Assembly (NCBI GenBank): GCA_016845065.1
Contig: JAERTG010000023.1
Location: 1-64,000, forward strand
DNA: 64,000 bases
Reading direction: 5' to 3'
Origin: Fidelibacterota bacterium
GTDB taxonomy: Bacteria > Fidelibacterota > UBA8477 > JABMPR01
In this document: piece after piece, positions 1 through 64,000 of the stretch
Layout of the letters: each line of letters starts with the position of its first letter
Position numbering within the stretch: the first letter of the stretch is position 1
Made by a program: the position numbers and the translations under genes
The notes under the pieces: model-generated
What the model saw: the letters and a program-made list of their open reading frames with translations, nothing else
Told to the model about the DNA's origin: nothing
Database searches by the model: none

Positions 1-884
1 TCCCATAAGGAGCTTCCATCAAAGCTTCTCTTGTATGCTCTAATGTCATCGGTACTTCGACTCGCTCTATAGTAATAACTGTGGTCTTCATCTATTGAAA
101 TCAGCCTACCGTCATGCTCTTGCAAATTGTCAACTCGGAAAAGGGTATCTCCTTGTGCATTAACTTTGAAATAGAAATATTCGTCTCTAGCGTTAAACCA
201 CCCCCCGGTAACAAATTGAGTATCGGGTGTTGCAAATATGTAGACATATTCTTCATCTATATAATCAAGAACCTCCTTGCCACCAGGGGTCCAATCAACA
301 CTACCATCGCTCCAAACGTGTTGACTGAAAATTGCAGGGTGAATACCATTCCATCGAAAATCCAACCAGGAGACATAAGCACCTCCTTGTTGATCTGTGC
401 AAATCTCCGGAATACCATTCGTTAGCCCAAATGCGATTGAACTTTGCTCAGTGGTAACTAATACGCCTCCTTCGGACCAAAGTTTGTTACCATCCAAATC
501 AATTTTTTGAAGATAGCCGTATCCCTTGGGATTTGCTTGATCCTCAATATATTCATACTGGCAAAATGCCAGAATCAGACAGGAGTCTTCGCTCATAAAC
601 ATACCAGATGAAAATTGACCATCGTAAAGTCCGCCAATTGATATCCAGTCAGTGCCGGTGATGAGGTCACCGTCTCTGGTTATTCTTGTAAGAAAGATAT
701 CACCGAAATAATTCTCTCCTGCCACCCATGACCCACCACGTCCATCTGGTAAAAATCTACCATAGTGTATCCAGGGAAAATCAACTGCTGAATCACTTTC
801 GGTAGGCCATTCAGACCAGAGAAATGACGGAAACAATAGAAATGTAAGTATTGCAGCTAAATAATTCCTTTTAGGAGATTTCAT
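1..884 (-). CDS. Exported beta-propeller-like protein, 3' end outside window (partial)
   Basis: An open frame runs from an ATG at 884 to the left edge without a stop, giving at least 294 residues; the C-terminus lies outside the window. The N-terminus is a clear signal peptide: basic KSPKR, a hydrophobic stretch over residues 8-20, then SFLWSEW. The body is rich in Gly, Asp and aromatic residues, with recurrent units such as KIDLDGNKLW and GGAYVSWLDF that resemble PQQ/WD-type propeller blades of secreted proteins. No catalytic motif is visible. Large proteins of this type in related phyla often end in a T9SS sorting tail, but that end cannot be seen here. The reading frame is certain; the function is unknown. 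Confidence 0.8.
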   Translation of the reverse strand, partial: MKSPKRNYLAAILTFLLFPSFLWSEWPTESDSAVDFPWIHYGRFLPDGRGGSWVAGENYFGDIFLTRITRDGDLITGTDWISIGGLYDGQFSSGMFMSEDSCLILAFCQYEYIEDQANPKGYGYLQKIDLDGNKLWSEGGVLVTTEQSSIAFGLTNGIPEICTDQQGGAYVSWLDFRWNGIHPAIFSQHVWSDGSVDWTPGGKEVLDYIDEEYVYIFATPDTQFVTGGWFNARDEYFYFKVNAQGDTLFRVDNLQEHDGRLISIDEDHSYYYRASRSTDDIRAYKRSFDGSSLW

Positions 885-1064
885 TTTTTGCCACACTTAT
901 CTTTTTGTGTCATTCTAACTATGTTTATGCTGTCTGGTGTAGTCATTGATTGATAATATTTGATCCCAAATATGTGGTTCGCAGATCTGCAAATTCCCCT
1001 CCATCACAAGCGTATTGATGATAAATAAATTTTATTCCGTGTTATTAACTCTCCTGATAAACGA

Positions 1065-2078
1065 TTAAAGTTCATCTAATGGACTCCGCACTCCACCGGG
1101 TCCTCTATTGAGAACATGGGTGTAGATCATTGTCGTCTTTAAATCCTTATGACCCAACAATGTTTGCACCGTACGGATATCATAACCCCCTTCCAATAAG
1201 TGTGTTGCAAATGAGTGACGGAAAGTATGACAGGTTATCCGCTTGGTCAAGCTGCATTTATCAACAGAAAGTTTAATCGCCCGTTGTATTATCGATGCAT
1301 CAAGATGATGTCGTCCCTCCTTCCAGGTCTTTCTGTCAACCCAACGCTTTTCCTGAGGGAATACCCACTGCCAACGCCATTCTGAGGATGCGCCAGGATA
1401 TTTTCTGTCCAAAGCACCTGGCAATACAACCTCCCCCCAACCCTGCTCAAGGTCAGATTCATGTATGGCCTTGACTGCAATCAAATGCCGTGACAACCGC
1501 AGTTTCAGGACCTCAGGCAGCATGACCACCCTGTCTTTGTTGCCCTTGCCCCTGTTGATATGAACTTCGTTTCGATGCATATCCAGATCCTGAACCCTTA
1601 ATCGTAAACACTCAATTAAACGCATACCCGTCCCATAAATCAATTCCACCATCAGCTTGTTGCGACCCGTCAACCGACCTAAAACCATCTTGACCTCAAC
1701 TTTGGACATTACAATTGGAACCCTCATCGGCTTACGTGCCCTGATTAAGCCCTCCAATTCTCCAACCTCTCTTCCAATAATATGGCGATATAAAAAAAGC
1801 AAGGCAGCCAATGCCTGATTTTGCGTCGAGGATCCAATGTTCGCCTCTACCGCCAGATAGCTTAAGTATTCGTTTATTTCTGACTCTGCCATCTGCTCCG
1901 GATGCTTGTATTTATGGAACCGAATAAACCGTACCAACCAGGAACTATATGCTTTTATTGTGTTTGGACTATAATGCCGGGATCGCATGGCTTCCTGATA
2001 GCGAGTGAGTAGTTTTGGACCCCTTTTATCATTTTGAATTGAACGACCTGAATGAATAGAATTCTCTTTCATTTTCAT
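1065..2078 (-). CDS. intI: Integron integrase (IntI-type tyrosine recombinase)
   Basis: Tyrosine recombinase of 337 residues, normal for IntI. An N-terminal SAM-like core-binding domain covers roughly 20-105 and the catalytic domain 120-330. The catalytic set is visible: R153 (GTGMR), K178/K181 in GKGNKDR, H284-x-x-R287 (CHTFRH), H310 (LLGHKD) and nucleophile Y319 (TMIYTHV). The stretch LDRKYPGA...WQWVFPQ at 222-242 is the extra segment that separates integron integrases from XerC/XerD. The C-terminus (LNRGPGGVRSPLD) is also IntI-like. The enzyme should recombine attI and attC sites. The flanking bases hold no attC array that I can recognise, so this may be a lone or relic integron. A small gene diverges from it at 2290, the geometry expected of a first cassette. 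Confidence 0.95.
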   Translation of the reverse strand: MKMKENSIHSGRSIQNDKRGPKLLTRYQEAMRSRHYSPNTIKAYSSWLVRFIRFHKYKHPEQMAESEINEYLSYLAVEANIGSSTQNQALAALLFLYRHIIGREVGELEGLIRARKPMRVPIVMSKVEVKMVLGRLTGRNKLMVELIYGTGMRLIECLRLRVQDLDMHRNEVHINRGKGNKDRVVMLPEVLKLRLSRHLIAVKAIHESDLEQGWGEVVLPGALDRKYPGASSEWRWQWVFPQEKRWVDRKTWKEGRHHLDASIIQRAIKLSVDKCSLTKRITCHTFRHSFATHLLEGGYDIRTVQTLLGHKDLKTTMIYTHVLNRGPGGVRSPLDEL

Positions 2079-2289
2079 ACCCCATATTTTTAATATTGGA
2101 TGTAGTTAAAGCGATGTAAGGAGGGTTGGCGCACCAAACATAGAACGCCCATGATATAATTGAAACACATAATTGATCTTATTAATGAGTGGCCGATGAG
2201 AACCCTTTATCCAATATTATTGGAACTTGTACCAGGAATTAGAGTAGATTAAAGACATCCAATACCGGTAATCAAAGAAGGAGGACCAT

Positions 2290-2658
2290 ATGACCCTTAA
2301 AGAGAAACTAGAACTTCTGTGGAAATATCTATTTTTGGCTGTAATCGTGTTTGCACTCATGCAATTTGGTAGATCCCACCGATCAAAAGCTATCTATCAT
2401 GATTTTAAAGGTGATCATGGTAGTAAAATGATGTGGTACAGCGATGAACATTGTGATACCGATGAAATGAAAGTAGATGTTGAAATTGAGAAATTCGCAG
2501 ACGGTGACTCCACAATCAAAGTGATCATCAACGGTGAAACCATGGATCTGGAAGATCTGGATGAGCTGGATGAAAATGTTTTTATTAAAAAGATGAAACA
2601 TGATGGTGGCAAAGAACACAAAGTCAAGATTATCAAAAAGAAGAAATCTGGCAAATAG
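2290..2658 (+). CDS. Small membrane-anchored acidic/basic protein, unknown function
   Basis: 122 residues, preceded by a strong ribosome-binding site (AAGGAGGACCAT then ATG). One membrane segment lies at about residues 11-25 (LWKYLFLAVIVFALMQF). It is followed by a His/Asp-rich middle (DEHCDTDEMK), an acidic stretch (MDLEDLDELDE) and a strongly basic Lys-rich tail. I do not recognise the family. It starts 211 bases from intI and points away from it, as a gene cassette would, but a hairpin terminator rather than an attC-like site follows the stop codon. The good ribosome-binding site and its own terminator support a real single-gene transcript. Confidence 0.75.
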   Translation: MTLKEKLELLWKYLFLAVIVFALMQFGRSHRSKAIYHDFKGDHGSKMMWYSDEHCDTDEMKVDVEIEKFADGDSTIKVIINGETMDLEDLDELDENVFIKKMKHDGGKEHKVKIIKKKKSGK

Positions 2659-2664
2659 TTAACC

Positions 2665-2697
2665 AAAAAAAAGGCGAGTTCTACTCGCCTTTTTTTA
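2665..2697. terminator. Bidirectional rho-independent terminator
   Basis: Stem AAGGCGAGT (2671-2679), loop TCT, stem ACTCGCCTT (2683-2691). A-rich bases sit on the left and a T-run on the right, so it can end transcription from the small gene on the plus strand and from the glycosidase-like gene on the minus strand. Confidence 0.9.
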
Positions 2698-2714
2698 TAT
2701 CAATTCAATTAATT

Positions 2715-3665
2715 TTATTTTGAATAGACAGCAATTGCAGACATTACTTCCCGTTCAACTGTTTTACCTGCTGGTCGATTAAGCAACATACCGTTGACCA
2801 CCAGAGCGGAAGAACCACCCCCATCCAGATTTATGGCATCTTCACAGCCCAATTCCTGCATAATATTTGCCAGTTCTGGTAAATCTACACCTCGACTAAT
2901 CAATTGCCTTCCATCTACCAACAGGAGGATCAAATCGCCTTCTGGTGTTACACCTGCAGCTGTGCGGGGATGAACTTCAGGTATGCTGGTTCCAAAAAAT
3001 ACTTCTTCATTTACAGGAATGAAAACTTCCCCATCACGCATAAGCAGAGGACCAGCACCCAAAATATCCCGGTATGGCCACAATTTACGGTAGGTCGTAT
3101 CCTTTCGGGCACCAGGTTGACCAGGAGTATTCTCAATACCCTGCTCCCAACTAAAAACCGAATCGCCAGAAGATGATACCCAGTTTATTTCAATACCGTC
3201 GTTCTCATTAAATCCAATGGCTGAACGATGCAGGTAAAACCTCTGTTCACCGCGCAACACAGAAGTCGTCGCTGCATGGATGAGATCGCCATCTACTTTT
3301 AATAATCCCACATGTTTGGCTGGATTTAAATCCATCCTGAAATATCCACCATTGATCATCACGGGAACATCAAGACGTTGGGCAAATTCAGAAACAGTTT
3401 CCCGAGCATCATAATCTGATGAAACCACCACACGAGTCTCAATTTCAGGTAGTGACTCCTTAACCAGCACATACCAGGCTCTGAGGTTGGAGCCAACATG
3501 GACCGATTGATAGACTCGAATCCCTTCAGGCAGGTCCTTATTAATAGAATCAATGGATGTCCATTCAAGTCCAAGATCTGGGTATTCAACTGAAGAGCTA
3601 CCACAACTATTGAATCCAACGAGAAGCGAAATGACAATCAGAGAGTAGAGAATTCGATTAAGCAT
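2715..3665 (-). CDS. Phosphodiester glycosidase (NAGPA-domain) family lipoprotein
   Basis: The family is related to the enzyme that removes N-acetylglucosamine from phosphodiesters; bacterial members are exported and act on surface or exopolymer glycans. Visible markers are NGGYF near residue 110, GLLKVDGDLI, GAGPLLMRDGEV, the segment HPRTAAGVTPEGDLILLLVDG, and the C-terminal signature INLDGGGSSALVVNG. The N-terminus is a hydrophobic signal ending in FNSC, so it is probably a lipoprotein. I chose the ATG at 3665 because a TTG 18 bases upstream has no ribosome-binding site; neither start has a strong one. The exact substrate is unknown. Confidence 0.85.
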   Translation of the reverse strand: MLNRILYSLIVISLLVGFNSCGSSSVEYPDLGLEWTSIDSINKDLPEGIRVYQSVHVGSNLRAWYVLVKESLPEIETRVVVSSDYDARETVSEFAQRLDVPVMINGGYFRMDLNPAKHVGLLKVDGDLIHAATTSVLRGEQRFYLHRSAIGFNENDGIEINWVSSSGDSVFSWEQGIENTPGQPGARKDTTYRKLWPYRDILGAGPLLMRDGEVFIPVNEEVFFGTSIPEVHPRTAAGVTPEGDLILLLVDGRQLISRGVDLPELANIMQELGCEDAINLDGGGSSALVVNGMLLNRPAGKTVEREVMSAIAVYSK

Positions 3666-3715
3666 ATTTGCCAATATAGTCAAAATATTACCAATATAGA
3701 AAACCGATTATGACC

Positions 3716-4603
3716 TTAGTTGCTTTTCTTTGCAGAATTAATCAGAAATACAGCAATTATTGATAAGGTACCACCCAGTAGGATGTTCACCTTTAACGGC
3801 TCATTGAGTATGAGCATGCTGAATATCAATGCGCTCAAGGGTACGGTAAAAATGAATGCAGATGCCTTTTCAGACCCCAACCGAGAAGCTGCCACAAAGT
3901 AGGCTGTGGTGGCAAATGCCATGGCTCCAACTGATATGGAAATCAGGTTTAACCAAAAGCTCAATCCCATGCTAAACACGACAAAGACTTCCGATCCATC
4001 GATAAACAGGAGTGATATGACAGCACTAATTAAATACAACCAGAAGCTGTAGGTGAGTGTACTCATATGCTGATTTATCTTTGAGGAAATAAGGGTCAGG
4101 AAAGCCCATGTGCTAGCACACAGTACAAAGTATTGAGTCCCACTTGTGAATATGGCAGACCATCCTTCCTGCCACACGTTGATGAGGATGCTTCCACCAA
4201 AAATTCCTAACAAAAGACCGCCTAGCGATCGACCTCTTGGAAATTTTTTGGTTACCACAGAAATAAGGAGAAATGTGAGGACAGGATTAAGTGTGGTGAC
4301 CAACACCCCACCAGCACCTGCTGCACCCAGATGTGTCCCTGTAAAATAGAAATGATTATATAGAATGAGAAAAACAGCGCTCCCAAGAATGGAGGGTATT
4401 CCCTTTGCAGTGATTCTCCATTCTACACTTCTTAATAATAGAGTAAACCACATGAATATGGCCGCGATGAGAAACCGCCAGAACATGAGGATGGGTATGC
4501 TGGCATATTCTCCCAGTATTTTGCCATTGGTCCAGGAGAGTCCCCACAATGACATGGCGAGAATCATGATGATGTAAAGAAAGGTATTCTCAGATCTTTT
4601 CAC
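3716..4603 (-). CDS. EamA/DMT-family transporter
   Basis: 295 residues with about ten hydrophobic helices in two similar halves, the usual architecture of drug/metabolite transporters (RhaT/EamA type). The first helix contains the typical LWGLSWTNGK, and the C-terminal half contains the FTVPLSALIFSMLILNEPL pattern seen in EamA domains. It starts with GTG at 4603. It probably exports a metabolite or amino acid; the substrate cannot be read from sequence. It is transcribed towards the NAGPA-type gene with about 50 bases between them and follows the malic-enzyme terminator, so it likely has its own promoter. Confidence 0.9.
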   Translation of the reverse strand: MKRSENTFLYIIMILAMSLWGLSWTNGKILGEYASIPILMFWRFLIAAIFMWFTLLLRSVEWRITAKGIPSILGSAVFLILYNHFYFTGTHLGAAGAGGVLVTTLNPVLTFLLISVVTKKFPRGRSLGGLLLGIFGGSILINVWQEGWSAIFTSGTQYFVLCASTWAFLTLISSKINQHMSTLTYSFWLYLISAVISLLFIDGSEVFVVFSMGLSFWLNLISISVGAMAFATTAYFVAASRLGSEKASAFIFTVPLSALIFSMLILNEPLKVNILLGGTLSIIAVFLINSAKKSN

Positions 4604-4645
4604 CTGACAGGTTAATCAGGAGAATGGAAATTACCCCAACTGAAA

Positions 4646-4680
4646 TAAAAAAAGCTCCCGCCAATTTCTTGATGGGAGCT
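4646..4680 (-). terminator. Rho-independent terminator of the malic enzyme gene
   Basis: On the minus strand the stem AGCTCCCATCAA pairs imperfectly with TTGGCGGGAGCT around a GAAA loop and is followed by a run of seven T. It lies directly downstream of the malic enzyme stop. Confidence 0.85.
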
Positions 4681-4702
4681 TGATATTAAGTATGTTTTGG
4701 TT

Positions 4703-6400
4703 TTACTCCTCTGCAGCTACATAGCGAGGGTAAACTGGCACAAACATATTCTCTTTAACCCAGACTTTGATGTTCTTGGGTCTCTCCACTCGCGCTAGCC
4801 CCTCATCAAAAGCCATCTTACAAACTGCAGTGGCAATAGTTAGCGATATTTTCCGAATCTTTCTCAAATCTGGATAGACTGTCCTCAAAGATAACTCTTC
4901 CTCGGTAACCATGTCTGCCAGCGTCTTAGCCGCCGTGTAAAACATAGCATCAGTGACTTTTGTTGCCTGACATAAGGAGGCACCTAAACCTACTCCAGGA
5001 AAAATAAACATGTTGTTGCCCTGTCCTGGTACATAGATTTTTCCCTTCATCCGTACTGGATCGAAGGGACTTCCACTTGCAAAGATTGCCTTACCCTTTG
5101 TCCATTTGTAAGCCTGTTGAGCCGTACATTCGGATTTAGTGGTTGGGTTAGAAAGCGCAAAGATGATGGGTTGTTTAGAATACTTCATCATTTCTTTGAC
5201 AATATCCTCAGTAAAGGTCTGACCCTGACCACTAACGCCAACCAGGATAGTTGGTTTCACTGCCTTGATCACATCCAGGAGGTTATCAATGAGTGCTTCA
5301 TCCCGGGCATAAGGAACCTTGTGATCCTGAAGCGGTCGAGGACCATTTTTGACAACCAATCCCTGACTGTCAAGCAACCAGAAAAGTTTCCTGGCTTCTG
5401 CTTCACTCATGCCGCTTTCCTCAACGATTCCGGCAACGATCATATCAGCAATACCAACCGCAGCAGATCCCGCACCATAGAAGATGATGCGCTGGTCAGA
5501 TAGTTTCTCCTGCTTCATGCGCATGCCACCTAACAGACCGGATAGCGCAACAGCTCCTGTTCCCTGGATATCGTCATTAAAGCATAAGACTTCATCACGG
5601 TATTTATTGAGAATTGGGAATGCGTGATCGTTGGTAAAATCTTCCCATTGTATCAAAGCTTTGGGCCAGCGATCTTGAACTGCCTTGACAAACTCATCAA
5701 CAATCTCGTAGTATTCATCATCCTCAATTCGATGCTGGTTGAGTCCCAGATAAAGCGGATCTGCCAATAATTCCTCGTTATTGGTTCCAGTATCCAGCAG
5801 AATAGGTAAAGTTTTGCAGGGATACACCCCACCACCAGCAACATAAAGAGCAAGTTTACCAATCGGAATACCCATTCCATTGGCACCAAGGTCTCCTAAC
5901 CCAAGGATCCTTGATCCATCAGAAATCACGATGATATCGATCTCGTCCTGATTCCAGTTATCAAAGATGTTTCGAATTTGTCCTTTGTCTCTGGCACTGA
6001 TGTACATGCCACGATTCTTGCGATAGATATGGCCGAATTGCTGGCAGGCAGCCCCTACAACAGGTGTATAAACAATGGGCGTCATCTCCATGAGGTTTTC
6101 TGTGAGTACCTTGTAATACAGCGTCTCATTTCTATCATGAAGGCTGGTAAGGAAGATGAATTTTTCCAATGGGTCTGTTTTACGCTGATAGTTTTCCAAT
6201 ACACGAACCACCTGTTCTTCAATATCGACGACCTTTGGTGGGACTAATCCCTGCAGTCCTAATTCTTCTCGTTCTTCTTCTGAAAAGGCTGTCCCCTTGT
6301 TGAGTAGTGGTTCATTTAAAACATCTGCACCTCTTACGATCACCTCAAGCGGTTCATCCATGTTTTCCATCTGATAACGACGTTTTTTTACCATTCCCAT
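4703..6400 (-). CDS. maeA: NAD-dependent malic enzyme (large type)
   Basis: Oxidative decarboxylation of malate to pyruvate with reduction of NAD(P). The 565-residue length fits the long SfcA/MaeA or eukaryote-like type rather than the short MaeB type. Visible motifs are YTPVVG with the likely catalytic Tyr111, the malate/metal region DGSRILGLGDLGANG (about 160-175), the FNDDIQGTGAVALSG segment that opens the NAD domain, the nucleotide loop YGAGSAAVGIA, and LSNPT. The start at 6400 has a good ribosome-binding site (GAAGGGGA). It has its own terminator and diverges from an OFA-type transporter across 199 bases, so the two may be co-regulated. NAD over NADP preference is a family-level guess. 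Confidence 0.95.
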   Translation of the reverse strand: MGMVKKRRYQMENMDEPLEVIVRGADVLNEPLLNKGTAFSEEEREELGLQGLVPPKVVDIEEQVVRVLENYQRKTDPLEKFIFLTSLHDRNETLYYKVLTENLMEMTPIVYTPVVGAACQQFGHIYRKNRGMYISARDKGQIRNIFDNWNQDEIDIIVISDGSRILGLGDLGANGMGIPIGKLALYVAGGGVYPCKTLPILLDTGTNNEELLADPLYLGLNQHRIEDDEYYEIVDEFVKAVQDRWPKALIQWEDFTNDHAFPILNKYRDEVLCFNDDIQGTGAVALSGLLGGMRMKQEKLSDQRIIFYGAGSAAVGIADMIVAGIVEESGMSEAEARKLFWLLDSQGLVVKNGPRPLQDHKVPYARDEALIDNLLDVIKAVKPTILVGVSGQGQTFTEDIVKEMMKYSKQPIIFALSNPTTKSECTAQQAYKWTKGKAIFASGSPFDPVRMKGKIYVPGQGNNMFIFPGVGLGASLCQATKVTDAMFYTAAKTLADMVTEEELSLRTVYPDLRKIRKISLTIATAVCKMAFDEGLARVERPKNIKVWVKENMFVPVYPRYVAAEE

Positions 6401-6495
6401 GATCTTCCCCTTCTAAAACTATTTAAAAACATTAAGGGACACAATGTGCCGAAGTGAACCCTTTGCTAGTGTTGATCCTTCATGCTGGCATAATT

Positions 6496-6532
6496 ATGCA
6501 AAAATGATGCAAGCTTGGCACTATTCATGCAA
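6496..6532. repeat. Three ATGCAA direct repeats in the maeA/MFS divergent promoter region
   Basis: ATGCAA occurs at 6496-6501, 6507-6512 and 6527-6532. The starts are 11 and 20 bases apart, close to one and two helical turns. A related CATGC lies at 6481-6485. They sit between two divergent genes and could be a regulator-binding array; no regulator is identified. Confidence 0.35.
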
Positions 6533-6599
6533 ATAAAATTCCAAGATTAGAGATTTTTTTAATAGAGAATGATTCATTTTTTTAAATAGCGGAGGGATA

Positions 6600-7847
6600 A
6601 TGGATATTAAAAATCGTTGGTTTGTTGTTCTAGGAGCTGTTCTCATTCAGCTTGCCCTGGGGGCAATTTATGCATGGTCAGTTTTCACACCATCACTGGT
6701 CGATGCTGGATGGACAAAAGCTATGACGCAGGCTGTTTTTGCTACCGGTCTATTCTTTTTTGCATTTGTTATGGTTATTGCAGGTAGAATAATGCCCAAA
6801 TTGGGACCTCGTAAAGTTGCCATGGCTGGTGGGTTTGTACTTGGCTCAGGGTATCTCCTCGCTGGTCTGTTCGGCGGAACAAGTTTTATCGCTCTGCTCA
6901 TATTTATCGGGATGATAGGTGGAGCAGGAATCGGACTTGCCTATGTAGTACCTATTGCAGTTGGTATGCGTTGGTTTCCAGATAAGAAAGGTTTAATCAC
7001 AGGTATGGCAGTGTCAGGATTTGGTTTTGGCGCCACCCTCTGGGTTAAACTTGCTGGATCATGGGGTTCACTTATTGCCATCTATGGACTGAGCACAACC
7101 TTTACAGCATTTGGTGCCATCTTTATGCTCATGATTTTAATTGGTGGTATCTGGATGATTTTCCCACCGGAGGGTTGGTTGCCAGCGGGATACACTTTAC
7201 CCGTAGCTTCTGATGGAACCGCAATCGGTGATGATCATCAATTCAACAGTACTGAAATGCTAAAAACACCTCAGTTTCATTTTATATCTATGACATTCGC
7301 TTTTGGTGCCAGTGCAGGGCTCATGAGTATTGGTCTCATGAAATTGTGGCCCATGGTGGCTTTAACTGGAAATGGAATTGACAAGATCGCTGCCAGCGCA
7401 ATAGCTGGAACCGCCATGGCTGTGTTTTTCTCGCTTGCTAATGGTCTGGGTAGAATTGCCTGGGGTGCCATCAGTGATAAGCTGGGAAGGAAACAATCCA
7501 TTATCATTATGATGGCCACGCAGGGTGTATTTGTCATTCTTTTCCAGTGGATGGCTGGAACCCCTATCCTTCTGTATCTGGGAGCAACGCTCATTGGTTT
7601 TAACTTTGGTGGAAATTTTTCACTCTTCCCCACAATCACAGCCGATACTTTTGGTACCAAGTTCATTGGACAAAATTATGGCTGGATCTTCCTGGCATAC
7701 GGTTTTGGTGGAATTCTTGGACCCATCATGGGTGGTTGGCTGGGAGACATGGGTAACTTCCCACTGGCCTTCACCATTTGCGGAATTCTTTGTTTAATCG
7801 CCGCTGTTATCATCTCACAGATTAAACCACCGGTAAAAACAGCTTAG
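6600..7847 (+). CDS. OFA-family MFS transporter (oxalate/formate antiporter-like)
   Basis: 415 residues with twelve predicted membrane helices. The N-terminus (VVLGAVLIQLALGAIYAWSVFTP) is the characteristic first helix of the oxalate:formate antiporter family, and GPRKVAMAGG and SDKLGRKQS are the MFS loop motifs after helices 2 and 8. Many OFA members move small carboxylates such as oxalate, formate, pyruvate or lactate; the substrate here is not determinable. A strong GGAGGG ribosome-binding site precedes the ATG. Its divergence from malic enzyme fits a role in exchanging C2-C4 organic acids, which is inference. A hairpin terminator follows. Confidence 0.9.
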   Translation: MDIKNRWFVVLGAVLIQLALGAIYAWSVFTPSLVDAGWTKAMTQAVFATGLFFFAFVMVIAGRIMPKLGPRKVAMAGGFVLGSGYLLAGLFGGTSFIALLIFIGMIGGAGIGLAYVVPIAVGMRWFPDKKGLITGMAVSGFGFGATLWVKLAGSWGSLIAIYGLSTTFTAFGAIFMLMILIGGIWMIFPPEGWLPAGYTLPVASDGTAIGDDHQFNSTEMLKTPQFHFISMTFAFGASAGLMSIGLMKLWPMVALTGNGIDKIAASAIAGTAMAVFFSLANGLGRIAWGAISDKLGRKQSIIIMMATQGVFVILFQWMAGTPILLYLGATLIGFNFGGNFSLFPTITADTFGTKFIGQNYGWIFLAYGFGGILGPIMGGWLGDMGNFPLAFTICGILCLIAAVIISQIKPPVKTA

Positions 7848-7864
7848 TTACACTATCAATCAAT

Positions 7865-7901
7865 AAAAAAAAGAGACAGCGCATGCTGTCTCTTTTTTTT
7901 T
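7865..7901. terminator. Bidirectional rho-independent terminator
   Basis: Perfect ten-pair stem AAGAGACAGC / GCTGTCTCTT around a GCAT loop, flanked by A-runs and T-runs. It serves the converging MFS gene and mtaB. Confidence 0.92.
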
Positions 7902-7920
7902 CAAAAATCTCTCCTCATAG

Positions 7921-9225
7921 TTAGTCAGGAAGAGATGCTAATATTTTGGAATTCTGCAAACCGGTGAGCTCAACTTGAACAATCCTATTCAATTCAGTTT
8001 GTCCGTTCTCATTGATATGGACTTTCAGGTAATTTTCAGTCATTCCTGTCAGAACTCCGTCATGATTGGATTCAAGAAGGACATTTTTTGACTGATTTAA
8101 TTGACGTAGCGCAAAGGTCTGGTTCTTTTTATCCGAAAGCTGTGTCAGGCGTTTGTTTCTTGCTTTTCTATCCCTCATACTAACCTTACCTGGCAAATCT
8201 ATGGCCTCAGTATTTGGACGCTCTGAATAGGTAAAGACATGGAGATAGGATATATCCAGTGAGTCTAACAAATCATAGGTGTCCTGGAACTCTCTTTCAC
8301 CTTCACCGGGAAAACCAACGATTACATCGACTCCGATACCAGCGTCAGGCAGAACAGATCGTACAGCGCTAATCCTGTCTTTGTATAGCGCAACACCATA
8401 TCTCCGTTTCATTAAACTAAGAATCTTATCTGAGCCAGCCTGTAAGGGGATATGAAAATGTGGTAGAACGCTTTTTGATGTAGATACGAAATCAATGATC
8501 TCATCAGTTAAAAGATTTGGTTCGATGGATGATATCCTGATTCTGTCGATACCTTCAACATCATCAAGTCTTTTGAGAAGGTCAATCAATGTTATCTCAA
8601 CACCAAATCGGTAATCGCCTACATTCACTCCAGTGAGTACAATTTCCTTGACACCTTGTGCAGCAATTTCCATGGCCTGATTAACCAATATTTCCGGATC
8701 AATGCTGCGACTCTTGCCTCTGGCCAATGGGATAGTGCAATAGGTGCAGGGGTAATCACAGCCATCCTGAATTTTCAGGAATGATCTGGTTCTATCACCA
8801 ACAGAGTATGATGGTGTACAGCCATGCAACTCATCTACTTCAGTATCCTGGATAACCAGAGGAAGTTCTTCTGGAGAATCAAAATCAAGATGCTGAATCA
8901 AGTTGAATTTCTCTTTCATCCCCAAAACCACATCAACCTTTGATGTAGCGACTATGTTTTCCGGTCGAAGCTGTGCATAGCAACCAATGACTGCTACCTT
9001 TGAATCAGGTGACTGTCTTTTAGCTTTATTGACAATTTTGCGGAATTCTCGATCAGCATTCTCAGTAACAGAACAGGTATTAATTACATAAAGGTCAGCA
9101 GTCTGGCTAAAATCAATTTTCTCATACCCAGCCGTCTCGAATTGTCTGGATATGGTTGAGGTTTCAGCATAATTAAGCTTACAGCCTAGTGTATGAAAGG
9201 CGACCTTTTTTGTTCTACTATTCAT
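7921..9225 (-). CDS. mtaB: tRNA t6A37 methylthiotransferase MtaB
   Basis: Radical-SAM enzyme that adds a methylthio group to t6A at position 37 of ANN-decoding tRNAs. The N-terminal UPF0004 domain carries C15 (HTLGCKLN), C51 (NTCSVTE) and C82 (IGCYAQ), ligands of the auxiliary Fe-S cluster. The radical-SAM cluster motif CxxxCxxC is C156, C160 and C163. The C-terminal 60 residues look like a TRAM RNA-binding domain. The 434-residue length is normal. HTLGCKLN and the lack of MiaB- or RimO-specific features favour MtaB. The start codon lacks a clear ribosome-binding site. Confidence 0.93.
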   Translation of the reverse strand: MNSRTKKVAFHTLGCKLNYAETSTISRQFETAGYEKIDFSQTADLYVINTCSVTENADREFRKIVNKAKRQSPDSKVAVIGCYAQLRPENIVATSKVDVVLGMKEKFNLIQHLDFDSPEELPLVIQDTEVDELHGCTPSYSVGDRTRSFLKIQDGCDYPCTYCTIPLARGKSRSIDPEILVNQAMEIAAQGVKEIVLTGVNVGDYRFGVEITLIDLLKRLDDVEGIDRIRISSIEPNLLTDEIIDFVSTSKSVLPHFHIPLQAGSDKILSLMKRRYGVALYKDRISAVRSVLPDAGIGVDVIVGFPGEGEREFQDTYDLLDSLDISYLHVFTYSERPNTEAIDLPGKVSMRDRKARNKRLTQLSDKKNQTFALRQLNQSKNVLLESNHDGVLTGMTENYLKVHINENGQTELNRIVQVELTGLQNSKILASLPD

Positions 9226-9403
9226 GCTTATATAATAGTCACCACTTCATGGTTAGAAAGTTCATTTTGATTCTCAATATTGATTCAGTTTAGGGCATGA
9301 AAATATCCCATAAATCACCATTAATCGTGAATAAAACCCCCGAATTCAGTTTGATTTAATACGGAGTAAATTATTTTGTTTTCTCACATCAAAAGGAGTA
9401 AAC

Positions 9404-9706
9404 ATGAACCTATTTTCTCATTCCTGGCTTCCATTCATTTACCTGTATGGGCTTGGAGGAATCCTATTCATCGCAGGAATCGTAATCACCATGAAAGCTG
9501 GTGCGTTTGACCTGAAACGTCCCAAGCATAAAAAGTGGATGTGGATTCTTATTTTTGGTTTCATCTGGTACCTGACCATGCATGCCCTCATGACCTGGGC
9601 AGCACTTGGAACCATTTCTCCTTATGTTGTGCTCTATACCCTACTCGCTATGGTCGGAGTGTTTATTGTTGTCACCTTAAGATTTGGAAAAGGAGCTAGG
9701 GTATAA
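9404..9706 (+). CDS. Small three-helix membrane protein coupled to the downstream symporter
   Basis: 100 residues with three hydrophobic segments (about 10-32, 45-65 and 75-92) and a basic loop (DLKRPKHKKW) between the first two. The ribosome-binding site AAAAGGAG precedes the ATG. Its stop overlaps the symporter start (TAATG), so the two are almost certainly translated together. Small partner subunits are known for some sodium:solute symporters (for example YhdT with PanF, or DUF4212 proteins), but I cannot assign this protein to those families. Confidence 0.75.
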   Translation: MNLFSHSWLPFIYLYGLGGILFIAGIVITMKAGAFDLKRPKHKKWMWILIFGFIWYLTMHALMTWAALGTISPYVVLYTLLAMVGVFIVVTLRFGKGARV

Positions 9707-11802
9707 TGCAAACCTTTCATAGTATAGGAACTACGACAGACTGGGTTGTGATGGTGGTCTACTTTATGGCCATCATGCTTTTTGGTAGCTATTTCGGAAG
9801 ATATACAAAGAATACCTCAGATTTCTTCTTCGGTGGACGTCGATTCTCATGGTGGCTGATAACCATGTCAATTGTTGCTACAGGTGTAGGAAGTCACAGT
9901 TTTGTGAAATATTCCGCCAAGGGATTTGAGCATGGTATTTCCTCATCCATGACCTACCTCAATGACTGGTTCTTTATAGCCTTTTTTATGTTTGGATGGC
10001 TTCCCATCATTGTTTATTCCAAGATTCGCTCCATCCCTGAATATTTTGAAAAGCGCTTTAGTCCATCCTCACGATTCATCGCTACCATACTTCTTTTACT
10101 ATACATGATCGGCTATATCGGTATTGGATTCCTTACCCTGGGTAAGGCTGTTATCCCCATGCTGCCTAGTGCTTTTATGATTTTTGGAATGACCATACCT
10201 GTCACCTTAATGGGTGCTATCATCGTCATTGCCATTATCACTGGTATTTATATAACATTTGGCGGTCAAACCGCGGTTATTTTTACAGACCTTTTACAGG
10301 GATTTATCCTCCTGTTTGCTGGTCTTCTGCTCTTCTTTTTTGGAATCACCTATCTGGGAGGATTTGATATTTTCTGGGACTTATTGCCCACGGAATGGAA
10401 ACTCCCTATGGCGGACTTTAACCAGCCCTCCAATTTCAATTTTGTAGGAATATTTTGGCAGGATGCCATTGCAGGATCCATCGGGTTTTTATTCATGAAT
10501 CAGGGATTGATCATGCGCTTTATGGCCTGTAAGAATGTAAATGAAGGACGAAAAGCTGCTGGTATTAATATTTTGTTTGTACTCCCGATTTCTGCAATTG
10601 TTGTAGGTAATGCTGGATGGGTAGGTAAAGCAATTTCGGTTGCCAGTCCTGAAATCGTCAGTCCTTCTGTTTCACCAGATCAGATCTTTGTGGTGGTAGC
10701 AAACATTATTGCCAGTCCTGGTATGTTTGGATTCATTATGGCTGCATTAACCGCTGCCCTCATGAGTACTGTTGATACGCTCATTAATGCGACTGCAGCT
10801 ATTTACATAAACGATGTCCATAGACCGGTGAGAGATTTTCTGAAGAAAAGCTATGGTTCAGTAGCCGAGAGTGATCGCAAAGAGCTGACAGCTGCACGTT
10901 ATGCATCAATTGCTGTCACAACACTGGGTGTTTTAGCCGTCTTGGCTTTCAAGAACTTTCCAACTGTCTATGAAGCTCATGGATTTTTCCACTCAACACT
11001 TACTCCACCGCTGGTTGTGGGAATATTCCTTGGCGTCTTCTGGAAACGTTTTACGGCCTCAGCTGTTATCACAACCTTTGTAGGTGGTGTAGCCCTCATG
11101 ATCCTGGGTGCCAGATTTCCTGGAATACTCATTGCTCCTTTTGATCATGGAATTGAGATGAACGAAGCACACCCCTATTCATACATCCGTGCCCTATATA
11201 ACACGGTAGTCTGTACTGGTGTTGGTATCATTGCAGCGTATACAACCAACGCACAACTTAACTTTGTTGCCAAAATCAGAGCGAAGTCAAATGATAAGAC
11301 TGTCATGAACGCAGTACTGGGTGCTGCTATCGTAGCTTTTGCCATTATACTTTTTGGACTTCTGGGTATGACAGTTCAAGTTCTTGCCGCTCTGATTGTG
11401 ATTGCCTTGGTTCCCCTGGTTGTGACATACTTTGTCCATTATGATGAGGAAGTGAACACACTGGGTCTTACTGCAAGCTCAATCAATATTGCCAGAAAAC
11501 AATTTAAAGGCAGTGAACCAAATGATGAAGTTGGCGAAACTGTGATTGTAAACTGGAAATTAACTGAGAGTGATGAGCCGAAACTGCAGTTCTCACAGAA
11601 TGACATGGACATGATGAAAGCAAAAACGGGTGATCTCGTCTATCTCTCAGATAAGCGAAAATGGATGGGTGGCTTAAAATCTGTTCATTCAACCTACGCT
11701 GAACCCCACAACGAAGATGGTGTAGTTTATATGACGCAGGATTTGAAGGAATCTGGTCTCTTTGTTGAAGGTCGTGAACTCTGCGCTGAAAAAGAGATGT
11801 AG
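9706..11802 (+). CDS. Sodium:solute symporter (SSS family) with C-terminal soluble extension
   Basis: 698 residues. The first part is a standard SSS/LeuT-fold transporter: NTSDFFFGGRRFSWW after helix 1, the unwound helix-1 region MSIVATGVGSHSFV, SKIRSIPEYFEKRF, and about 13 helices up to residue 510. It continues with two more helices at about 530-580 and then a soluble tail of roughly 110 residues, longer than in simple PutP-type members. The substrate is unknown. It overlaps the small membrane protein by one base and is followed eight bases later by an exported phosphatase-fold gene. Confidence 0.9.
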   Translation: MQTFHSIGTTTDWVVMVVYFMAIMLFGSYFGRYTKNTSDFFFGGRRFSWWLITMSIVATGVGSHSFVKYSAKGFEHGISSSMTYLNDWFFIAFFMFGWLPIIVYSKIRSIPEYFEKRFSPSSRFIATILLLLYMIGYIGIGFLTLGKAVIPMLPSAFMIFGMTIPVTLMGAIIVIAIITGIYITFGGQTAVIFTDLLQGFILLFAGLLLFFFGITYLGGFDIFWDLLPTEWKLPMADFNQPSNFNFVGIFWQDAIAGSIGFLFMNQGLIMRFMACKNVNEGRKAAGINILFVLPISAIVVGNAGWVGKAISVASPEIVSPSVSPDQIFVVVANIIASPGMFGFIMAALTAALMSTVDTLINATAAIYINDVHRPVRDFLKKSYGSVAESDRKELTAARYASIAVTTLGVLAVLAFKNFPTVYEAHGFFHSTLTPPLVVGIFLGVFWKRFTASAVITTFVGGVALMILGARFPGILIAPFDHGIEMNEAHPYSYIRALYNTVVCTGVGIIAAYTTNAQLNFVAKIRAKSNDKTVMNAVLGAAIVAFAIILFGLLGMTVQVLAALIVIALVPLVVTYFVHYDEEVNTLGLTASSINIARKQFKGSEPNDEVGETVIVNWKLTESDEPKLQFSQNDMDMMKAKTGDLVYLSDKRKWMGGLKSVHSTYAEPHNEDGVVYMTQDLKESGLFVEGRELCAEKEM

Positions 11803-11810
11803 ACCTTAAT

Positions 11811-12827
11811 ATGCGCCCTCTCATCCTGTCTCTCATCATCATCCTGGGGTCGAGTGGGCTGTCTGCTCAAAATCAGTTTAAGGCTGCATTCTGGAATATC
11901 GAGAATCTATTCGATACGACGGATGCAGCTCTGATTAGAGATGATGACTTTACTCCCGCAGGCAAATACCAATGGACCGAAGAGAGATTGGTTAAAAAGT
12001 TTCTAGATCTTTCAAGAGTGATCCATGACATGAATCAAGCAAATGATCTGGCTATTCTGGGTCTGTCTGAGATTGAGAATAAGCAGGTTTTAAATCGTTT
12101 AAATTCAGATTTCATAAATTCAGGATTACAGGTGATTCACAAGGAATCTCCAGATGAACGTGGCATTGATTGCGCCCTGCTTTATGATCCAAGCATTGTC
12201 ACCGTCCAGAATTATCAATTTTTACCCATCTATCTGGCGGGAGAAGAGAAAACTCGAGATATCATTGAGGCTGAATTCAGTTTCAAAGGCTGGGATAAAA
12301 ACAAAACGCTATACGTCTTTGTCAACCATTGGCCCTCTCGCTGGGGTGGGCAGAAAGAAACTGATCCTCTCAGACGGACAACTGCCAGAACCTTGAGGAC
12401 ACGCATCGATCAAATTCTGTTGAAGGAACCACATGCAGACATCCTGGTTATGGGTGATTTCAATGACTACCCCGATGACCCTTCGCTATATGAAATCCTT
12501 CGCGCACACGAAGCAGGACCAAAATCTTATCCTGGAGATCTAATAAATACCACCTGGGACTTAGATCAGAATCCAGATGCTGGTACATGCATGTATAGAG
12601 GAACCTGGACGGTCCTGGACCAAATCATTATTTCTTTTGGAATGCGTGATAAGAAGAATTTTGACTGGGTTTTTGAATCAACTCAAACTTTCATGCCTGA
12701 CTATCTCATTGAAAAAGATGGGAAGTACAAGGGCTGGCCATTTCGGATGTATCGTAGTGGCCAATACCATGGTGGCTACTCTGATCATCTGCCCATCGTA
12801 TGTAATATCCTCGTAAGTCAGAAATAA
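11811..12827 (+). CDS. Exported endonuclease/exonuclease/phosphatase family protein
   Basis: 338 residues with a signal peptide (about 1-19, ending GLSAQ). The metal-dependent EEP fold is marked by FWNIENLFDT (catalytic Asn at 29), GLSEIENKQVL (metal Glu), NHWPSRWGGQ, the MGDFNDYP motif (Asp/Asn pair) and the terminal SDHLPI (catalytic His). The set is complete, so the protein should be an active phosphodiesterase outside the cytoplasm, acting on DNA, nucleotides or phospholipid head groups. It sits eight bases after the symporter and one base before glgA, so it is probably part of that transcript. Confidence 0.9.
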   Translation: MRPLILSLIIILGSSGLSAQNQFKAAFWNIENLFDTTDAALIRDDDFTPAGKYQWTEERLVKKFLDLSRVIHDMNQANDLAILGLSEIENKQVLNRLNSDFINSGLQVIHKESPDERGIDCALLYDPSIVTVQNYQFLPIYLAGEEKTRDIIEAEFSFKGWDKNKTLYVFVNHWPSRWGGQKETDPLRRTTARTLRTRIDQILLKEPHADILVMGDFNDYPDDPSLYEILRAHEAGPKSYPGDLINTTWDLDQNPDAGTCMYRGTWTVLDQIIISFGMRDKKNFDWVFESTQTFMPDYLIEKDGKYKGWPFRMYRSGQYHGGYSDHLPIVCNILVSQK

Positions 12828-12828
12828 C

Positions 12829-14244
12829 ATGGACATCGTATTTGTTTCAGCCGAAGTCGCACCTTACTCCAAGGCAGGTGGACTGGCTGATGTTGCTGGA
12901 AGTCTACCCCAGGCTTTGGCCCCCTATGTAGATTCAGTACAGGTTCTCACCCCCCTTTATGGACAGATCGACCGGAATAAATATGATATTCAATCATCTC
13001 AGACTACAGGTGAGATTGAATTAGGAGACGACACCATCCCATATGCCCTGCATCATACAGTTGCAGATGACAAGAAAACAAAGATTGGCTTTATTAGCTG
13101 TGATCGATTTTTTGCTCGTGATGGCATTTATACTGAATCAGATGGGGAAGGATTTAAGGACAACAATCTACGCTTTTTCTTTTTTCAGCTTGCTGTACTT
13201 GATTTGATTACCTCAGGACATATTTCAGTCGAGGTTCTGCATTGTAACGATCATCATACTGGTCTTTTACCCCTGATGATGAAAATCAAAATGCCACATG
13301 TCAAAACCATTTTTACTATTCATAATTTCCTTTACCACGGTCATTTTTCGACCGGGGATGTCAATCTATTACCAGATACCGTGAAACCCTTGCTTACCAC
13401 AACTCAGTGGGGTAATCATAGTGCCTTGCTGGAAGCGATAGATCATAGTGATCTAGTAACCACAGTGAGCCCAGGATACGCCCTGGAGCTCCTTGCAGGT
13501 ATAAATGTAGACGAGCATAGCCTCGCCAGGATTCAGGCCATAGAAACTCATTTCTCCGGAATTGTAAACGGAATCGATACTGAATACTGGTCCCCAGAAA
13601 TTGATCAATACACACCCTATCATTTTTCAAAAGACGACCTCAGCGGTAAACAAAAAAATAAAGAGGCCTTGTTGCTGAAAGTTGGTCTCTCACCTGACCT
13701 GGAAGCACCCGTATTCGGATCCATTTCACGCCTGGTTGAGAATAAAGGTTTCCCATTAATAAATGAGCTCCTCGACGAATATGTTAGTCTTGGAGCGAAA
13801 TTTATTTTTCTTGGATCTGGCAGCCCTGATATCGCTGCCGAACTGCGTGATGCAAGCAGGCGTCATCCTCAACATATAGCATTTGATGATGGATTTAACG
13901 AGCCTCTCGCCCATCTGATTGAGGCGGGATCTGATATGTTTCTCATGCCAAGTAGATTTGAGCCCTGTGGTTTGAATCAACTATATAGTTTGCGGTATGG
14001 TACGATTCCGATTGTTCATCGCACAGGTGGTCTCGGCGATACCGTTGAACCATGGACCACAGATTCGGGGACGGGCTTTGTGTTTGAACCCTATGATCTC
14101 GAAGCGTTGCGAAAATCCATGAAAACAGCTTTAAAAGTATACCACTCTAAGACAGATTGGCTGTCTCTCGTACAGCGAGCCATGTCCATGGATTTTTCAT
14201 GGGATCAATCTGCCAGACAATACTTACATTTATATAATCTTTGA
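12829..14244 (+). CDS. glgA: Glycogen synthase (ADP-glucose type, GT5)
   Basis: Transfers glucose from ADP-glucose to growing alpha-1,4-glucan. 471 residues, a full GT-B enzyme. The N-domain has the KAGGLADV motif (Lys15 binds ADP-glucose) and the FTIHN region. The C-domain has SRLVENKGFPL and the nucleotide-sugar motif RFEPCGLNQLYSLRYG followed by RTGGLGDTV. It starts one base after the upstream stop and is followed after 14 bases by glgC, so the two consecutive steps of glycogen synthesis are co-expressed. A second, truncated GT5 homologue lies at 44483-45316. Confidence 0.96.
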   Translation: MDIVFVSAEVAPYSKAGGLADVAGSLPQALAPYVDSVQVLTPLYGQIDRNKYDIQSSQTTGEIELGDDTIPYALHHTVADDKKTKIGFISCDRFFARDGIYTESDGEGFKDNNLRFFFFQLAVLDLITSGHISVEVLHCNDHHTGLLPLMMKIKMPHVKTIFTIHNFLYHGHFSTGDVNLLPDTVKPLLTTTQWGNHSALLEAIDHSDLVTTVSPGYALELLAGINVDEHSLARIQAIETHFSGIVNGIDTEYWSPEIDQYTPYHFSKDDLSGKQKNKEALLLKVGLSPDLEAPVFGSISRLVENKGFPLINELLDEYVSLGAKFIFLGSGSPDIAAELRDASRRHPQHIAFDDGFNEPLAHLIEAGSDMFLMPSRFEPCGLNQLYSLRYGTIPIVHRTGGLGDTVEPWTTDSGTGFVFEPYDLEALRKSMKTALKVYHSKTDWLSLVQRAMSMDFSWDQSARQYLHLYNL

Positions 14245-14258
14245 TTTAGGAGGTTCGA

Positions 14259-15503
14259 GTGAAGAAATCTGAAGTGCGTTTAGGAGCTATAATCCTCGGG
14301 GGTGGACGTGGAGAAAGATTATCCCCACTGACTTCTTATCGGGCAAAACCTGCCGTGCATATTGGTGGAAAGTATCGTCTGATTGATGTCCCCATTAGCA
14401 ATTGTATCAACTCAGGCATTAACCTCATACACGTCTTGACACAATTCAACACAACATCATTGCATAGACACATATCAAGGACCTACAAATTTGATATCTA
14501 CTCAGGTGGTGATATTGAAATATTAGCAGCTCAGCAAACGGCTAGCAACAAGGATTGGTTCCAGGGTACTGCTGATGCTGTACGATCCTACTGGGATAGG
14601 TTTGAGCAGATGAATGCAACTCACTATATTATTTTAGCTGGCGACCATCTCTACAAAATGGACTATTCCGAATTTTTTAATCATCACCTCGCTACAGGTG
14701 CTGCCGTATCTGTTGGAGTAAGACCCATGCCCATATCCACTGCTTCTGAATTGGGTGTTCTCAAAGCCAATAGCGACGATGAAATAACCAGATTTGTTGA
14801 AAAACCACAGACCGATGAGCTTATTGATGAATTGGCCGATGAAATTGATGGGGAGAAAAAGGTGTTGGCCTCCATGGGCATCTACATCTTTAACAAAGAA
14901 GTGCTCAAGGAAGTACTGAAAATCCAGGGCGATGATTTTGGTAAAAACATCATCCCTCACTCAATTGAAACTAGAAAAACCACTGCATTCAGATTCAAGG
15001 GATACTGGGAGGACATCGGTACCATCCGCACTTTTTTCGAGTCAACTATTGCTCTGACAAAAGAGAATCCTGATTTTACCTTTTATAACGAAGATAATCC
15101 TGTTTATACCCGCCAACGTTTCTTACCCGGAAGTGAAGTTCGCGGTGCAACCATTGAGCATGCAATCATTTCAGAAGGTTGCAAAGTCGGTAATGCTCAG
15201 CTCAAAGATACAATAATAGGTATACGAAGTATTATCGGAGATGGTGTTAGACTAGAGCGCACTTATTTCATGGGTGCTGATTTTTATGATCGAGAGGATA
15301 ACGATTCGACTATTCCCATGGGAATCGGTGAAAATTCGGTTCTATCCAATGTCATCGCCGATAAAAATGTTCGTATTGGCAAGAACGTCAAATTGACCAA
15401 CAAGGATAACCTCAAGGAATTCAGGAGTGATACCATTACTATCAAGGATGGTATAATCATTATCCCTAAAAATGCCACGATTCCTGACAATTTTGAGATA
15501 TAA
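14259..15503 (+). CDS. glgC: Glucose-1-phosphate adenylyltransferase
   Basis: Makes ADP-glucose from glucose-1-phosphate and ATP, the committed step of glycogen synthesis. 414 residues, typical length. The nucleotide motif GGGRGERLSPLTSYRAKPAV is at 14-33, followed by YRLIDVPISNCINSG, the ILAGDHLYKMDY metal site and FVEKP. The C-terminal third is a left-handed beta-helix. Translation starts with GTG behind a strong TTAGGAGG ribosome-binding site. The gene is last in the glgA-glgC pair. Downstream is a 7-bp inverted repeat (15527-15533 / 15543-15549) without a T-run. Confidence 0.96.
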   Translation: MKKSEVRLGAIILGGGRGERLSPLTSYRAKPAVHIGGKYRLIDVPISNCINSGINLIHVLTQFNTTSLHRHISRTYKFDIYSGGDIEILAAQQTASNKDWFQGTADAVRSYWDRFEQMNATHYIILAGDHLYKMDYSEFFNHHLATGAAVSVGVRPMPISTASELGVLKANSDDEITRFVEKPQTDELIDELADEIDGEKKVLASMGIYIFNKEVLKEVLKIQGDDFGKNIIPHSIETRKTTAFRFKGYWEDIGTIRTFFESTIALTKENPDFTFYNEDNPVYTRQRFLPGSEVRGATIEHAIISEGCKVGNAQLKDTIIGIRSIIGDGVRLERTYFMGADFYDREDNDSTIPMGIGENSVLSNVIADKNVRIGKNVKLTNKDNLKEFRSDTITIKDGIIIIPKNATIPDNFEI

Positions 15504-15567
15504 TCGAATTTTTTCTGAAGATGGAGTCAGACTAATACTCACAGTCTGATCAGAGAGATGCTTAGTG

Positions 15568-15852
15568 CTATTTATCCTTGGTGCTGTTTGCTTTAGCGGG
15601 AGTTGAAGCGTTAGATTTTGCTGTTGTTGACTTTTTTTTGGCTGGTGTAGATTCAGTTTTATTCACTTTTCCCTTGGCGTAGTCTGTTATGTAAAATCCT
15701 GAACCCTTAAAGATTAATCCACTACCACCACTCACCACTCTTCTGACACTTCCTTTGCATTGGACGCATTTGTCCAGGTGGGCGTCTGACATTTTTTGAA
15801 ACGCATCGAAATGATTACCACAACTCAGGCATTCATATTCATATGTGGGCAT
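15568..15852 (-). CDS. FmdB-family zinc-ribbon protein
   Basis: 94 residues. The N-terminal 50 form the FmdB-type zinc ribbon: MPTYEYEC, with paired cysteines C8/C11 and C29/C32, followed by the family's GGSGLIFKGSGFYITDY segment. The C-terminal 35 residues are low-complexity Lys/Thr/Ala/Ser, probably disordered. The family is widespread and its role uncertain; the old 'regulatory protein' name comes from FmdB of methylotrophs. It lies 11 bases after coaD and is the last gene of the long minus-strand series. Confidence 0.9.
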   Translation of the reverse strand: MPTYEYECLSCGNHFDAFQKMSDAHLDKCVQCKGSVRRVVSGGSGLIFKGSGFYITDYAKGKVNKTESTPAKKKSTTAKSNASTPAKANSTKDK

Positions 15853-15863
15853 TATCTACAACC

Positions 15864-16361
15864 TTAATCTTCATTATTAATATGGAATTTTTTGTGAAGG
15901 ACTTCAGCAACATATGGAGTAACAAATGCGCTGATGTCTCCACCAAAGCTTGAAACTTCCCTGACGATGGTTGAATTCAGGTGCGTATAGGCCTCATGGG
16001 GCATGAGGAACACTTGAACCAGGTCTGGATGTAGAGTTCGATTTACCAGAGCCATTTGAAACTCAAATTCAAAGTCCGACATAGCTCTTAAGCCCCTTAT
16101 CATTGCAACTGCATTCATTTTTTTAGCATAGTCAACGATGAGACCGTCAAAATAGGTTACTTCTACATTTTCCAGGTGCGCAGTGGTTTTTACGATCATT
16201 TCCATCCGCTCTTCTACAGTAAATAAAGGACTCTTACCGATATTCCTTCCGACGGCCACCACTACTTCATCAAAAACAGAGACGGCTCTTTCGATAATAT
16301 CGAGGTGACCCAAAGTGATTGGGTCAAAGGTACCTGGGTATATGGCTAATCGTTTTTTCAT
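15864..16361 (-). CDS. coaD: Phosphopantetheine adenylyltransferase
   Basis: Penultimate step of coenzyme A synthesis: 4'-phosphopantetheine plus ATP gives dephospho-CoA. Nucleotidyltransferase signatures are YPGTFDPITLGH (residues 8-18) and RGLRAMSDFEFEFQMA. I chose the ATG at 16361, giving 165 residues, close to the usual 160. It begins one base after the rsmD stop, and an upstream ATG in the same frame would overlap rsmD by 38 bases and add an unusual N-terminus. The rsmD-coaD pairing is common in bacteria. Confidence 0.95.
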   Translation of the reverse strand: MKKRLAIYPGTFDPITLGHLDIIERAVSVFDEVVVAVGRNIGKSPLFTVEERMEMIVKTTAHLENVEVTYFDGLIVDYAKKMNAVAMIRGLRAMSDFEFEFQMALVNRTLHPDLVQVFLMPHEAYTHLNSTIVREVSSFGGDISAFVTPYVAEVLHKKFHINNED

Positions 16362-16362
16362 T

Positions 16363-16893
16363 TCAGTGCGCCTTATAGATTTGAATTTTTGTTTCTGCAA
16401 CCACTTTTTCTTTTAGCAAGCTAAATACATCTGAATCCAGGATATGTTCATCCCTCCTGGCAGATTCATAGACAAAATAAGCATTCTCAGCTCTATGCAC
16501 CTCAATTAGATGCATTATTGCTGAGGAAAGTTTTTCAGCATAGGGAGGGTCTGCTAAAATCAGATCGAATTTTTGAGTCAGTTTTCTGAGGACCCCCTGG
16601 ACATCACCAACATAGGCTTCAAAATTTTTATCTCTGGTTTTCATCCAAAGTTTTTGCGCACTTATGTACTTACTGTCCCTGTCTATTGATACAAGAGAAG
16701 CTGCGCCTCGACTTAAAGCTTCAAATCCTAGAGCACCGGTTCCGCTATACAGGTCCAAAACATTCATATCACGCACGTCCCGCAGCGTATCATATAATAT
16801 GGTCCGAGCGCGATCAGTCGTCGGTCGAACCGATCCTGTCTTGAGTTTGGGCAGAGGATGTCCCCTCCACTCCCCGGCTATAATACGTGTCAT
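16363..16893 (-). CDS. rsmD: 16S rRNA (guanine966-N2)-methyltransferase
   Basis: 176 residues. The N-terminal RIIAGEWRGHPL and RPTTDRARTILYDTL are RsmD signatures. The SAM site is VLDLYSGTGALG (46-56) and the catalytic motif is DPPY (115-118). It methylates G966 of 16S rRNA during 30S assembly. The start overlaps the stop of the upstream envelope gene (ATGA), tying it to that transcript, and coaD follows directly. Confidence 0.95.
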   Translation of the reverse strand: MTRIIAGEWRGHPLPKLKTGSVRPTTDRARTILYDTLRDVRDMNVLDLYSGTGALGFEALSRGAASLVSIDRDSKYISAQKLWMKTRDKNFEAYVGDVQGVLRKLTQKFDLILADPPYAEKLSSAIMHLIEVHRAENAYFVYESARRDEHILDSDVFSLLKEKVVAETKIQIYKAH

Positions 16894-18089
16894 GGTGTAT
16901 AATTGAAAAAGGTGACGCTAAAGGTGAGAACGAGGTCTTCACTTTGAAAATCAATATCAATTGATCCGATGAGGTAATTGCTTCTGGATTCAGACCAGGA
17001 AGAAAGGATGTACTGAATTTCCTGGAGATTACCTGAGAAAACAAGTTGCACAGGATTATTGTCTGTGCCCAGAGCAGGATCGATGACAATTTCGTCGAGG
17101 TAGTCTGTAAATGGGTTTGCCAGGACATCTAATAACCGCATCGCATCGAATGATTGACCCTGGAAGTCTTGCTCAGCATTCATGATAATTTCAAATTTGC
17201 TGGTTATTTTTGCCGTCCCCGTGCTATAGTCCTCGTTGAATGAGCCCAGAACGAATTTGTCCAGCGTCGTCTTCATTTCTCCGACCCATTCACCACCGCG
17301 TGGAGCACTCATGGAAAGTGCATCTCGCTTCAAGTATAAATGACCAGAACCATATTCAATCGGAAAGTTGCCGATCATTTCAGTTACCATGAGAAGCAGG
17401 GAACGATTGTTGATAATTGAGATATCATCATCAGTAAGATCTACGACCTCTTCAGATACCTGTGTATACTCCTGATAAACAATAACGGTGTCTCTACCAC
17501 CAGGTAATTGAACATGTATGGAGTCAGGTTTGGCTACAGGAATTGAATCTTCCAGAGCCGCTATTGAATCGGCCAGGGCAGCAATATCCTCTGTCATGGG
17601 CATGAGTTCATTAAATACATCATCTGGAAGAACGTCATCAGCAATGGGTTGCTCAATGACCAGAGAATCTCCAGAAAAATATTCGTCATACTGGTCAAGA
17701 TCAGAATCTTCCTCTACTGGCAAAACAGGATCAATCCCCAGGATATCATATACGTATAGTTCAGCCATCTCGATGGTGGAAAACAGGATGCCCTTATCAT
17801 GTAGATAGAAAGCAGTTATTGAAACCATGAGAATCAAAAGGACAAGTTCACGGAGAGGATTTCGATTTCTGTCTTTCTTCTTTTTCTCTGATTTGGACTT
17901 TGTCTTTGGAGTAGACGTCCCCATTTCCGCCGTTTCTACATCCTTGGTCTCAGGTTTTGCAGCAGAGCGCCGTCTCCGCATCGTTTCTGCGATGAGTTCA
18001 TCTTCAGATAGCTCTGGGGTGGAGGATTCATCGGCAAGAAACTTCCTGGGTTCAAGAATTCCTCGATCTTTTCTAAGATCAATCTTCAC
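16890..18089 (-). CDS. Single-pass inner-membrane protein, possible PilN/PilO-like component
   Basis: 399 residues starting with GTG behind AGGAGCGCTTCA. Residues 1-80 are cytoplasmic, charged and Lys-rich (KSKSEKKKKDRNRN). A membrane helix lies at about 81-95. Then comes an acidic linker with Asp/Ser-rich repeats (ALADSIAALEDSI) and a C-terminal globular region from about 220. The topology, and the position directly after an actin-fold-like PilM/GspL-type gene, recall the PilN/PilO or GspM/EpsM part of type IV pilus and type II secretion platforms. No sequence motif proves this. The start overlaps the upstream gene by 11 bases. Confidence 0.7.
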   Translation of the reverse strand: MKIDLRKDRGILEPRKFLADESSTPELSEDELIAETMRRRRSAAKPETKDVETAEMGTSTPKTKSKSEKKKKDRNRNPLRELVLLILMVSITAFYLHDKGILFSTIEMAELYVYDILGIDPVLPVEEDSDLDQYDEYFSGDSLVIEQPIADDVLPDDVFNELMPMTEDIAALADSIAALEDSIPVAKPDSIHVQLPGGRDTVIVYQEYTQVSEEVVDLTDDDISIINNRSLLLMVTEMIGNFPIEYGSGHLYLKRDALSMSAPRGGEWVGEMKTTLDKFVLGSFNEDYSTGTAKITSKFEIIMNAEQDFQGQSFDAMRLLDVLANPFTDYLDEIVIDPALGTDNNPVQLVFSGNLQEIQYILSSWSESRSNYLIGSIDIDFQSEDLVLTFSVTFFNYTP

Positions 18090-19020
18090 TGAAGCGCTCC
18101 TGTATTTCTACATTCAAAGCACCCAGCACGACTGCATATTCATCAATATTTTCAGTATCGGGATCTCTAAAATTAAAATGATTGCCAAGATTTAGCGGCT
18201 GGCAGCTTACCTCATAATTGGTGAGGTTACTCAATAGAGACGGGTCCCCCGTGGAAGAAAAGTAGAAGAGATTTGTAATCACATTATCTGGATCACGCTT
18301 CCCTTTAATGGCCCTCTCAATGGCTTCTTTAACAAGCTGAATAAGGTTAGAGTCGCCACGAACATGATCAAGTGTGATTTTATAATCCCAATTCAGTGAG
18401 CCATGAAATAACCCTGAAAATTCCTGATTTTGGAACATATGACAGTTAACCGTATTTTCACGATTTTCCAGAACAACCTGAATCCCACCTTCGAAATCGA
18501 GGAGCTTGGTGGCTGTGAGGACGTTGCCAACTGCCTCCATTTCTGTGATAACCTTCTTGAGCTCTAGTTCAGAAGGGCCAATCACCCTCTCCACCCAGGA
18601 GTCAAAAGATTGTGGGATGGCCATTGAAACATATTGAGCAGCCTTTGCAGAAGATCTATTGAGTTCCTGATGAACCATGGAATACTGAGAGGCAGAACCT
18701 TCCAGCATCTCTTTCATGTACCAATTGAGATATTTTGTGAGATCGTTACCAGATAAGGCACCATCAACGGGATGGATGCCAAATGGAAACCAGTCACTAT
18801 CAATAACAAGATGTGTGGCCGTGTCAGGAAATTCCGCTGAGTTTCTAATGGAGGATATTTGTTCTGCCAGAGACATAATGACTTGCGTATTCGTCATGTC
18901 CGGGTTTTGGAGTTCCTCAGCCATGCTGATCTTACCCAGACTCTCGATAAAAGGCGTCCCTTTAAAATTCACAAGTTGTGCAAATTTGATGGTATTACGA
19001 GATATGTGAATAGCCAGCAT
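18079..19020 (-). CDS. Actin-like-fold protein resembling PilM/GspL cytoplasmic domain
   Basis: 313 residues with no signal peptide or membrane helix. The N-terminus (LAIHISRNTIKFAQLV) has the pattern of the first phosphate-binding strand pair of the PilM/GspL actin-like fold. The middle (AMIPQSFDSWV, VITEMEAVGNVLTATKLL) fits the PilM segment that in relatives reads 'vd.e..Al.r'. The Asp/Gly residues of the phosphate loops are poorly kept, so ATP binding is doubtful. It overlaps the next membrane protein gene and follows a large exported protein and comEA-like, suggesting one envelope complex. The family assignment is tentative. Confidence 0.6.
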   Translation of the reverse strand: MLAIHISRNTIKFAQLVNFKGTPFIESLGKISMAEELQNPDMTNTQVIMSLAEQISSIRNSAEFPDTATHLVIDSDWFPFGIHPVDGALSGNDLTKYLNWYMKEMLEGSASQYSMVHQELNRSSAKAAQYVSMAIPQSFDSWVERVIGPSELELKKVITEMEAVGNVLTATKLLDFEGGIQVVLENRENTVNCHMFQNQEFSGLFHGSLNWDYKITLDHVRGDSNLIQLVKEAIERAIKGKRDPDNVITNLFYFSSTGDPSLLSNLTNYEVSCQPLNLGNHFNFRDPDTENIDEYAVVLGALNVEIQERFSED

Positions 19021-19034
19021 GATGGATTAGCCTG

Positions 19035-21266
19035 TTATTTGGCCCAGCTCTCCTCACCGTCCACGAGACTTCCGTGAGTTGAATCAATCTGTGTGAAGAA
19101 AGCATATCTTCTGGTTTCAATGGGATGTTCAATGGGAGATTCTATACCAAGATTAACATTATTTCTTACTGTAATACGATAGGGCAGCTCTGTGACTGTA
19201 CATTTCGTAAGCTCTGGCTCAAAATGATAATGTGAGAACAATTGTCGTTTCACATATTTTTTGCTGATTGTTGTGTCGATCCAGCCACCAAAAGAATCCT
19301 TTTCCATAAAAAGATTTTTTTCGTTTTCACCAGCAACAAATTCATCAGAAACTACATTGAGACTATCTACCTGTATGGAATCAAATTCAGTGTATCTGTT
19401 TTCAATCATAAACACATTTTCTAACAGACTATCTGCAGCAAAGGTGAGAATGAATGTGTCCATGCCGTAGTATACTCTTTCAACGTAAGCCGTATCACTT
19501 TTTTCCAGAATATTCATAGAAAGGACACTATCTGTACCATTAAAATCATATTGATAATTTGAATTAGCCAACGGAGTCAGAAAGGGTAGTGAATCAAGTG
19601 AGAAATCCTGGGTCACACCCACTTTACCTCTGTACCAGACACCATTAAATGTGCTATCATCAATTTGTACAACCGTATCACGGGCTATGGTAAAGGTTGT
19701 GTCATACTCAGATAAGTAGGTTGGGAAAACATCAACCAGGAGTGTGTCTGCGGCAAATTCAATGACCTGCTCACCATACCAGTCCAGTGTGTCTACGCCA
19801 GCCATATGTTCAGCAATACCAACAATCTCCCGAGCCTGATTATGTACGTTAATAAACTCACCAGTGAGTTTTTGAGCCAGCATAAGATTCATATCATCAT
19901 ACTTGCGCAAGAACTCGTCAAATATATTCACATTAAAAGTATCAGATTCAACGGCTACAACCTGCCATTTTAGAAAATCCGACTTTCTGATAAGCCTGTC
20001 ACCAACAAACTCTACAACTTCAACAGCAGCTTTCCCCCAGTCCAGATCACTCAGGTTTACTGCAGATTTGTAGTAGGCTTGCTCCAGGCTCACTTTATTG
20101 AAATATTCTGAGATATTTTTATGGATGTTTATCGTAAATACAGCATCCGTTAGATCTATTTCCATATGTATGGAATCCAATCCTGCATTTGGGCTATGCA
20201 GAGAATCCAATGCGAGAGCGATAACCTGTTCAGCAATGTAGGGACTTGGTTCTGAATATCCAGTTAAGCGTTTGTATAAATTGTTTCTTCGTTTAGCAAT
20301 GGCTGCTTCCATGTCCCCAACTTTGACTTCAACGGGGATTTCGATTTCTATACCGCTGGTGTCCATGTATATGAGATCCAAATATTCGGGCATGGCATCC
20401 AGGGTATCGTTAATTACAAGGAATTTTTCTAATGCCATGTCATAAAGGGTATCCCCGTACGTCGCCGAATCATAAGAATCAAACACAAATTGCTTCTTGA
20501 ATGTTTCCAGCGTTTTTGCCATGGTTTCTTCGAATGTAGATGGAATAATAAAATCTACTCTTACCGCATCATCATAGATTCCACCAAATTCAATTCGACC
20601 AGAAAGATCTGGATTCTTTGCAATGCTATCCATGACAGCATCAACAAGCGGATTTGAGAAAGAAGGATATTTTGTGTAGCTGGTTGTAAGTGCATTGAAC
20701 ATGGATGTTTTGATATTCTGATACAAAATATCAAACTTATCAGAAACTGTGAAGGTTAAACCTACACTATCAATTTCCATGCTCTGCTCTCCGACATAAT
20801 TACCAGCATCAAAGAGGGTTTTGATACTATCAAGAACCAGGTTGATAGTGTTTGGCTCCATACTGTGGTTTGGTTCCAGCGTCTTGAACAACTCAAGATG
20901 AAGTTCATTGTAGAGTGCTTTGTACTCATCAGTATAGTTGACAGGTATTGATTTTGGGGCAAGAGCAATTCTCTGATTTCCATAGTAGCTATAATTGGTA
21001 TCCTTAGCAGCTGCCAACAGACTGTCTCTAACGCTGTTCACAACAAGTAATAGTTGTTCTGAATCAGTGGTATATTCTTTTGCCAATTGATAGTGGAGTT
21101 TTTCAGCGAGGCTGACTGCATTCATCCGAAATCTAGCTTCATCGCGAAGTTCAGCTTCATAATCCCAGATAGTTTTAGGAAGATATATCACACTGATAAA
21201 CAGTGCAATCAGAACAATAATTATTATTGAATTGGTTCTGTGGTTTGCGAAAACATCTTTACTCAC
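19035..21266 (-). CDS. Large membrane-anchored periplasmic protein with internal repeats, unknown family
   Basis: 743 residues starting with GTG after a strong GGAGG site. One N-terminal membrane helix (about 14-29, IIIIVLIALFISVIYLP) is followed by a long periplasmic part with repeated units of the type EQVIxxAxDSL (around residues 345, 535 and 630) alternating with Asp/Thr/Tyr-rich beta segments. Repetition suggests tandem copies of one fold. The C-terminus ends in a conserved-looking block (LPYRITVRNNVNLGIESP ... HGSLVDGEESW). I do not recognise the family. It lies 13 bases after comEA-like and 14 bases before the PilM-like gene, so it is probably part of the same machine. Confidence 0.8.
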   Translation of the reverse strand: MSKDVFANHRTNSIIIIVLIALFISVIYLPKTIWDYEAELRDEARFRMNAVSLAEKLHYQLAKEYTTDSEQLLLVVNSVRDSLLAAAKDTNYSYYGNQRIALAPKSIPVNYTDEYKALYNELHLELFKTLEPNHSMEPNTINLVLDSIKTLFDAGNYVGEQSMEIDSVGLTFTVSDKFDILYQNIKTSMFNALTTSYTKYPSFSNPLVDAVMDSIAKNPDLSGRIEFGGIYDDAVRVDFIIPSTFEETMAKTLETFKKQFVFDSYDSATYGDTLYDMALEKFLVINDTLDAMPEYLDLIYMDTSGIEIEIPVEVKVGDMEAAIAKRRNNLYKRLTGYSEPSPYIAEQVIALALDSLHSPNAGLDSIHMEIDLTDAVFTINIHKNISEYFNKVSLEQAYYKSAVNLSDLDWGKAAVEVVEFVGDRLIRKSDFLKWQVVAVESDTFNVNIFDEFLRKYDDMNLMLAQKLTGEFINVHNQAREIVGIAEHMAGVDTLDWYGEQVIEFAADTLLVDVFPTYLSEYDTTFTIARDTVVQIDDSTFNGVWYRGKVGVTQDFSLDSLPFLTPLANSNYQYDFNGTDSVLSMNILEKSDTAYVERVYYGMDTFILTFAADSLLENVFMIENRYTEFDSIQVDSLNVVSDEFVAGENEKNLFMEKDSFGGWIDTTISKKYVKRQLFSHYHFEPELTKCTVTELPYRITVRNNVNLGIESPIEHPIETRRYAFFTQIDSTHGSLVDGEESWAK

Positions 21267-21279
21267 GAGTCCTCCTCGA

Positions 21280-21735
21280 CTACTCTGTCGTAACTAAACC
21301 CTCAAGACGGGTATATATTTTTTCTCCAATCCCCTTGACGAGGATGATATCTGATTTATTCTTAAATGGACCATGTTGATCCGTATAAGCTCTAATTCTT
21401 TTAGCTTTTGCTGGACCTATACCAGGTAGCTCAGCCAGCTCGCTGATACCTGCAGTGTTTAAGTTGACCAATTCCACCGCTGTTGCATCTACTTCCGGCA
21501 TTGGATCAAGCAACATAGAATCAGGAGTTGGAATGTTTTTGTCAACAAACAGGACAGAATCAGAATTTATCTGTTCTGTAATCTTTTTGAATTGCTGCTC
21601 TTCCTCATAAAAGCGATTCGGAGTCAACTCATTTTCAAGACGCTGATTTCTAACCAGCCTTAGAACCGCTCCTACTCCCAGTGTGACAACTAAAAAGATT
21701 ATTACGATTCGTTCCTGGCGGGTAAAATTTAGCAA
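21280..21735 (-). CDS. ComEA-like helix-hairpin-helix protein
   Basis: 151 residues starting with TTG behind AGGAAAC. An N-terminal membrane anchor (IVIIFLVVTLGVGAVL, about 11-26) is followed by a charged linker and a C-terminal DNA-binding double helix-hairpin-helix domain: VNLNTAGISELAELPGIGPAKAKRIRAY and VKGIGEKIYTRLEGLV. This is the layout of ComEA, which binds incoming double-stranded DNA on the outer face of the membrane during natural transformation. The neighbouring PilM/PilO-like genes and comM at the right edge are consistent with competence, though HhH proteins also have other roles. Confidence 0.85.
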   Translation of the reverse strand: MLNFTRQERIVIIFLVVTLGVGAVLRLVRNQRLENELTPNRFYEEEQQFKKITEQINSDSVLFVDKNIPTPDSMLLDPMPEVDATAVELVNLNTAGISELAELPGIGPAKAKRIRAYTDQHGPFKNKSDIILVKGIGEKIYTRLEGLVTTE

Positions 21736-21748
21736 GTTTCCTGCCTCA

Positions 21749-22918
21749 TCATAGTAAGGATTTTATTTTTCTAAAGATACTGTCCTTACCACCCTTACTC
21801 TTTTGACGGCTGTAATAGTCATCAAGCTGTTTGTACAGGACTTTTTCTTCTTTACTGGGCTTGACAGGCGTCTCCACTTGAATCTTTACCATTTGATCAC
21901 CAACCATATGGCTATTAATACGTGGTATGCCTTTACCCCTCAATCTTAAAAGTTTGCCGGATTGAGAACCTGCAGGAATCTTCAAATTCACATTACCTGT
22001 GAGGGTTGGAATTTCCAATTCTGTTCCTGTAACTGCCTGAGCAATGTTAATACCCAGCTCAAGATAGATATTGTCTTCTTCCCGGATAAAAAGATCATGC
22101 TCTTTTTCATCAATCAGAACGATCAGGTCGCCATGTTGCCCACCACGACGAGCAGAATTTCCCTCACCTTTCAGAGTCATATAATTCCCTGCATGAACTC
22201 CAGCAGGGATCTTGGCTGACACCACAGATTCTTTTCGCTGTCTTCCATCCCCGTTGCAGGTCTTACATGGGTGGGCGATAACTTCGCCAGTGCCATCGCA
22301 GTTTGAGCAGGGTTGGATGTTTACAAATTGACCAAACATGGATCGCGAGACTTGCTGAACCTCCCCACGACCATGACAAACAGAGCAATTGGTTTTACTG
22401 GCCTTGTCTCTGGCACCTGTGCCGTCACAATCCCCACAAGCCTCAAAACGCTTCACCTTCATTTTTTTGGTAACACCCGTGGCGATCTCTTCCAGTGTAA
22501 GTGGCAATTTAATTTTTAGATCTGATCCTCGTGCGCGACCACGGGAACGAGACCCACCTCCACCACCAAAAATATCACCAAAACCACCACCTCCGCCACC
22601 ACCGAATCCGTCCATAAAGATTCGAAGTGCATCAGATAGATCTACACCAAAGCCTCCACCACCAAAACCGTCAAATGGGCTTCCTCCCATGCCACCTTCT
22701 GGCGCATGTCCGAATTGATCGTAGTGAGCTTTTTTCTTATCGTCATTTAAAACTGAGTAGGCTTCTGCTGCTTCTTTAAATTTTGCTTCTGCTTCCTTAT
22801 CGCCTGGATTCTTATCTGGATGATACTTCATCGCGATCTGGCGGTAAGATTTCTTTACATCTGCCTTATTGGCCCCCTTGGAAAGACCAAGTACTTCATA
22901 ATAGTCACGTTTTGCCAT
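21749..22918 (-). CDS. dnaJ: Chaperone DnaJ
   Basis: 389 residues. J domain at 1-70 with the HPD motif (YHPDKNPG), then a Gly/Phe-rich stretch (about 72-130) with long Gly runs. A zinc-binding domain follows with four CxxCxGxG modules (CGDCDGTG, CSVCHGRG, CSNCDGTG, CKTCNGDG), then the C-terminal substrate-binding domains. Full-length type I DnaJ, co-chaperone of DnaK. The order hrcA-grpE-dnaJ with gaps of 1-2 bases is a heat-shock operon; dnaK is not in the window. Confidence 0.97.
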   Translation of the reverse strand: MAKRDYYEVLGLSKGANKADVKKSYRQIAMKYHPDKNPGDKEAEAKFKEAAEAYSVLNDDKKKAHYDQFGHAPEGGMGGSPFDGFGGGGFGVDLSDALRIFMDGFGGGGGGGFGDIFGGGGGSRSRGRARGSDLKIKLPLTLEEIATGVTKKMKVKRFEACGDCDGTGARDKASKTNCSVCHGRGEVQQVSRSMFGQFVNIQPCSNCDGTGEVIAHPCKTCNGDGRQRKESVVSAKIPAGVHAGNYMTLKGEGNSARRGGQHGDLIVLIDEKEHDLFIREEDNIYLELGINIAQAVTGTELEIPTLTGNVNLKIPAGSQSGKLLRLRGKGIPRINSHMVGDQMVKIQVETPVKPSKEEKVLYKQLDDYYSRQKSKGGKDSIFRKIKSLL

Positions 22919-22920
22919 AG

Positions 22921-23499
22921 TTATTGACTTACCACGACTTTTGCCGCTCTAAGTACACGTTCACCTGATTTATAGCCTTTTTCGAAGACCTCAATTATAA
23001 TACCAGATTCATAATCCTCTGATGGTTGCATGGCCATGGCTTCGTGCAATTCTGGGTCAAAGGCCTCACCAGTTGGATCATATGCCTCAACATCGTCTGT
23101 ATCTTTGAGAAATTTTTGAATCTGATCCAGAACAAGAGTAATTCCCTTTTTTGAGTCTTCCGCATCAGCTTCATCTTTCTCATACTGAGCAGAACGTTCA
23201 AGATTATCAATAATTGGGAAGAGCCCCATGAGCACGCGATCCTTGGCAAAAGTTAGAGACCGTTCTTTCTCACGCTCTACTCGCTTCTTTCCATTCTCGT
23301 ATTCGGCGACCACTCTGAGCATTTTCTCCTCAGCAGCCTGAACTCTCAATTGCTGATCAACAAGCTCATCAGTCAGCTTCTCAATATTCTCTTCGAGTTT
23401 CTCATTCTTTTTGGTTAATGTTTTTTCTTTGGCACTAAGCTTTGGCTTAGCGGCAGCCTTTTTGGCTTTTGTCGTCTTCTTTGTTGTTTTATCAGTCAT
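22921..23499 (-). CDS. grpE: Nucleotide exchange factor GrpE
   Basis: 192 residues. A low-complexity Lys/Ala/Thr N-terminus is followed by a long coiled coil (about 30-90) and the GrpE core: AEYENGKKRVEREKE, the LFPIIDNLERSAQ helix, and the C-terminal signature YDPTGEAFDPELHEAMAMQPS ... GYKSGERVLRAAKVVVS. It releases ADP from DnaK. The ATG follows one base after the hrcA stop (TGAAATG). Confidence 0.96.
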   Translation of the reverse strand: MTDKTTKKTTKAKKAAAKPKLSAKEKTLTKKNEKLEENIEKLTDELVDQQLRVQAAEEKMLRVVAEYENGKKRVEREKERSLTFAKDRVLMGLFPIIDNLERSAQYEKDEADAEDSKKGITLVLDQIQKFLKDTDDVEAYDPTGEAFDPELHEAMAMQPSEDYESGIIIEVFEKGYKSGERVLRAAKVVVSQ

Positions 23500-23500
23500 T

Positions 23501-24556
23501 TCACTTTGTGTATTTTGTATTAATTAATGTTTCAATTTTTTCCGCAGTAAATTCTGCTAATCCTATTATTCGTTCATACTCCATGCGGGTCGGACCTAAA
23601 ATATGAATCTCACCACTACAATTATTTCCATTATATGCGATTGATATGAGAGACATATCCTGAAAAAGGGTCTGTCCCAGTTCGCCACCAATAAAGACAC
23701 TGGGCTTGCCATTGTATAATGGCGCAGGCAAATATCGCTGTAGGGTATCCGTCTCGATGGCTTCTAATAAGAATTCTAACTTTGCCGGAGCAGCAATTTC
23801 GGGATAGTGTAGGAGCTGGTGGGTCCCATACGTCCTATAATCGTTGCTGGAATTGGATTCCAATACGCCATTAAAACTCTTTAAAATCTGATCGATAATT
23901 GGATTCTTACGCAATGACTTGTCAGTACCCTGTTCAACCTGAAGTTGGACATCATCTATATCACGTCCTGCAAACATATCATTCAGGATATTTTCAGCTT
24001 CCTGCATCATGATTCGAGAAAGTTTGCTTTCCAATTCAAAGGCAACCGTCTTGACCTGTTCGAGTGACATGTGAACAATAAGCAGTACTGAGTCCCTATC
24101 CAGCTCATGCAAGGCGATTGAACGAATACGTGTTGCTCGCTCCTGCGGGCGTGACATAAGCACCAGAGCATGGGACATATCTCCCAGAAACTGAGCCGTA
24201 TTTTTGATCAACTGATCAAGATCTTGACTCAGGTTATCCAGACCTGATTCATAATCTTTTGTCAGATGGTGCTCAGGTTGTCCTGGTTCCATTAGCCGAT
24301 CGACAAAATAACGATAGCCCTTGTCAGTTGGGATACGCCCGGCAGAAGTATGAGGCTGTAGTAAATAGCCCCCCACTTCAAGATCACTTAAAACATGACG
24401 AAGCGTAGCAGAACCAACTTTAAAATAATCCATGGCAACCAGACGTGAAGAGCCTACTGGATGGCCATTTACGGCATAATCTCTTACCAACCATTTGAGG
24501 ACTTTTTCCTCACGGTCTTTGAGTTCCAGAAGTGCTTGTCTCGTCATTCGATTCAT
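23501..24556 (-). CDS. hrcA: Heat-inducible transcription repressor HrcA
   Basis: 351 residues. The N-terminal winged helix (about 8-75) has GHPVGSSRLVAM and VGSATLRHVLSDLEVGGYL, and the phrase QPHTSAGRIPTDKGYRYFVD is the HrcA signature. A GAF-like dimerisation domain follows. HrcA normally represses its own operon at CIRCE (TTAGCACTC-N9-GAGTGCTAA). I find no such inverted repeat in the 108 bases upstream of this start, so the operator may lie further up, be divergent, or be absent. The gene follows ftsX and precedes grpE and dnaJ. Confidence 0.95.
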   Translation of the reverse strand: MNRMTRQALLELKDREEKVLKWLVRDYAVNGHPVGSSRLVAMDYFKVGSATLRHVLSDLEVGGYLLQPHTSAGRIPTDKGYRYFVDRLMEPGQPEHHLTKDYESGLDNLSQDLDQLIKNTAQFLGDMSHALVLMSRPQERATRIRSIALHELDRDSVLLIVHMSLEQVKTVAFELESKLSRIMMQEAENILNDMFAGRDIDDVQLQVEQGTDKSLRKNPIIDQILKSFNGVLESNSSNDYRTYGTHQLLHYPEIAAPAKLEFLLEAIETDTLQRYLPAPLYNGKPSVFIGGELGQTLFQDMSLISIAYNGNNCSGEIHILGPTRMEYERIIGLAEFTAEKIETLINTKYTK

Positions 24557-24664
24557 AACCGAACATAATAATTTTCGGTCCTAATTAATACAAGATTTTA
24601 AATGGGGAAAGAGTTGGTATATAAGGCTTGGAAGGATTTGAATATGGAAGATGAATCGATGTAA

Positions 24665-25537
24665 TTATGCAACAAAGCGGAGCATTTTCCTCACTGCTTT
24701 TAAAACACCAAGAGATGATATGCTCACACCAAATAAAATGAGACCCAAAATCACTGAGGGATGATCAAGAATCTTGACCGGTAAATCAAAATGAGCGTAA
24801 TACTTAACACCATACTCAGCGAGAATGATGAATCCAACCGAAAGGGATGCCCCAAGAAAGCCCAAAATACCCCCCTCAAGGAAGAAGGGTGCTTTTACCA
24901 GGAAATCACTTGCACCCAACAGTCTGACGGTTTCGATAAATTCATATCTGGCCAGTATCATCAGACGTAGATTATTGGCCGTGAGAAAGACTGTAGAGAG
25001 CACAATGAGAAACAAGGTGACTGTCGCTACGGTATATACAAGCTGCATAATACCCTGAACCCGGTTGAACAAATCCTTTTTGAATATGACCTCATCCACC
25101 CCATCCAACTCGTTCACATTTTGGATGAAGCTTAAGATATAATCTGCCGAACGATGATCTTCTTCGAAGGTGATGCGGAATGAGCTAGGCAAAGGATTGT
25201 CATCCAGAAGCGAAAGTACGTCTTCCCCAAATTCTGCGTTGTATAGTGCTGCTGCATCTTCTTTCGAGAGATAGTCCATCCTAAAAATACCTGGATAGTC
25301 TTTAACGATATCGGCCAACTCATGCTTCTGATTGATTGTTGCTTCATTTTCCAGGAATATCTCAAGATCATAGTCGGCTTGGAACTCACCTATGAATTGC
25401 AGACTATTATCAACAGCCAGAACTCCAAGTCCAACAATCAGAAGTGCAATAGTAACTGAAAATACTGATATCATAAATGGCATACGGGAACGGTTGATGC
25501 CAACAATTCCCTCTCTGATGATATAGCCTAATTTCAT
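24665..25537 (-). CDS. ftsX: Cell division ABC transporter permease FtsX
   Basis: 290 residues. One helix near the N-terminus (about 22-45) precedes an extracytoplasmic domain (50-165) carrying the conserved-type MDYLSKEDAAALYNAEFGED segment. Three helices follow at about 170-195, 220-245 and 262-280. This is the FtsX layout. With FtsE it forms the complex that activates peptidoglycan hydrolases during division. It overlaps ftsE by four bases (ATGA). Confidence 0.93.
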   Translation of the reverse strand: MKLGYIIREGIVGINRSRMPFMISVFSVTIALLIVGLGVLAVDNSLQFIGEFQADYDLEIFLENEATINQKHELADIVKDYPGIFRMDYLSKEDAAALYNAEFGEDVLSLLDDNPLPSSFRITFEEDHRSADYILSFIQNVNELDGVDEVIFKKDLFNRVQGIMQLVYTVATVTLFLIVLSTVFLTANNLRLMILARYEFIETVRLLGASDFLVKAPFFLEGGILGFLGASLSVGFIILAEYGVKYYAHFDLPVKILDHPSVILGLILFGVSISSLGVLKAVRKMLRFVA

Positions 25538-26196
25538 AATTGTCTGTCTTTCACTACTTCACCTGAGACCAACGTCATGGATCGAGCCGGGTCCCTTTTG
25601 AGAAGTGCTTCATTGTGAGTAGCAAAAACAACACAGGTGCCTGATTCATGAACCTTCCATAAATACTGGACAATTTCAGCAGCTGCCTTTTCATCAAGAT
25701 GTGCAATAGGCTCATCTGCCAATAATATGTCAGGACTATTCACGACGGCTCGTGCAAGCACCACCCTTTGCTGTTCACCTGCGGATAATTCATGAGGGTA
25801 ATGCGATAATCTTGAGCGAATACCAAGCTCATCTGCTTTTAAGGCTACCTTGCTGCGCACCTCATCCGCCTTGTAACCCTGGATCTCCAGCGGTAATGCA
25901 ATGTTTGAGTATATATCCCGATCTGATAGGAGATAAAAATCCTGAAATACCATACCAATGTTCTGGCGAATTTTCGCTATGTCTCTTCTTTTTATGTTGC
26001 TGGAATCGGAACCCATGACTTCAACCGTACCAGCATTGGGAAACATGTCCATATAGATCATTTTTAGAATGGATGATTTTCCGCTTCCTGAATCTCCATA
26101 GAGATATACAAACTCATCCTTTTCTATGGAAAAACTCAGATCACGGAGGGATATACCCGTATCGTATCTCAGAAATACTTTGTCAAAGCGAATCAT
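25534..26196 (-). CDS. ftsE: Cell division ATP-binding protein FtsE
   Basis: 220 residues. Walker A GDSGSGKSS (34-42), the Q-loop QNIGMVFQDFYLL, ABC signature LSAGEQQRV and Walker B ILLADEPIAHLD are all intact. The length and immediate overlap with ftsX (ATGA) identify it as FtsE rather than a LolD or MacB ATPase. The start overlaps the upstream methyltransferase stop, also by ATGA. Confidence 0.94.
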   Translation of the reverse strand: MIRFDKVFLRYDTGISLRDLSFSIEKDEFVYLYGDSGSGKSSILKMIYMDMFPNAGTVEVMGSDSSNIKRRDIAKIRQNIGMVFQDFYLLSDRDIYSNIALPLEIQGYKADEVRSKVALKADELGIRSRLSHYPHELSAGEQQRVVLARAVVNSPDILLADEPIAHLDEKAAAEIVQYLWKVHESGTCVVFATHNEALLKRDPARSMTLVSGEVVKDRQL

Positions 26197-27002
26197 TCAC
26201 TTTTCCTCAGCATGACAATAAACCTTTCGGTATTAGCCGTTGGCTGCTCCAAAGATTCATCATCGAGAATCTGCCACCACTCAAAATCTGAGGATGCGCA
26301 GAATCCTTCCACATCATCTTGCTCGTAAGCCCTCTGAATATGGGACTCAACATCAACAGTATCTGAATTATCAGTTTTCAATGTAAAGACTGACTCCGCA
26401 AGTTGAGAATTGGGATCATAACTCGTGTGTCTCTCATAGCCACCGCGTTCATCATTGAATATCTCTCGATATCCACGAAAATGGGTTTGACATAATAAGG
26501 GTGTAACCACATCGAAAAGTAAAATACCACCAGGTTTAAGAAGTGCATAAGTATTTTTAAGGAATAACTCAATATCAGAGGTCTCGAGAAGATAGTTGAG
26601 ACCGTCGTGGAGGTTGATGATTACATCAAATGATTTCTTCGAGGCAAAATCAACCATATTCCCAACACTAAAATCGATGTCAAGCTTTGTTGACCGCGCT
26701 TTATCACGTGCAATATCAATCATATGCGCACTCAGATCGACTGCAGTCATATCAATCCCTTCATCAGCAAGTCTTATGGCCATGGAACCGGTTCCACATG
26801 AAATATCCAACCAGGTCTTACCTGGCTCGTAGGGTGCCACCAGGGTTTTGATATCCGCTACCCAGGTGTCATAGTCGATATAGTCCATTAAACTGTCATA
26901 ATAGGCTGCGAGACGCTGGTAGGGTTGAATCTTTTGAATATTCTGCTGATCAAGCAAGGGATTTGGTTTCCTATCAGGAACGACCGAAGAAAAGGTAGAC
27001 AT
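26193..27002 (-). CDS. Class I SAM-dependent methyltransferase
   Basis: About 269 residues from the ATG at 27002; a second possible ATG lies 12 bases upstream. A Rossmann-type methyltransferase: motif I WLDISCGTGSMAIRLADEG (about 65-83), acidic loop VDLSAHMIDIAR, motif with VIINLHDGLNYL, and LLKPGGILLFDVVTP. Sequence and length resemble uncharacterised DxxC-type methyltransferases; the acceptor is unknown. The 5' end overlaps the antiporter gene by 29 bases and the 3' end overlaps ftsE, so it is embedded in the operon. Confidence 0.88.
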   Translation of the reverse strand: MSTFSSVVPDRKPNPLLDQQNIQKIQPYQRLAAYYDSLMDYIDYDTWVADIKTLVAPYEPGKTWLDISCGTGSMAIRLADEGIDMTAVDLSAHMIDIARDKARSTKLDIDFSVGNMVDFASKKSFDVIINLHDGLNYLLETSDIELFLKNTYALLKPGGILLFDVVTPLLCQTHFRGYREIFNDERGGYERHTSYDPNSQLAESVFTLKTDNSDTVDVESHIQRAYEQDDVEGFCASSDFEWWQILDDESLEQPTANTERFIVMLRKSE

Positions 27003-27963
27003 AAAATCCCACATACCCCATTACCAGAATGGTACCAGTGAGTCGACCGATTTTATGACGCAACCCAAGGGGAATTAGAACAAGTCCGAACAGCATCATG
27101 ATGATATACTGAGCATGGGGAAATAGTTTCACTACCTCTCCAGCAATGGTTCTACTCTCGAGAACATCAAGTGGTTTGATGAAGCCAACCCCACCCATGA
27201 TAAAGAGAATATTGAACACATTAGATCCTATAATATTTCCAACTGAAATCTCACCATGTTTCCTGAAGGCAGCTACCAGGGAGGTGGCCAGTTCTGGCAA
27301 ACTAGTCCCAATAGCAACAATTGTTAAGCCGATCACCATCTTGGGAATATCAAATTCCTCTGCGATCCATACAGCACTTTTAACAAAGAGCCAGGCACCT
27401 AGAGAAAGGGCTATACTGCCAGCCAGCACGAGTAACAGGTTCTTAGCCTTACTACCAAATTCACCTTCATATTCCTCAAGGGGTACTTCTCCAGGATGTC
27501 TGTATAAGTAGAAGATGTAACTAATAAGCACGAATACCATGATCAATCCGTCAATTCGAGAGACCGACCCATCCAGGGAAAGACCATAGAGCAACAAACT
27601 AATGGCGAAAAGGAAAATCAAGCCTTTGTAGGTTTGTTTAAAATGGATGGTGATTGGAAAAATCAATCCGCTGACCCCCAGAATGAGACCAATGTTGGTA
27701 ACATTACTTCCAATGATGTTACCAATGGCTATGGTGGATGAGTCTTCAAAGACATTCGCAATCAAACTGACCACAAATTCAGGCATTGAGGTACCGAAAG
27801 CCACAATGGAGAGCCCGACAATAAGTGGTTTCACACCCATTTGTTTGGCGAACTTGCTTCCACCTCTCACGAGCCACTCGGCTCCAAAAAAGAGTAGAGT
27901 AGCACTGATGGCAATAACAATACTGTTACCACCCATTCCGATTGAAGCTATCAGATTATCCAT
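26974..27963 (-). CDS. Calcium/sodium antiporter (CaxA/YrbG-like)
   Basis: 329 residues with ten to eleven helices in two inverted halves. Each half has the ion-binding alpha repeat of the CaCA superfamily: GTSMPEFVVSLIAN...IAIGNIIGSNVTNIGL and GTSLPELATSLVAA...ISVGNIIGSNVFNILF. It therefore exchanges sodium (or protons) for calcium across the inner membrane. Its start overlaps the nadD stop by one base (TAATG). Confidence 0.94.
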   Translation of the reverse strand: MDNLIASIGMGGNSIVIAISATLLFFGAEWLVRGGSKFAKQMGVKPLIVGLSIVAFGTSMPEFVVSLIANVFEDSSTIAIGNIIGSNVTNIGLILGVSGLIFPITIHFKQTYKGLIFLFAISLLLYGLSLDGSVSRIDGLIMVFVLISYIFYLYRHPGEVPLEEYEGEFGSKAKNLLLVLAGSIALSLGAWLFVKSAVWIAEEFDIPKMVIGLTIVAIGTSLPELATSLVAAFRKHGEISVGNIIGSNVFNILFIMGGVGFIKPLDVLESRTIAGEVVKLFPHAQYIIMMLFGLVLIPLGLRHKIGRLTGTILVMGYVGFYVYLFFGRS

Positions 27964-28556
27964 TATTCGGATCCATAAAGTTTATTATTTTGGATGTATT
28001 CTGAGACAACCGTGGGGACATAAAACCGAGTCATACGGTCGGCATGGAACCGATCTCTTATTTCAGTACTACTTATTTCCATACGGGGTAGATTTAAAAA
28101 TTTTACTCGATCTATAATATCTGCATCAATATCAGATTTCTCAAATCTCGGTCGCCGGGCCACAATGACCTGACTTTCATCAAGTATACTCTCCCAATCC
28201 TTCCAGGATTTAAACTCAGCCAGACTGTCGCTACCAATTAGGAAGTGCAAATCACTTGAATTAATATTCTTTTCCTTTTTCATTTCACGAATTGTATCGA
28301 TGGTATAGGATACACCACCACGTACGATTTCAATATCAGAATATTCGAATTGAGAGATATCATTAATGCAGAGCTTCAGCATGGCGATACGATGTTCAAC
28401 TGGCGTGACTGGTTTAATTTCGAACTTGTGAGGAGGTCTGTATGCTGGGATGAATACAATTTTATTCAAGTCCAGCGACTCTCTGATTGCCTCAGCAATT
28501 ATAAAGTGTGCGTTATGCGGAGGATCGAACGTACCGCCAAAAAGACAAACCTTCAA
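27963..28556 (-). CDS. nadD: Nicotinate-nucleotide adenylyltransferase
   Basis: Converts nicotinate mononucleotide to deamido-NAD. 197 residues. GGTFDPPHNAHF at the N-terminus holds the nucleotidyltransferase His motif, followed by FIPAYRPPHK, GSDSLAEFKSWKDW and the C-terminal ISSTEIRDR motif. All match NadD. It lies ten bases after the bamD-like gene and overlaps the antiporter gene. Confidence 0.95.
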   Translation of the reverse strand: MKVCLFGGTFDPPHNAHFIIAEAIRESLDLNKIVFIPAYRPPHKFEIKPVTPVEHRIAMLKLCINDISQFEYSDIEIVRGGVSYTIDTIREMKKEKNINSSDLHFLIGSDSLAEFKSWKDWESILDESQVIVARRPRFEKSDIDADIIDRVKFLNLPRMEISSTEIRDRFHADRMTRFYVPTVVSEYIQNNKLYGSE

Positions 28557-28566
28557 AAGTTTCAGC

Positions 28567-29364
28567 TCACTTCTTTACAGCTTCGGATTCAGCGACCACT
28601 TTTTCGCCCAGAGCCCGCATCATCAGCAACTCCTTGGGGGTCAAGTCATTTTTGCCATCGACCGCAATCGAATTCATCAATTCTCGGGCTTCGGACCAGC
28701 GACCCAGGGCTACCATATCCCCTGCTTTACCCAATCGGGCGGCGGCATACAAACCAGTATCTCCATACTCGTTTATTACGTTGTCATAATAATATATGGC
28801 TGATTCATATTCACGTAGTGTGTCATAAAGTCTGGCACTCTCTAGTAGCTTCCGGGCAAGTTTTTCACGCATTTCCATGATACGGATCTGAACCTGTTCA
28901 GAATATTTACTGTTTGGATAGATATCAACAAAATCATACAAATATCTCAAAGCTTTGTCAGTCATATCTCGTTCTAAGCGATAATCAGGGGATAACTCAC
29001 AGTAGGATTCGGTCTTTTTCCAGAACGCATCCTCTACGTAGCTCGAATTTTTCATTCGACGAATAAGTCGGTCATATTCACTGATCGCCAGAAGATATTC
29101 TTCCCGTTCGAAATAGGTCTCAGCGAGCTGAAACTGGGCATCATCAGCATAGGCACCACCGGGATCATTATAAATGATGAAAGTGAATACTTCTTCGGCC
29201 TTGATATAGTTGTCTTTTTCGAAGTAATCGAGACCCCGCTGGTAGGTATCGGCAATATTAGATGCCTCCAACTGTTCCTGTTGACTGGCACACTGTTGCA
29301 GGGATAATCCCAATACAATGACGATGAGGATAATGAAACTTTTTCGGGTAGAACTTTTAATCAA
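28567..29364 (-). CDS. bamD: Outer-membrane assembly lipoprotein BamD
   Basis: 265 residues. A lipoprotein signal ends in LSLQQC (Cys25). Tetratricopeptide repeats run through residues 38-240, with ADDAQFQLAETYFEREEYLLAISEYDRLI matching the BamD/YfiO core. BamD works with the BamA barrel to insert outer-membrane proteins. Translation starts with TTG, which overlaps the upstream stop as TTGA. The neighbouring barrel and T9SS-related genes fit an outer-membrane biogenesis operon; bamA is not in the window. Confidence 0.88.
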   Translation of the reverse strand: MIKSSTRKSFIILIVIVLGLSLQQCASQQEQLEASNIADTYQRGLDYFEKDNYIKAEEVFTFIIYNDPGGAYADDAQFQLAETYFEREEYLLAISEYDRLIRRMKNSSYVEDAFWKKTESYCELSPDYRLERDMTDKALRYLYDFVDIYPNSKYSEQVQIRIMEMREKLARKLLESARLYDTLREYESAIYYYDNVINEYGDTGLYAAARLGKAGDMVALGRWSEARELMNSIAVDGKNDLTPKELLMMRALGEKVVAESEAVKK

Positions 29365-30095
29365 AATGTAACCTCCATTGTGATGCCTCTTGAGACATTC
29401 AGCGGATTAATATAGAATTTTCCAGCGAAACTAGTTGATTCAAATGATGTCATATCTGTGCCTAGAGCTGCGTCAAAAGCACTGATTAGATGGTTAACCA
29501 TAATGAGAGTTCCAGCCAGTTGCGCATTGCGATACAATTCATTGGAACGTGTACGCATTTCAACATAAGTAATTTTATTTGGTGTCAGGTCTGCTTCTGC
29601 TAGAGCTGCTTTCGGGTCCCAATCATCCCAGCCGCAAACAAATTCAGGATATTTACTGATATTTTCATAGAAATGATGGTGCTTAATTGGTCGTTCAACT
29701 CCATCTGGATCTGTGTAGACAGGCATTGGGTGGGTTCTGAGATTACCGCATGCTCTATCACCATCATTATTTAGTGACCAGACTCCGTAATCCCAGTGCT
29801 CATCGCCAAATGCTTTAAATTCCAACTCTTTGTCAGCTCCAGCATCATAATTGGTCTTATAACCATAGATACCTGCTATTTCAGCTGTCACATAGATAAT
29901 ACCGCGTATCTTATTTCCGTTCTCAATTTGACCCCAACCAGGAATAATTAATGATTTCACGAAGTTCTTCAGCATTCGCTTATCGACTTTGAGTTTTGCT
30001 TGGGGTTGAGTATCCCCCTGGGCATAGCTCGTCGAGAACATCAATAATCCGATAATTAGGATGATGATTAATTTTTGCGATTTAATCAAAGCCAA
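29361..30095 (-). CDS. DUF5683-like exported protein
   Basis: About 245 residues. I prefer the TTG at 30095 because GGAAGG lies six bases before it; an ATG 36 bases upstream lies further inside the previous gene. A signal peptide (LIIILIIGLLMFSTSYA) precedes KNFVKSLIIPGWGQIENGNKIRGIIYVTAE, the short helical motif typical of DUF5683 proteins of Bacteroidota relatives. The rest has a YRNAQLAGTLIMVNHLISAFDAAL helix and ends in short beta segments. The function of the family is unknown. It overlaps both neighbours. Confidence 0.82.
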   Translation of the reverse strand: MALIKSQKLIIILIIGLLMFSTSYAQGDTQPQAKLKVDKRMLKNFVKSLIIPGWGQIENGNKIRGIIYVTAEIAGIYGYKTNYDAGADKELEFKAFGDEHWDYGVWSLNNDGDRACGNLRTHPMPVYTDPDGVERPIKHHHFYENISKYPEFVCGWDDWDPKAALAEADLTPNKITYVEMRTRSNELYRNAQLAGTLIMVNHLISAFDAALGTDMTSFESTSFAGKFYINPLNVSRGITMEVTF

Positions 30096-33000
30096 AAAGA
30101 ACCTTCCAATAATAGCGCCATTCCTTCCCATATCGAATCACTTCTCCTGAACTGGTTTCAGAGTCAACATCATCGAGACCATAGTAGGCACCAAATTCGA
30201 ATGCGGTTGGAAAGGCATAGTATGAGTTCAGAGACAATCTAAGGTCGACACCAACATCTCGAACCAGCGAAATCTGATCCTTTTCGTGGCGCATCCAGTC
30301 AGAAAAATCACTTGCAGTAACAAATTCAGGGTCTGCTGTCCATACACTACCTAATTGTCCATGAAAGCCAATATAAAGGTCGCGAACCGTAAGCTGGGCA
30401 ATACGACTATAATTGTCCCTGAAGAGTGGAAACCTCATGGTTGCAGTAGAAATGAATCTTCGAGTACCCTTCATGGAATAGAAGGGATACCCCTTTAAAC
30501 CGGGCATTCCCCCACCAAACTCCCAGAAGAAATCATCAATAGCATTATTGTCGATGAGATCGATCTCCGTTTTGTTGGAAACAACAATATTCCCTGGCAA
30601 GGGAAGCAGATATCCATAAAATGCTGAAGCATTTAGTTTCGTATATCGATAATTTCCGAAAATGTTTCCCCATCTTTCAGTTGACTCATCATAACCATAA
30701 TGATCAAGAAAGTTGTGATGATTATCCCTAATAGATAGGCTTGCCTTGTAGCCAGAGGGGTTGATGCCTCTTTCTTGTCTAATGTTGATGCGAGACACAT
30801 CCCATTTGAAGCCCCAATCCCAACCCTTAAAATAATCGTAGCTTATTCCACCTGCAGGCTGTCCACCTACTATATGTGTACCAATGGCAGTACGATAGTT
30901 TGATGCAGATATATCCAGTTTCAGTACATGCATGGGTGGGACACGCAGATCGGCTGAGAGAACCCCCTGAGACAGACTGAATGTCAGATCACTTGTGGCT
31001 GGCCAAACATGATCGAAGTACCACAATTCTTCCTCGGTGTGGCGAACCATCTGAAAGAACTCGAAGGTGAACGTGGGTAAAAATCCTTTGTACTGGGCTG
31101 AAAGGAACAAATCCATATCCAGGTTGGGGGCGACACCAAACCCACCAATCATGGAATAATTACTAATGATCTCATCGGAAAAAAAGTATAAACCTGGCTT
31201 GATTAGGATATCATTCTTGGACTGATCCATTTCGATCTGCAACCTCGGAAGCAGAAACAATGGTCCTGCTTTAAATGTATACTCTTCGGCAGGTAATTTC
31301 CCTTCATGACGGCTCCAGGTTGGTGCAATAATACGCTCGACTGAAGCGCTGACAGGTCTGGTGACAACATGCATCAGTTCAGATTCACCCAACATGGCGA
31401 TATTGAAGCCCAGACTATCATAGAGGGAATAATAAAGTTCATTGTCTTGCCATTCAGGTTGAAACGCACCGCCTACCACATTTGTCAAACGGAAGTCTAA
31501 GGTGTCTTTCAGGTTAAGCTCATAGATGTTGAAGATGCCCGTTCTATCATCACTGAAATAGATGGTCGAATCGTCTCTGAACACAGGATTCCGTTCATCC
31601 CATTCAGCAGTTAAGAGGGGTTTGACAGTCTGACTGGATAGGTCGTATATAGCAATATCCCGATTGCTGCCAGTCGTATAGTCAAATATTACCTGATCCC
31701 CACCTTTTGACCATCTGGGACCATATACCTGAGTTCCTGGCTCAAAATAGGTGATTTGTTGAATACTATCTGGATGATCAGGAAAAGCAAAACATAGATT
31801 ATTGGTACCATCCCTGAGATTCACAAAGACAATTCTATCTCCTCGAGGCGACCAGGATGGATTTTTCACCCTTTCACCAAAGGTAAGCTGACGTTCATCC
31901 TTGAGACTATCAGGGTGAATGATAAAGAGATCAGAAAATCTTGATCCACTTATCACCAACTGACATTTCTCACAGGTTGAAACTGACATCTCTGAAATGA
32001 AGGGGTTGAGATGCTTGTGATCTTCGTCTTTGGCCGTGCGTGCAACAGGTGTCCCACCATCATAGTATTCCTTGCGAGCATAAACAAGATGCTCACCATC
32101 AGGACTCCAGTCGAAACCTTCGACACCTGGAAGTAATTTCTCAGCCTTGGCAGTGGAATCTTTTATAAAGAGAGCAGTTCGGGACAAGTAGGTTTCACCT
32201 GCACTGGAAATATAACCCAATTTATTGCCGGATGGGGTGAACCTCGGGTAGTGATTCGCATCTCCCTCACGTTGGACAAAATGAATCGGGCTGATATCTT
32301 CGTTATCATCAAAGGATAATCTTTGTGTCCATAACAAGTCAGACAGCCAATTAACCCATAAGCCAGTCGAGGGGATGCCAGTCTCAGCTTCAAGGGCTTT
32401 GTAGAAACTAAAATTAAGAGGACCTGACACGCGATCTGTGATCCTTCTTATAACATCTTCACCATATGTATTTACTATGTAATTGACAAAACCAAAACCA
32501 TGATTATAGACACTTTCGTTACCAATTCCTACTTTACCAAATCCATCCATCTCATTGAGTGTCAATGCTCTACCATGCTTTAATCTGTCTCGCAATATCA
32601 TATCACGCGTACTATCCCACCAATCCCATCTCTCTGAATTGCTCTGATACTGAGCGATACCTTCAGCCCACCACATGGGCACAGCAACTGAAGGAAGTGG
32701 ATAGGAAGCAATTCCATTCGGGTAGCCATATAAGACGTCCTCACGGCGTTCTGGTTCATAGGAAATCAACTGGAAATAGGCGGCAGGCACATTCCTGTGC
32801 ATCTTTCTGGAAGCGCGTAGGCTTATGATATGAGCGAATTCATGGGTAATTACATCTCTAAGCCAATAATGTGATCCCCTCAGACTATAGTCCAGTGGCA
32901 TGGCCCATATCTCAATCTTGTTATCGAAGTAATAGGCACCACCATTGGCATAGTCATCCGTATCGCGAATGATGAGCTGTGTCTTTTCTTCAGGCTCATA

Positions 33001-33204
33001 ATTGTACAGAGAGGTGATCCCATCATAGATATCATCTGCTACATGAAGTGCTTCATTCGCTGTCCACTCTGTCCCCTGGTGATAATGAACAATGAAGTGT
33101 TTGCCTTCTATGGTCTTCCATTCGAGTTCAGGGTGGTTGAATCCCTGACCAGTGAGAAGAGCTGCGAAACAGAGCAGCAATAATATGGTTTTCAAGAAAC
33201 TCAT
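30082..33204 (-). CDS. Secreted gluzincin peptidase-like protein with TolB-type propeller and C-terminal outer-membrane barrel
   Basis: 1040 residues. A signal peptide (1-19) precedes a peptidase-MA-like domain with intact zinc motif HEFAH (121-125) and a downstream Glu in WWAEGIAQY (Glu181). Residues from about 305 to 620 are WD40/TolB-type propeller blades, for example FSWSPDGEHLVYARKE, PSWSPRGDRIVFVNL and PRWSKGGDQVIFDY. The last 400 residues alternate aromatic and polar positions as in an outer-membrane barrel. The protein ends in a terminal aromatic-rich strand (YYWKVLFGFD). It could be a cell-surface protease or sensor. It overlaps the preceding gene by ATGA. Confidence 0.85.
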   Translation of the reverse strand: MSFLKTILLLLCFAALLTGQGFNHPELEWKTIEGKHFIVHYHQGTEWTANEALHVADDIYDGITSLYNYEPEEKTQLIIRDTDDYANGGAYYFDNKIEIWAMPLDYSLRGSHYWLRDVITHEFAHIISLRASRKMHRNVPAAYFQLISYEPERREDVLYGYPNGIASYPLPSVAVPMWWAEGIAQYQSNSERWDWWDSTRDMILRDRLKHGRALTLNEMDGFGKVGIGNESVYNHGFGFVNYIVNTYGEDVIRRITDRVSGPLNFSFYKALEAETGIPSTGLWVNWLSDLLWTQRLSFDDNEDISPIHFVQREGDANHYPRFTPSGNKLGYISSAGETYLSRTALFIKDSTAKAEKLLPGVEGFDWSPDGEHLVYARKEYYDGGTPVARTAKDEDHKHLNPFISEMSVSTCEKCQLVISGSRFSDLFIIHPDSLKDERQLTFGERVKNPSWSPRGDRIVFVNLRDGTNNLCFAFPDHPDSIQQITYFEPGTQVYGPRWSKGGDQVIFDYTTGSNRDIAIYDLSSQTVKPLLTAEWDERNPVFRDDSTIYFSDDRTGIFNIYELNLKDTLDFRLTNVVGGAFQPEWQDNELYYSLYDSLGFNIAMLGESELMHVVTRPVSASVERIIAPTWSRHEGKLPAEEYTFKAGPLFLLPRLQIEMDQSKNDILIKPGLYFFSDEIISNYSMIGGFGVAPNLDMDLFLSAQYKGFLPTFTFEFFQMVRHTEEELWYFDHVWPATSDLTFSLSQGVLSADLRVPPMHVLKLDISASNYRTAIGTHIVGGQPAGGISYDYFKGWDWGFKWDVSRINIRQERGINPSGYKASLSIRDNHHNFLDHYGYDESTERWGNIFGNYRYTKLNASAFYGYLLPLPGNIVVSNKTEIDLIDNNAIDDFFWEFGGGMPGLKGYPFYSMKGTRRFISTATMRFPLFRDNYSRIAQLTVRDLYIGFHGQLGSVWTADPEFVTASDFSDWMRHEKDQISLVRDVGVDLRLSLNSYYAFPTAFEFGAYYGLDDVDSETSSGEVIRYGKEWRYYWKVLFGFD

Positions 33205-36008
33205 CGAATCACGGCAATCTTGATTAGCTCTGATGTTTTTCCAGCAGTGATTTGGGCAAGGTATACACCGTTTGAGACTTCAGAAGCATCCCAAAGCCAT
33301 TCGTTGTAACTGTTAGTCTGGAGCACGGTCTCTTCAACATAAACCACCTGTGATCCATTCATGGAGAAAATCTCAATACTCCAGGAATCAACGTCACCTA
33401 GCCAAGCCCTGATTGTGGTAGTTTTTCCCTTGATTGGATTCGGGTAATTATAAGCAGAATTGGCTTGAATATCAGGTTTCAACTGAGGTGTGACAAATGG
33501 TATTGCCACGACTCTATCTCCCGCTCTATTACCCTGTGGATCTGACCAAAAGGCGACACCTTGGGTGGCTGGATCAAATTCAAAATAGAGCAGCTCCTGG
33601 CCACTTAGAATGAGACTGAGGCCATCTGTGGTACTCAAGAAGTTTTCAAGACTACCTACTACTTGAGGTAGAACTCCTCTATCCAGCATTTTTCCATTAA
33701 AATCATATATGGAATAACCGGAGGAGTGTCGAAGGAATATGCTGGCTTGACCATCAATGGTTGATCCTACAATTGGATTGCCAACATAGGTGTCAATCCG
33801 AAAGGGATTACCGCTATATACTACCCCAGCTTGATTTATGATTTCAACAACGGTCTCGTAAAATAGAGCTATTTCGTAATGTCCATCATTATCTACATCA
33901 AGAGGAATAACGTGCAGAGGTTTTTCGACACTGATGTACTCCTTTTCCTCCCCTGGCAAATGAGAAATCATTAGCGCACTCTCAGCGTTGGACCACGATA
34001 TCACATCTACCGCCTCCAGTGGAACACTTAACACTGAACCTGATTCGCTATAGGGGGTTACTCCGACCGGCACGGGATCTTCAGTAAAGCTTGAAAAGAA
34101 AGGTTGAATTCCTGATGTGGTCTGAAATCTTGCTACCGGTTGACCAGCAAGTTCATCACTAATGAATTGTGATTGGGGTTCTATCCATTTTACCAGATAG
34201 TAATTGTCATTCTCCCTGGCGAAAAAAGAGAGTGTAAGTAAGGGATTATCTCCACCAATAATTTCAAACGGATCTTGCTTGGTAGTATGAGAATGCTGGT
34301 CTCCAGTCCTAAGATCAATAAATCTGGACCCACTATCCATGTTGGGAAAGACCCAGGGATACCTGAACTGGAATGTGCTATCACTATTTTCAGGAAGGAT
34401 GTCAGACGGCGCTACCGTTGGACTTGAAGAAGTGGAAAAACCACCGTCTTCAAAGATGGCTTCAACAATCTGAGATGAGTCACTATTGAAGGCCCACAAT
34501 TCGTTGGATGCAGTCCCCCATCCAATAAAACTCGAGATGGAATCTTTTGATGCCAATCTATCCGAGGAAACTGAAAAACTCATTATGGGACCGTTGTGAG
34601 AAATATTTTCAATACTCAGGTGGCTGGGTACTCCTGTATTGGAGGTGGTCGCTGGGAAGGTGCTGGATTTAAAACTTAAAAGGCTATCTCCTACCACTTC
34701 TTCATAACGATTGATATGAAACCAACCCTCATTACCAGCAAACCATGGATCAAACCACCAGCCAGTTTCAAGATAATTAGCGAACAGTAGCTGGGTGGTA
34801 TGTCCCATATCCTGGGCACCATCCGCTTCGACAAAGTCCACCATTTGACTTGGTCCGCCATTGGGATTGTCTGCAGTGAATCTTGCGCTCTCGTCAATAT
34901 GCCAGATATTGAGTCCATTACCAGGTAGCCCTGCATGTTGTTCATCGACATCAACAACGACACCACCACTACTTACCGAAACCGAAACCTTAAAGCCACC
35001 AACATCATCTATCCAAAGAGGCAGGCTGCTGGGGTGGAGTATGTTTCTCTGACGATTTTCAATGAGATAATACTCCATATCACTAATTGAAATCTTCACA
35101 GGGGGATCATCAACATGAATAGAAACTGAATCCCCTATTTGCATTTCGTTGGCTGTTGTCCAACCCTGCTCAATGCGTGTGAAGGGATCGGGATAGGCTG
35201 GCACAATGCCATGAAAATTGTTAGAACCCTGATCCATGAGTGCGAAACCACCCACAAGAGACACGCCGGTCTCAGTATTGTAGAGAGGTGCTAATCCGAG
35301 GTGAAAGCCCATCATCAGCGCCAGGGTACCATTCAAACCAACTTGATAAAAACAGGGGTCCTCAGCATCTTCAAAGAGGCTGCGAGTTTCTTTATACTGT
35401 AGAAAGTTCTGGGATTCTGGTACAATAATTAAATCCGTCAGGTTGCCCTCGGCGGTTTGCAGAACACGATATTCATCAAAATCTGCCTGAGAAAGGTAGG
35501 CAGAAGGAATGTTTCCAGGTGTTGGATCAAGAGAGAATGCAAAATCACCACCCATTCCTGCATGTGCAAAAATTATTGTGGTGTACTCATCGAAATTCAC
35601 GTCTGGATCTGCGAGAAGAATTACATCTTCACTTAACTCAAAGAGCTTCTGCGTTTCATCAAATGTTTCTAAATAGGGATGGTAATAAAGCATTTCATGG
35701 GGTAATTGGTATACTTCCCCCTCATTCAGTGGAAAAACATCCGATTCTGCAAGGTTGACGAAGACGGATCCATTACTGACCTTCTGCCAGTAGTTATCTA
35801 TCGCTATAATATGATCCTGAAAATAAGTGCGATCATGAGGTGGTGGATCCAGAGACCAATCAGTACAATCGATTCCCACAGTATCTTCCAGAACAAAACT
35901 TCCGTCACCAGTCGTTGCTGGAGAGGAATCAGGCTGGAAAGCCACTCGTAGAACAGCGACCTTCAGCTCCTGCCCTGAAAGGGTAATGACTGACAGAATA
36001 GTCAGCAA
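33201..36008 (-). CDS. M6-like metalloprotease homologue with degenerate zinc site and T9SS-type C-terminal tail
   Basis: 935 residues from a TTG at 36008. The region around 230-270 aligns with the M6 (immune inhibitor A) catalytic site but reads LMMGFHLGLAPLY where active enzymes have HExGHxLGLPDLY, so both His and the Glu are lost. The following GGFALMDQGSNNFHG keeps the downstream M6 pattern. The last 80 residues (NYPNPIKGKTT...NGVYLAQITAGKTSELIKIAVI) are a type A T9SS sorting domain. The TTG start gives a short signal lacking basic residues; extending the frame upstream gives a better one, so the true start may be a rare codon near 36032. Probably a surface-anchored pseudo-enzyme. Confidence 0.85.
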   Translation of the reverse strand: MLTILSVITLSGQELKVAVLRVAFQPDSSPATTGDGSFVLEDTVGIDCTDWSLDPPPHDRTYFQDHIIAIDNYWQKVSNGSVFVNLAESDVFPLNEGEVYQLPHEMLYYHPYLETFDETQKLFELSEDVILLADPDVNFDEYTTIIFAHAGMGGDFAFSLDPTPGNIPSAYLSQADFDEYRVLQTAEGNLTDLIIVPESQNFLQYKETRSLFEDAEDPCFYQVGLNGTLALMMGFHLGLAPLYNTETGVSLVGGFALMDQGSNNFHGIVPAYPDPFTRIEQGWTTANEMQIGDSVSIHVDDPPVKISISDMEYYLIENRQRNILHPSSLPLWIDDVGGFKVSVSVSSGGVVVDVDEQHAGLPGNGLNIWHIDESARFTADNPNGGPSQMVDFVEADGAQDMGHTTQLLFANYLETGWWFDPWFAGNEGWFHINRYEEVVGDSLLSFKSSTFPATTSNTGVPSHLSIENISHNGPIMSFSVSSDRLASKDSISSFIGWGTASNELWAFNSDSSQIVEAIFEDGGFSTSSSPTVAPSDILPENSDSTFQFRYPWVFPNMDSGSRFIDLRTGDQHSHTTKQDPFEIIGGDNPLLTLSFFARENDNYYLVKWIEPQSQFISDELAGQPVARFQTTSGIQPFFSSFTEDPVPVGVTPYSESGSVLSVPLEAVDVISWSNAESALMISHLPGEEKEYISVEKPLHVIPLDVDNDGHYEIALFYETVVEIINQAGVVYSGNPFRIDTYVGNPIVGSTIDGQASIFLRHSSGYSIYDFNGKMLDRGVLPQVVGSLENFLSTTDGLSLILSGQELLYFEFDPATQGVAFWSDPQGNRAGDRVVAIPFVTPQLKPDIQANSAYNYPNPIKGKTTTIRAWLGDVDSWSIEIFSMNGSQVVYVEETVLQTNSYNEWLWDASEVSNGVYLAQITAGKTSELIKIAVIR

Positions 36009-36096
36009 TAATCTTACTGTGAATTGATTGATAATATCCCCGCTTGGCTTTGAGGGTTAAAAATTAAAGATCAACGATCAGAGAAATCCGATCCAC

Positions 36097-37389
36097 CTAA
36101 AATTTTAACATCAACGAGAATCGCATGGTATTATTCAGAGGGTGTGTTTCCTCTGCAACAGTATATCCAAAATCAAAACCATAGTTTCCGTATCGCAAAC
36201 CAGCACCTACAGTTGGCGTCGTAATCTTACCCTCAGAATCGTAGTAGTAACCACCGCGGATGGCAAACATTTCGTTATACCAGTATTCAAGACCGACACT
36301 ATGAATGAGCGATTTAAACTCATCAGCAGGACTTCGATCGTCACTATTGCCAACCTCTAGGTCGCCGCCTTCATTGTATAAACCATTATCAGATAGCTCG
36401 GTATAGGTGGAATCGTCACCTTCGATCAGGTTCCATCCTCCAATAATTCTATCACCGTCCATATCGCGGTCCCCACCTAGATACCAATCATCTAAGAAAG
36501 AAGTAAAAATTCCAGCCCACCATGAATCGGTGTGGGCGAGCTCATTTTGTCCATCTTTGTTATAATTGCCAGATTGGTTCTCACTACCATCTTCGTTGTA
36601 GCCACCAATTTCAAGATCTCCATCCCAATCCATGGAAGCATATTCGCCGACGAGCAGCTTGTTTACGTCGTAGACAATGTTCAATCTGTTATACTTTGAA
36701 TCATACACGCGCATATTGAAACCCAGTTTCAGATTTGTCGGCATGGGATCAGCCTGCTCCTCATCATTGAATATGACTTTGGGTCCCAAATTGGCAATCA
36801 TGGCGCCAATATCGAGTTTGCCACCCAAATAGCCTTTGCTCAGGTATCCAACATCAAATCCGAAGTTGGTTGCTGTTCCTTTGGTTTTTTCGGTCCCGAC
36901 TTGAACATCAGAATCTGTGAGATGCTGATATAAAACTTTAAAGTTGAAGCCAACGCTTGAATTTTCAGAGATCATGGTTGCATAGCTAAAGGCACCAGAA
37001 GTGAAATAGGTAAGAAAGGTTCCCAGGGATACTCCGTTGGCATCTGTGTACTGTTGCTCACCTGCATTAAGGTAGATCACATGGCCACCAAATACGCCCA
37101 GACCCTCCACAGGTGCTCGGCCAGCGAGAAAGTCATAATACATGTCATCTACAAGCCCGGGAAGCCAATTCACGTGCATTCCAGAGACCTCATAACCACT
37201 CTGAAATCCGAGACCCGCTGGATTCCAGTAGGTTGCATAGGAGTCATCCGCGAGTGCAACTTGTGCCTCACCCATACCACCTGCCCTTGCACCAGGTGCG
37301 ATCAAGAGAAATAGTGCACTCTGTGAGAATGCAACGGATAGCAGCATCAGACTTCCTATGGCGAGATTTATAATTTTATTCATTTTCAT
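36097..37389 (-). CDS. PorV/PorQ-family outer-membrane protein
   Basis: About 430 residues from the ATG at 37389, which has GAGGAG nine bases upstream; longer starts would run into a terminator hairpin. A signal peptide (MLLSVAFS) precedes APGARAGGMGEAQVALADDSYATYWNPAGLG, the N-terminal hallmark of the PorV/UPF0164 family, related to FadL barrels. The protein continues as a barrel to the end (MRFSLMLKF). PorV shuttles T9SS cargo to the attachment complex, and the next gene downstream carries a T9SS-type tail. An Asp/Asn/Gly-rich insertion lies around 255-340. Confidence 0.87.
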   Translation of the reverse strand: MKMNKIINLAIGSLMLLSVAFSQSALFLLIAPGARAGGMGEAQVALADDSYATYWNPAGLGFQSGYEVSGMHVNWLPGLVDDMYYDFLAGRAPVEGLGVFGGHVIYLNAGEQQYTDANGVSLGTFLTYFTSGAFSYATMISENSSVGFNFKVLYQHLTDSDVQVGTEKTKGTATNFGFDVGYLSKGYLGGKLDIGAMIANLGPKVIFNDEEQADPMPTNLKLGFNMRVYDSKYNRLNIVYDVNKLLVGEYASMDWDGDLEIGGYNEDGSENQSGNYNKDGQNELAHTDSWWAGIFTSFLDDWYLGGDRDMDGDRIIGGWNLIEGDDSTYTELSDNGLYNEGGDLEVGNSDDRSPADEFKSLIHSVGLEYWYNEMFAIRGGYYYDSEGKITTPTVGAGLRYGNYGFDFGYTVAEETHPLNNTMRFSLMLKF

Positions 37390-37410
37390 TGTAACTAACT
37401 CCTCATTCAT

Positions 37411-37442
37411 AAAAAAACCGAATATTATGAATAACATTCGGT
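37411..37442 (-). terminator. Rho-independent terminator between the Trm112-like gene and porV-like
   Basis: On the minus strand, ACCGAAT (37442-37436) pairs with ATTCGGT (37423-37417) around a 12-base loop and is followed by seven T. It ends the series starting at 44402 and isolates porV, whose ribosome-binding site lies about ten bases further on. Confidence 0.75.
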
Positions 37443-37574
37443 ATCAACTTTAAAAAAGATGAACGCCAGGTTCGTATTTTATTTTGGCGGATTCTCATCA
37501 AAAAATCCCAGTAACGATTTCTCTCTTAAAGTTCTCCTTTATTAAAGCGGGCGAATATAGGTTTACCCCCTACG

Positions 37575-37838
37575 CTAATCAACGGATTTCCCAGTATTTA
37601 AGCCCTCGAGTGATATTGATAACCCTGGGATAAGCTGAGGAATTCCATGACGAATAATATAGACAATGTCCTGGTTGTTGTTGACCAGAATATCCTTAAT
37701 TCTACTTCTTTGTAGTTCTCCATTCCTATTTGAAAGCTGTTTATTTTCAGCCCGAAGATTTAATGCATCTAGCAGATTTTCGCTGCCTGGCTGAAGCTTG
37801 GTCTTAGAAATGGGACAATACAAAGATTTTGGATTCAA
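37575..37838 (-). CDS. Trm112-like small protein
   Basis: 87 residues. It begins LYCPISKTKLQ, continues with a Asn/Arg-rich helix, and ends YIIRHGIPQLIPGLSISLE, the pattern of Trm112/UPF0434 proteins ('CP.sk..L ... P.rdGIP.LlP'). In the canonical family two Cys pairs bind zinc; here only one Cys is present, so it is unlikely to bind zinc. Trm112 proteins activate methyltransferases in other domains; the bacterial role is unclear. It follows the MlaF-like gene by four bases and precedes the terminator. Confidence 0.65.
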   Translation of the reverse strand: MNPKSLYCPISKTKLQPGSENLLDALNLRAENKQLSNRNGELQRSRIKDILVNNNQDIVYIIRHGIPQLIPGLSISLEGLNTGKSVD

Positions 37839-37842
37839 TCGA

Positions 37843-38592
37843 TTACCTAATTTTTATATCTGTTTCTTCTTTATAGCCACTGATAAAATCCTGCACTGAT
37901 TTTAAATCTGACTTTCTCATATCTTCGACGCTTCCAACGAAGGAAAAGTTCCCCTGATCGAGTAAAACAATTTTATCTGCTAGAAAAAACCCCGTGGGAA
38001 TGTCATGGGTAACAATAATACTGGTCACATTCAGATCATTTTGCATTTCTTTAATTAACTTGGCAATCTGAGCACTCGTGACAGGATCCAGTCCAGTGGT
38101 TGGCTCATCGTATAGGATATATTTTGGTTCCATGGCTACTACACGTGCCAGACCCACCCGTTTACGCATACCTCCACTTAACTGTGCAGGAAATTTTTGG
38201 CCCACATCCACCAGACCAACACGTTCCAAACTCTCCTGGACTTTAGAAAGTATTTCTGAATCTGAGTATTTGTTTTTAGCCCTCAACCCTATCCCCACAT
38301 TATCACATATATTCAGACTATCGAATAGGGCCGCAGATTGGAATAACATACCAAATTTTAAACGGCATTGAACCAATTGATCGGGGTTTAGACTACCGAG
38401 ATCTTCACCATCTATGTAAATATTTCCCAAATCTGGATAAAGCAGGCGGGTAATTAGTTTAAGTAGAACACTTTTGCCTTGGCCACTCTTGCCCATAACG
38501 ACTAGACTCTGGCCATCCTCGACCTTGATACTGGCACCACTGAAAACGGTGAGATCACCAAATGATTTATGAAGATTTTTAATTTCGATCAT
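37843..38592 (-). CDS. MlaF-like ABC transporter ATPase
   Basis: 249 residues. Walker A GKSGQGKS (34-41), GMLFQSAALFDSL (a Q-loop typical of MlaF/Ttg2A), signature LSGGMRKRVGLARV and Walker B YILYDEPTTGLDP. This is the ATPase of phospholipid (Mla) import/export systems that keep outer-membrane lipid asymmetry. The usual MlaE permease and MlaD substrate-binding genes are not beside it. Its neighbours are nrdR upstream and a Trm112-like gene downstream, so its permease must be encoded elsewhere. Confidence 0.9.
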   Translation of the reverse strand: MIEIKNLHKSFGDLTVFSGASIKVEDGQSLVVMGKSGQGKSVLLKLITRLLYPDLGNIYIDGEDLGSLNPDQLVQCRLKFGMLFQSAALFDSLNICDNVGIGLRAKNKYSDSEILSKVQESLERVGLVDVGQKFPAQLSGGMRKRVGLARVVAMEPKYILYDEPTTGLDPVTSAQIAKLIKEMQNDLNVTSIIVTHDIPTGFFLADKIVLLDQGNFSFVGSVEDMRKSDLKSVQDFISGYKEETDIKIR

Positions 38593-38628
38593 ATCGATGC
38601 ATTTCTGAATCAGATCGTGGGCATGGAT

Positions 38629-39072
38629 CTAGATGTCGTCCAGTTCCGCTCTAAACTCTTTAACATCCTCGAATTTCCGATAGACGCTCGCAAATCGAAC
38701 GTAGGCAATTTCATCGAGACCCTTAAGATGCTTCATTACCAGTTCACCCACATCCTTGGCATGAACTTCTGAAGATCCAAATGTATTCACATCCTGAATA
38801 ACCAGATCAACTGTCTGACTCATCTGGGCACTATTCACAGGACGCTTGCTGCAGGCAATGGCAATACTTTTAAGAATCTTCTCTCTCTCAAATGGTTCAC
38901 GACGTTGATTGCTTTTGATGACCAGGAGTGGTTGGGTCTCTACATACTCGTAGGTAGTAAAACGATATGAACAGCTCCCACATTCTCTGCGGCGTCGAAT
39001 TGCTCGTCCGTCCTGGGTATGCCGGGAATCAATAACTCGAGTATCATCCTGTTGACATTGCGGGCAATTCAT
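38629..39072 (-). CDS. nrdR: Transcriptional repressor NrdR
   Basis: 147 residues. The N-terminal zinc ribbon uses C3/C6 and C31/C34 (MNCPQCQQD ... RRRECGSC) and is followed by the ATP-cone domain (VIKSNQRREPFEREKILKSI). It senses ATP/dATP and represses ribonucleotide reductase genes through NrdR boxes. No nrd genes are in the window. It follows glyA by five bases. Confidence 0.96.
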   Translation of the reverse strand: MNCPQCQQDDTRVIDSRHTQDGRAIRRRRECGSCSYRFTTYEYVETQPLLVIKSNQRREPFEREKILKSIAIACSKRPVNSAQMSQTVDLVIQDVNTFGSSEVHAKDVGELVMKHLKGLDEIAYVRFASVYRKFEDVKEFRAELDDI

Positions 39073-39077
39073 TGGTT

Positions 39078-40376
39078 TTACTCCACATCCTGGTAATGAG
39101 GGAAATCTTTAACCAACTCCCTCACTTTAGAACGGACCTGTTGAATAACACTCTCATTGTCTGGATCAGATATGACATTATTGATGTATCCTGCAATTAA
39201 TTTCATCTCGCTTTCCTTAAAACCACGTGTGGTTAAGGCTGCGGTTCCTATGCGAATACCGCTGGTTACGAGAGGACTGCGCTGGTCAAAAGGAACCATG
39301 TTTTTATTGGTGGTCATTCCTGCTTCTTCTAAAAGACGCTCCGCCTTTTTGCCACTAATTTCCTTAGCAGTTAAATCAATAAGAAGCAAATGGTTATCCG
39401 TTCCACCCGATATAAGTTTAAAGCCAAAATCATTCAAAGCAGCACCTAAAGCTTTTGCATTCGAAATGACCTGCTTGGCATAAGTTTTAAAAGATGGTTC
39501 CAATGCTTCACCAAAAGCCACGGCTTTTGCAGCAATTACATGCATAAGCGGTCCACCCTGAATACCGGGCATGACCGTACTATCCAGAAGCTCACTCATC
39601 ATTTTGGTTCTGCCACTTTTGGGAGCAACAATACCAAATGTATTTTCAAAATCTTTCCCCATCATCACCAATCCACCACGTGGTCCACGGAGGGTTTTAT
39701 GCGTGGTAGAAGTCACGACATGACAATGTGGCATTGGACTGGGGTGTTCTCCTGCGGCTATTAATCCAGCTGGATGTGCAACATCCGCCATGAGAAAGGC
39801 ACCAACTTCATCAGCTATTTCTCTGAACACCTTAAAATCATAATGTCTGGGGTAGGCAGAGCCACCTGCAATAATCATTTTTGGCTGATGTTTCTTGGCT
39901 TGATTCCGTACCATGTCATAGTCTATAAAACCAGTCTCGGAATCAACGCCATAAGCCACGATATTGTAAAACTTACCAGAGAAATTTACATGGGAACCAT
40001 GAGTGAGGTGTCCACCGTGGGATAAATCCATACCCAAAACCGTGTCACCAGGTTGTACCAGAGTGAAGTAAACCGACATATTTGCCTGGCTGCCTGAGTG
40101 AGGCTGGACATTGGCATATTCTGCTCCGAAAAGCTGTTTAACACGATCACGTGCCAGATTCTCGGCTGTATCCACCGCCTCGCAACCACCGTAGTAACGC
40201 TTCCCAGGATACCCTTCGGCGTATTTGTTGGTCATGACGCTTCCTGCAGTCTGCAAAACAGCTTTACTTACGAAATTCTCAGAGGCAATTAACTCAAGTG
40301 TATCATTTTCACGATCACGTTCTGCCATGATAGCAGCATATACGGCAGGATCAGAAGTTTTTAATTCATTCAGCAT
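39078..40376 (-). CDS. glyA: Serine hydroxymethyltransferase
   Basis: 432 residues. PLP enzyme that interconverts serine and glycine with tetrahydrofolate. Signatures are [28 protein letters not shown], the PLP-lysine motif [12 protein letters not shown], and [13 protein letters not shown]. Nothing unusual. It overlaps rpiB by 11 bases, and nrdR follows. Confidence 0.97.
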
Positions 40377-40818
40377 CTTGACCTCGAGAATTTGTTTCGA
40401 TTTTATTCAGTCTCCTCGCATGTCTATCACCCTCCCACTCTGTGGTTAACCAGAGTGAAATGATGCTCTTCATGGATTCAACAGATTGTGTTCTGGCACC
40501 CAGACATAGGACATTTGCATCGTTATGCAGTCTGCTCATCTCGGCTAGTTCTTCAGTATAACAGAGTGCTGCTCTGATCCCTTTGAATCGATTAGCAGCT
40601 ATGGACATACCAAGTCCAGTACCACAAATTAATATGCCCCTGTCAGCAGCACCAGATTGTACCTTGAGGCTTGCACCTGCAGCAAAGTCTGGATAATCAA
40701 CGGAATCTAAGTTGTGTGTACCTTCATCGATGGTGTCATGCCCTAATGACTTGAGAAAATCAATAATCTCAGTCTTTGCATCATAAGCAGCATGATCACA
40801 CCCGATGACAAGTTTCAT
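40366..40818 (-). CDS. rpiB: Ribose-5-phosphate isomerase B
   Basis: 150 residues. Interconverts ribose-5-phosphate and ribulose-5-phosphate. [10 protein letters not shown] at the N-terminus and [25 protein letters not shown] (with the catalytic Cys) identify the RpiB/LacAB family. rpiB-glyA adjacency is common in bacteria. It starts 11 bases after the TPR lipoprotein gene. Confidence 0.95.
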
Positions 40819-40829
40819 GGTGGTCTCGA

Positions 40830-42104
40830 TTAGCCCTTGGGTGCGGTTACGCTACGTTTTAACCAGGTATAACATTCCTTCTTAGGTTTAGCCTTACCTG
40901 CCTTAACATATTCGTCTCTATTAAAAAACCAGTCGCCACTTTGGGGGATACGAGCTTCTTTGAGGAAGTCAATTTTTTTGGTGGCTTTAAAATAACCCTT
41001 TGCCTTGGCTGTTTTGTAGTCTTCATAAGCCATCATGAAAACCAGTTTATCATCAAAATCTGGAGCTGACCCGGCACAAGCAACACCCACAGCTTCATAC
41101 ACTGAGGCTCTGTTTGCGTAGGTCTGGCCATTTTGCGGATCCATTTTGATGGCCTTTCCAGCCCATGACATGGCAGATTTAAGCTGCCCATCATCGATAT
41201 ATGCCTGGGTCATATCAAAGTATATGCGTACATCTTCAGGATTAGCAGTATTCAATTTTTTCAACCAACTGATCACTGTTTTAGTCTGACCCAATTCGCG
41301 ATAGGCTTCAACAAGATCTTTCATGATATTGGTCATTCCAGGGGAAATTGTAAGGATTCCTTCCAGAACTTTGATTGCAGTATCATTTTCACCATCATCG
41401 CGCAGGATGCGAACAAAATCCTGGGCATTAGAAATATTTTCAGGGTTCTTTCTATACTCTTCTTCAACGAAACTACGAACATCACCACCTTGAGCCTCGA
41501 TTGACTCACGAACAATGTTTCTCAGATTTTTGCTATCTGGGTTTGTGGTTAGAAGATGTTCTGCCATCGTTTTTGCTTCGGCATACATAGAGAAAGTGAT
41601 GTAATCTTCAGCAATTTCTTCACCCAAGCTTGAATCTTGAGGGAAAGCTGCGTACATATCAACTTTTGCCTGAAGGACCATGTCCTCATCATCCATCATC
41701 TTGAGGGTAAAAAGCTTATTGTCCCACAGATATTTATTCTGAGGGATAATGCTCAAACCTTCCTCATAGTAGATCATGGCAGTATCAAGGTGTCCTAATT
41801 CACGGTATGAGTTCCCCATATACACGTATACGTTTTGTGCCATTTGCTCATCGACACATTCGTAATCAAACAATTTTTTATAATTGTATAAGGCATCTGG
41901 ATAAGCTTTATTTTTATAGTACTCCGTAGCAAAACTTAAATGCTTCATGCAATAGCGTGAATTTGCTTTGCGTACTGAATCTTTGCGTGCTTTTTCCATG
42001 GCTGCCAGTTCTTCTGCAGTTGCCTGAGGTGGCATGCAGGCTGACAAAACCATTGTAAACAGCATGATGCCCATTGTAATAATTGACACAACTTTAAACT
42101 TCAT
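40830..42104 (-). CDS. Tetratricopeptide-repeat lipoprotein
   Basis: 424 residues. A lipoprotein signal ends in MVLSAC (Cys23). TPR units are visible from about residue 50, for example YVYMGNSYRELGHLDTAMIYYEEGL and RASVYEAVGVACAG, with a regular 34-residue spacing in the middle (150-340). Likely a periplasmic-facing scaffold. It lies ten bases after an outer-membrane-protein gene in one transcript, which suggests a role in the same surface assembly; the specific function is unknown. Confidence 0.85.
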   Translation of the reverse strand: MKFKVVSIITMGIMLFTMVLSACMPPQATAEELAAMEKARKDSVRKANSRYCMKHLSFATEYYKNKAYPDALYNYKKLFDYECVDEQMAQNVYVYMGNSYRELGHLDTAMIYYEEGLSIIPQNKYLWDNKLFTLKMMDDEDMVLQAKVDMYAAFPQDSSLGEEIAEDYITFSMYAEAKTMAEHLLTTNPDSKNLRNIVRESIEAQGGDVRSFVEEEYRKNPENISNAQDFVRILRDDGENDTAIKVLEGILTISPGMTNIMKDLVEAYRELGQTKTVISWLKKLNTANPEDVRIYFDMTQAYIDDGQLKSAMSWAGKAIKMDPQNGQTYANRASVYEAVGVACAGSAPDFDDKLVFMMAYEDYKTAKAKGYFKATKKIDFLKEARIPQSGDWFFNRDEYVKAGKAKPKKECYTWLKRSVTAPKG

Positions 42105-42114
42105 GAGTTAACCC

Positions 42115-43290
42115 TCATCTTCTTTTAACTTTTTTGAACCACATATCATTAATTTGTATACCGAATTTCATTCGCGCAAATAACTCATCTGGCAGGTTTT
42201 CATCACCACCACGGGACCCGAATTCCCCAGAAATCTCAAACAAACTTCTTCCATTTCTCAAATCAAGATTTATTCCTGATGTGAGTGAATACTCATATAT
42301 CATGTTTTCACTAGATGGTGATAAATAGTAATTCTTGATGGATATACCTGTCTGCCAACCCGTTCGTTTTGACCAGTATCGAGAAGTTCGATCAGCAGGT
42401 AATTTTTGCATACCCAGCTGGAAAGAAGCTACAGGTACTGTTTTCCAACCCTCAGGCAAAGCCAGCACGCGCGCATCATCGAAACCTGATTCTGCGAACA
42501 ATTGTTGAGCTATTCCAGCCATAAAGTTCATACTTTTTGAGTGGTGATAAATAACACCCAATTTGATGGTATTTGGCCAGGCAGAAAGGTCTTCTTCTAT
42601 TTCTGCAAATGCCGAAGAACCAGCCAGGCTATCCAGGCCCGATAATTTGGGCACATCGTAGGGGATATTTACGGTTAAACCAAGAGAGACCTTTTCTCGT
42701 AGATTCGAGATAACTCCTGCCTCAAGGCTTTTCCCTGCTATATCTCCCTTGATGACATAAATTTCTTGAACATCATCTGATTGAATGAGAGTTTCTCGTC
42801 TCAACTGTCCCTGAAAGGTGTGTAACTTCAATCCCATATTTATTGCTGGGGAAAGTGAGTAACCCAATCCGAGATGGAAGTCCCATATACCACCAGAGGA
42901 AATTTCTGTAAGTGTGCCCATACTCAGCGTGGTCTCATAATTTGAAGCAAAATCAGCTACTGCATGGGTTCCAAGACTCATCCCAAACCGCTTTCCAATT
43001 GGGAATGTCACAAATAGCTGTTCAAGGCGAGTATTATTGGATACAGTATTGTCGATTGATCTGAACTCTGAACCCAGACTGACTCCAAAATGCACACGAT
43101 CTGAACTGGTTAGTGCTGCAGGATTATGTATGGATACGCGGGCAGAGTCCTGATAGGCTACTACGCCATGACCCAGACTGCTTCCCAGGGGGTCCGTTGT
43201 TGGAAAGATATCTCCGTATCCCAGTCTGTAATAAGCCGATTGTCCCATAAGGGAAATGGACAGGGTGAATAGTAGTATTAGTTTCCTCAT
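42115..43290 (-). CDS. Outer-membrane beta-barrel protein (PorV/FadL-like)
   Basis: 391 residues with a signal peptide (1-16, ending SLMGQS). YRLGYGDIFPTTDPLGSSLGHGVVAYQDSA is followed by HNPAAL, similar to the 'NPA' region of FadL/PorV-like barrels, and then by alternating strands to the end. It starts inside the stop of the upstream lipoprotein gene (ATGA), so the two products are probably made in equal amounts. Confidence 0.78.
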   Translation of the reverse strand: MRKLILLFTLSISLMGQSAYYRLGYGDIFPTTDPLGSSLGHGVVAYQDSARVSIHNPAALTSSDRVHFGVSLGSEFRSIDNTVSNNTRLEQLFVTFPIGKRFGMSLGTHAVADFASNYETTLSMGTLTEISSGGIWDFHLGLGYSLSPAINMGLKLHTFQGQLRRETLIQSDDVQEIYVIKGDIAGKSLEAGVISNLREKVSLGLTVNIPYDVPKLSGLDSLAGSSAFAEIEEDLSAWPNTIKLGVIYHHSKSMNFMAGIAQQLFAESGFDDARVLALPEGWKTVPVASFQLGMQKLPADRTSRYWSKRTGWQTGISIKNYYLSPSSENMIYEYSLTSGINLDLRNGRSLFEISGEFGSRGGDENLPDELFARMKFGIQINDMWFKKVKRR

Positions 43291-44402
43291 GGTCGCACCG
43301 CCAGAGTGGATTTAACGTATAAGCTAGCGGTGTTCACATCCTTGGAAATAGCAATAAAACCTGGATCATAACCAGAAGTGGTTGGACTGAGAACTAACTC
43401 CAACTCATCCTGCTTATCGTCAATGGCTGATTGGAGAAGGGTATTTATTTCATTCGAATTGAACCCATCATCTCCCCATTCAATTGTGGTAGATAATCCC
43501 GAAGCAGGATCCTCCACAATCATGTCAAATCTGAAAACACTATCTGCAGAATAGAGAGATGAAGCTAGGTCATCAATTCCTGGTAAAATACTGGAGCTAA
43601 CGATACGCTGCAAAGTATCCCCTGCTGTGGTGATGTTTTGGAGATCCAGGGTTAGCAGTAGCGAATCATTTTTCAATTGGCTGATATATGCGAATTGCCC
43701 AGTATCAAATGCTTCAGCCTTTTCAACAAAATACATGAATAATGTGTCAGCTGGAAAAGGGACTATCGTGGCACTGTCATTCCCTGCGGTATCCGGTTCA
43801 TGGAAGAAAAAATTCAATGTAGGCCTTGACACGGAACCTCCTCCATAAAAAGCGGAAAAATAATCGATCTCATGTGGAAAAATGCCCATGCTAAGCGTGG
43901 TATCATCCTGAGAGATTAAATCAGATGGTAAGGTGTAGCGCCATGAATTGTTGCCCCCGGCAATATTCAATGAGGCCGTACCCAAACTATTACCATATAT
44001 AGAATTTTCTATATCAATGGTTTGATCCATTGTTTCATAAAAACCAAAAGTGGAATAGTTGGACTCGAGTGTATCTGTTCCATTCTCTGGGTAAGTCACT
44101 ACATGGTGAATATTAAACTGGATACTGTCAACATCAGCAATGCTCAGCGCGGTATCTGCAAAATTAAATTCTACTGTAAAACCTGATTTGTAATACTGGG
44201 TTTCACCCACCCAGGCTCTGAAATGTGAGCTCCACTCTATATCTGCGTTCCCTGTTTCAATCGCAGTGACGTTTTTGAGTGTGTCTTCGGTAAATGAGAA
44301 TGGGTTATAGGTAAAACTGCTATTATCAGATGATATCGGATCATCACACGACCAAAAGAAAAGTGCGGTGATAACAACTGCAAAAGGAATCTGGATTTTC
44401 AT
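43287..44402 (-). CDS. Exported lipoprotein, unknown function
   Basis: About 371 residues from the ATG at 44402, preceded by AAAGGGG. A longer ATG at 44438 lies inside the terminator of the previous gene and can be set aside. The signal ends in LFFWSC, a lipobox, then CDDPISSDNSSFTYNPFSF. The rest is beta-rich with many Asp/Ser/Thr residues and no catalytic motif; repeated 'DTLxxxLDLQ' strands suggest an adhesin-like or jelly-roll fold. First gene of the series lipoprotein-OMP-TPR-rpiB-glyA-nrdR. Confidence 0.78.
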   Translation of the reverse strand: MKIQIPFAVVITALFFWSCDDPISSDNSSFTYNPFSFTEDTLKNVTAIETGNADIEWSSHFRAWVGETQYYKSGFTVEFNFADTALSIADVDSIQFNIHHVVTYPENGTDTLESNYSTFGFYETMDQTIDIENSIYGNSLGTASLNIAGGNNSWRYTLPSDLISQDDTTLSMGIFPHEIDYFSAFYGGGSVSRPTLNFFFHEPDTAGNDSATIVPFPADTLFMYFVEKAEAFDTGQFAYISQLKNDSLLLTLDLQNITTAGDTLQRIVSSSILPGIDDLASSLYSADSVFRFDMIVEDPASGLSTTIEWGDDGFNSNEINTLLQSAIDDKQDELELVLSPTTSGYDPGFIAISKDVNTASLYVKSTLAVRP

Positions 44403-44412
44403 AAGCCCCTTT

Positions 44413-44446
44413 AAAAAAAGAGTTAAGCGTTCAAACACTTAACTCT
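44413..44446 (-). terminator. Rho-independent terminator of the GT5 N-domain gene
   Basis: On the minus strand, nine-pair stem AGAGTTAAG (44446-44438) with CTTAACTCT (44427-44419), ten-base loop, then a seven-T run. It separates the cell-shape series from the lipoprotein-led series. Confidence 0.88.
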
Positions 44447-44482
44447 GTTGGTTTAGAGTCAACACTGTCAATATTCAGAGTT

Positions 44483-45316
44483 TTAATTCTCAACTCCAAA
44501 GAATGTTTCCAATTCCAAATTGAGCTGTTGCCATTCCTCTTCACTTTCATCAGAAATTGTAAAGTATTTCACTTTTTTCCCGGTGGCCTTTAGCGCTTCC
44601 TGAATCTTGTCATGCTTTTCAATTTGATCTTTGTTGCTTTTACCATCTATAGAGATACTAATAATCTCATCAGCGTGCTTGATAGCAAGTCCCAGTAAAT
44701 TATCCTCATAACCAGCATAGTCTTCAGGTTCCAAACCGGCCATTTCATACTGTTTTGCACCAACCTTGCCCATTTCTTCAATATTGACTAGATTTAGCAC
44801 GGTTTTCATGTCAGCGAAGAATTCTTCTTCTGCATAGACTGTCTTAAACAGGACAGGAACCATGGCCGTGGTCCAATCATTACATAGAATAAAATCGGGT
44901 TGCCAATATAGGTAAGTAAGATTTTCAATAGCTATTTTTGAGAAATAGAAATACTTCTCAGCGTTACGCTGGTTGTAACGATTTTCCGCAACCTTGTATA
45001 AAGTTTTGTTCTTACCGCCAAAGTAGGGTTGGTATTCCATAAAATAGACTTGAACACGTGTTGAGGGTACAAAGGCTGATTTGGCTGCACCAAATCCCAA
45101 CTCGCCTTTATATTCAACTTCGATTTCCTTTAAACGAATAACTTCACGAATTACATATCGCCGTTCACTGACAAATCCATACCGTGGAGTAAAGATTCGC
45201 AAATCCTGCTTTTTTTCTTGAAAATGGGTAGGAACCTTGTTGGAAATTTTAGCAAGGTCAGTTCCCTCAGAAAATGGAGAAACTTCTGAGGAGAGATAGT
45301 AAATTTTTGTTGGCAT
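44483..45316 (-). CDS. Stand-alone glycogen/starch synthase N-domain protein (GT5-like)
   Basis: 277 residues that align only with the N-terminal Rossmann domain of GT5 synthases: YYLSSEVSPFSEGTDLAKI replaces the SAEVAPYSKAGGLADV motif of GlgA, then DLRIFTPRYGFV and PDFILCNDWTTAMVPVLF (the 'HchDWqtal' region). The sugar-binding KxGGL lysine is missing and the whole C-terminal nucleotide-sugar domain is absent, so synthase activity is unlikely. Short homologues like this exist in Bacteroidota relatives. It follows the CpoB-like gene by 25 bases and ends at a terminator. Confidence 0.8.
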   Translation of the reverse strand: MPTKIYYLSSEVSPFSEGTDLAKISNKVPTHFQEKKQDLRIFTPRYGFVSERRYVIREVIRLKEIEVEYKGELGFGAAKSAFVPSTRVQVYFMEYQPYFGGKNKTLYKVAENRYNQRNAEKYFYFSKIAIENLTYLYWQPDFILCNDWTTAMVPVLFKTVYAEEEFFADMKTVLNLVNIEEMGKVGAKQYEMAGLEPEDYAGYEDNLLGLAIKHADEIISISIDGKSNKDQIEKHDKIQEALKATGKKVKYFTISDESEEEWQQLNLELETFFGVEN

Positions 45317-45341
45317 AGAATTTCTTTTTTATATAACCTAT

Positions 45342-46505
45342 TTATCTGGAGGCGAGGATTTGCTTGACTTTTTCCCGGTAGGAACTTTCAGGGAACATAT
45401 CCAGAAGCCGTTCTAATTCATCATATCCGCGGGCTTTATCGCCGCTATTGAGGTAGGAATAACCAATCTTGAATTGTGCAGCATCGGCTTTATTGGAATC
45501 GTTAAAATGTATTACTTTTCTAAATGCTTCAATAGCTTTGGAGTACTCATCTAAAGCGTAATATGATTCTCCAATCCAATATTGAGCATTGTCAGCATAG
45601 TCATTCTCTGAATCGTTTCGAATCAGCATCTCAAAGGCATCAATGGCACCCATAAAGTCACCATTCTGATAAGCGCTCAATGCATCGATATAGTGCTGCT
45701 TATAGGTTTCATAGTCCATTTTAGCAGCAGCAGGAGATTGCTTAAGCGGGGTTTGGGTGACGGGGGTTCGAACAATATTTGGTGTGGTGGTTGGCATGGC
45801 CATGAGTTCATTAAATGAATTTGTGAGCGAGATAATTTTATTCTCAAGGAAAACCAGCTGTGAAAGGATATCATAGTTTGAGCTATCCTGAACTCGTGCA
45901 TTCGTTTCAAGGGTACCCAATTGATCTTCAGAACTCATCATATGATCAGCTACATTTAATTGGAACTCAGAGAATGAAGAGTCCAGAAGTGAGAATTGAC
46001 TGATGATATTCAATAAATTCTCTTCCAGAACAGCCATTTTGGCAGGATCCATCGTGGCGTAAATACTGTCAACCTGAAACTGAGTGTTTTGGATTGATGT
46101 ACCCAGTCCAGCTATGGATTGGCGCATACTATCTTGTTCAGCTTTGAGTTCTAAAATTTGTCCAGAATTAGATTGTTCCGCAACATTATAGACGGAGTCA
46201 GTTCTGGTCCGCTCACTTGCTAACTTGCCTTCTAATTCTGAGGAGAGCTCATCGATTGATTTCTTCGACTCTGCATTGAGTTTATAAAGATTTTCGAGAC
46301 TGATGTGATTCTCATTGTATGTTTCACGCATCGCTTTCACTTCTTGTGAGAACTCTTTTAGACGGGCATCAAGAACAACTAGAGTACTATCTGTTCCTTG
46401 AGTATCCTGTTTAACTTCACTGAGTTCCTGTTGTAATTCTTTCGAACCACCACATCCTACGATGAGTGCTAATATCAAAATGAGTGCGAACGTTCTTTTG
46501 TACAT
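45342..46505 (-). CDS. CpoB/YbgF-like coiled-coil and TPR lipoprotein
   Basis: 387 residues. Lipoprotein signal MYKRTFALILILALIVGC. Residues 22-245 are mostly long coiled coil (many Leu/Gln/Glu heptads). The C-terminal 120 residues are TPR units of the CpoB/YbgF kind: YIDALSAYQNGDFMGAIDAFEMLI, DNAQYWIGESYYAL, and DAAQFKIGYSYLNSG. CpoB links the Tol-Pal system with cell-wall synthesis in Proteobacteria. Here it lies after rodA, consistent with a wall-related role. Confidence 0.82.
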   Translation of the reverse strand: MYKRTFALILILALIVGCGGSKELQQELSEVKQDTQGTDSTLVVLDARLKEFSQEVKAMRETYNENHISLENLYKLNAESKKSIDELSSELEGKLASERTRTDSVYNVAEQSNSGQILELKAEQDSMRQSIAGLGTSIQNTQFQVDSIYATMDPAKMAVLEENLLNIISQFSLLDSSFSEFQLNVADHMMSSEDQLGTLETNARVQDSSNYDILSQLVFLENKIISLTNSFNELMAMPTTTPNIVRTPVTQTPLKQSPAAAKMDYETYKQHYIDALSAYQNGDFMGAIDAFEMLIRNDSENDYADNAQYWIGESYYALDEYSKAIEAFRKVIHFNDSNKADAAQFKIGYSYLNSGDKARGYDELERLLDMFPESSYREKVKQILASR

Positions 46506-46618
46506 TGCTTAAGCCACTTTCTGCTGGGAGTTAAGACAAGAAATCATACGGGCGTCAATTTAACCTCGCCACAGGGACTCGCAACGCTAAATGTAGTGAT
46601 TTCAGGGGGCTTGAGACA

Positions 46619-47851
46619 CTACCCGACGGCTCTGCGGACTGCAGACATGTTGGCTGAAAGGCCAGCTAATATCATTGAGGTAACCATGAATGACCCTCCA
46701 TAACTGATAAAGGGTAATGGAATACCAGTCACTGGCATAATACCAACTATCATCCCAAGATTGACAAATACATGAAAAATATAGATTGATGCAATTCCAA
46801 TCAGGATGACACTATCAAACCGAAATTTACTGTTGTAGGCTTGTGTTATCAATCTTGCTATGAGCAGGTAGAAAAGTGCGATAACAACCATCACGCCAAC
46901 AAAACCAAACTCCTCACCTATTACTGTCATGATAAAATCAGTATGTTGTTCCGGGAGAAATTTCAAATGAGTTTGTGTACCCTCTCCAAGCCCCTTACCA
47001 AAGGGACCACCAGATCCAAAAGCTGTTAGTGACTGGGAAACCTGATACCCTGCACCCAGCGGATCGGAGTCAGAATCTATCATGGATAAAATGCGTTGTT
47101 GTTGATATGGTTTTAACAAGGCCCAGAGCAGGTTGGTAATCCCACCGAGACCAACGTTAATAAGGAAGTTCAAAATTTTGGTCCAGAATGGGAGGTGATT
47201 GAAATAGAGGATCACAATAATAAGCCCCATCCAGATAAAAAAGGATAAGGTCTGAAAGGCTGCCAACATTGAAACAATTGGTGCCAGTAAAAGAAAGAAG
47301 TGAAGAGGTCTGATTCCAGCCCAAAATATGATCACAATGAGTATACCAAAATACACCAGGGCTGTTCCAAGGTCAGGTTGAGCGAGGACCATTATTGTTG
47401 GACCCAGAGTCATGGCCACTGGGGTCATTAATTCTTTAATATCGGTTAATTTACGTTTGTGGTCAGCGAAATATTTTGCCAGGGACAAAAGCAAAAATAT
47501 CTTCATAAATTCGGAGGGCTGAATCCCAATGCTTCCTATCATGATCCATCTACTTACAGATCCACTACTTTTCATAAGAATTGGTATGACCAACAGGATA
47601 ATACCGATACCATAGGCTGGGTACGTCAGATTATGAATAACCTTTCGAGGTATGAAGTAAGCCGTCAAGAATAAACCTATTCCTACCACGGTCCAGATAC
47701 TTTGTCTCAAGAAATAGTCAGAGCCTGATTCGTGTTGAACTTCAATACTATAAATGGCCAACAACCCACTGGCCGAAAGCAGCAACACGAAGACCAAGGT
47801 ACTCCATTCGAGTTCTTTGAGCTTAACTATGATGAAGCTTCTAATATTCAT
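46619..47851 (-). CDS. rodA: Peptidoglycan glycosyltransferase RodA
   Basis: 410 residues, about ten helices, SEDS family. Characteristic segments are GSVSRWIMIGSIGIQPSEFMKI, AQPDLGTALVYF (with the key Asp), and MTVIGEEFGFVG and PVTGIPLPFISYGGSFM near the end. It polymerises lipid II into glycan strands for side-wall growth. Its start overlaps mrdA by four bases. Confidence 0.95.
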   Translation of the reverse strand: MNIRSFIIVKLKELEWSTLVFVLLLSASGLLAIYSIEVQHESGSDYFLRQSIWTVVGIGLFLTAYFIPRKVIHNLTYPAYGIGIILLVIPILMKSSGSVSRWIMIGSIGIQPSEFMKIFLLLSLAKYFADHKRKLTDIKELMTPVAMTLGPTIMVLAQPDLGTALVYFGILIVIIFWAGIRPLHFFLLLAPIVSMLAAFQTLSFFIWMGLIIVILYFNHLPFWTKILNFLINVGLGGITNLLWALLKPYQQQRILSMIDSDSDPLGAGYQVSQSLTAFGSGGPFGKGLGEGTQTHLKFLPEQHTDFIMTVIGEEFGFVGVMVVIALFYLLIARLITQAYNSKFRFDSVILIGIASIYIFHVFVNLGMIVGIMPVTGIPLPFISYGGSFMVTSMILAGLSANMSAVRRAVG

Positions 47852-49626
47852 GAGGATCGCTTTGCTATGCTTCTTAAGACTTTGCCAATGAGTGGCGCAG
47901 CTTTACCACCACCGCCACCGCCATTTTCCAGCAGGACTGCCCAGGAGTATGGATAACGTTCATCCAGACTAAATCCAATAAACCAGGCATGGTCTTCACC
48001 ATGGGGATTCTGCGCTGTGCCTGTTTTGCCATACACATCCCAATCTTTCTGTTGAGCTGCTCTGGCAGTACCTTTTTTCCCGTTGACTACATCCCACATC
48101 GCTTGATGTACAAAATCCCAAGAATCTTTTGAAGCAGTCACCCTGTCATTCGATTGAGAAACATTTTCCTGTATGATTTCTCCGTCTTTGGTAACCACCT
48201 TTGTAACGAAATGAGGTTGAAATTGGGTTCCTCTTTGGGCCAGCATTCCGGCAAATTGAGCCAACTGCAGGGGTGTTACCAGAACATCACCCTGACCTAC
48301 TACAATATTCAGCAGATTCCCTTTGGTCCATTTGTTTTGACCATATTTACGATTCATGTATTTTCTATCAGGAACCAGGCCTTTATTCTCACCGGGGATA
48401 TCGATGTTTGCCCTCTCACCAAATCCAAACTCGCGAGCAATATGAGCCCAATCCTCAAGTCCAATATCCTGGATGAGGTTGAAAAAATATACATTACATG
48501 ATTGTTGAATAGCCTCATGAAGATTCATCTTGCCATGCCCGACCTTTTTCCAACAGCCAAAGGAACGATTCCCCAGTCTATAAGATCCACGACAGACATA
48601 GCTTCGCTCTTCCGCATTAGAATGATTCTCCAATGAATAAAGAGCAGCAAGTGGTTTAAGTGTGGATCCAGCTGGGTATAAGCCCTGTATTCCCCTGTCA
48701 TACAGCGGTTTACGAGGATCCTGCATCAGCGCATTCCAGTCCCTTGAAGATATTCGTCCAGAAAGCATTTCAAGATCATAGCCAGGACGACTGGCATATG
48801 CCAGAATCTCTCCAGTTTTATGATTTAAAATAACCACCGAACCCGAGGAATCGGCCAGTGCAACCTCTGTGGCATGCTGAATGTATGAATCAATACTTAG
48901 AATCAGATCATGTCCTGGAATTGGGTTGATGGGTGCTCTATCCTGAACTTCACCAATTTCCTGCCCGAGGGCATTTACCTCAATATATCGGAATCCCCTT
49001 TGTCCGTGTAATTCGGATTCATAAAATTTTTCCAGACCCTTCCACCCCACCTGGTCACCAGGTTGATAGTCAGAGTCCTTCTTAAAACGATTTAAATCAT
49101 CCCTGTTGATCTCCCTTGTATATCCCAATGCATGTGACAGATCTAAATCAGATACGTAATTGCGAATGGGTTCAATGCTATACGTCACCCCAATCAGCTC
49201 GAGACGATGCTCTTGGAGGTGAGATATTTTCTCAAAGGGAACCCGACTAAATACTTTTGCCGGTGCGAAGGATCCTCTTCGATTTTTAACTATGCGACGA
49301 TTGATCTCTTCAACGGATATTTCCATCACACTAGATAGACGTTCCAGTGATTCAGGTTTGTCCTTGACTTCAATGGGGATGACAGAGATTGTGTAACTCG
49401 GGGCGTTGTCCACTATCAGATTGCCAGCTCGATCGTATATGACACCACGTGAGGCCAGAACAGGAACTGCACGGATGTGATTGGCAGTTGCCTTTTCAGC
49501 GTATTTCTCATGAAATACGATCATCAAATAGTAATACCGACCTATGAGAATCAGAAACAGCAGCGCGAGGAGACCGTGGACCAGGAGTGACCTCCAGCCC
49601 TCAACGATATTCCTGCCCTGAAGCAT
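47848..49626 (-). CDS. mrdA: Penicillin-binding protein 2
   Basis: 592 residues. A short cytoplasmic tail, one membrane helix (about 13-33) and a pedestal domain precede the transpeptidase. Catalytic motifs are S321-TLK324 (GSTLKP), SCN (376-378) and K534-TGT537. A run of five glycines (GGGGG) near the C-terminus (about 573-580) is unusual but in frame. It is the transpeptidase partner of RodA. Its start overlaps the mreD stop by one base. Confidence 0.95.
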   Translation of the reverse strand: MLQGRNIVEGWRSLLVHGLLALLFLILIGRYYYLMIVFHEKYAEKATANHIRAVPVLASRGVIYDRAGNLIVDNAPSYTISVIPIEVKDKPESLERLSSVMEISVEEINRRIVKNRRGSFAPAKVFSRVPFEKISHLQEHRLELIGVTYSIEPIRNYVSDLDLSHALGYTREINRDDLNRFKKDSDYQPGDQVGWKGLEKFYESELHGQRGFRYIEVNALGQEIGEVQDRAPINPIPGHDLILSIDSYIQHATEVALADSSGSVVILNHKTGEILAYASRPGYDLEMLSGRISSRDWNALMQDPRKPLYDRGIQGLYPAGSTLKPLAALYSLENHSNAEERSYVCRGSYRLGNRSFGCWKKVGHGKMNLHEAIQQSCNVYFFNLIQDIGLEDWAHIAREFGFGERANIDIPGENKGLVPDRKYMNRKYGQNKWTKGNLLNIVVGQGDVLVTPLQLAQFAGMLAQRGTQFQPHFVTKVVTKDGEIIQENVSQSNDRVTASKDSWDFVHQAMWDVVNGKKGTARAAQQKDWDVYGKTGTAQNPHGEDHAWFIGFSLDERYPYSWAVLLENGGGGGGKAAPLIGKVLRSIAKRSS

Positions 49627-50102
49627 TACTCAGCTCCGACTCGAAGAACGATAAAACTTCCACTTAGAAGCGCCAGTGTGTAGAGCGTCTTTGGTAGAAG
49701 TATCAGAAAAACAATATTCCCTGTGGCAAATTGTGAATCCTGGAGTGAAATCATGACTGTGATAATAAAAAAGACCAGTAGGAATCCTGTGTACAACAGA
49801 TATTGAACCAGAACTGGAATTCTGACAATCCTGCCATGAAATATGCCAGCTAGATACCCTACTGTTGACAGTGCCAAGGCTGTAATGCCCATCATGTCTG
49901 TGCCAGTTAAAGCATCGATAAAAAATCCTAAAGTGAATCCCAACCAAATCGCATGTAGTTGGCTATTTGTCAGGCCGATGTATATGATAAAAATGACCAG
50001 AAAACTGGGGGTCAGCCCATAAATGCTAAATATATCACCTAACATCCATTGGAAGATGAGAACGATAAGACCGAGGATGCTATTTTTAATTATATCAAAC
50101 AT
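49626..50102 (-). CDS. mreD: Rod-shape determining protein MreD
   Basis: 158 residues with five to six hydrophobic helices and little else, the usual MreD make-up; LHAIWLGFTLGFFIDALTGTDMMGITAL is the recognisable segment. The identification rests mainly on its place between mreC and mrdA. Confidence 0.9.
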   Translation of the reverse strand: MFDIIKNSILGLIVLIFQWMLGDIFSIYGLTPSFLVIFIIYIGLTNSQLHAIWLGFTLGFFIDALTGTDMMGITALALSTVGYLAGIFHGRIVRIPVLVQYLLYTGFLLVFFIITVMISLQDSQFATGNIVFLILLPKTLYTLALLSGSFIVLRVGAE

Positions 50103-50103
50103 A

Positions 50104-50886
50104 CTATTTGAGTATAAATACTTCCTCTATGCGATTAAAGTCAGTTGCCAGGTCAACTCTCACTGATTTGACATAATCTTCAACAACAGGTGATATAGCA
50201 GACACCCAGCCAACGAAAATATGCTCAGGAAAAATATCACTGAAACCAGATGTTACGACTGAGTCACCAGCAATCACCTCAGCGTTTTTAGGAACATCCT
50301 GAATAACATACCCCGTTTTAAGGGAATAGCTGAGAATGCCAACATCTCTTGATCGCATTTCTCTAACAGATACTCTAAAATTTTTATCATTTACCAATTG
50401 TACCAGGGCTGTATGAGCAGAGAGAGCCACCACCTTGCCTACCAATTGGGCTTGGGCGTCAACAACACCTGAGAGCAAGGTGACACCATCCTCGGATCCC
50501 TGATCAACAGTCAGACTATTCATGGTGTGACTTCCCACATCAGAAAGCACATTGGCCGGAATTACGTTAAAATTTTTATCACCCTTAAATCCGAGCATAC
50601 TGCGAAGGCGTTGATTTTCCTTCACGAGGGTTCTGGTTTTGTTCAGTTCAATCTGGGCTTTAATGTGGCGTTGTTGGAGTTCGCGATAGTCTTTTTCGAT
50701 GGTAAAAATCGTTTCAACCCATTTGATGGGAACGTACAGGTAAGCAGACCCCTCAAGAATAAGACCACGCGTTCTATTCATCAGTGGAGTTCCGTTTGAG
50801 GCTATAATCAGCAAAGACAGAACAATTGCAGCGACCAGATTTACCAGAGATTTATATCGAGAGATAGATGGTGCTTTAGATGCCAA
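50104..50886 (-). CDS. mreC: Rod-shape determining protein MreC
   Basis: 260 residues. N-terminal helix (about 14-31), a coiled coil (60-100, KDYRELQQRHIKAQIELNKTRTL) and the beta-barrel domain with the MreC signature ILSDVGSHTMNSLTVDQGSEDGV and VVTSGFSDIFPEHIFVGWV. It is a periplasmic scaffold of the elongasome. mreD follows one base later. Confidence 0.95.
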   Translation of the reverse strand: MASKAPSISRYKSLVNLVAAIVLSLLIIASNGTPLMNRTRGLILEGSAYLYVPIKWVETIFTIEKDYRELQQRHIKAQIELNKTRTLVKENQRLRSMLGFKGDKNFNVIPANVLSDVGSHTMNSLTVDQGSEDGVTLLSGVVDAQAQLVGKVVALSAHTALVQLVNDKNFRVSVREMRSRDVGILSYSLKTGYVIQDVPKNAEVIAGDSVVTSGFSDIFPEHIFVGWVSAISPVVEDYVKSVRVDLATDFNRIEEVFILK

Positions 50887-50914
50887 GATTTAACCTATCG
50901 CGCGGGTGAAAAGC

Positions 50915-51937
50915 TTAATAAAGAACATCCTCAAAGCGTTCAACGGCGTCCAGGACTTTGCCGGTACCTTGAACGATGGAGAGCAATGGATATTCGGCCA
51001 CGTTTACGGGGAGATCAACTTCCAGACGCATTCTTTTATCAAATCCTTGTAGAAGCGCGCCACCTCCTGTGAGGATGATTCCGCGGTCCAGAAGATCAGA
51101 ACTGAGCTCTGGTGGTGTTCGTTCCAGACACATTTTAACTGCATCCACAATTAGATCGATTGTATCGCGCAGTGCATCCCTGATTTCTGAAGATGAAACT
51201 TCAATGGTTTTAGGAATTCCTGCAATCATGTTACGACCTTTGACGGAAAGTTTGTAATCTGTACCCTGCAAAGCTGATCCCACATTCATTTTAATGCTTT
51301 CAGCAGTTCTCTCTCCAATAAGTAGATTGTGATCCCGTTTAAAATGTTGAATGATGGCCTCATCCATTTCATCGCCGGCAACACGAAGGGATTCCTTCGT
51401 CACAATACCGTTAAGCGCGATGATGGCAATCTCAGTGGTTCCACCACCAATATCCACAATCATGTTGCCAACAGGCTCACTTATATCGATGCCGATACCA
51501 ATTGCTGCTGCAACAGGCTCTTCTATGAGAAATACTTCTCGGGCATTGCGTCGTTCTGCGGACTCTTTTACCGCTCTTTTTTCTACTTCAGTGATACCTG
51601 AAGGAACACAGATGATCATGCGAGGGCGAGCTAATTTCGAGATAGGTAGTTTGTTCAGGAATCCTTGTAGCATACTGTCTGCCATTTCAAAGTCTGCAAT
51701 CACCCCATCCCTCAGGGGACGGATTGTTTCAATCTCCTGATGAACCTTACCAACCATGCGCTTGGCTTCGTTCCCTACAGCAATGACTTTTGATGTGGAT
51801 TTAGATTTTGCTACAATAGAAGGTTCATTTAGTACAATACCCTGGCCACGAACATAGATTAGTGTATTTGCCGTTCCAAGATCAACTGCGATGTCCACAC
51901 CCATCCAGTTTCTGAAATTTGAAAATTTTGTAGCCAT
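50915..51937 (-). CDS. mreB: Rod-shape determining protein MreB
   Basis: 340 residues. Bacterial actin. Phosphate-1 VDLGTANTLIYV, EEPVAAAIGIG, phosphate-2 VDIGGGTTEIAI and adenosine motif LTGGGALLQGFD are intact. It is the first gene of the shape cluster (mreB-mreC-mreD-mrdA-rodA). The 214 bases upstream should hold its promoter; I see no convincing sigma-70 boxes there. Confidence 0.97.
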   Translation of the reverse strand: MATKFSNFRNWMGVDIAVDLGTANTLIYVRGQGIVLNEPSIVAKSKSTSKVIAVGNEAKRMVGKVHQEIETIRPLRDGVIADFEMADSMLQGFLNKLPISKLARPRMIICVPSGITEVEKRAVKESAERRNAREVFLIEEPVAAAIGIGIDISEPVGNMIVDIGGGTTEIAIIALNGIVTKESLRVAGDEMDEAIIQHFKRDHNLLIGERTAESIKMNVGSALQGTDYKLSVKGRNMIAGIPKTIEVSSSEIRDALRDTIDLIVDAVKMCLERTPPELSSDLLDRGIILTGGGALLQGFDKRMRLEVDLPVNVAEYPLLSIVQGTGKVLDAVERFEDVLY

Positions 51938-52151
51938 CTACCCTCTCGTGCCTGAAAAGTGCTCTCAGGTCTTTGAAAACAATACTTTAACTGCTGCCCG
52001 AAAAACACTTTGTCTAGGGCGATGCAAAATCTATAAAATTTTGAGCCAATAGCACCCATTAATTGGTGTGTGAGGGCTTTATTTTAGGGACTTAGTACGA
52101 AGGAGCTAAAGTAAGGCTTCTATGATCTATCTTGGAGATAGTAGGCTCATT

Positions 52152-53420
52152 CTAATATCTGAATCGCCAATCTCCCTGGTCCAGGTAATTATGATCTAAT
52201 CTAAAGTCTCCAAAGCCGGTCTGGTCTCTGAAAACAAATTGCTTTCCAATGTGATAGTATTCCCAGACTTGATATGGTTTACGGTCAAGTTCAAATGGCC
52301 CCCTTTGAATTTCATCCGGGGGACCGAATAGGATGTAGATCATACCTCTATCAGTTCTCCAACCTGGCTGAACCACAGTAAAGGCCTCCATGGAGAATGC
52401 AACGCGTCGATAATACTCCTCCATCAATTCATTTTCCACAGTCCCAGGTGTCGGATCCAGAGCAGCCCAGAAAGCTTTAAAATTTTCAATCTTTTGAAGC
52501 TCATCACCTTTCAACATCTCTTTTATCTGACGATCATTGGCAAGATAGATCAGCTGTTTCATGGCATCATCCATATTGTCGACTTCGAAGTTGACTCCCC
52601 TGATCCGAACACGAAAATTCGACTTTGTCAATACCCTGTTTCCCTTGATGTCCTCAGCTGCAAAGAAAAGTGAGTAATTTGAATAATGCATATCAGTGAG
52701 TGGTACGATAAAGCTGAGAAGGGAATCGATGGGACCGTCATGTTTGAGTAGAATTGTTTTGTTTACCTTGGTTTCATCCTTCACTTTTAATTCATATTTG
52801 ATTTTGAAAGGATGATGATCGCCGAGTATCCGAACCTTGAATCTCAAGGTATCTATAATTTCATAAAAGGATTCGTTCATGAGGAGCTTGGATTTGCCCT
52901 CAGCTCCATTATCCATAATGATGATATTACCCAGTGACAATTCACCTGCATACATTTTCGATTGATCCACACCATCTGTCAGAACTGTGGATTTCTTCGT
53001 ATAAAGATCAGTAACTCTGACATTGATGGTCAACTCAGAGGCAGGAACCATAAAAGTTTTCACCGCTGTGATCGTATTCGAGTTATTGCGAGTATCTTTG
53101 TATTCCGCCAATCGCAGAGTATCACTCCAGATTTTCCCTGCAATTCGCTCTTTGTCTTTATCAGCCAGGTTCACGGCAACCTCATATCTGGCAATAAATT
53201 CATCGCCTGACCGAGTAAATTGGAGTTCTGTGTATGGAATTTTAACGTGGACGGAGACCTTTATATTTTCTTTATCCACTAGAGGTTCTGACAAGCCAAT
53301 AAAGGAAAATTTGGGTAAGGTGATATCATCTTCCCTGTTCACATTTTGTTCTGCACATCCCATCAACAGAATCATTGAAACCAGGGTGAGTAATGCCATT
53401 CTCAGTATAGATTTTTCCAC
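52152..53420 (-). CDS. GWxTD-domain lipoprotein
   Basis: About 422 residues from a GTG at 53420, which has GAGG five bases upstream; the longer ATG at 53456 has no such site and overlaps the previous gene by 55 bases. A lipobox signal ends in SMILLMGC. The middle is beta-rich. The C-terminus carries the family motif: VVQPGWRTDRGMIYILFGPPDEI, with YYRRVAF before it. The GWxTD family is common in Bacteroidota, Acidobacteriota and relatives, with unknown function. Confidence 0.9.
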   Translation of the reverse strand: MEKSILRMALLTLVSMILLMGCAEQNVNREDDITLPKFSFIGLSEPLVDKENIKVSVHVKIPYTELQFTRSGDEFIARYEVAVNLADKDKERIAGKIWSDTLRLAEYKDTRNNSNTITAVKTFMVPASELTINVRVTDLYTKKSTVLTDGVDQSKMYAGELSLGNIIIMDNGAEGKSKLLMNESFYEIIDTLRFKVRILGDHHPFKIKYELKVKDETKVNKTILLKHDGPIDSLLSFIVPLTDMHYSNYSLFFAAEDIKGNRVLTKSNFRVRIRGVNFEVDNMDDAMKQLIYLANDRQIKEMLKGDELQKIENFKAFWAALDPTPGTVENELMEEYYRRVAFSMEAFTVVQPGWRTDRGMIYILFGPPDEIQRGPFELDRKPYQVWEYYHIGKQFVFRDQTGFGDFRLDHNYLDQGDWRFRY

Positions 53421-55057
53421 TTTATCCTCGTTAATCCTAAGTTGGTGCCAACCCAAATGTAGTCATCCTTCGCGATCAATTCCGTAACAAAATTACTAAT
53501 CAGGCCATCACTTATTGTATAATGCCGCCACGATGATGACTTGGAACTAAAGCTATATAATCCAATATCTGATCCAATCCACACACTTTTGCCAGCAACA
53601 GTCAATCCTCTGGGTTTGAACGGCGCACGCGGAGATAAATGAAATTTACCATTTTCGATAAGAAAGTCGAACATCATAAGACCCCTGTGTGTACTTGTCC
53701 ATATCTGATCATTAAAGAGGACGCTTTCGTAAATTGGGTCAATGGCTACATCACCATCAATTGGCACTTTACTTCCAGATGAATTAATTTTTAAGGTGAA
53801 TCCCTCCGTTAGCTCATCATAGACATATAGACCATAGTAGGTTGAAAGATAAAACTTATTTTCTGCATACTTAATATCAAATACAGGCCAGTCAAGCCCG
53901 TCTGGAAAGAGCGTTCTTAGAACCAAACCCGATTCATGATAGAGATATGCATTGCGCTCGGTAGCAATCATAATATTACCACCATTTCCAGTAGCGATGG
54001 AATATATCCGCTTACTTATCAGGTCTTTTTTCGTAATTAAACGATTCCAGCCACCCTCTTCTGGTGCTGATCGAAACACGCCCCCTCTACCTGCAATCAG
54101 CAGATCATTGTTTATTACATCGATGTCGGTGATAAATGAGTAATCAAAGGCGATATCACGAATAGCCTCATCATATGAAAAGGCTGTGCTGTCCATGAAA
54201 GTGAGTCCAGCTCTTCCACCAATCACAAGTTGTTCATCATAGACGCTCATTGCTATTACGTCAGGTGAAAGAAGCCCAAACGGCAAGCTGGAAAAATTAC
54301 CACCAACAATTTTTTGGTGAAAGATGCCCATTCCGTATGTAGAGAGAAATGAATCGCCAACAGTTCTATCACCTGTAAGAGATGAAACCTCCCCTAAGGA
54401 GTTTCTAGGATGACCATCCAGGTGCAGTTTGCCGTCAGAATCGAATGATCCAGCTTCCACTGTCTGAACTGGAAGAGACTCGTACACATCATTCAAACTT
54501 GAAGAAATGGAATGGATCCAATCCACATTATCCCAGTTAATATCTAGATCATGATTTGAGCCCCAGGTTTCAAACGTTCCTGCGGCTTTTGAAAAGAGTG
54601 CGGAGTGTCTATCACCACTTTCAGGTGAGGTCGCCGAAACAATGAAATATCTTTCGGAACTCCCTATATCATAACTGCCTGAAAAATTAGGATCAACCGG
54701 CAATGGCATTCTCGACATCCAACCTGAAAGTTCGTCATAAGTAAACACATAGTCTGGTGTTACAATCCACACGTCCTGAGTAACTGCATTCTGCCATACC
54801 AGTAAAACCGGATATTGACTCAATCCATTGCTGGCAGTGATGGGTTCAAGCCACTCACCCTTGTGATGGCTGTACACAAGAACTCCATCTTCGACAGCGA
54901 AATAGACATTCCAGGTGCTGTAATAGCTGTGGTTGACATGCTTGCCAGCTGGAAAACTGACAAAAGTACCTCTCTCATAAACATGTTGAGAAAAAACACC
55001 TATATCCAGGAATAACAACAGCAAGACATGGAGAATTAGAGATCGTAGGAGAGACAT
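53402..55057 (-). CDS. Secreted propeller protein (two-component-regulator propeller type)
   Basis: About 551 residues from the ATG at 55057, chosen because MSLLRSLILHVLLLLFL then begins a proper signal peptide. Residues 30-540 consist of blades with phrases such as ASNGLSQYPVLLVWQ, NDLLIAGRGGVFRS and SDGLISNFVTELIAKDDYIWVGTNLGLTRI. These match the sensor propeller found in hybrid histidine kinases and in PorZ, but there is no kinase part and no T9SS tail. It overlaps the GWxTD gene by 19 bases; the two may work together at the cell surface. Confidence 0.82.
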   Translation of the reverse strand: MSLLRSLILHVLLLLFLDIGVFSQHVYERGTFVSFPAGKHVNHSYYSTWNVYFAVEDGVLVYSHHKGEWLEPITASNGLSQYPVLLVWQNAVTQDVWIVTPDYVFTYDELSGWMSRMPLPVDPNFSGSYDIGSSERYFIVSATSPESGDRHSALFSKAAGTFETWGSNHDLDINWDNVDWIHSISSSLNDVYESLPVQTVEAGSFDSDGKLHLDGHPRNSLGEVSSLTGDRTVGDSFLSTYGMGIFHQKIVGGNFSSLPFGLLSPDVIAMSVYDEQLVIGGRAGLTFMDSTAFSYDEAIRDIAFDYSFITDIDVINNDLLIAGRGGVFRSAPEEGGWNRLITKKDLISKRIYSIATGNGGNIMIATERNAYLYHESGLVLRTLFPDGLDWPVFDIKYAENKFYLSTYYGLYVYDELTEGFTLKINSSGSKVPIDGDVAIDPIYESVLFNDQIWTSTHRGLMMFDFLIENGKFHLSPRAPFKPRGLTVAGKSVWIGSDIGLYSFSSKSSSWRHYTISDGLISNFVTELIAKDDYIWVGTNLGLTRIKWKNLY

Positions 55058-55106
55058 ATTTTTTCCCGGGATTGAGATATCAGTATGTGACAACAAATAA
55101 AGGGGT

Positions 55107-55739
55107 TTAATCTGATTCAGTCAGATAAATGGCCAGGATTGCATATGCCAGGATACCTAAACCGATGGATCCAAGGGTAGCAACTGCCCAAAAAATACGG
55201 ATGATATTGGAATCAATGTCAAAGTATTGCCCTATACCCCCACAAACACCGGATATTTTTCGGTCCGAGCGTGATTTGTAGAGTTTTTTCTGAGGGGGAA
55301 ATATCTCTTCCATCGATGGTGTTGTCTCATCATCCCCATCACTATTGAAATACAGATAGAGCCCGAGACCAATAATCAATACCGGCCAAAGGACATGACC
55401 CATGGCCAAGGCTATCCCAGCAAAAATGCCTGCAATCGGCCCTACAATACCAAATAATAACAGGACTCCTGCTATTACCATGATAATGCCCCAGAATCTA
55501 TTAGAATAAGTCTCGGTGCTTACTTCCGATGGAGATTCCACTTCATTTTCTTCAAGCTCAGGCCTTTTTGGAATAATGAGCATGGCGATGAGATATGCTA
55601 CTATTCCAGTTCCACCGAATATTACGAGAACCACCCACATGAGCCGTATGATAACAGGGTCTACGTTGAAATACTCTCCTATCCCACCACAAACACCTTC
55701 AAACACTTTATCTTTATTGGATTTGTATAGTCTATTCAT
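55107..55739 (-). CDS. Twin PspC-domain membrane protein
   Basis: 210 residues from the ATG at 55739. The N-terminal 60 residues are a PspC domain (LYKSNKDKVFEGVCGGIGEYF ... RLMWVVLVIFGG). The middle has two or three helices similar to the LiaF-type membrane region. The C-terminal 60 residues are a second PspC domain (LYKSRSDRKISGVCGGIGQYF). PspC proteins report envelope stress; two copies flanking a LiaF-like core is unusual. It overlaps nothing but lies 16 bases after pcm. Confidence 0.88.
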   Translation of the reverse strand: MNRLYKSNKDKVFEGVCGGIGEYFNVDPVIIRLMWVVLVIFGGTGIVAYLIAMLIIPKRPELEENEVESPSEVSTETYSNRFWGIIMVIAGVLLLFGIVGPIAGIFAGIALAMGHVLWPVLIIGLGLYLYFNSDGDDETTPSMEEIFPPQKKLYKSRSDRKISGVCGGIGQYFDIDSNIIRIFWAVATLGSIGLGILAYAILAIYLTESD

Positions 55740-55755
55740 GTTTTTCTCTTTTCCC

Positions 55756-56433
55756 TCAGTTTTCCTGTGAATTTCGATCAATTTCTTTAACTGATCCCTT
55801 TACAAGGGGAACAAACCTCACAGGATCTTTTCTTATTTTTGTAATTTCACCATTTATCTTCTTATATACCCAAACGTATTGCTCTGCTTTCCCCTCTGGA
55901 GCAACAAGGATGCCCCCCTCTTTCAAATTGTCAAAGATATGTTCAGGTATCTTTGGAGGGCTGGCCCATAGAATGATACGGTCATAAACTGTGCCCTTCT
56001 TTAAATGTTCCCAGGCACTGGCATGGATGAAATCAATGTTTGAAAGATGAAGCTGGTCAATGATGTCCTGTGAATGCCCAAGCAATTCACCGTACACTTC
56101 CATTGCCGTTACGTGATGGCATAGCTTCGCCATAAGCACTGTAGCATATCCACTGCCACTACCAATCTCAAGAACGCTATGGTTGTCTTGCAGTTCAAGA
56201 TAGCTCAGCATCAAAGCGACAACATACGGTTGACTGATGGTCTGCCCAGATTTTATGGGAAGGGGTTGATCATCGTAGGCATGATCCGGCGGGATGTGAG
56301 GAACAAACAAATGCCGGGGAACCTCCTTGAATGCCTCCAGAATAGCAGGCTGAAGTATACCTCTTTTCATGAGCTGGGTTGAAACCATTTCATGTCGGAG
56401 GTCTCGTGTATCTCCACTCTCGTTAAGTGACAT
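55756..56433 (-). CDS. pcm: Protein-L-isoaspartate O-methyltransferase
   Basis: 225 residues. Repairs isoaspartyl residues using SAM. Visible are MVSTQLMKRGI, EVPRHLFVP, DDQPLPIKSGQTISQPYVV (the Pcm-specific substrate region), the SAM motif VLEIGSGSGYATVLMA and the post-II region. First gene of the 44483-56433 series, divergent from a small XRE regulator across 145 bases. Confidence 0.93.
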   Translation of the reverse strand: MSLNESGDTRDLRHEMVSTQLMKRGILQPAILEAFKEVPRHLFVPHIPPDHAYDDQPLPIKSGQTISQPYVVALMLSYLELQDNHSVLEIGSGSGYATVLMAKLCHHVTAMEVYGELLGHSQDIIDQLHLSNIDFIHASAWEHLKKGTVYDRIILWASPPKIPEHIFDNLKEGGILVAPEGKAEQYVWVYKKINGEITKIRKDPVRFVPLVKGSVKEIDRNSQEN

Positions 56434-56578
56434 GGCTGCAATTTAATCGTTTTCCTTACCCAAGCATTAACTTATCGAAAAACATTAATTTCTGGTCGAG
56501 GTTCAATTATATTTTGGGATATTTCCAGGGTCAGCACCAAAGCAGATCATTACCATTTAATATGGGGAGATTTCAAAT

Positions 56579-56875
56579 ATGGATATCGGGAAACAATTGA
56601 GACTTGTGCGGGAAGCACATCAGATTCTACAGAAGGATCTCGCCACAAGTGCAGGTCTAGACAAAAGCTATATTAGCAAGCTTGAGCGCGGTTTAGCAGA
56701 TCCAACCTTTTCAACTCTGTCAAAAATATCAAAGGCCTACAATCTCTCAGTTGCCCACATGCTGAATTATGGGAGCGAGGAAACATTCAGTCTAGATATT
56801 GACGCAGCCCTTGACGCACTTAAGACTTTAAAATACAACATGGTAAATGTTGAGATTAATATTAAACCTCTTTAG
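56579..56875 (+). CDS. Small XRE-family DNA-binding protein
   Basis: 98 residues. The N-terminal 65 form a helix-turn-helix domain: LRLVREAHQILQKDLATSAGLDKSYISKLERGLADPTFSTLSKISKAYNLS, with the recognition helix at about 27-40. A short tail with a hydrophobic strand (MVNVEINIKPL) may dimerise. A GGGGAGA ribosome-binding site precedes the ATG. It may regulate itself or the divergent pcm; the target is unknown. Confidence 0.9.
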   Translation: MDIGKQLRLVREAHQILQKDLATSAGLDKSYISKLERGLADPTFSTLSKISKAYNLSVAHMLNYGSEETFSLDIDAALDALKTLKYNMVNVEINIKPL

Positions 56876-56910
56876 CATTAACACTCTACAGAATTAATCT
56901 TCCGGTTATC

Positions 56911-56933
56911 AAAAAACAGGCTAGCTATCGCCT
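56911..56933 (-). terminator. Weak terminator of the TonB-C gene
   Basis: On the minus strand AGGC (56933-56930) pairs with GCCT (56921-56918) with partial inner pairing, followed by a T-run of six. The stem overlaps the stop codon and is short, so this is tentative. Confidence 0.35.
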
Positions 56934-57300
56934 ATTTATAGCGATATTCAAATGGAATTGCGTAGGTCAATGCAACTGGAATCCCATTCTGCATTGCTGG
57001 CTTCCATTGCGTATTCAAGACTGCATTAACAGCAGATCGGTCAAAGTTTGATCCACCACTCTGGGTAACCCGTATGTCTGAGACATTGCCTTGGATGTCA
57101 ACATGAAAACTCAGTATGACATCGGCATTATTACGGACGATACGATCAAAAGTTGGGTAAACAATGTTACGTGCCAATGCTTTCATCCCGCCCACAGGCA
57201 TGGGATTACAACATTTCTTTTCAGCCTGTGGTTCAGCCATCAATTGTGTTACACCAACTAATAGTATCAAGGCAGTTATGTAGCGTTTCATTCTGTTCAT
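56932..57300 (-). CDS. Secreted TonB C-terminal domain protein
   Basis: 122 residues. A signal peptide (1-22, ending QLMAEP) precedes CCNPMP and an 80-residue TonB C-terminal domain: YPTFDRIVRNNADVILSFHVDIQGNVSDIRVTQSGG and DRSAVNAVLNTQWKPAMQNGIPV. It lacks the N-terminal anchor and Pro-rich spacer of a true TonB, so it cannot span the periplasm like one. A GAGGGG ribosome-binding site supports the ATG at 57300. Confidence 0.85.
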   Translation of the reverse strand: MNRMKRYITALILLVGVTQLMAEPQAEKKCCNPMPVGGMKALARNIVYPTFDRIVRNNADVILSFHVDIQGNVSDIRVTQSGGSNFDRSAVNAVLNTQWKPAMQNGIPVALTYAIPFEYRYK

Positions 57301-57631
57301 GATAATCCCCTCTAAAAGTTTGTTATGCCATTAAACATAGACCTCTCTAACACAAGTGACATGCCATTTTTATGGAAGTAATGTTATCATACTGATATTA
57401 TTGCACTAACCGTGTTGTTATCTCTATTAGAAGTTGTCAATTGCTATTAGCATATGATCTGATAATATATCAATATGATATAGACCTACCGGCTTTTAAA
57501 GTACCTGGAGTAGCATATTTTGGGTTATCAACTCCAAGGTCAATATTTAGAGGGAAAAATAGTTTGCCCCGCCAATGACGAGATTTATATTCACGCCGCT
57601 TTTAAGCCATCTCTGATGGCAGACAGCTTTA
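57301..57631. other. 331-base gap between the TonB-C gene and tRNA-Gly
   Basis: AT-rich, with no open frame that looks coding. It should hold the promoters for the tonB-like gene (left) and for the tRNA (right). An imperfect inverted repeat, CCTGGAGT (57503-57510) with ACTCCAAGG (57529-57537), is the only structure I see. No convincing sigma-70 boxes were found. Confidence 0.4.
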
Positions 57632-57704
57632 GCGAGAGTAGCTCAGTTGGTAGAGCTCCACGTTGCCAACGTGGTTGTCGCCGGTTCGAGTCCGGTCTCT
57701 CGCT
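57632..57704 (+). tRNA. tRNA-Gly (anticodon GCC)
   Basis: 73 bases. The acceptor stem GCGAGAG pairs with CTCTCGC (discriminator T, CCA not encoded). The D-arm is GCTC...GAGC. The anticodon stem CCACG/CGTGG encloses TTGCCAA with anticodon GCC, and the T-arm has the loop TTCGAGT. All four stems close. A strong terminator follows one base later. Confidence 0.97.
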
Positions 57705-57705
57705 C

Positions 57706-57740
57706 AAAAAAAAGAGGCTGAATTTTCAGCCTCTTTTTTT
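57706..57740. terminator. Bidirectional terminator after tRNA-Gly
   Basis: Stem AGAGGCTGA (57713-57721) with TCAGCCTCT (57726-57734) around ATTT, flanked by A and T runs. It serves the tRNA (plus) and the selenoprotein gene (minus). Confidence 0.92.
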
Positions 57741-57759
57741 ATACATTTTTTTTATCTAG

Positions 57760-58911
57760 TTAATGCCCCTTGTGATTGTCCTTTTCAGCCTTCTTGGTCT
57801 CATCAGGCATATAATCCTTAACAATCATGGCAATTTCAGGTGTATCCTCAATTTTATCATTTAATGGGATCGGTTCCAAGAAGTAGCTGTTTTTTAACTT
57901 CTTGATTAAATCCACGTTGGTCTTGCGTTCATCCCGAAGACGTGCGATAAGTTTTAACCTATTTTCATCTTCAGCAAAATGCTCTTCCAGAGTCATCCCC
58001 TCTTCCAGGCCTCTGGACATTGCTTTTAGACGATTATCCGCAAACTTGATACGCGTGTATTGAGAACTCACATTTTTCATTTGACTGACAGGATCAACAT
58101 TCCTTATCCTCAACACACCTGCATACTTCCCCTGTTTACCAATTCGGATAATGGTGGTACCGTCCTTCTGTTTTGGATTTCTTTGTAATGATCCTGTCTT
58201 GGATCTAATTACAAAATTAATGCCCTTTACCTCTGCGACAACAGACCGTTCTAATTTGTCATCCCCGTTGGTCATGAGAAAAATCAGATCCACCTTATCT
58301 TTTATTTCATCAATTGCATTTTGAGCAGCCTCAATGGGGTCTGAAAAAGCAAATTCCTTTACTCTGGGATCTCCCTTGGTGATACCAATGAAACCCAGGG
58401 TCTGGTCATGGGTCTCGACAATGGTATATGGTTCAAAAAGAAATTTATTTGTATTGGCATCTTTGGTGTTCGCTGAAATGATGGGGAAATTGGCTAGATC
58501 GTTCATCTCGAGAATGAAGTCTAGGCCTCCGGCCAGATCATTTGTCCCCACATTCATAACCTGACATTCCATGATGTTGTAGGATGCAATGATGGCCCTG
58601 GCTGTTTCTTTCAAATGATCACGTTGCGCTTCAGCAACATAAGGATGCTTGAATAATGCATCTCCTGCGTCCACAAGATAGACTGCCTCTGTTTCAGCAA
58701 GTCCTTTCATAATTGTATGCTTCCTGGCGAGACCGCCAAGTGGATTAGAGCGTCAGCCGCAGGGTCCTACTTCCCCATCATTACTGGCTGCAACCATAAG
58801 CGTGAATTCATTTGCATTATATGAAGGATTGGTAGACTCACTTTTACATCCCACTGCCACGAGGGTAATGAGCATGAGCATCAATCCTGATTGTTTGAGA
58901 AGTAGCTTCAT
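57760..58911 (-). CDS. Predicted selenoprotein: metallophosphatase/5'-nucleotidase-like lipoprotein with in-frame TGA
   Basis: 383 residues if the TGA at 58753-58755 is read as selenocysteine (residue 53). The ATG at 58911 has AGGA seven bases upstream, 13 bases after pepP. Residues 1-22 are a lipoprotein signal (LVAVGC). Then follow ASNDGEVGPCG-U-RSNPLGGLARKH, VDAGDALF and NVGTNDLAGGLDF, the pattern of UshA-like metallophosphatase lipoproteins whose relatives carry Cys-Gly-Cys before a GGL(A/S)RR motif. So Sec replaces the second Cys. An ATG at 58710 exists, but starting there removes the signal and the conserved N-terminal motif. A SECIS hairpin follows the TGA. The alternative is a nonsense mutation. 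Redox-linked phosphoesterase activity is inference. Confidence 0.85.
58723..58755 (-). promoter_or_regulatory. Bacterial SECIS element with its UGA codon
   Basis: After UGA (58755-58753), 12 bases are followed by the stem CUUGGCG (58740-58734), loop GUCU (58733-58730) and stem CGCCAGG (58729-58723): seven pairs including one G-U. The loop begins 19 bases after UGA. The sequence GGUCU at the apex is the same as in the E. coli fdhF SECIS bound by SelB, and the hairpin lies inside the coding frame, as bacterial SECIS elements do. Confidence 0.85.
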
Positions 58912-58924
58912 TGTTTATCCTGTT

Positions 58925-60232
58925 TCAACCTTTATTCATAAGTGCTTCAATTTCAGATATCTCTTTAGGAACAGCTGCTGTGAGGTTTTTGTTCCCGGAC
59001 TCAGTAATAAGAATATCATCTTCAATTCGTATACCAATACCCTTGAACTTCTCAGGTGCCTTGGATTTTGAATTGACATAAATACCAGGTTCTACTGTAA
59101 ATACCATGCCTGGTTTAAGCTCGATGGATTCTCCATCAGCCATGTAATTTCCCATATCATGGACATCCAAACCCAGCCAATGGCCGGTGTTGTGCATGAA
59201 ATAGTCTTCATAACTTTTATTTTCGATAACCTCATCAGGGGTACCATCCAATAAACCGATTTCAATCATTCCCTCCACCAGAAGTCTCAAATCAATATTA
59301 TGAAGTTCCTTAAAGGTGACACCAGGTTTAGAGGCTTCAATTACTGCCTTCTGGGCTTTAAGAACTACTCCATATATGGCCTTTTGGGCTTCAGAGAAAT
59401 TCCCATTCGCAGGGAAGGATCTGGTGATATCTGCAGCATACATGTCATATTCGGCAGCAGCATCAATGAGAATCATATCACCATCAACTATCTGATCACG
59501 ATTTTTTATGTAATGCAAGACTGTAGCGTTGTCGCCAGCTCCAACAATGGAGGTGTAGGCAGGTCCCGCACTTCCTTCGTGAACAAAATGGCTTTCCAAC
59601 ACAGCTTGTAGTTGATACTCAAACATTCCGGGAGAACAGGCCTTCATGGCTTTCGAATGGGCATCGGCAGAGATATCGGCAGCCTTTTGTAGAAGCCCTA
59701 TTTCGTGTTCATCCTTAATCAGTCTCATACCATGGGTGAGCGTACCAACGGATTCAAGTCCTACTGGACCTCCGCCTCTCCTCTGTACATCTTTGCGAAC
59801 CTGACCCACATAATCCAACATCTTGTACTGGTGTTCTTTATCGTGATTCAAGTTGGTGTAAACTTTGGACGAGGACTTCATCGCAGCCAGTGTAGCCGTT
59901 TCGAATTCTGCGATATCAAGAGCTTGATCGGATTTATATTTTTTTACCGTTTCATCAAAACTGAGTCTCCAGCCTGTCCACACCTCTTTTTTAGGATCCT
60001 GTGGAAGTACAAACAATGTGAATGGATTTTCCTTGTTATTTGGATCTATGATGCAAGCTGCGCCAGGTTCCGTATACCCCGTGAGATAAAAGAAGTCCGA
60101 ATCCTGTCTGTATGGGTATTCAGTATCATTGGTACGTATTTGTTCAGGTGCCCCTTTCAGGATCGCAACACCCTTACCCATAAGTTTTATTAAGTTTTGT
60201 CTGCGTTTATTGTAAATGTCACTCTTAAACAT
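58925..60232 (-). CDS. pepP: Xaa-Pro aminopeptidase (M24B)
   Basis: 435 residues. The N-terminal aminopeptidase-P domain (YRQDSDFFYLTGYTEPGAA) precedes the pita-bread catalytic domain. The metal ligands are visible: two Asp in LIDAAAEYDMYAADITRSF, His in HNTGHWLGLDVHD, Glu in VFTVEPGIY and Glu in GIRIEDDILIT. It removes N-terminal residues before proline. It is transcribed together with the selenoprotein gene, which starts 13 bases later. Nothing unusual in the sequence. Confidence 0.95.
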   Translation of the reverse strand: MFKSDIYNKRRQNLIKLMGKGVAILKGAPEQIRTNDTEYPYRQDSDFFYLTGYTEPGAACIIDPNNKENPFTLFVLPQDPKKEVWTGWRLSFDETVKKYKSDQALDIAEFETATLAAMKSSSKVYTNLNHDKEHQYKMLDYVGQVRKDVQRRGGGPVGLESVGTLTHGMRLIKDEHEIGLLQKAADISADAHSKAMKACSPGMFEYQLQAVLESHFVHEGSAGPAYTSIVGAGDNATVLHYIKNRDQIVDGDMILIDAAAEYDMYAADITRSFPANGNFSEAQKAIYGVVLKAQKAVIEASKPGVTFKELHNIDLRLLVEGMIEIGLLDGTPDEVIENKSYEDYFMHNTGHWLGLDVHDMGNYMADGESIELKPGMVFTVEPGIYVNSKSKAPEKFKGIGIRIEDDILITESGNKNLTAAVPKEISEIEALMNKG

Positions 60233-60430
60233 ATGGCTTCAATGCTCCTTTTATAAGACCATGAAAATAAATTGAGGGACCTCTCAGGACAAGGTACAAC
60301 TTTGTCGATTCCTTATCCTCTCCCAAGGTAGTTTCCGGGCATATGGTCAATCTATTCCAATTGGTTTAACCCATGCTGCTCTTTAGATTGATTAGTGATG
60401 AACACACGAATCGAAGGAAATTGCATATAA

Positions 60431-62350
60431 ATGAGTACCCACTTCACCGAGTCACTTGAAACCCTAACCTCCTATCAGCGCTATAAAAGTCGCGTGGTAC
60501 ACATTGGCGACGTACCCCTGGGTGGCGATTATCCCATTCGAGTGCAATCCATGACAAATACTGATACCATGGATACTCTGGCCACTGTTGAGCAGACCAT
60601 CCGTCTGGTGGATGCAGGTTGTGATTATGTGCGAATTACTGCTCCCAGTGTCAAGGAAGCCCAAAACCTGGCTGTGATAAAAGCAGAATTGAGAAAGCGG
60701 GGATATACTGTTCCTCTTATTGCCGATATACATTTTGTTCCCAGAGCAGCTGAGGAAGCTGCCAAACTGGTTGAAAAAGTGCGTGTTAATCCAGGAAATT
60801 ATGTGGATCGGAAAAAATTTCAGGAGTTGGAGTATAATCAAAGTGAGTATCAGGCTGAACTTGATCGCATAGAGGAGAGATTTAACCCTCTTGTTAAATT
60901 GTGTCGGGATGAGGGAACGGCCATGCGCATTGGCTCTAACCATGGGTCATTGTCAGATAGAATTCTGAGCCACTATGGTGACACGCCGCAGGGTATGGTT
61001 GAGTCAGCGATGGAATTCGTACGAATTTGTGCTTCAAACAGTTTCCACGATCTTGTCATTTCTATGAAAGCCAGCAATACCCGTATTATGATTCAGGCAT
61101 ATCGGCTGTTGGTGCACCAGATGAATAAGGAGGGCTATAATTACCCCCTTCATCTCGGTGTGACAGAGGCAGGTGATGGGGATGATGCCCGTATCAAATC
61201 ATCCCTTGGAATCGGGTCTCTCCTACGTGATGGACTAGGTGATACTATCAGGGTTTCGTTGACGGAAGCCCCTGAAGCGGAAGTCCCAGTAGCACTTTCA
61301 ATTATAAAATCCATTGAGACACTTCCCCAACATGCGTCAATTGAACCTTTATCCAATTTGCCTATCAATTTGTTTGAGTACCAACGTAGGAACACCCAGG
61401 CAACTGCATCCATTGGTGGGGATCATGTTCCAGTGGTAATAGCTGATCTATCTGATATGAAAGATGTCACCGATAATCAATTGATCTCAGCAGGATACAA
61501 TTTTGATCTCATGACTAACACATGGAGAAGCGGTGATCAAGGCGCTGATATTCTCTATTTTGGCGAGAATAATCCAGATATTCAACTTTCAGGTAATCCA
61601 TTAACACTCTATGATTCAGAGACTTGGGGTGGTTTGGATACTTGGGATAACAGTTTTCCTTTATTCACGTTGAAATCATATTCAGCGTCACCGATGAAAC
61701 ATGATGTCGCTAATTTCATACAGATTTCTAATGATACTCCTATACCTGAACTCCCTAAGGAATCAAACATTGTCTGGCTGCTTAGTTCTTCCAATGAGCA
61801 TCAGATTGCTGATCTGAGGCAATTTATTCTTGAGTTAATCAACCATGGTATTCAACAACCAGTTATCCTGCAAAATCGAATCAATGATGAAGACCGAGAT
61901 GGATTTGTACTTTCTGCAGCTGCTGAAATCGGGTCTTTATTGAATGACGGACTTGCAGATGGTGTTTGGTTGCGATCCAATTTGCTTGTGACCAAAGATT
62001 TGAATGAAATAGCCTTTGGCATCCTTCAGGCTAGCCGCAGTCGGATGACCAAGACGGAGTATATCGCATGTCCCTCCTGCGGCAGAACGCTTTTCGACCT
62101 GGAAGATGTAACAGCTCAAATCCGGGACAGGACCAGTCATTTGAAAGGTGTCAAGATTGGAATTATGGGTTGTATAGTTAATGGCCCAGGTGAAATGGCA
62201 GATGCAGATTTTGGCTATGTCGGGACGGGTCCGGGTAAAGTATCATTGTATCGCGGACAGATGGTGGTTCAACCACACGTTCCCCAGATTGAGGCCGTTG
62301 ATGCTCTGATAGATTTGATTAAAAGTGAAGGCTTTTGGGTTGATCCATAA
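60431..62350 (+). CDS. ispG: 4-hydroxy-3-methylbut-2-enyl-diphosphate synthase (long type)
   Basis: 639 residues. Penultimate-stage enzyme of the MEP isoprenoid pathway. The N-terminal TIM barrel has VQSMTNTDTMDTLATVEQ and PLIADIHFVPRAA. The C-terminal 4Fe-4S domain has Cys at about 547 and 550 (CPSCGRT) and 581 (GIMGCIVNGPGEMADADFGYVG). About 250 residues are inserted between the two, the A* domain of the long IspG type known from plants, Chlamydia and Bacteroidota; the short E. coli type lacks it. An AAGGAA site precedes the ATG. Confidence 0.95.
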   Translation: MSTHFTESLETLTSYQRYKSRVVHIGDVPLGGDYPIRVQSMTNTDTMDTLATVEQTIRLVDAGCDYVRITAPSVKEAQNLAVIKAELRKRGYTVPLIADIHFVPRAAEEAAKLVEKVRVNPGNYVDRKKFQELEYNQSEYQAELDRIEERFNPLVKLCRDEGTAMRIGSNHGSLSDRILSHYGDTPQGMVESAMEFVRICASNSFHDLVISMKASNTRIMIQAYRLLVHQMNKEGYNYPLHLGVTEAGDGDDARIKSSLGIGSLLRDGLGDTIRVSLTEAPEAEVPVALSIIKSIETLPQHASIEPLSNLPINLFEYQRRNTQATASIGGDHVPVVIADLSDMKDVTDNQLISAGYNFDLMTNTWRSGDQGADILYFGENNPDIQLSGNPLTLYDSETWGGLDTWDNSFPLFTLKSYSASPMKHDVANFIQISNDTPIPELPKESNIVWLLSSSNEHQIADLRQFILELINHGIQQPVILQNRINDEDRDGFVLSAAAEIGSLLNDGLADGVWLRSNLLVTKDLNEIAFGILQASRSRMTKTEYIACPSCGRTLFDLEDVTAQIRDRTSHLKGVKIGIMGCIVNGPGEMADADFGYVGTGPGKVSLYRGQMVVQPHVPQIEAVDALIDLIKSEGFWVDP

Positions 62351-62484
62351 AAATTGAGCTTTCAGTCAGTATTGAATGCATTTTCACTGAATAAGTTGTC
62401 AATTTTCACGATTATTTTTTTGTATACTGTATTTAAATCTTAGCTTAGATTTAGGCTATTATTAATAAACCACTAGGAAATTCT

Positions 62485-63348
62485 ATGAGGAACACTCTTT
62501 TTTGCGTCGCAGTTTTCACATTATCTCTGTTCCAGCCCTCATTTGCTCAAGAAGCCCGAAACCTTGACACTGCTGAAGAGCATGTAGCATTTGCCCAAAG
62601 TATTTACTGGTCTGCTCTCACTCCCTCTGAAAAGCAGACCTTTCTATTCGCATATATTTCCAGTGCCTATGAAATGCGTAAGCTTGTAAATTCCACTATT
62701 GCAACCTCTCCTCGTAATACACACCAGTTTAATGAGGAAATTGATAATTTATTTGTAATCTGGCAAAACCTTTTGGTTATGGAAGACAATGGCGATGCGG
62801 CCATGGATGAATTCATCGGTTGGATTGATCTCTATTTCGAAATTGATGCAAACAAGTCCACGGCCTTTATCAATGCCATAAAATACGCACACCAGAAGAT
62901 TAAATCTGAAGATAAATCCGTCCTGGAATTATTCTGGGGAAAAACAACTGCTCCTGACTCCCGATTACCCAAGGATGAGGTTCTTGAACAAAAGGCGATC
63001 GAACGAAAAATTGCCGCTTCTGAGGCCAGGAAAAGCGTGGACTCAGCAGCCGAAATCGATCCACCCATGGCATACAAACCCCTGGGAGCAACACCTACCA
63101 CGGCCTTCGTACTGACTGAGGAAGAGCTGAGAATTGTTGCACTCGCAGTGGAGACCGAATGCCTGAATAAGAATCAACCTGACGCTTTGCAGGACCCTGT
63201 CAGGCTCGAATCTCTCGCCCGTAGGCATGGCTTTGAAAGCATGTCTGCCTTTAACTTCAAGTTTTCACATGCTCAATCAAATGAAGAGAGATGGAAATAC
63301 ATGAATAAACTTATCATTGAGCAGGCCTTCGATCAGAATTGTATGTAA
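62485..63348 (+). CDS. Exported hypothetical protein
   Basis: 287 residues with a signal peptide (1-21, ending PSFAQ). The mature part is mostly helical with Leu/Phe-rich heptads, a Lys/Glu/Ala-rich stretch at about 155-190 and a C-terminal helical region with a single Cys at each of two places (ETEC, QNCM). I recognise no family. A weak site, AGGAAATTCT, precedes the ATG. It stands alone between ispG and comM. Confidence 0.75.
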   Translation: MRNTLFCVAVFTLSLFQPSFAQEARNLDTAEEHVAFAQSIYWSALTPSEKQTFLFAYISSAYEMRKLVNSTIATSPRNTHQFNEEIDNLFVIWQNLLVMEDNGDAAMDEFIGWIDLYFEIDANKSTAFINAIKYAHQKIKSEDKSVLELFWGKTTAPDSRLPKDEVLEQKAIERKIAASEARKSVDSAAEIDPPMAYKPLGATPTTAFVLTEEELRIVALAVETECLNKNQPDALQDPVRLESLARRHGFESMSAFNFKFSHAQSNEERWKYMNKLIIEQAFDQNCM

Positions 63349-63485
63349 GCTCATGTTCCATATCTTGATTTAAAGAAAATGTCCAGCTAACCAGGTACAT
63401 TCTCACCCGTTTCACCTCATATCCTTAAACACATAAAAGGTCCTCGGATCTTTCAATTCTCTCATTCTTCAAAAAGGAGTATGCT

Positions 63486-64000
63486 ATGCTGGCACGCGTT
63501 TTAAGCAGTTCACTAATTGGAATAGACCCATATCTGGTCGAAGTGGAGGTTAATGTTGAGGGCCACGCCTTCCGCTACTCAACTGTCGGACTGCCAGAAT
63601 TGGCGGTAAGAGAAAGTAAAGACAGGGTGATATCTGCCATTAAGAATAGTGGGTTCAGATTCCCACCCAAGGCATATACAATAAATCTTGCACCTGCTGA
63701 TATTAAAAAAGAGGGATCAGCCTTTGACCTCCCCATTGCCATTGGCATTCTCGCTGCCTTGGGGATAGTTATTCATGAAGATCTCGAGGATTATGTACTC
63801 ATGGGTGAATTGTCCCTGGATGGGACTCTACGGGGCGTAAAAGGGGCTCTACCCTCAGCAGTAGGGGTACATGAGCATGAGATGAAGGGACTCATCCTAC
63901 CTGCTCAGAATGCCCGTGAGGCTGCTGTAACTGGGAACATCGATGTCATACCGGTTAACACCCTGTTAGAGGCCATCCGCTTTCTCAATGGTGAACAATT
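63486..64000 (+). CDS. comM: YifB/ComM-family magnesium chelatase-like AAA ATPase, 5' part (runs off the right edge)
   Basis: The first 171 codons are visible and open to the window end. The ATG has AAAAAGGAG upstream. ARVLSSSLIGIDPYLVEVEV, the VGLPELAVRESKDRVISAIKNSGFRFP segment and INLAPADIKKEGSAFDLPIAIG are diagnostic of the N-terminal ChlI-associated domain of ComM. ComM is a branch-migration helicase that extends integration tracts during natural transformation. With comEA-like at 21280 it hints at natural competence. The AAA core is outside the window. Confidence 0.93.
   Translation, partial: MLARVLSSSLIGIDPYLVEVEVNVEGHAFRYSTVGLPELAVRESKDRVISAIKNSGFRFPPKAYTINLAPADIKKEGSAFDLPIAIGILAALGIVIHEDLEDYVLMGELSLDGTLRGVKGALPSAVGVHEHEMKGLILPAQNAREAAVTGNIDVIPVNTLLEAIRFLNGEQ

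Follow-up and report, generated by a model that had tools for sequence, protein, structure and literature searches.

Reading Frame and Local Features

The locus described here raises two questions: whether an in-frame UGA codon in a Fidelibacterota genome is read as selenocysteine (Sec), and what the protein that it interrupts might do. The window (the whole stretch of 64,000 nucleotides that was analyzed, from an uncultured bacterium) carries on its minus strand a frame of 383 codons with only one TGA, which lies at codon 53 in Pro-Cys-Gly-TGA and is followed by 330 codons before the terminal TAA. The first-pass annotation of this DNA had described the frame together with its ribosome-binding site, ATG at 58911, signal sequence, and Cys-Gly-TGA motif, and every detail was borne out by our reading of the sequence. 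Relatives can be aligned with it over the full length and have TGA in the identical column; the five nearest named genomes, at 77 to 85% identity, are assigned to Candidatus Neomarinimicrobiota. The features of the locus are as follows.

57760..58911, minus strand: complete putative selenoprotein frame, 383 codons including TGA53 (sequence and alignment of relatives)
58918..58921, minus strand: AGGA ribosome-binding site, 6 bases upstream of ATG 58911 (direct sequence reading)
58846..58911, minus strand: signal peptide MKLLLKQSGLMLMLITLVAVGC with lipobox-like VAVG-C22, predicted lipoprotein (sequence)
58753..58761, minus strand: Cys51-Gly52-Sec53 (TGC GGC TGA), with TGA at 58755-58753 (sequence)
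58723..58740, minus strand: SECIS hairpin with a 7-bp stem, GUCU loop at 58733-58730 and GGUCU at 58734-58730 (folding and comparison)
57760..58710, minus strand: shortened 316-amino-acid open reading frame (ORF) of gene callers, database copy P0002 (ORF list)
58925..60232, minus strand: upstream Xaa-Pro aminopeptidase-like gene (named by eye), 13 bases from the selenoprotein start, in an order kept within the genus
56932..57300, minus strand: downstream TonB C-terminal domain protein, a neighbor at most of the loci in this genus
57705..57733, minus strand: hairpin and T-run past the stop codon, resembling an intrinsic terminator (direct sequence reading)

The lipobox Cys is missing from the signal-like starts of several distant relatives. 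A tRNA gene (57632-57704, plus strand; anticodon GCC, Gly, by eye) lies directly behind the terminator-like hairpin. The pepP-TonB-XRE-Pcm-PspC neighborhood was common within the genus and hardly present in distant relatives, and we therefore built no mechanism on it; a type-2 IPP isomerase-like gene and other neighbors (named by eye) were confined to a few lineages.

Selenocysteine and Cysteine across the Phylum

The first-pass annotation had proposed looking for the Sec machinery in the genome and for Cys at residue 53 in homologs. The genes selA, selB, selC, and selD were all present in the window's genome, which is 93% complete. The selD match (G000:C50:180859-181779) itself holds one TGA, and selD is therefore likely a selenoprotein gene as well. 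In a set of 60 genomes of relatives, a family match of some strength, paralogs included, was found in 58, selC in 41, and selB over the cutoff in 43. Among 175 genomes of at least 80% completeness, 171 had a match, again including paralogs, and we kept the 140 genomes with a listed full match, so that the gene is present in at least 140 of the 175; second copies (G041:C42, G091:C9, and G092:C21) and a partial match (G047:C98) were left out of this set.

Because a search match shows only that a TGA lies somewhere inside it, the column itself was read in all 140 loci, and one genome (G056) was recoded as Cys because Cys was seen at its motif. Residue 53 was Sec in 120 genomes and Cys in 20, a split that stood after direct reading, and columns 51 and 53 were invariant as Cys/Sec in 45 alignment rows of the window protein's branch. 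In one Cys genome (G025), the column-53 Cys stands within Cys-Pro-Thr-Cys. Over the cutoff, selC was found in 98 of the 120 Sec genomes and selB in 19 of the other 22, so that 117 of the 120 have selC or selB; the three with neither (G176, G110, and G106) are drafts of 86 to 90% completeness. Only 2 of the 20 Cys genomes had selC or selB (selC in G169 alone; selB in G169 and G060), and the remaining 18 had neither over the cutoff, with sub-cutoff selC matches (about 44 to 47 bits, in family f7 and some other genomes) not scored as selC.

Three side observations concern single lineages. In families f6 and f7, selC and selB over the cutoff were absent from the tested genomes, and every copy of the gene read there had Cys in place of Sec; genome sizes in f7 are only 0.7 to 1.0 Mb. 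Outside the 140-genome set, a 66%-complete genome (G042:C40, locus L080, minus strand, 4474-3335) has TGC at the Sec codon, a retained SECIS-like hairpin sequence, and both selC and selB, which together look like a recent Sec-to-Cys change. The second copies in genus g18 (L076, which is G041:C42, and the matching rows G091:C9 and G092:C21) have no TGA, and L076 reads LYPKK in place of a Cys-Gly-Sec/Cys motif.

The SECIS Hairpin

A 7-bp hairpin had been reported 12 bases after the TGA, with its GUCU loop 19 bases from it, and both distances are as given. Lowest-energy folding (Python) returned the same seven pairs plus further ones outside. No SECIS family was matched in Rfam, either at the gathering threshold across the window or at E values up to 10 on the hairpin.

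Across the phylum, GGCGGTCT was found under the hairpin in 118 of the 120 Sec-type genes (exceptions, L035 with GGATT and L036 with GGGGT) versus 2 of the 20 Cys-type genes. At least six of the seven stem pairs could form in 102 of the 120 Sec genes versus 1 of the 20 Cys genes, counting two loop registers, and at least five in 119 of the 120 Sec genes. When 3' arms were exchanged among Sec genes, the observed pair sum of 755 was reached in none of 500 shuffles (mean, 679; standard deviation, 6.4), a result that is not a probability, because the genes are related. From the set used for folding, rows L043, L081, and L082 (second fetches of L080, L030, and L031) and L083 (a distant paralog) were left out, and the motif pattern of that set did not match L073, L076, or L079. 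A first sample agrees with the 140-gene picture in all but one codon: its 41 Sec rows had GGC in 41, GGT in 39, and Arg AGG in 34, with these codons variable in its 8 Cys rows, but AGG is not general, occurring in 42 of the 120 Sec genes. On these comparisons, the predicted hairpin is beyond chance.

Taken together, selA to selD, the conserved SECIS hairpin, and Cys-for-Sec replacement in lineages that yielded no selB or selC uphold the first-pass reading of the UGA as a Sec codon, and Sec is almost certainly inserted at UGA53, as far as genomic data can indicate.

Database Records and Gene Calling

Gene callers had also been said to truncate the gene. The ORF list gives only the 316-amino-acid form, and none of the 49 closest database proteins (P0002 to P0050) shows Sec. 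In 45 of them, the first residue corresponds to position 68 or a later one of the window protein. The other four (P0047 to P0050) show Trp at the UGA (PCGW), and P0047 represents 77 member sequences. This amounts to a systematic annotation gap, with the 49 closest proteins shortened or wrong at Sec even though, of 175 genomes from the phylum, at least 140 have the gene.

The short database forms are what would be expected if the UGA were a plain stop and the gene began at 58710, or if the TGA were an error or a pseudogene scar. We regard this as very improbable, given that 120 of the 140 genomes read share the TGA column together with a conserved hairpin, that the remaining 20 have Cys there, and that the signal peptide and the first strand of the fold are encoded upstream of it. 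Translation as Trp through an altered genetic code, as the records P0047 to P0050 display it, has a negligible chance of being correct, since TGA is the stop codon of 3 of the 13 window genes, all 20 genomes without the TGA have Cys at the column, and the genome encodes selA to selD.

Family Placement

The protein had been presented as a member of an undescribed selenoprotein family, and this claim did not hold. UshA-like selenoproteins of COG0737 with the motif CxU appear in the available parts of the 2008 GOS survey (PMC2398784), where 76 sequences are counted and the family is separated from those with Cys-based redox motifs, and in the available tables of two later papers (PMC9312934 and PMC13188914). 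The window protein, with its UshA homology and Cys-x-Sec motif, belongs among them. NCBIfam also has a model for such proteins, NF041198 ("UshA-like (seleno)protein"; UshA_like_PCGU), which the window protein matches at 219.2 bits, under the curated cutoff of 275, and only over profile positions 2 to 377 of 519. Scores were lower for NF049981 ("UshA-like (seleno)protein family 2"; 36.6 bits versus a cutoff of 140) and for SoxB (TIGR04486; 48.7 versus 550), and no Pfam family was over its cutoff.

The unmatched C-terminal part of NF041198 corresponds to a cytochrome tail. Among the best 120 of 342 relatives of a fused protein (P0053, itself included), all 120 have four CxxCH motifs and 112 have Pro-Cys-Gly-Cys; in the window protein's branch, CxxCH occurs in none of the 45 rows. 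With the family already in print, the window protein is thus placed in a cytochrome-less branch outside the reach of the curated model. The family is known; what appears to be new is that this branch has lost metal ligands and that a link to rhodanese and MauE genes extends across the phylum. Of the first-pass interpretation, then, the Sec codon and the gene-caller truncation stand, and the undescribed family falls; one structural detail, taken up below, is modified.

Although UshA-like selenoproteins have been tabulated since 2008, the available parts of PMC2398784, PMC9312934, and PMC13188914 give no function for them. We found no direct chemistry for any family member, and the literature that mentions both Marinimicrobia and selenoproteins was, in its available parts, silent on this gene.

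Fold and Metal Ligands

The predicted model has a UshA/CD73/SoxB-like fold of the 5'-nucleotidase type, and the fold matches listed were nucleotidases and SoxB. In a PDB sequence search, ubiquitin chains matched residues 267 to 362 only, off the nucleotidase match, and were treated as chance. The Cys-x-Sec pair had been placed next to a phosphoesterase domain; the pair and the domain are both there, but in the model the pair sits inside the domain, in the loop that joins strand 35-40 to helix 61-72, which is the site of the UshA Asp-x-His metal motif.

We take the di-metal ligands of UshA to be Asp41, His43, Asp84, Asn116, His217, and His252. The window protein has five of the six replaced and keeps Asp84 alone. 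Across the 45 rows of the branch, Asp41, Asn116, His217, and His252 were each lost in 39 to 44 rows and kept in 1 to 6, His43 was matched by His in 15, and Asp84 was kept in 32. In the cytochrome-fused relatives, Asp41, Asp84, His217, and His252 were kept in 14 of 14 rows. The branch has kept the Cys-x-Sec/Cys pair while losing most of the di-metal ligands. Hydrolase activity has probably been lost; the retention of Asp84 in 32 of the 45 rows and in the window protein makes a single metal possible, and the branch proteins may bind one.

Rhodanese and MauE/DoxX Neighbors

In distant relatives, a tandem of genes for a rhodanese domain protein and a MauE/DoxX membrane protein directly adjoins the selenoprotein gene. 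Where its start is clear, the rhodanese has, by eye, a hydrophobic N-terminal anchor, and in one genome (G057, locus L069), the rhodanese and MauE are fused. A search with this fused protein over the 175 genomes matched 119, and, among the matches listed, a MauE-type match was present in at least 107 of the 140 genomes. Families with no such match among those listed were f3 (3 genomes), f7 (12 genomes, all Cys type), and f29 (6 genomes); two of the six f29 genomes have a weak MauE-type match. The membrane protein of the tandem matches MauE better than DoxX. Cys-Gly-Cys was present in all 16 MauE-like proteins read, and a second Cys was present in the active-site loop of all 15 rhodaneses read.

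Using neighbor profiles built from the proteins read, with a limit of 2.5 kb from the selenoprotein gene for each of the two genes, we found them together in 71 of the 140 genomes and 14 of the 27 families, on the same strand in 71 of 71. The tandem precedes the selenoprotein gene in 21 genomes (families f14, f15, and f28) and follows it in 50 (the remaining eleven families). Adjacency was absent in 69 of the 140, with some loci reaching little past the gene. In the window's own family (f1), a MauE-type match was present in 18 of 18 genomes and adjacent to the selenoprotein gene in none; the tandem of the window's genome is unlinked, at G000:C130:65812-66794 (locus L092, 5813-6795). Given these 18 genomes and the 69 without adjacency, the link derives from phylum-wide context only. 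In locus L111 (G138, f26), a rhodanese gene lies near the selenoprotein gene, with no MauE gene within the fetched stretch. The available literature on MauE, rhodanese, DoxX, and selenoproteins held no description of a link among the three genes.

Proposed Role

With UGA53 read as Sec and the protein likely exported, Cys51-x-Sec53 in the former active-site loop could form a reactive thiol/selenol center, which would pass sulfane sulfur or electrons between the membrane-anchored rhodanese and the MauE/DoxX membrane protein. Genomes of the window's own family keep the rhodanese-MauE pair at another site, apart from the selenoprotein gene. Our confidence is evenly balanced on this reading as a whole, a Sec protein whose disarmed UshA-type fold serves as a thiol/selenol center between rhodanese and MauE/DoxX; that the three form an extracytoplasmic sulfur/thiol relay is a reasonable prospect that falls a little short of even. 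A bolder version is speculative and, on balance, unlikely: a nucleotidase fold would have turned into a metal-free selenol-sulfur relay in which an extracytoplasmic Cys-x-Sec protein takes sulfane sulfur from the membrane-anchored two-cysteine rhodanese and hands electrons to quinone via the Cys-Gly-Cys MauE/DoxX protein, the three-part system being ancestral to the phylum and a tetraheme cytochrome domain replacing MauE in the fused relatives.

Plain disulfide exchange is the strongest rival to the relay. MauE of methylamine utilization is thought to work with MauD, and the protein could likewise be a thiol-disulfide oxidoreductase for exported proteins, partnered with MauE, with sulfur transfer incidental. 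The conserved Cys-Gly-Cys of the MauE/DoxX partner would suit such a role, and Cys-x-Sec is a plausible disulfide/selenylsulfide center; however, a rhodanese is also present in all 71 genomes with a MauE neighbor, and the listed fold matches, all nucleotidases and SoxB, include none of thioredoxin type. We give it some weight while thinking it unlikely. More doubtful still is a phosphoesterase that remains metal dependent, with Cys51 and Sec53 standing in for lost ligands: the four ligands gone in 39 to 44 of the 45 rows argue against it, as do conserved neighbors that are sulfur/redox proteins and include no nucleotide enzymes.

If the relay reading is correct, members of the family would serve as sulfur/thiol redox centers instead of nucleotidases. 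The rhodanese-MauE/DoxX neighborhood, the fused tetraheme cytochromes, and the ligand loss together make the question of its function testable.

Comparison with Known Systems

Escherichia coli UshA and human CD73 have a C-terminal nucleotide-binding domain that the window protein lacks, and five of their six metal ligands are replaced here, with Cys-x-Sec in the active-site loop. From the thiosulfohydrolase SoxB, the protein is set apart by a score far below the TIGR04486 cutoff. Among membrane systems, SseA is a rhodanese-type sulfurtransferase and as a partner of DoxX parallels the rhodanese found here. The DoxX-SseA-SodA membrane oxidoreductase complex of Mycobacterium tuberculosis (PMC10501769) and the DoxDA thiosulfate:quinone oxidoreductase (PMC6335251) both resemble the present system in their DoxX/DoxD-type membrane protein; as described in the available parts of these papers, neither includes an UshA-like selenoprotein, and the membrane protein here matches MauE better. 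The SECIS of E. coli fdhF has a longer lower stem in its fold, in contrast to the plain 7-bp hairpin here, and has GGUCU at the same offset of 21 from the T of the UGA. The window protein scores below the NF041198 cutoff, and its branch is without the tetraheme cytochrome tail and has lost more metal ligands; what the protein has in common with NF041198 and the COG0737 UshA-like CxU proteins is the Pro-Cys-Gly-Cys/Sec motif and a homologous domain of nucleotidase-like type.
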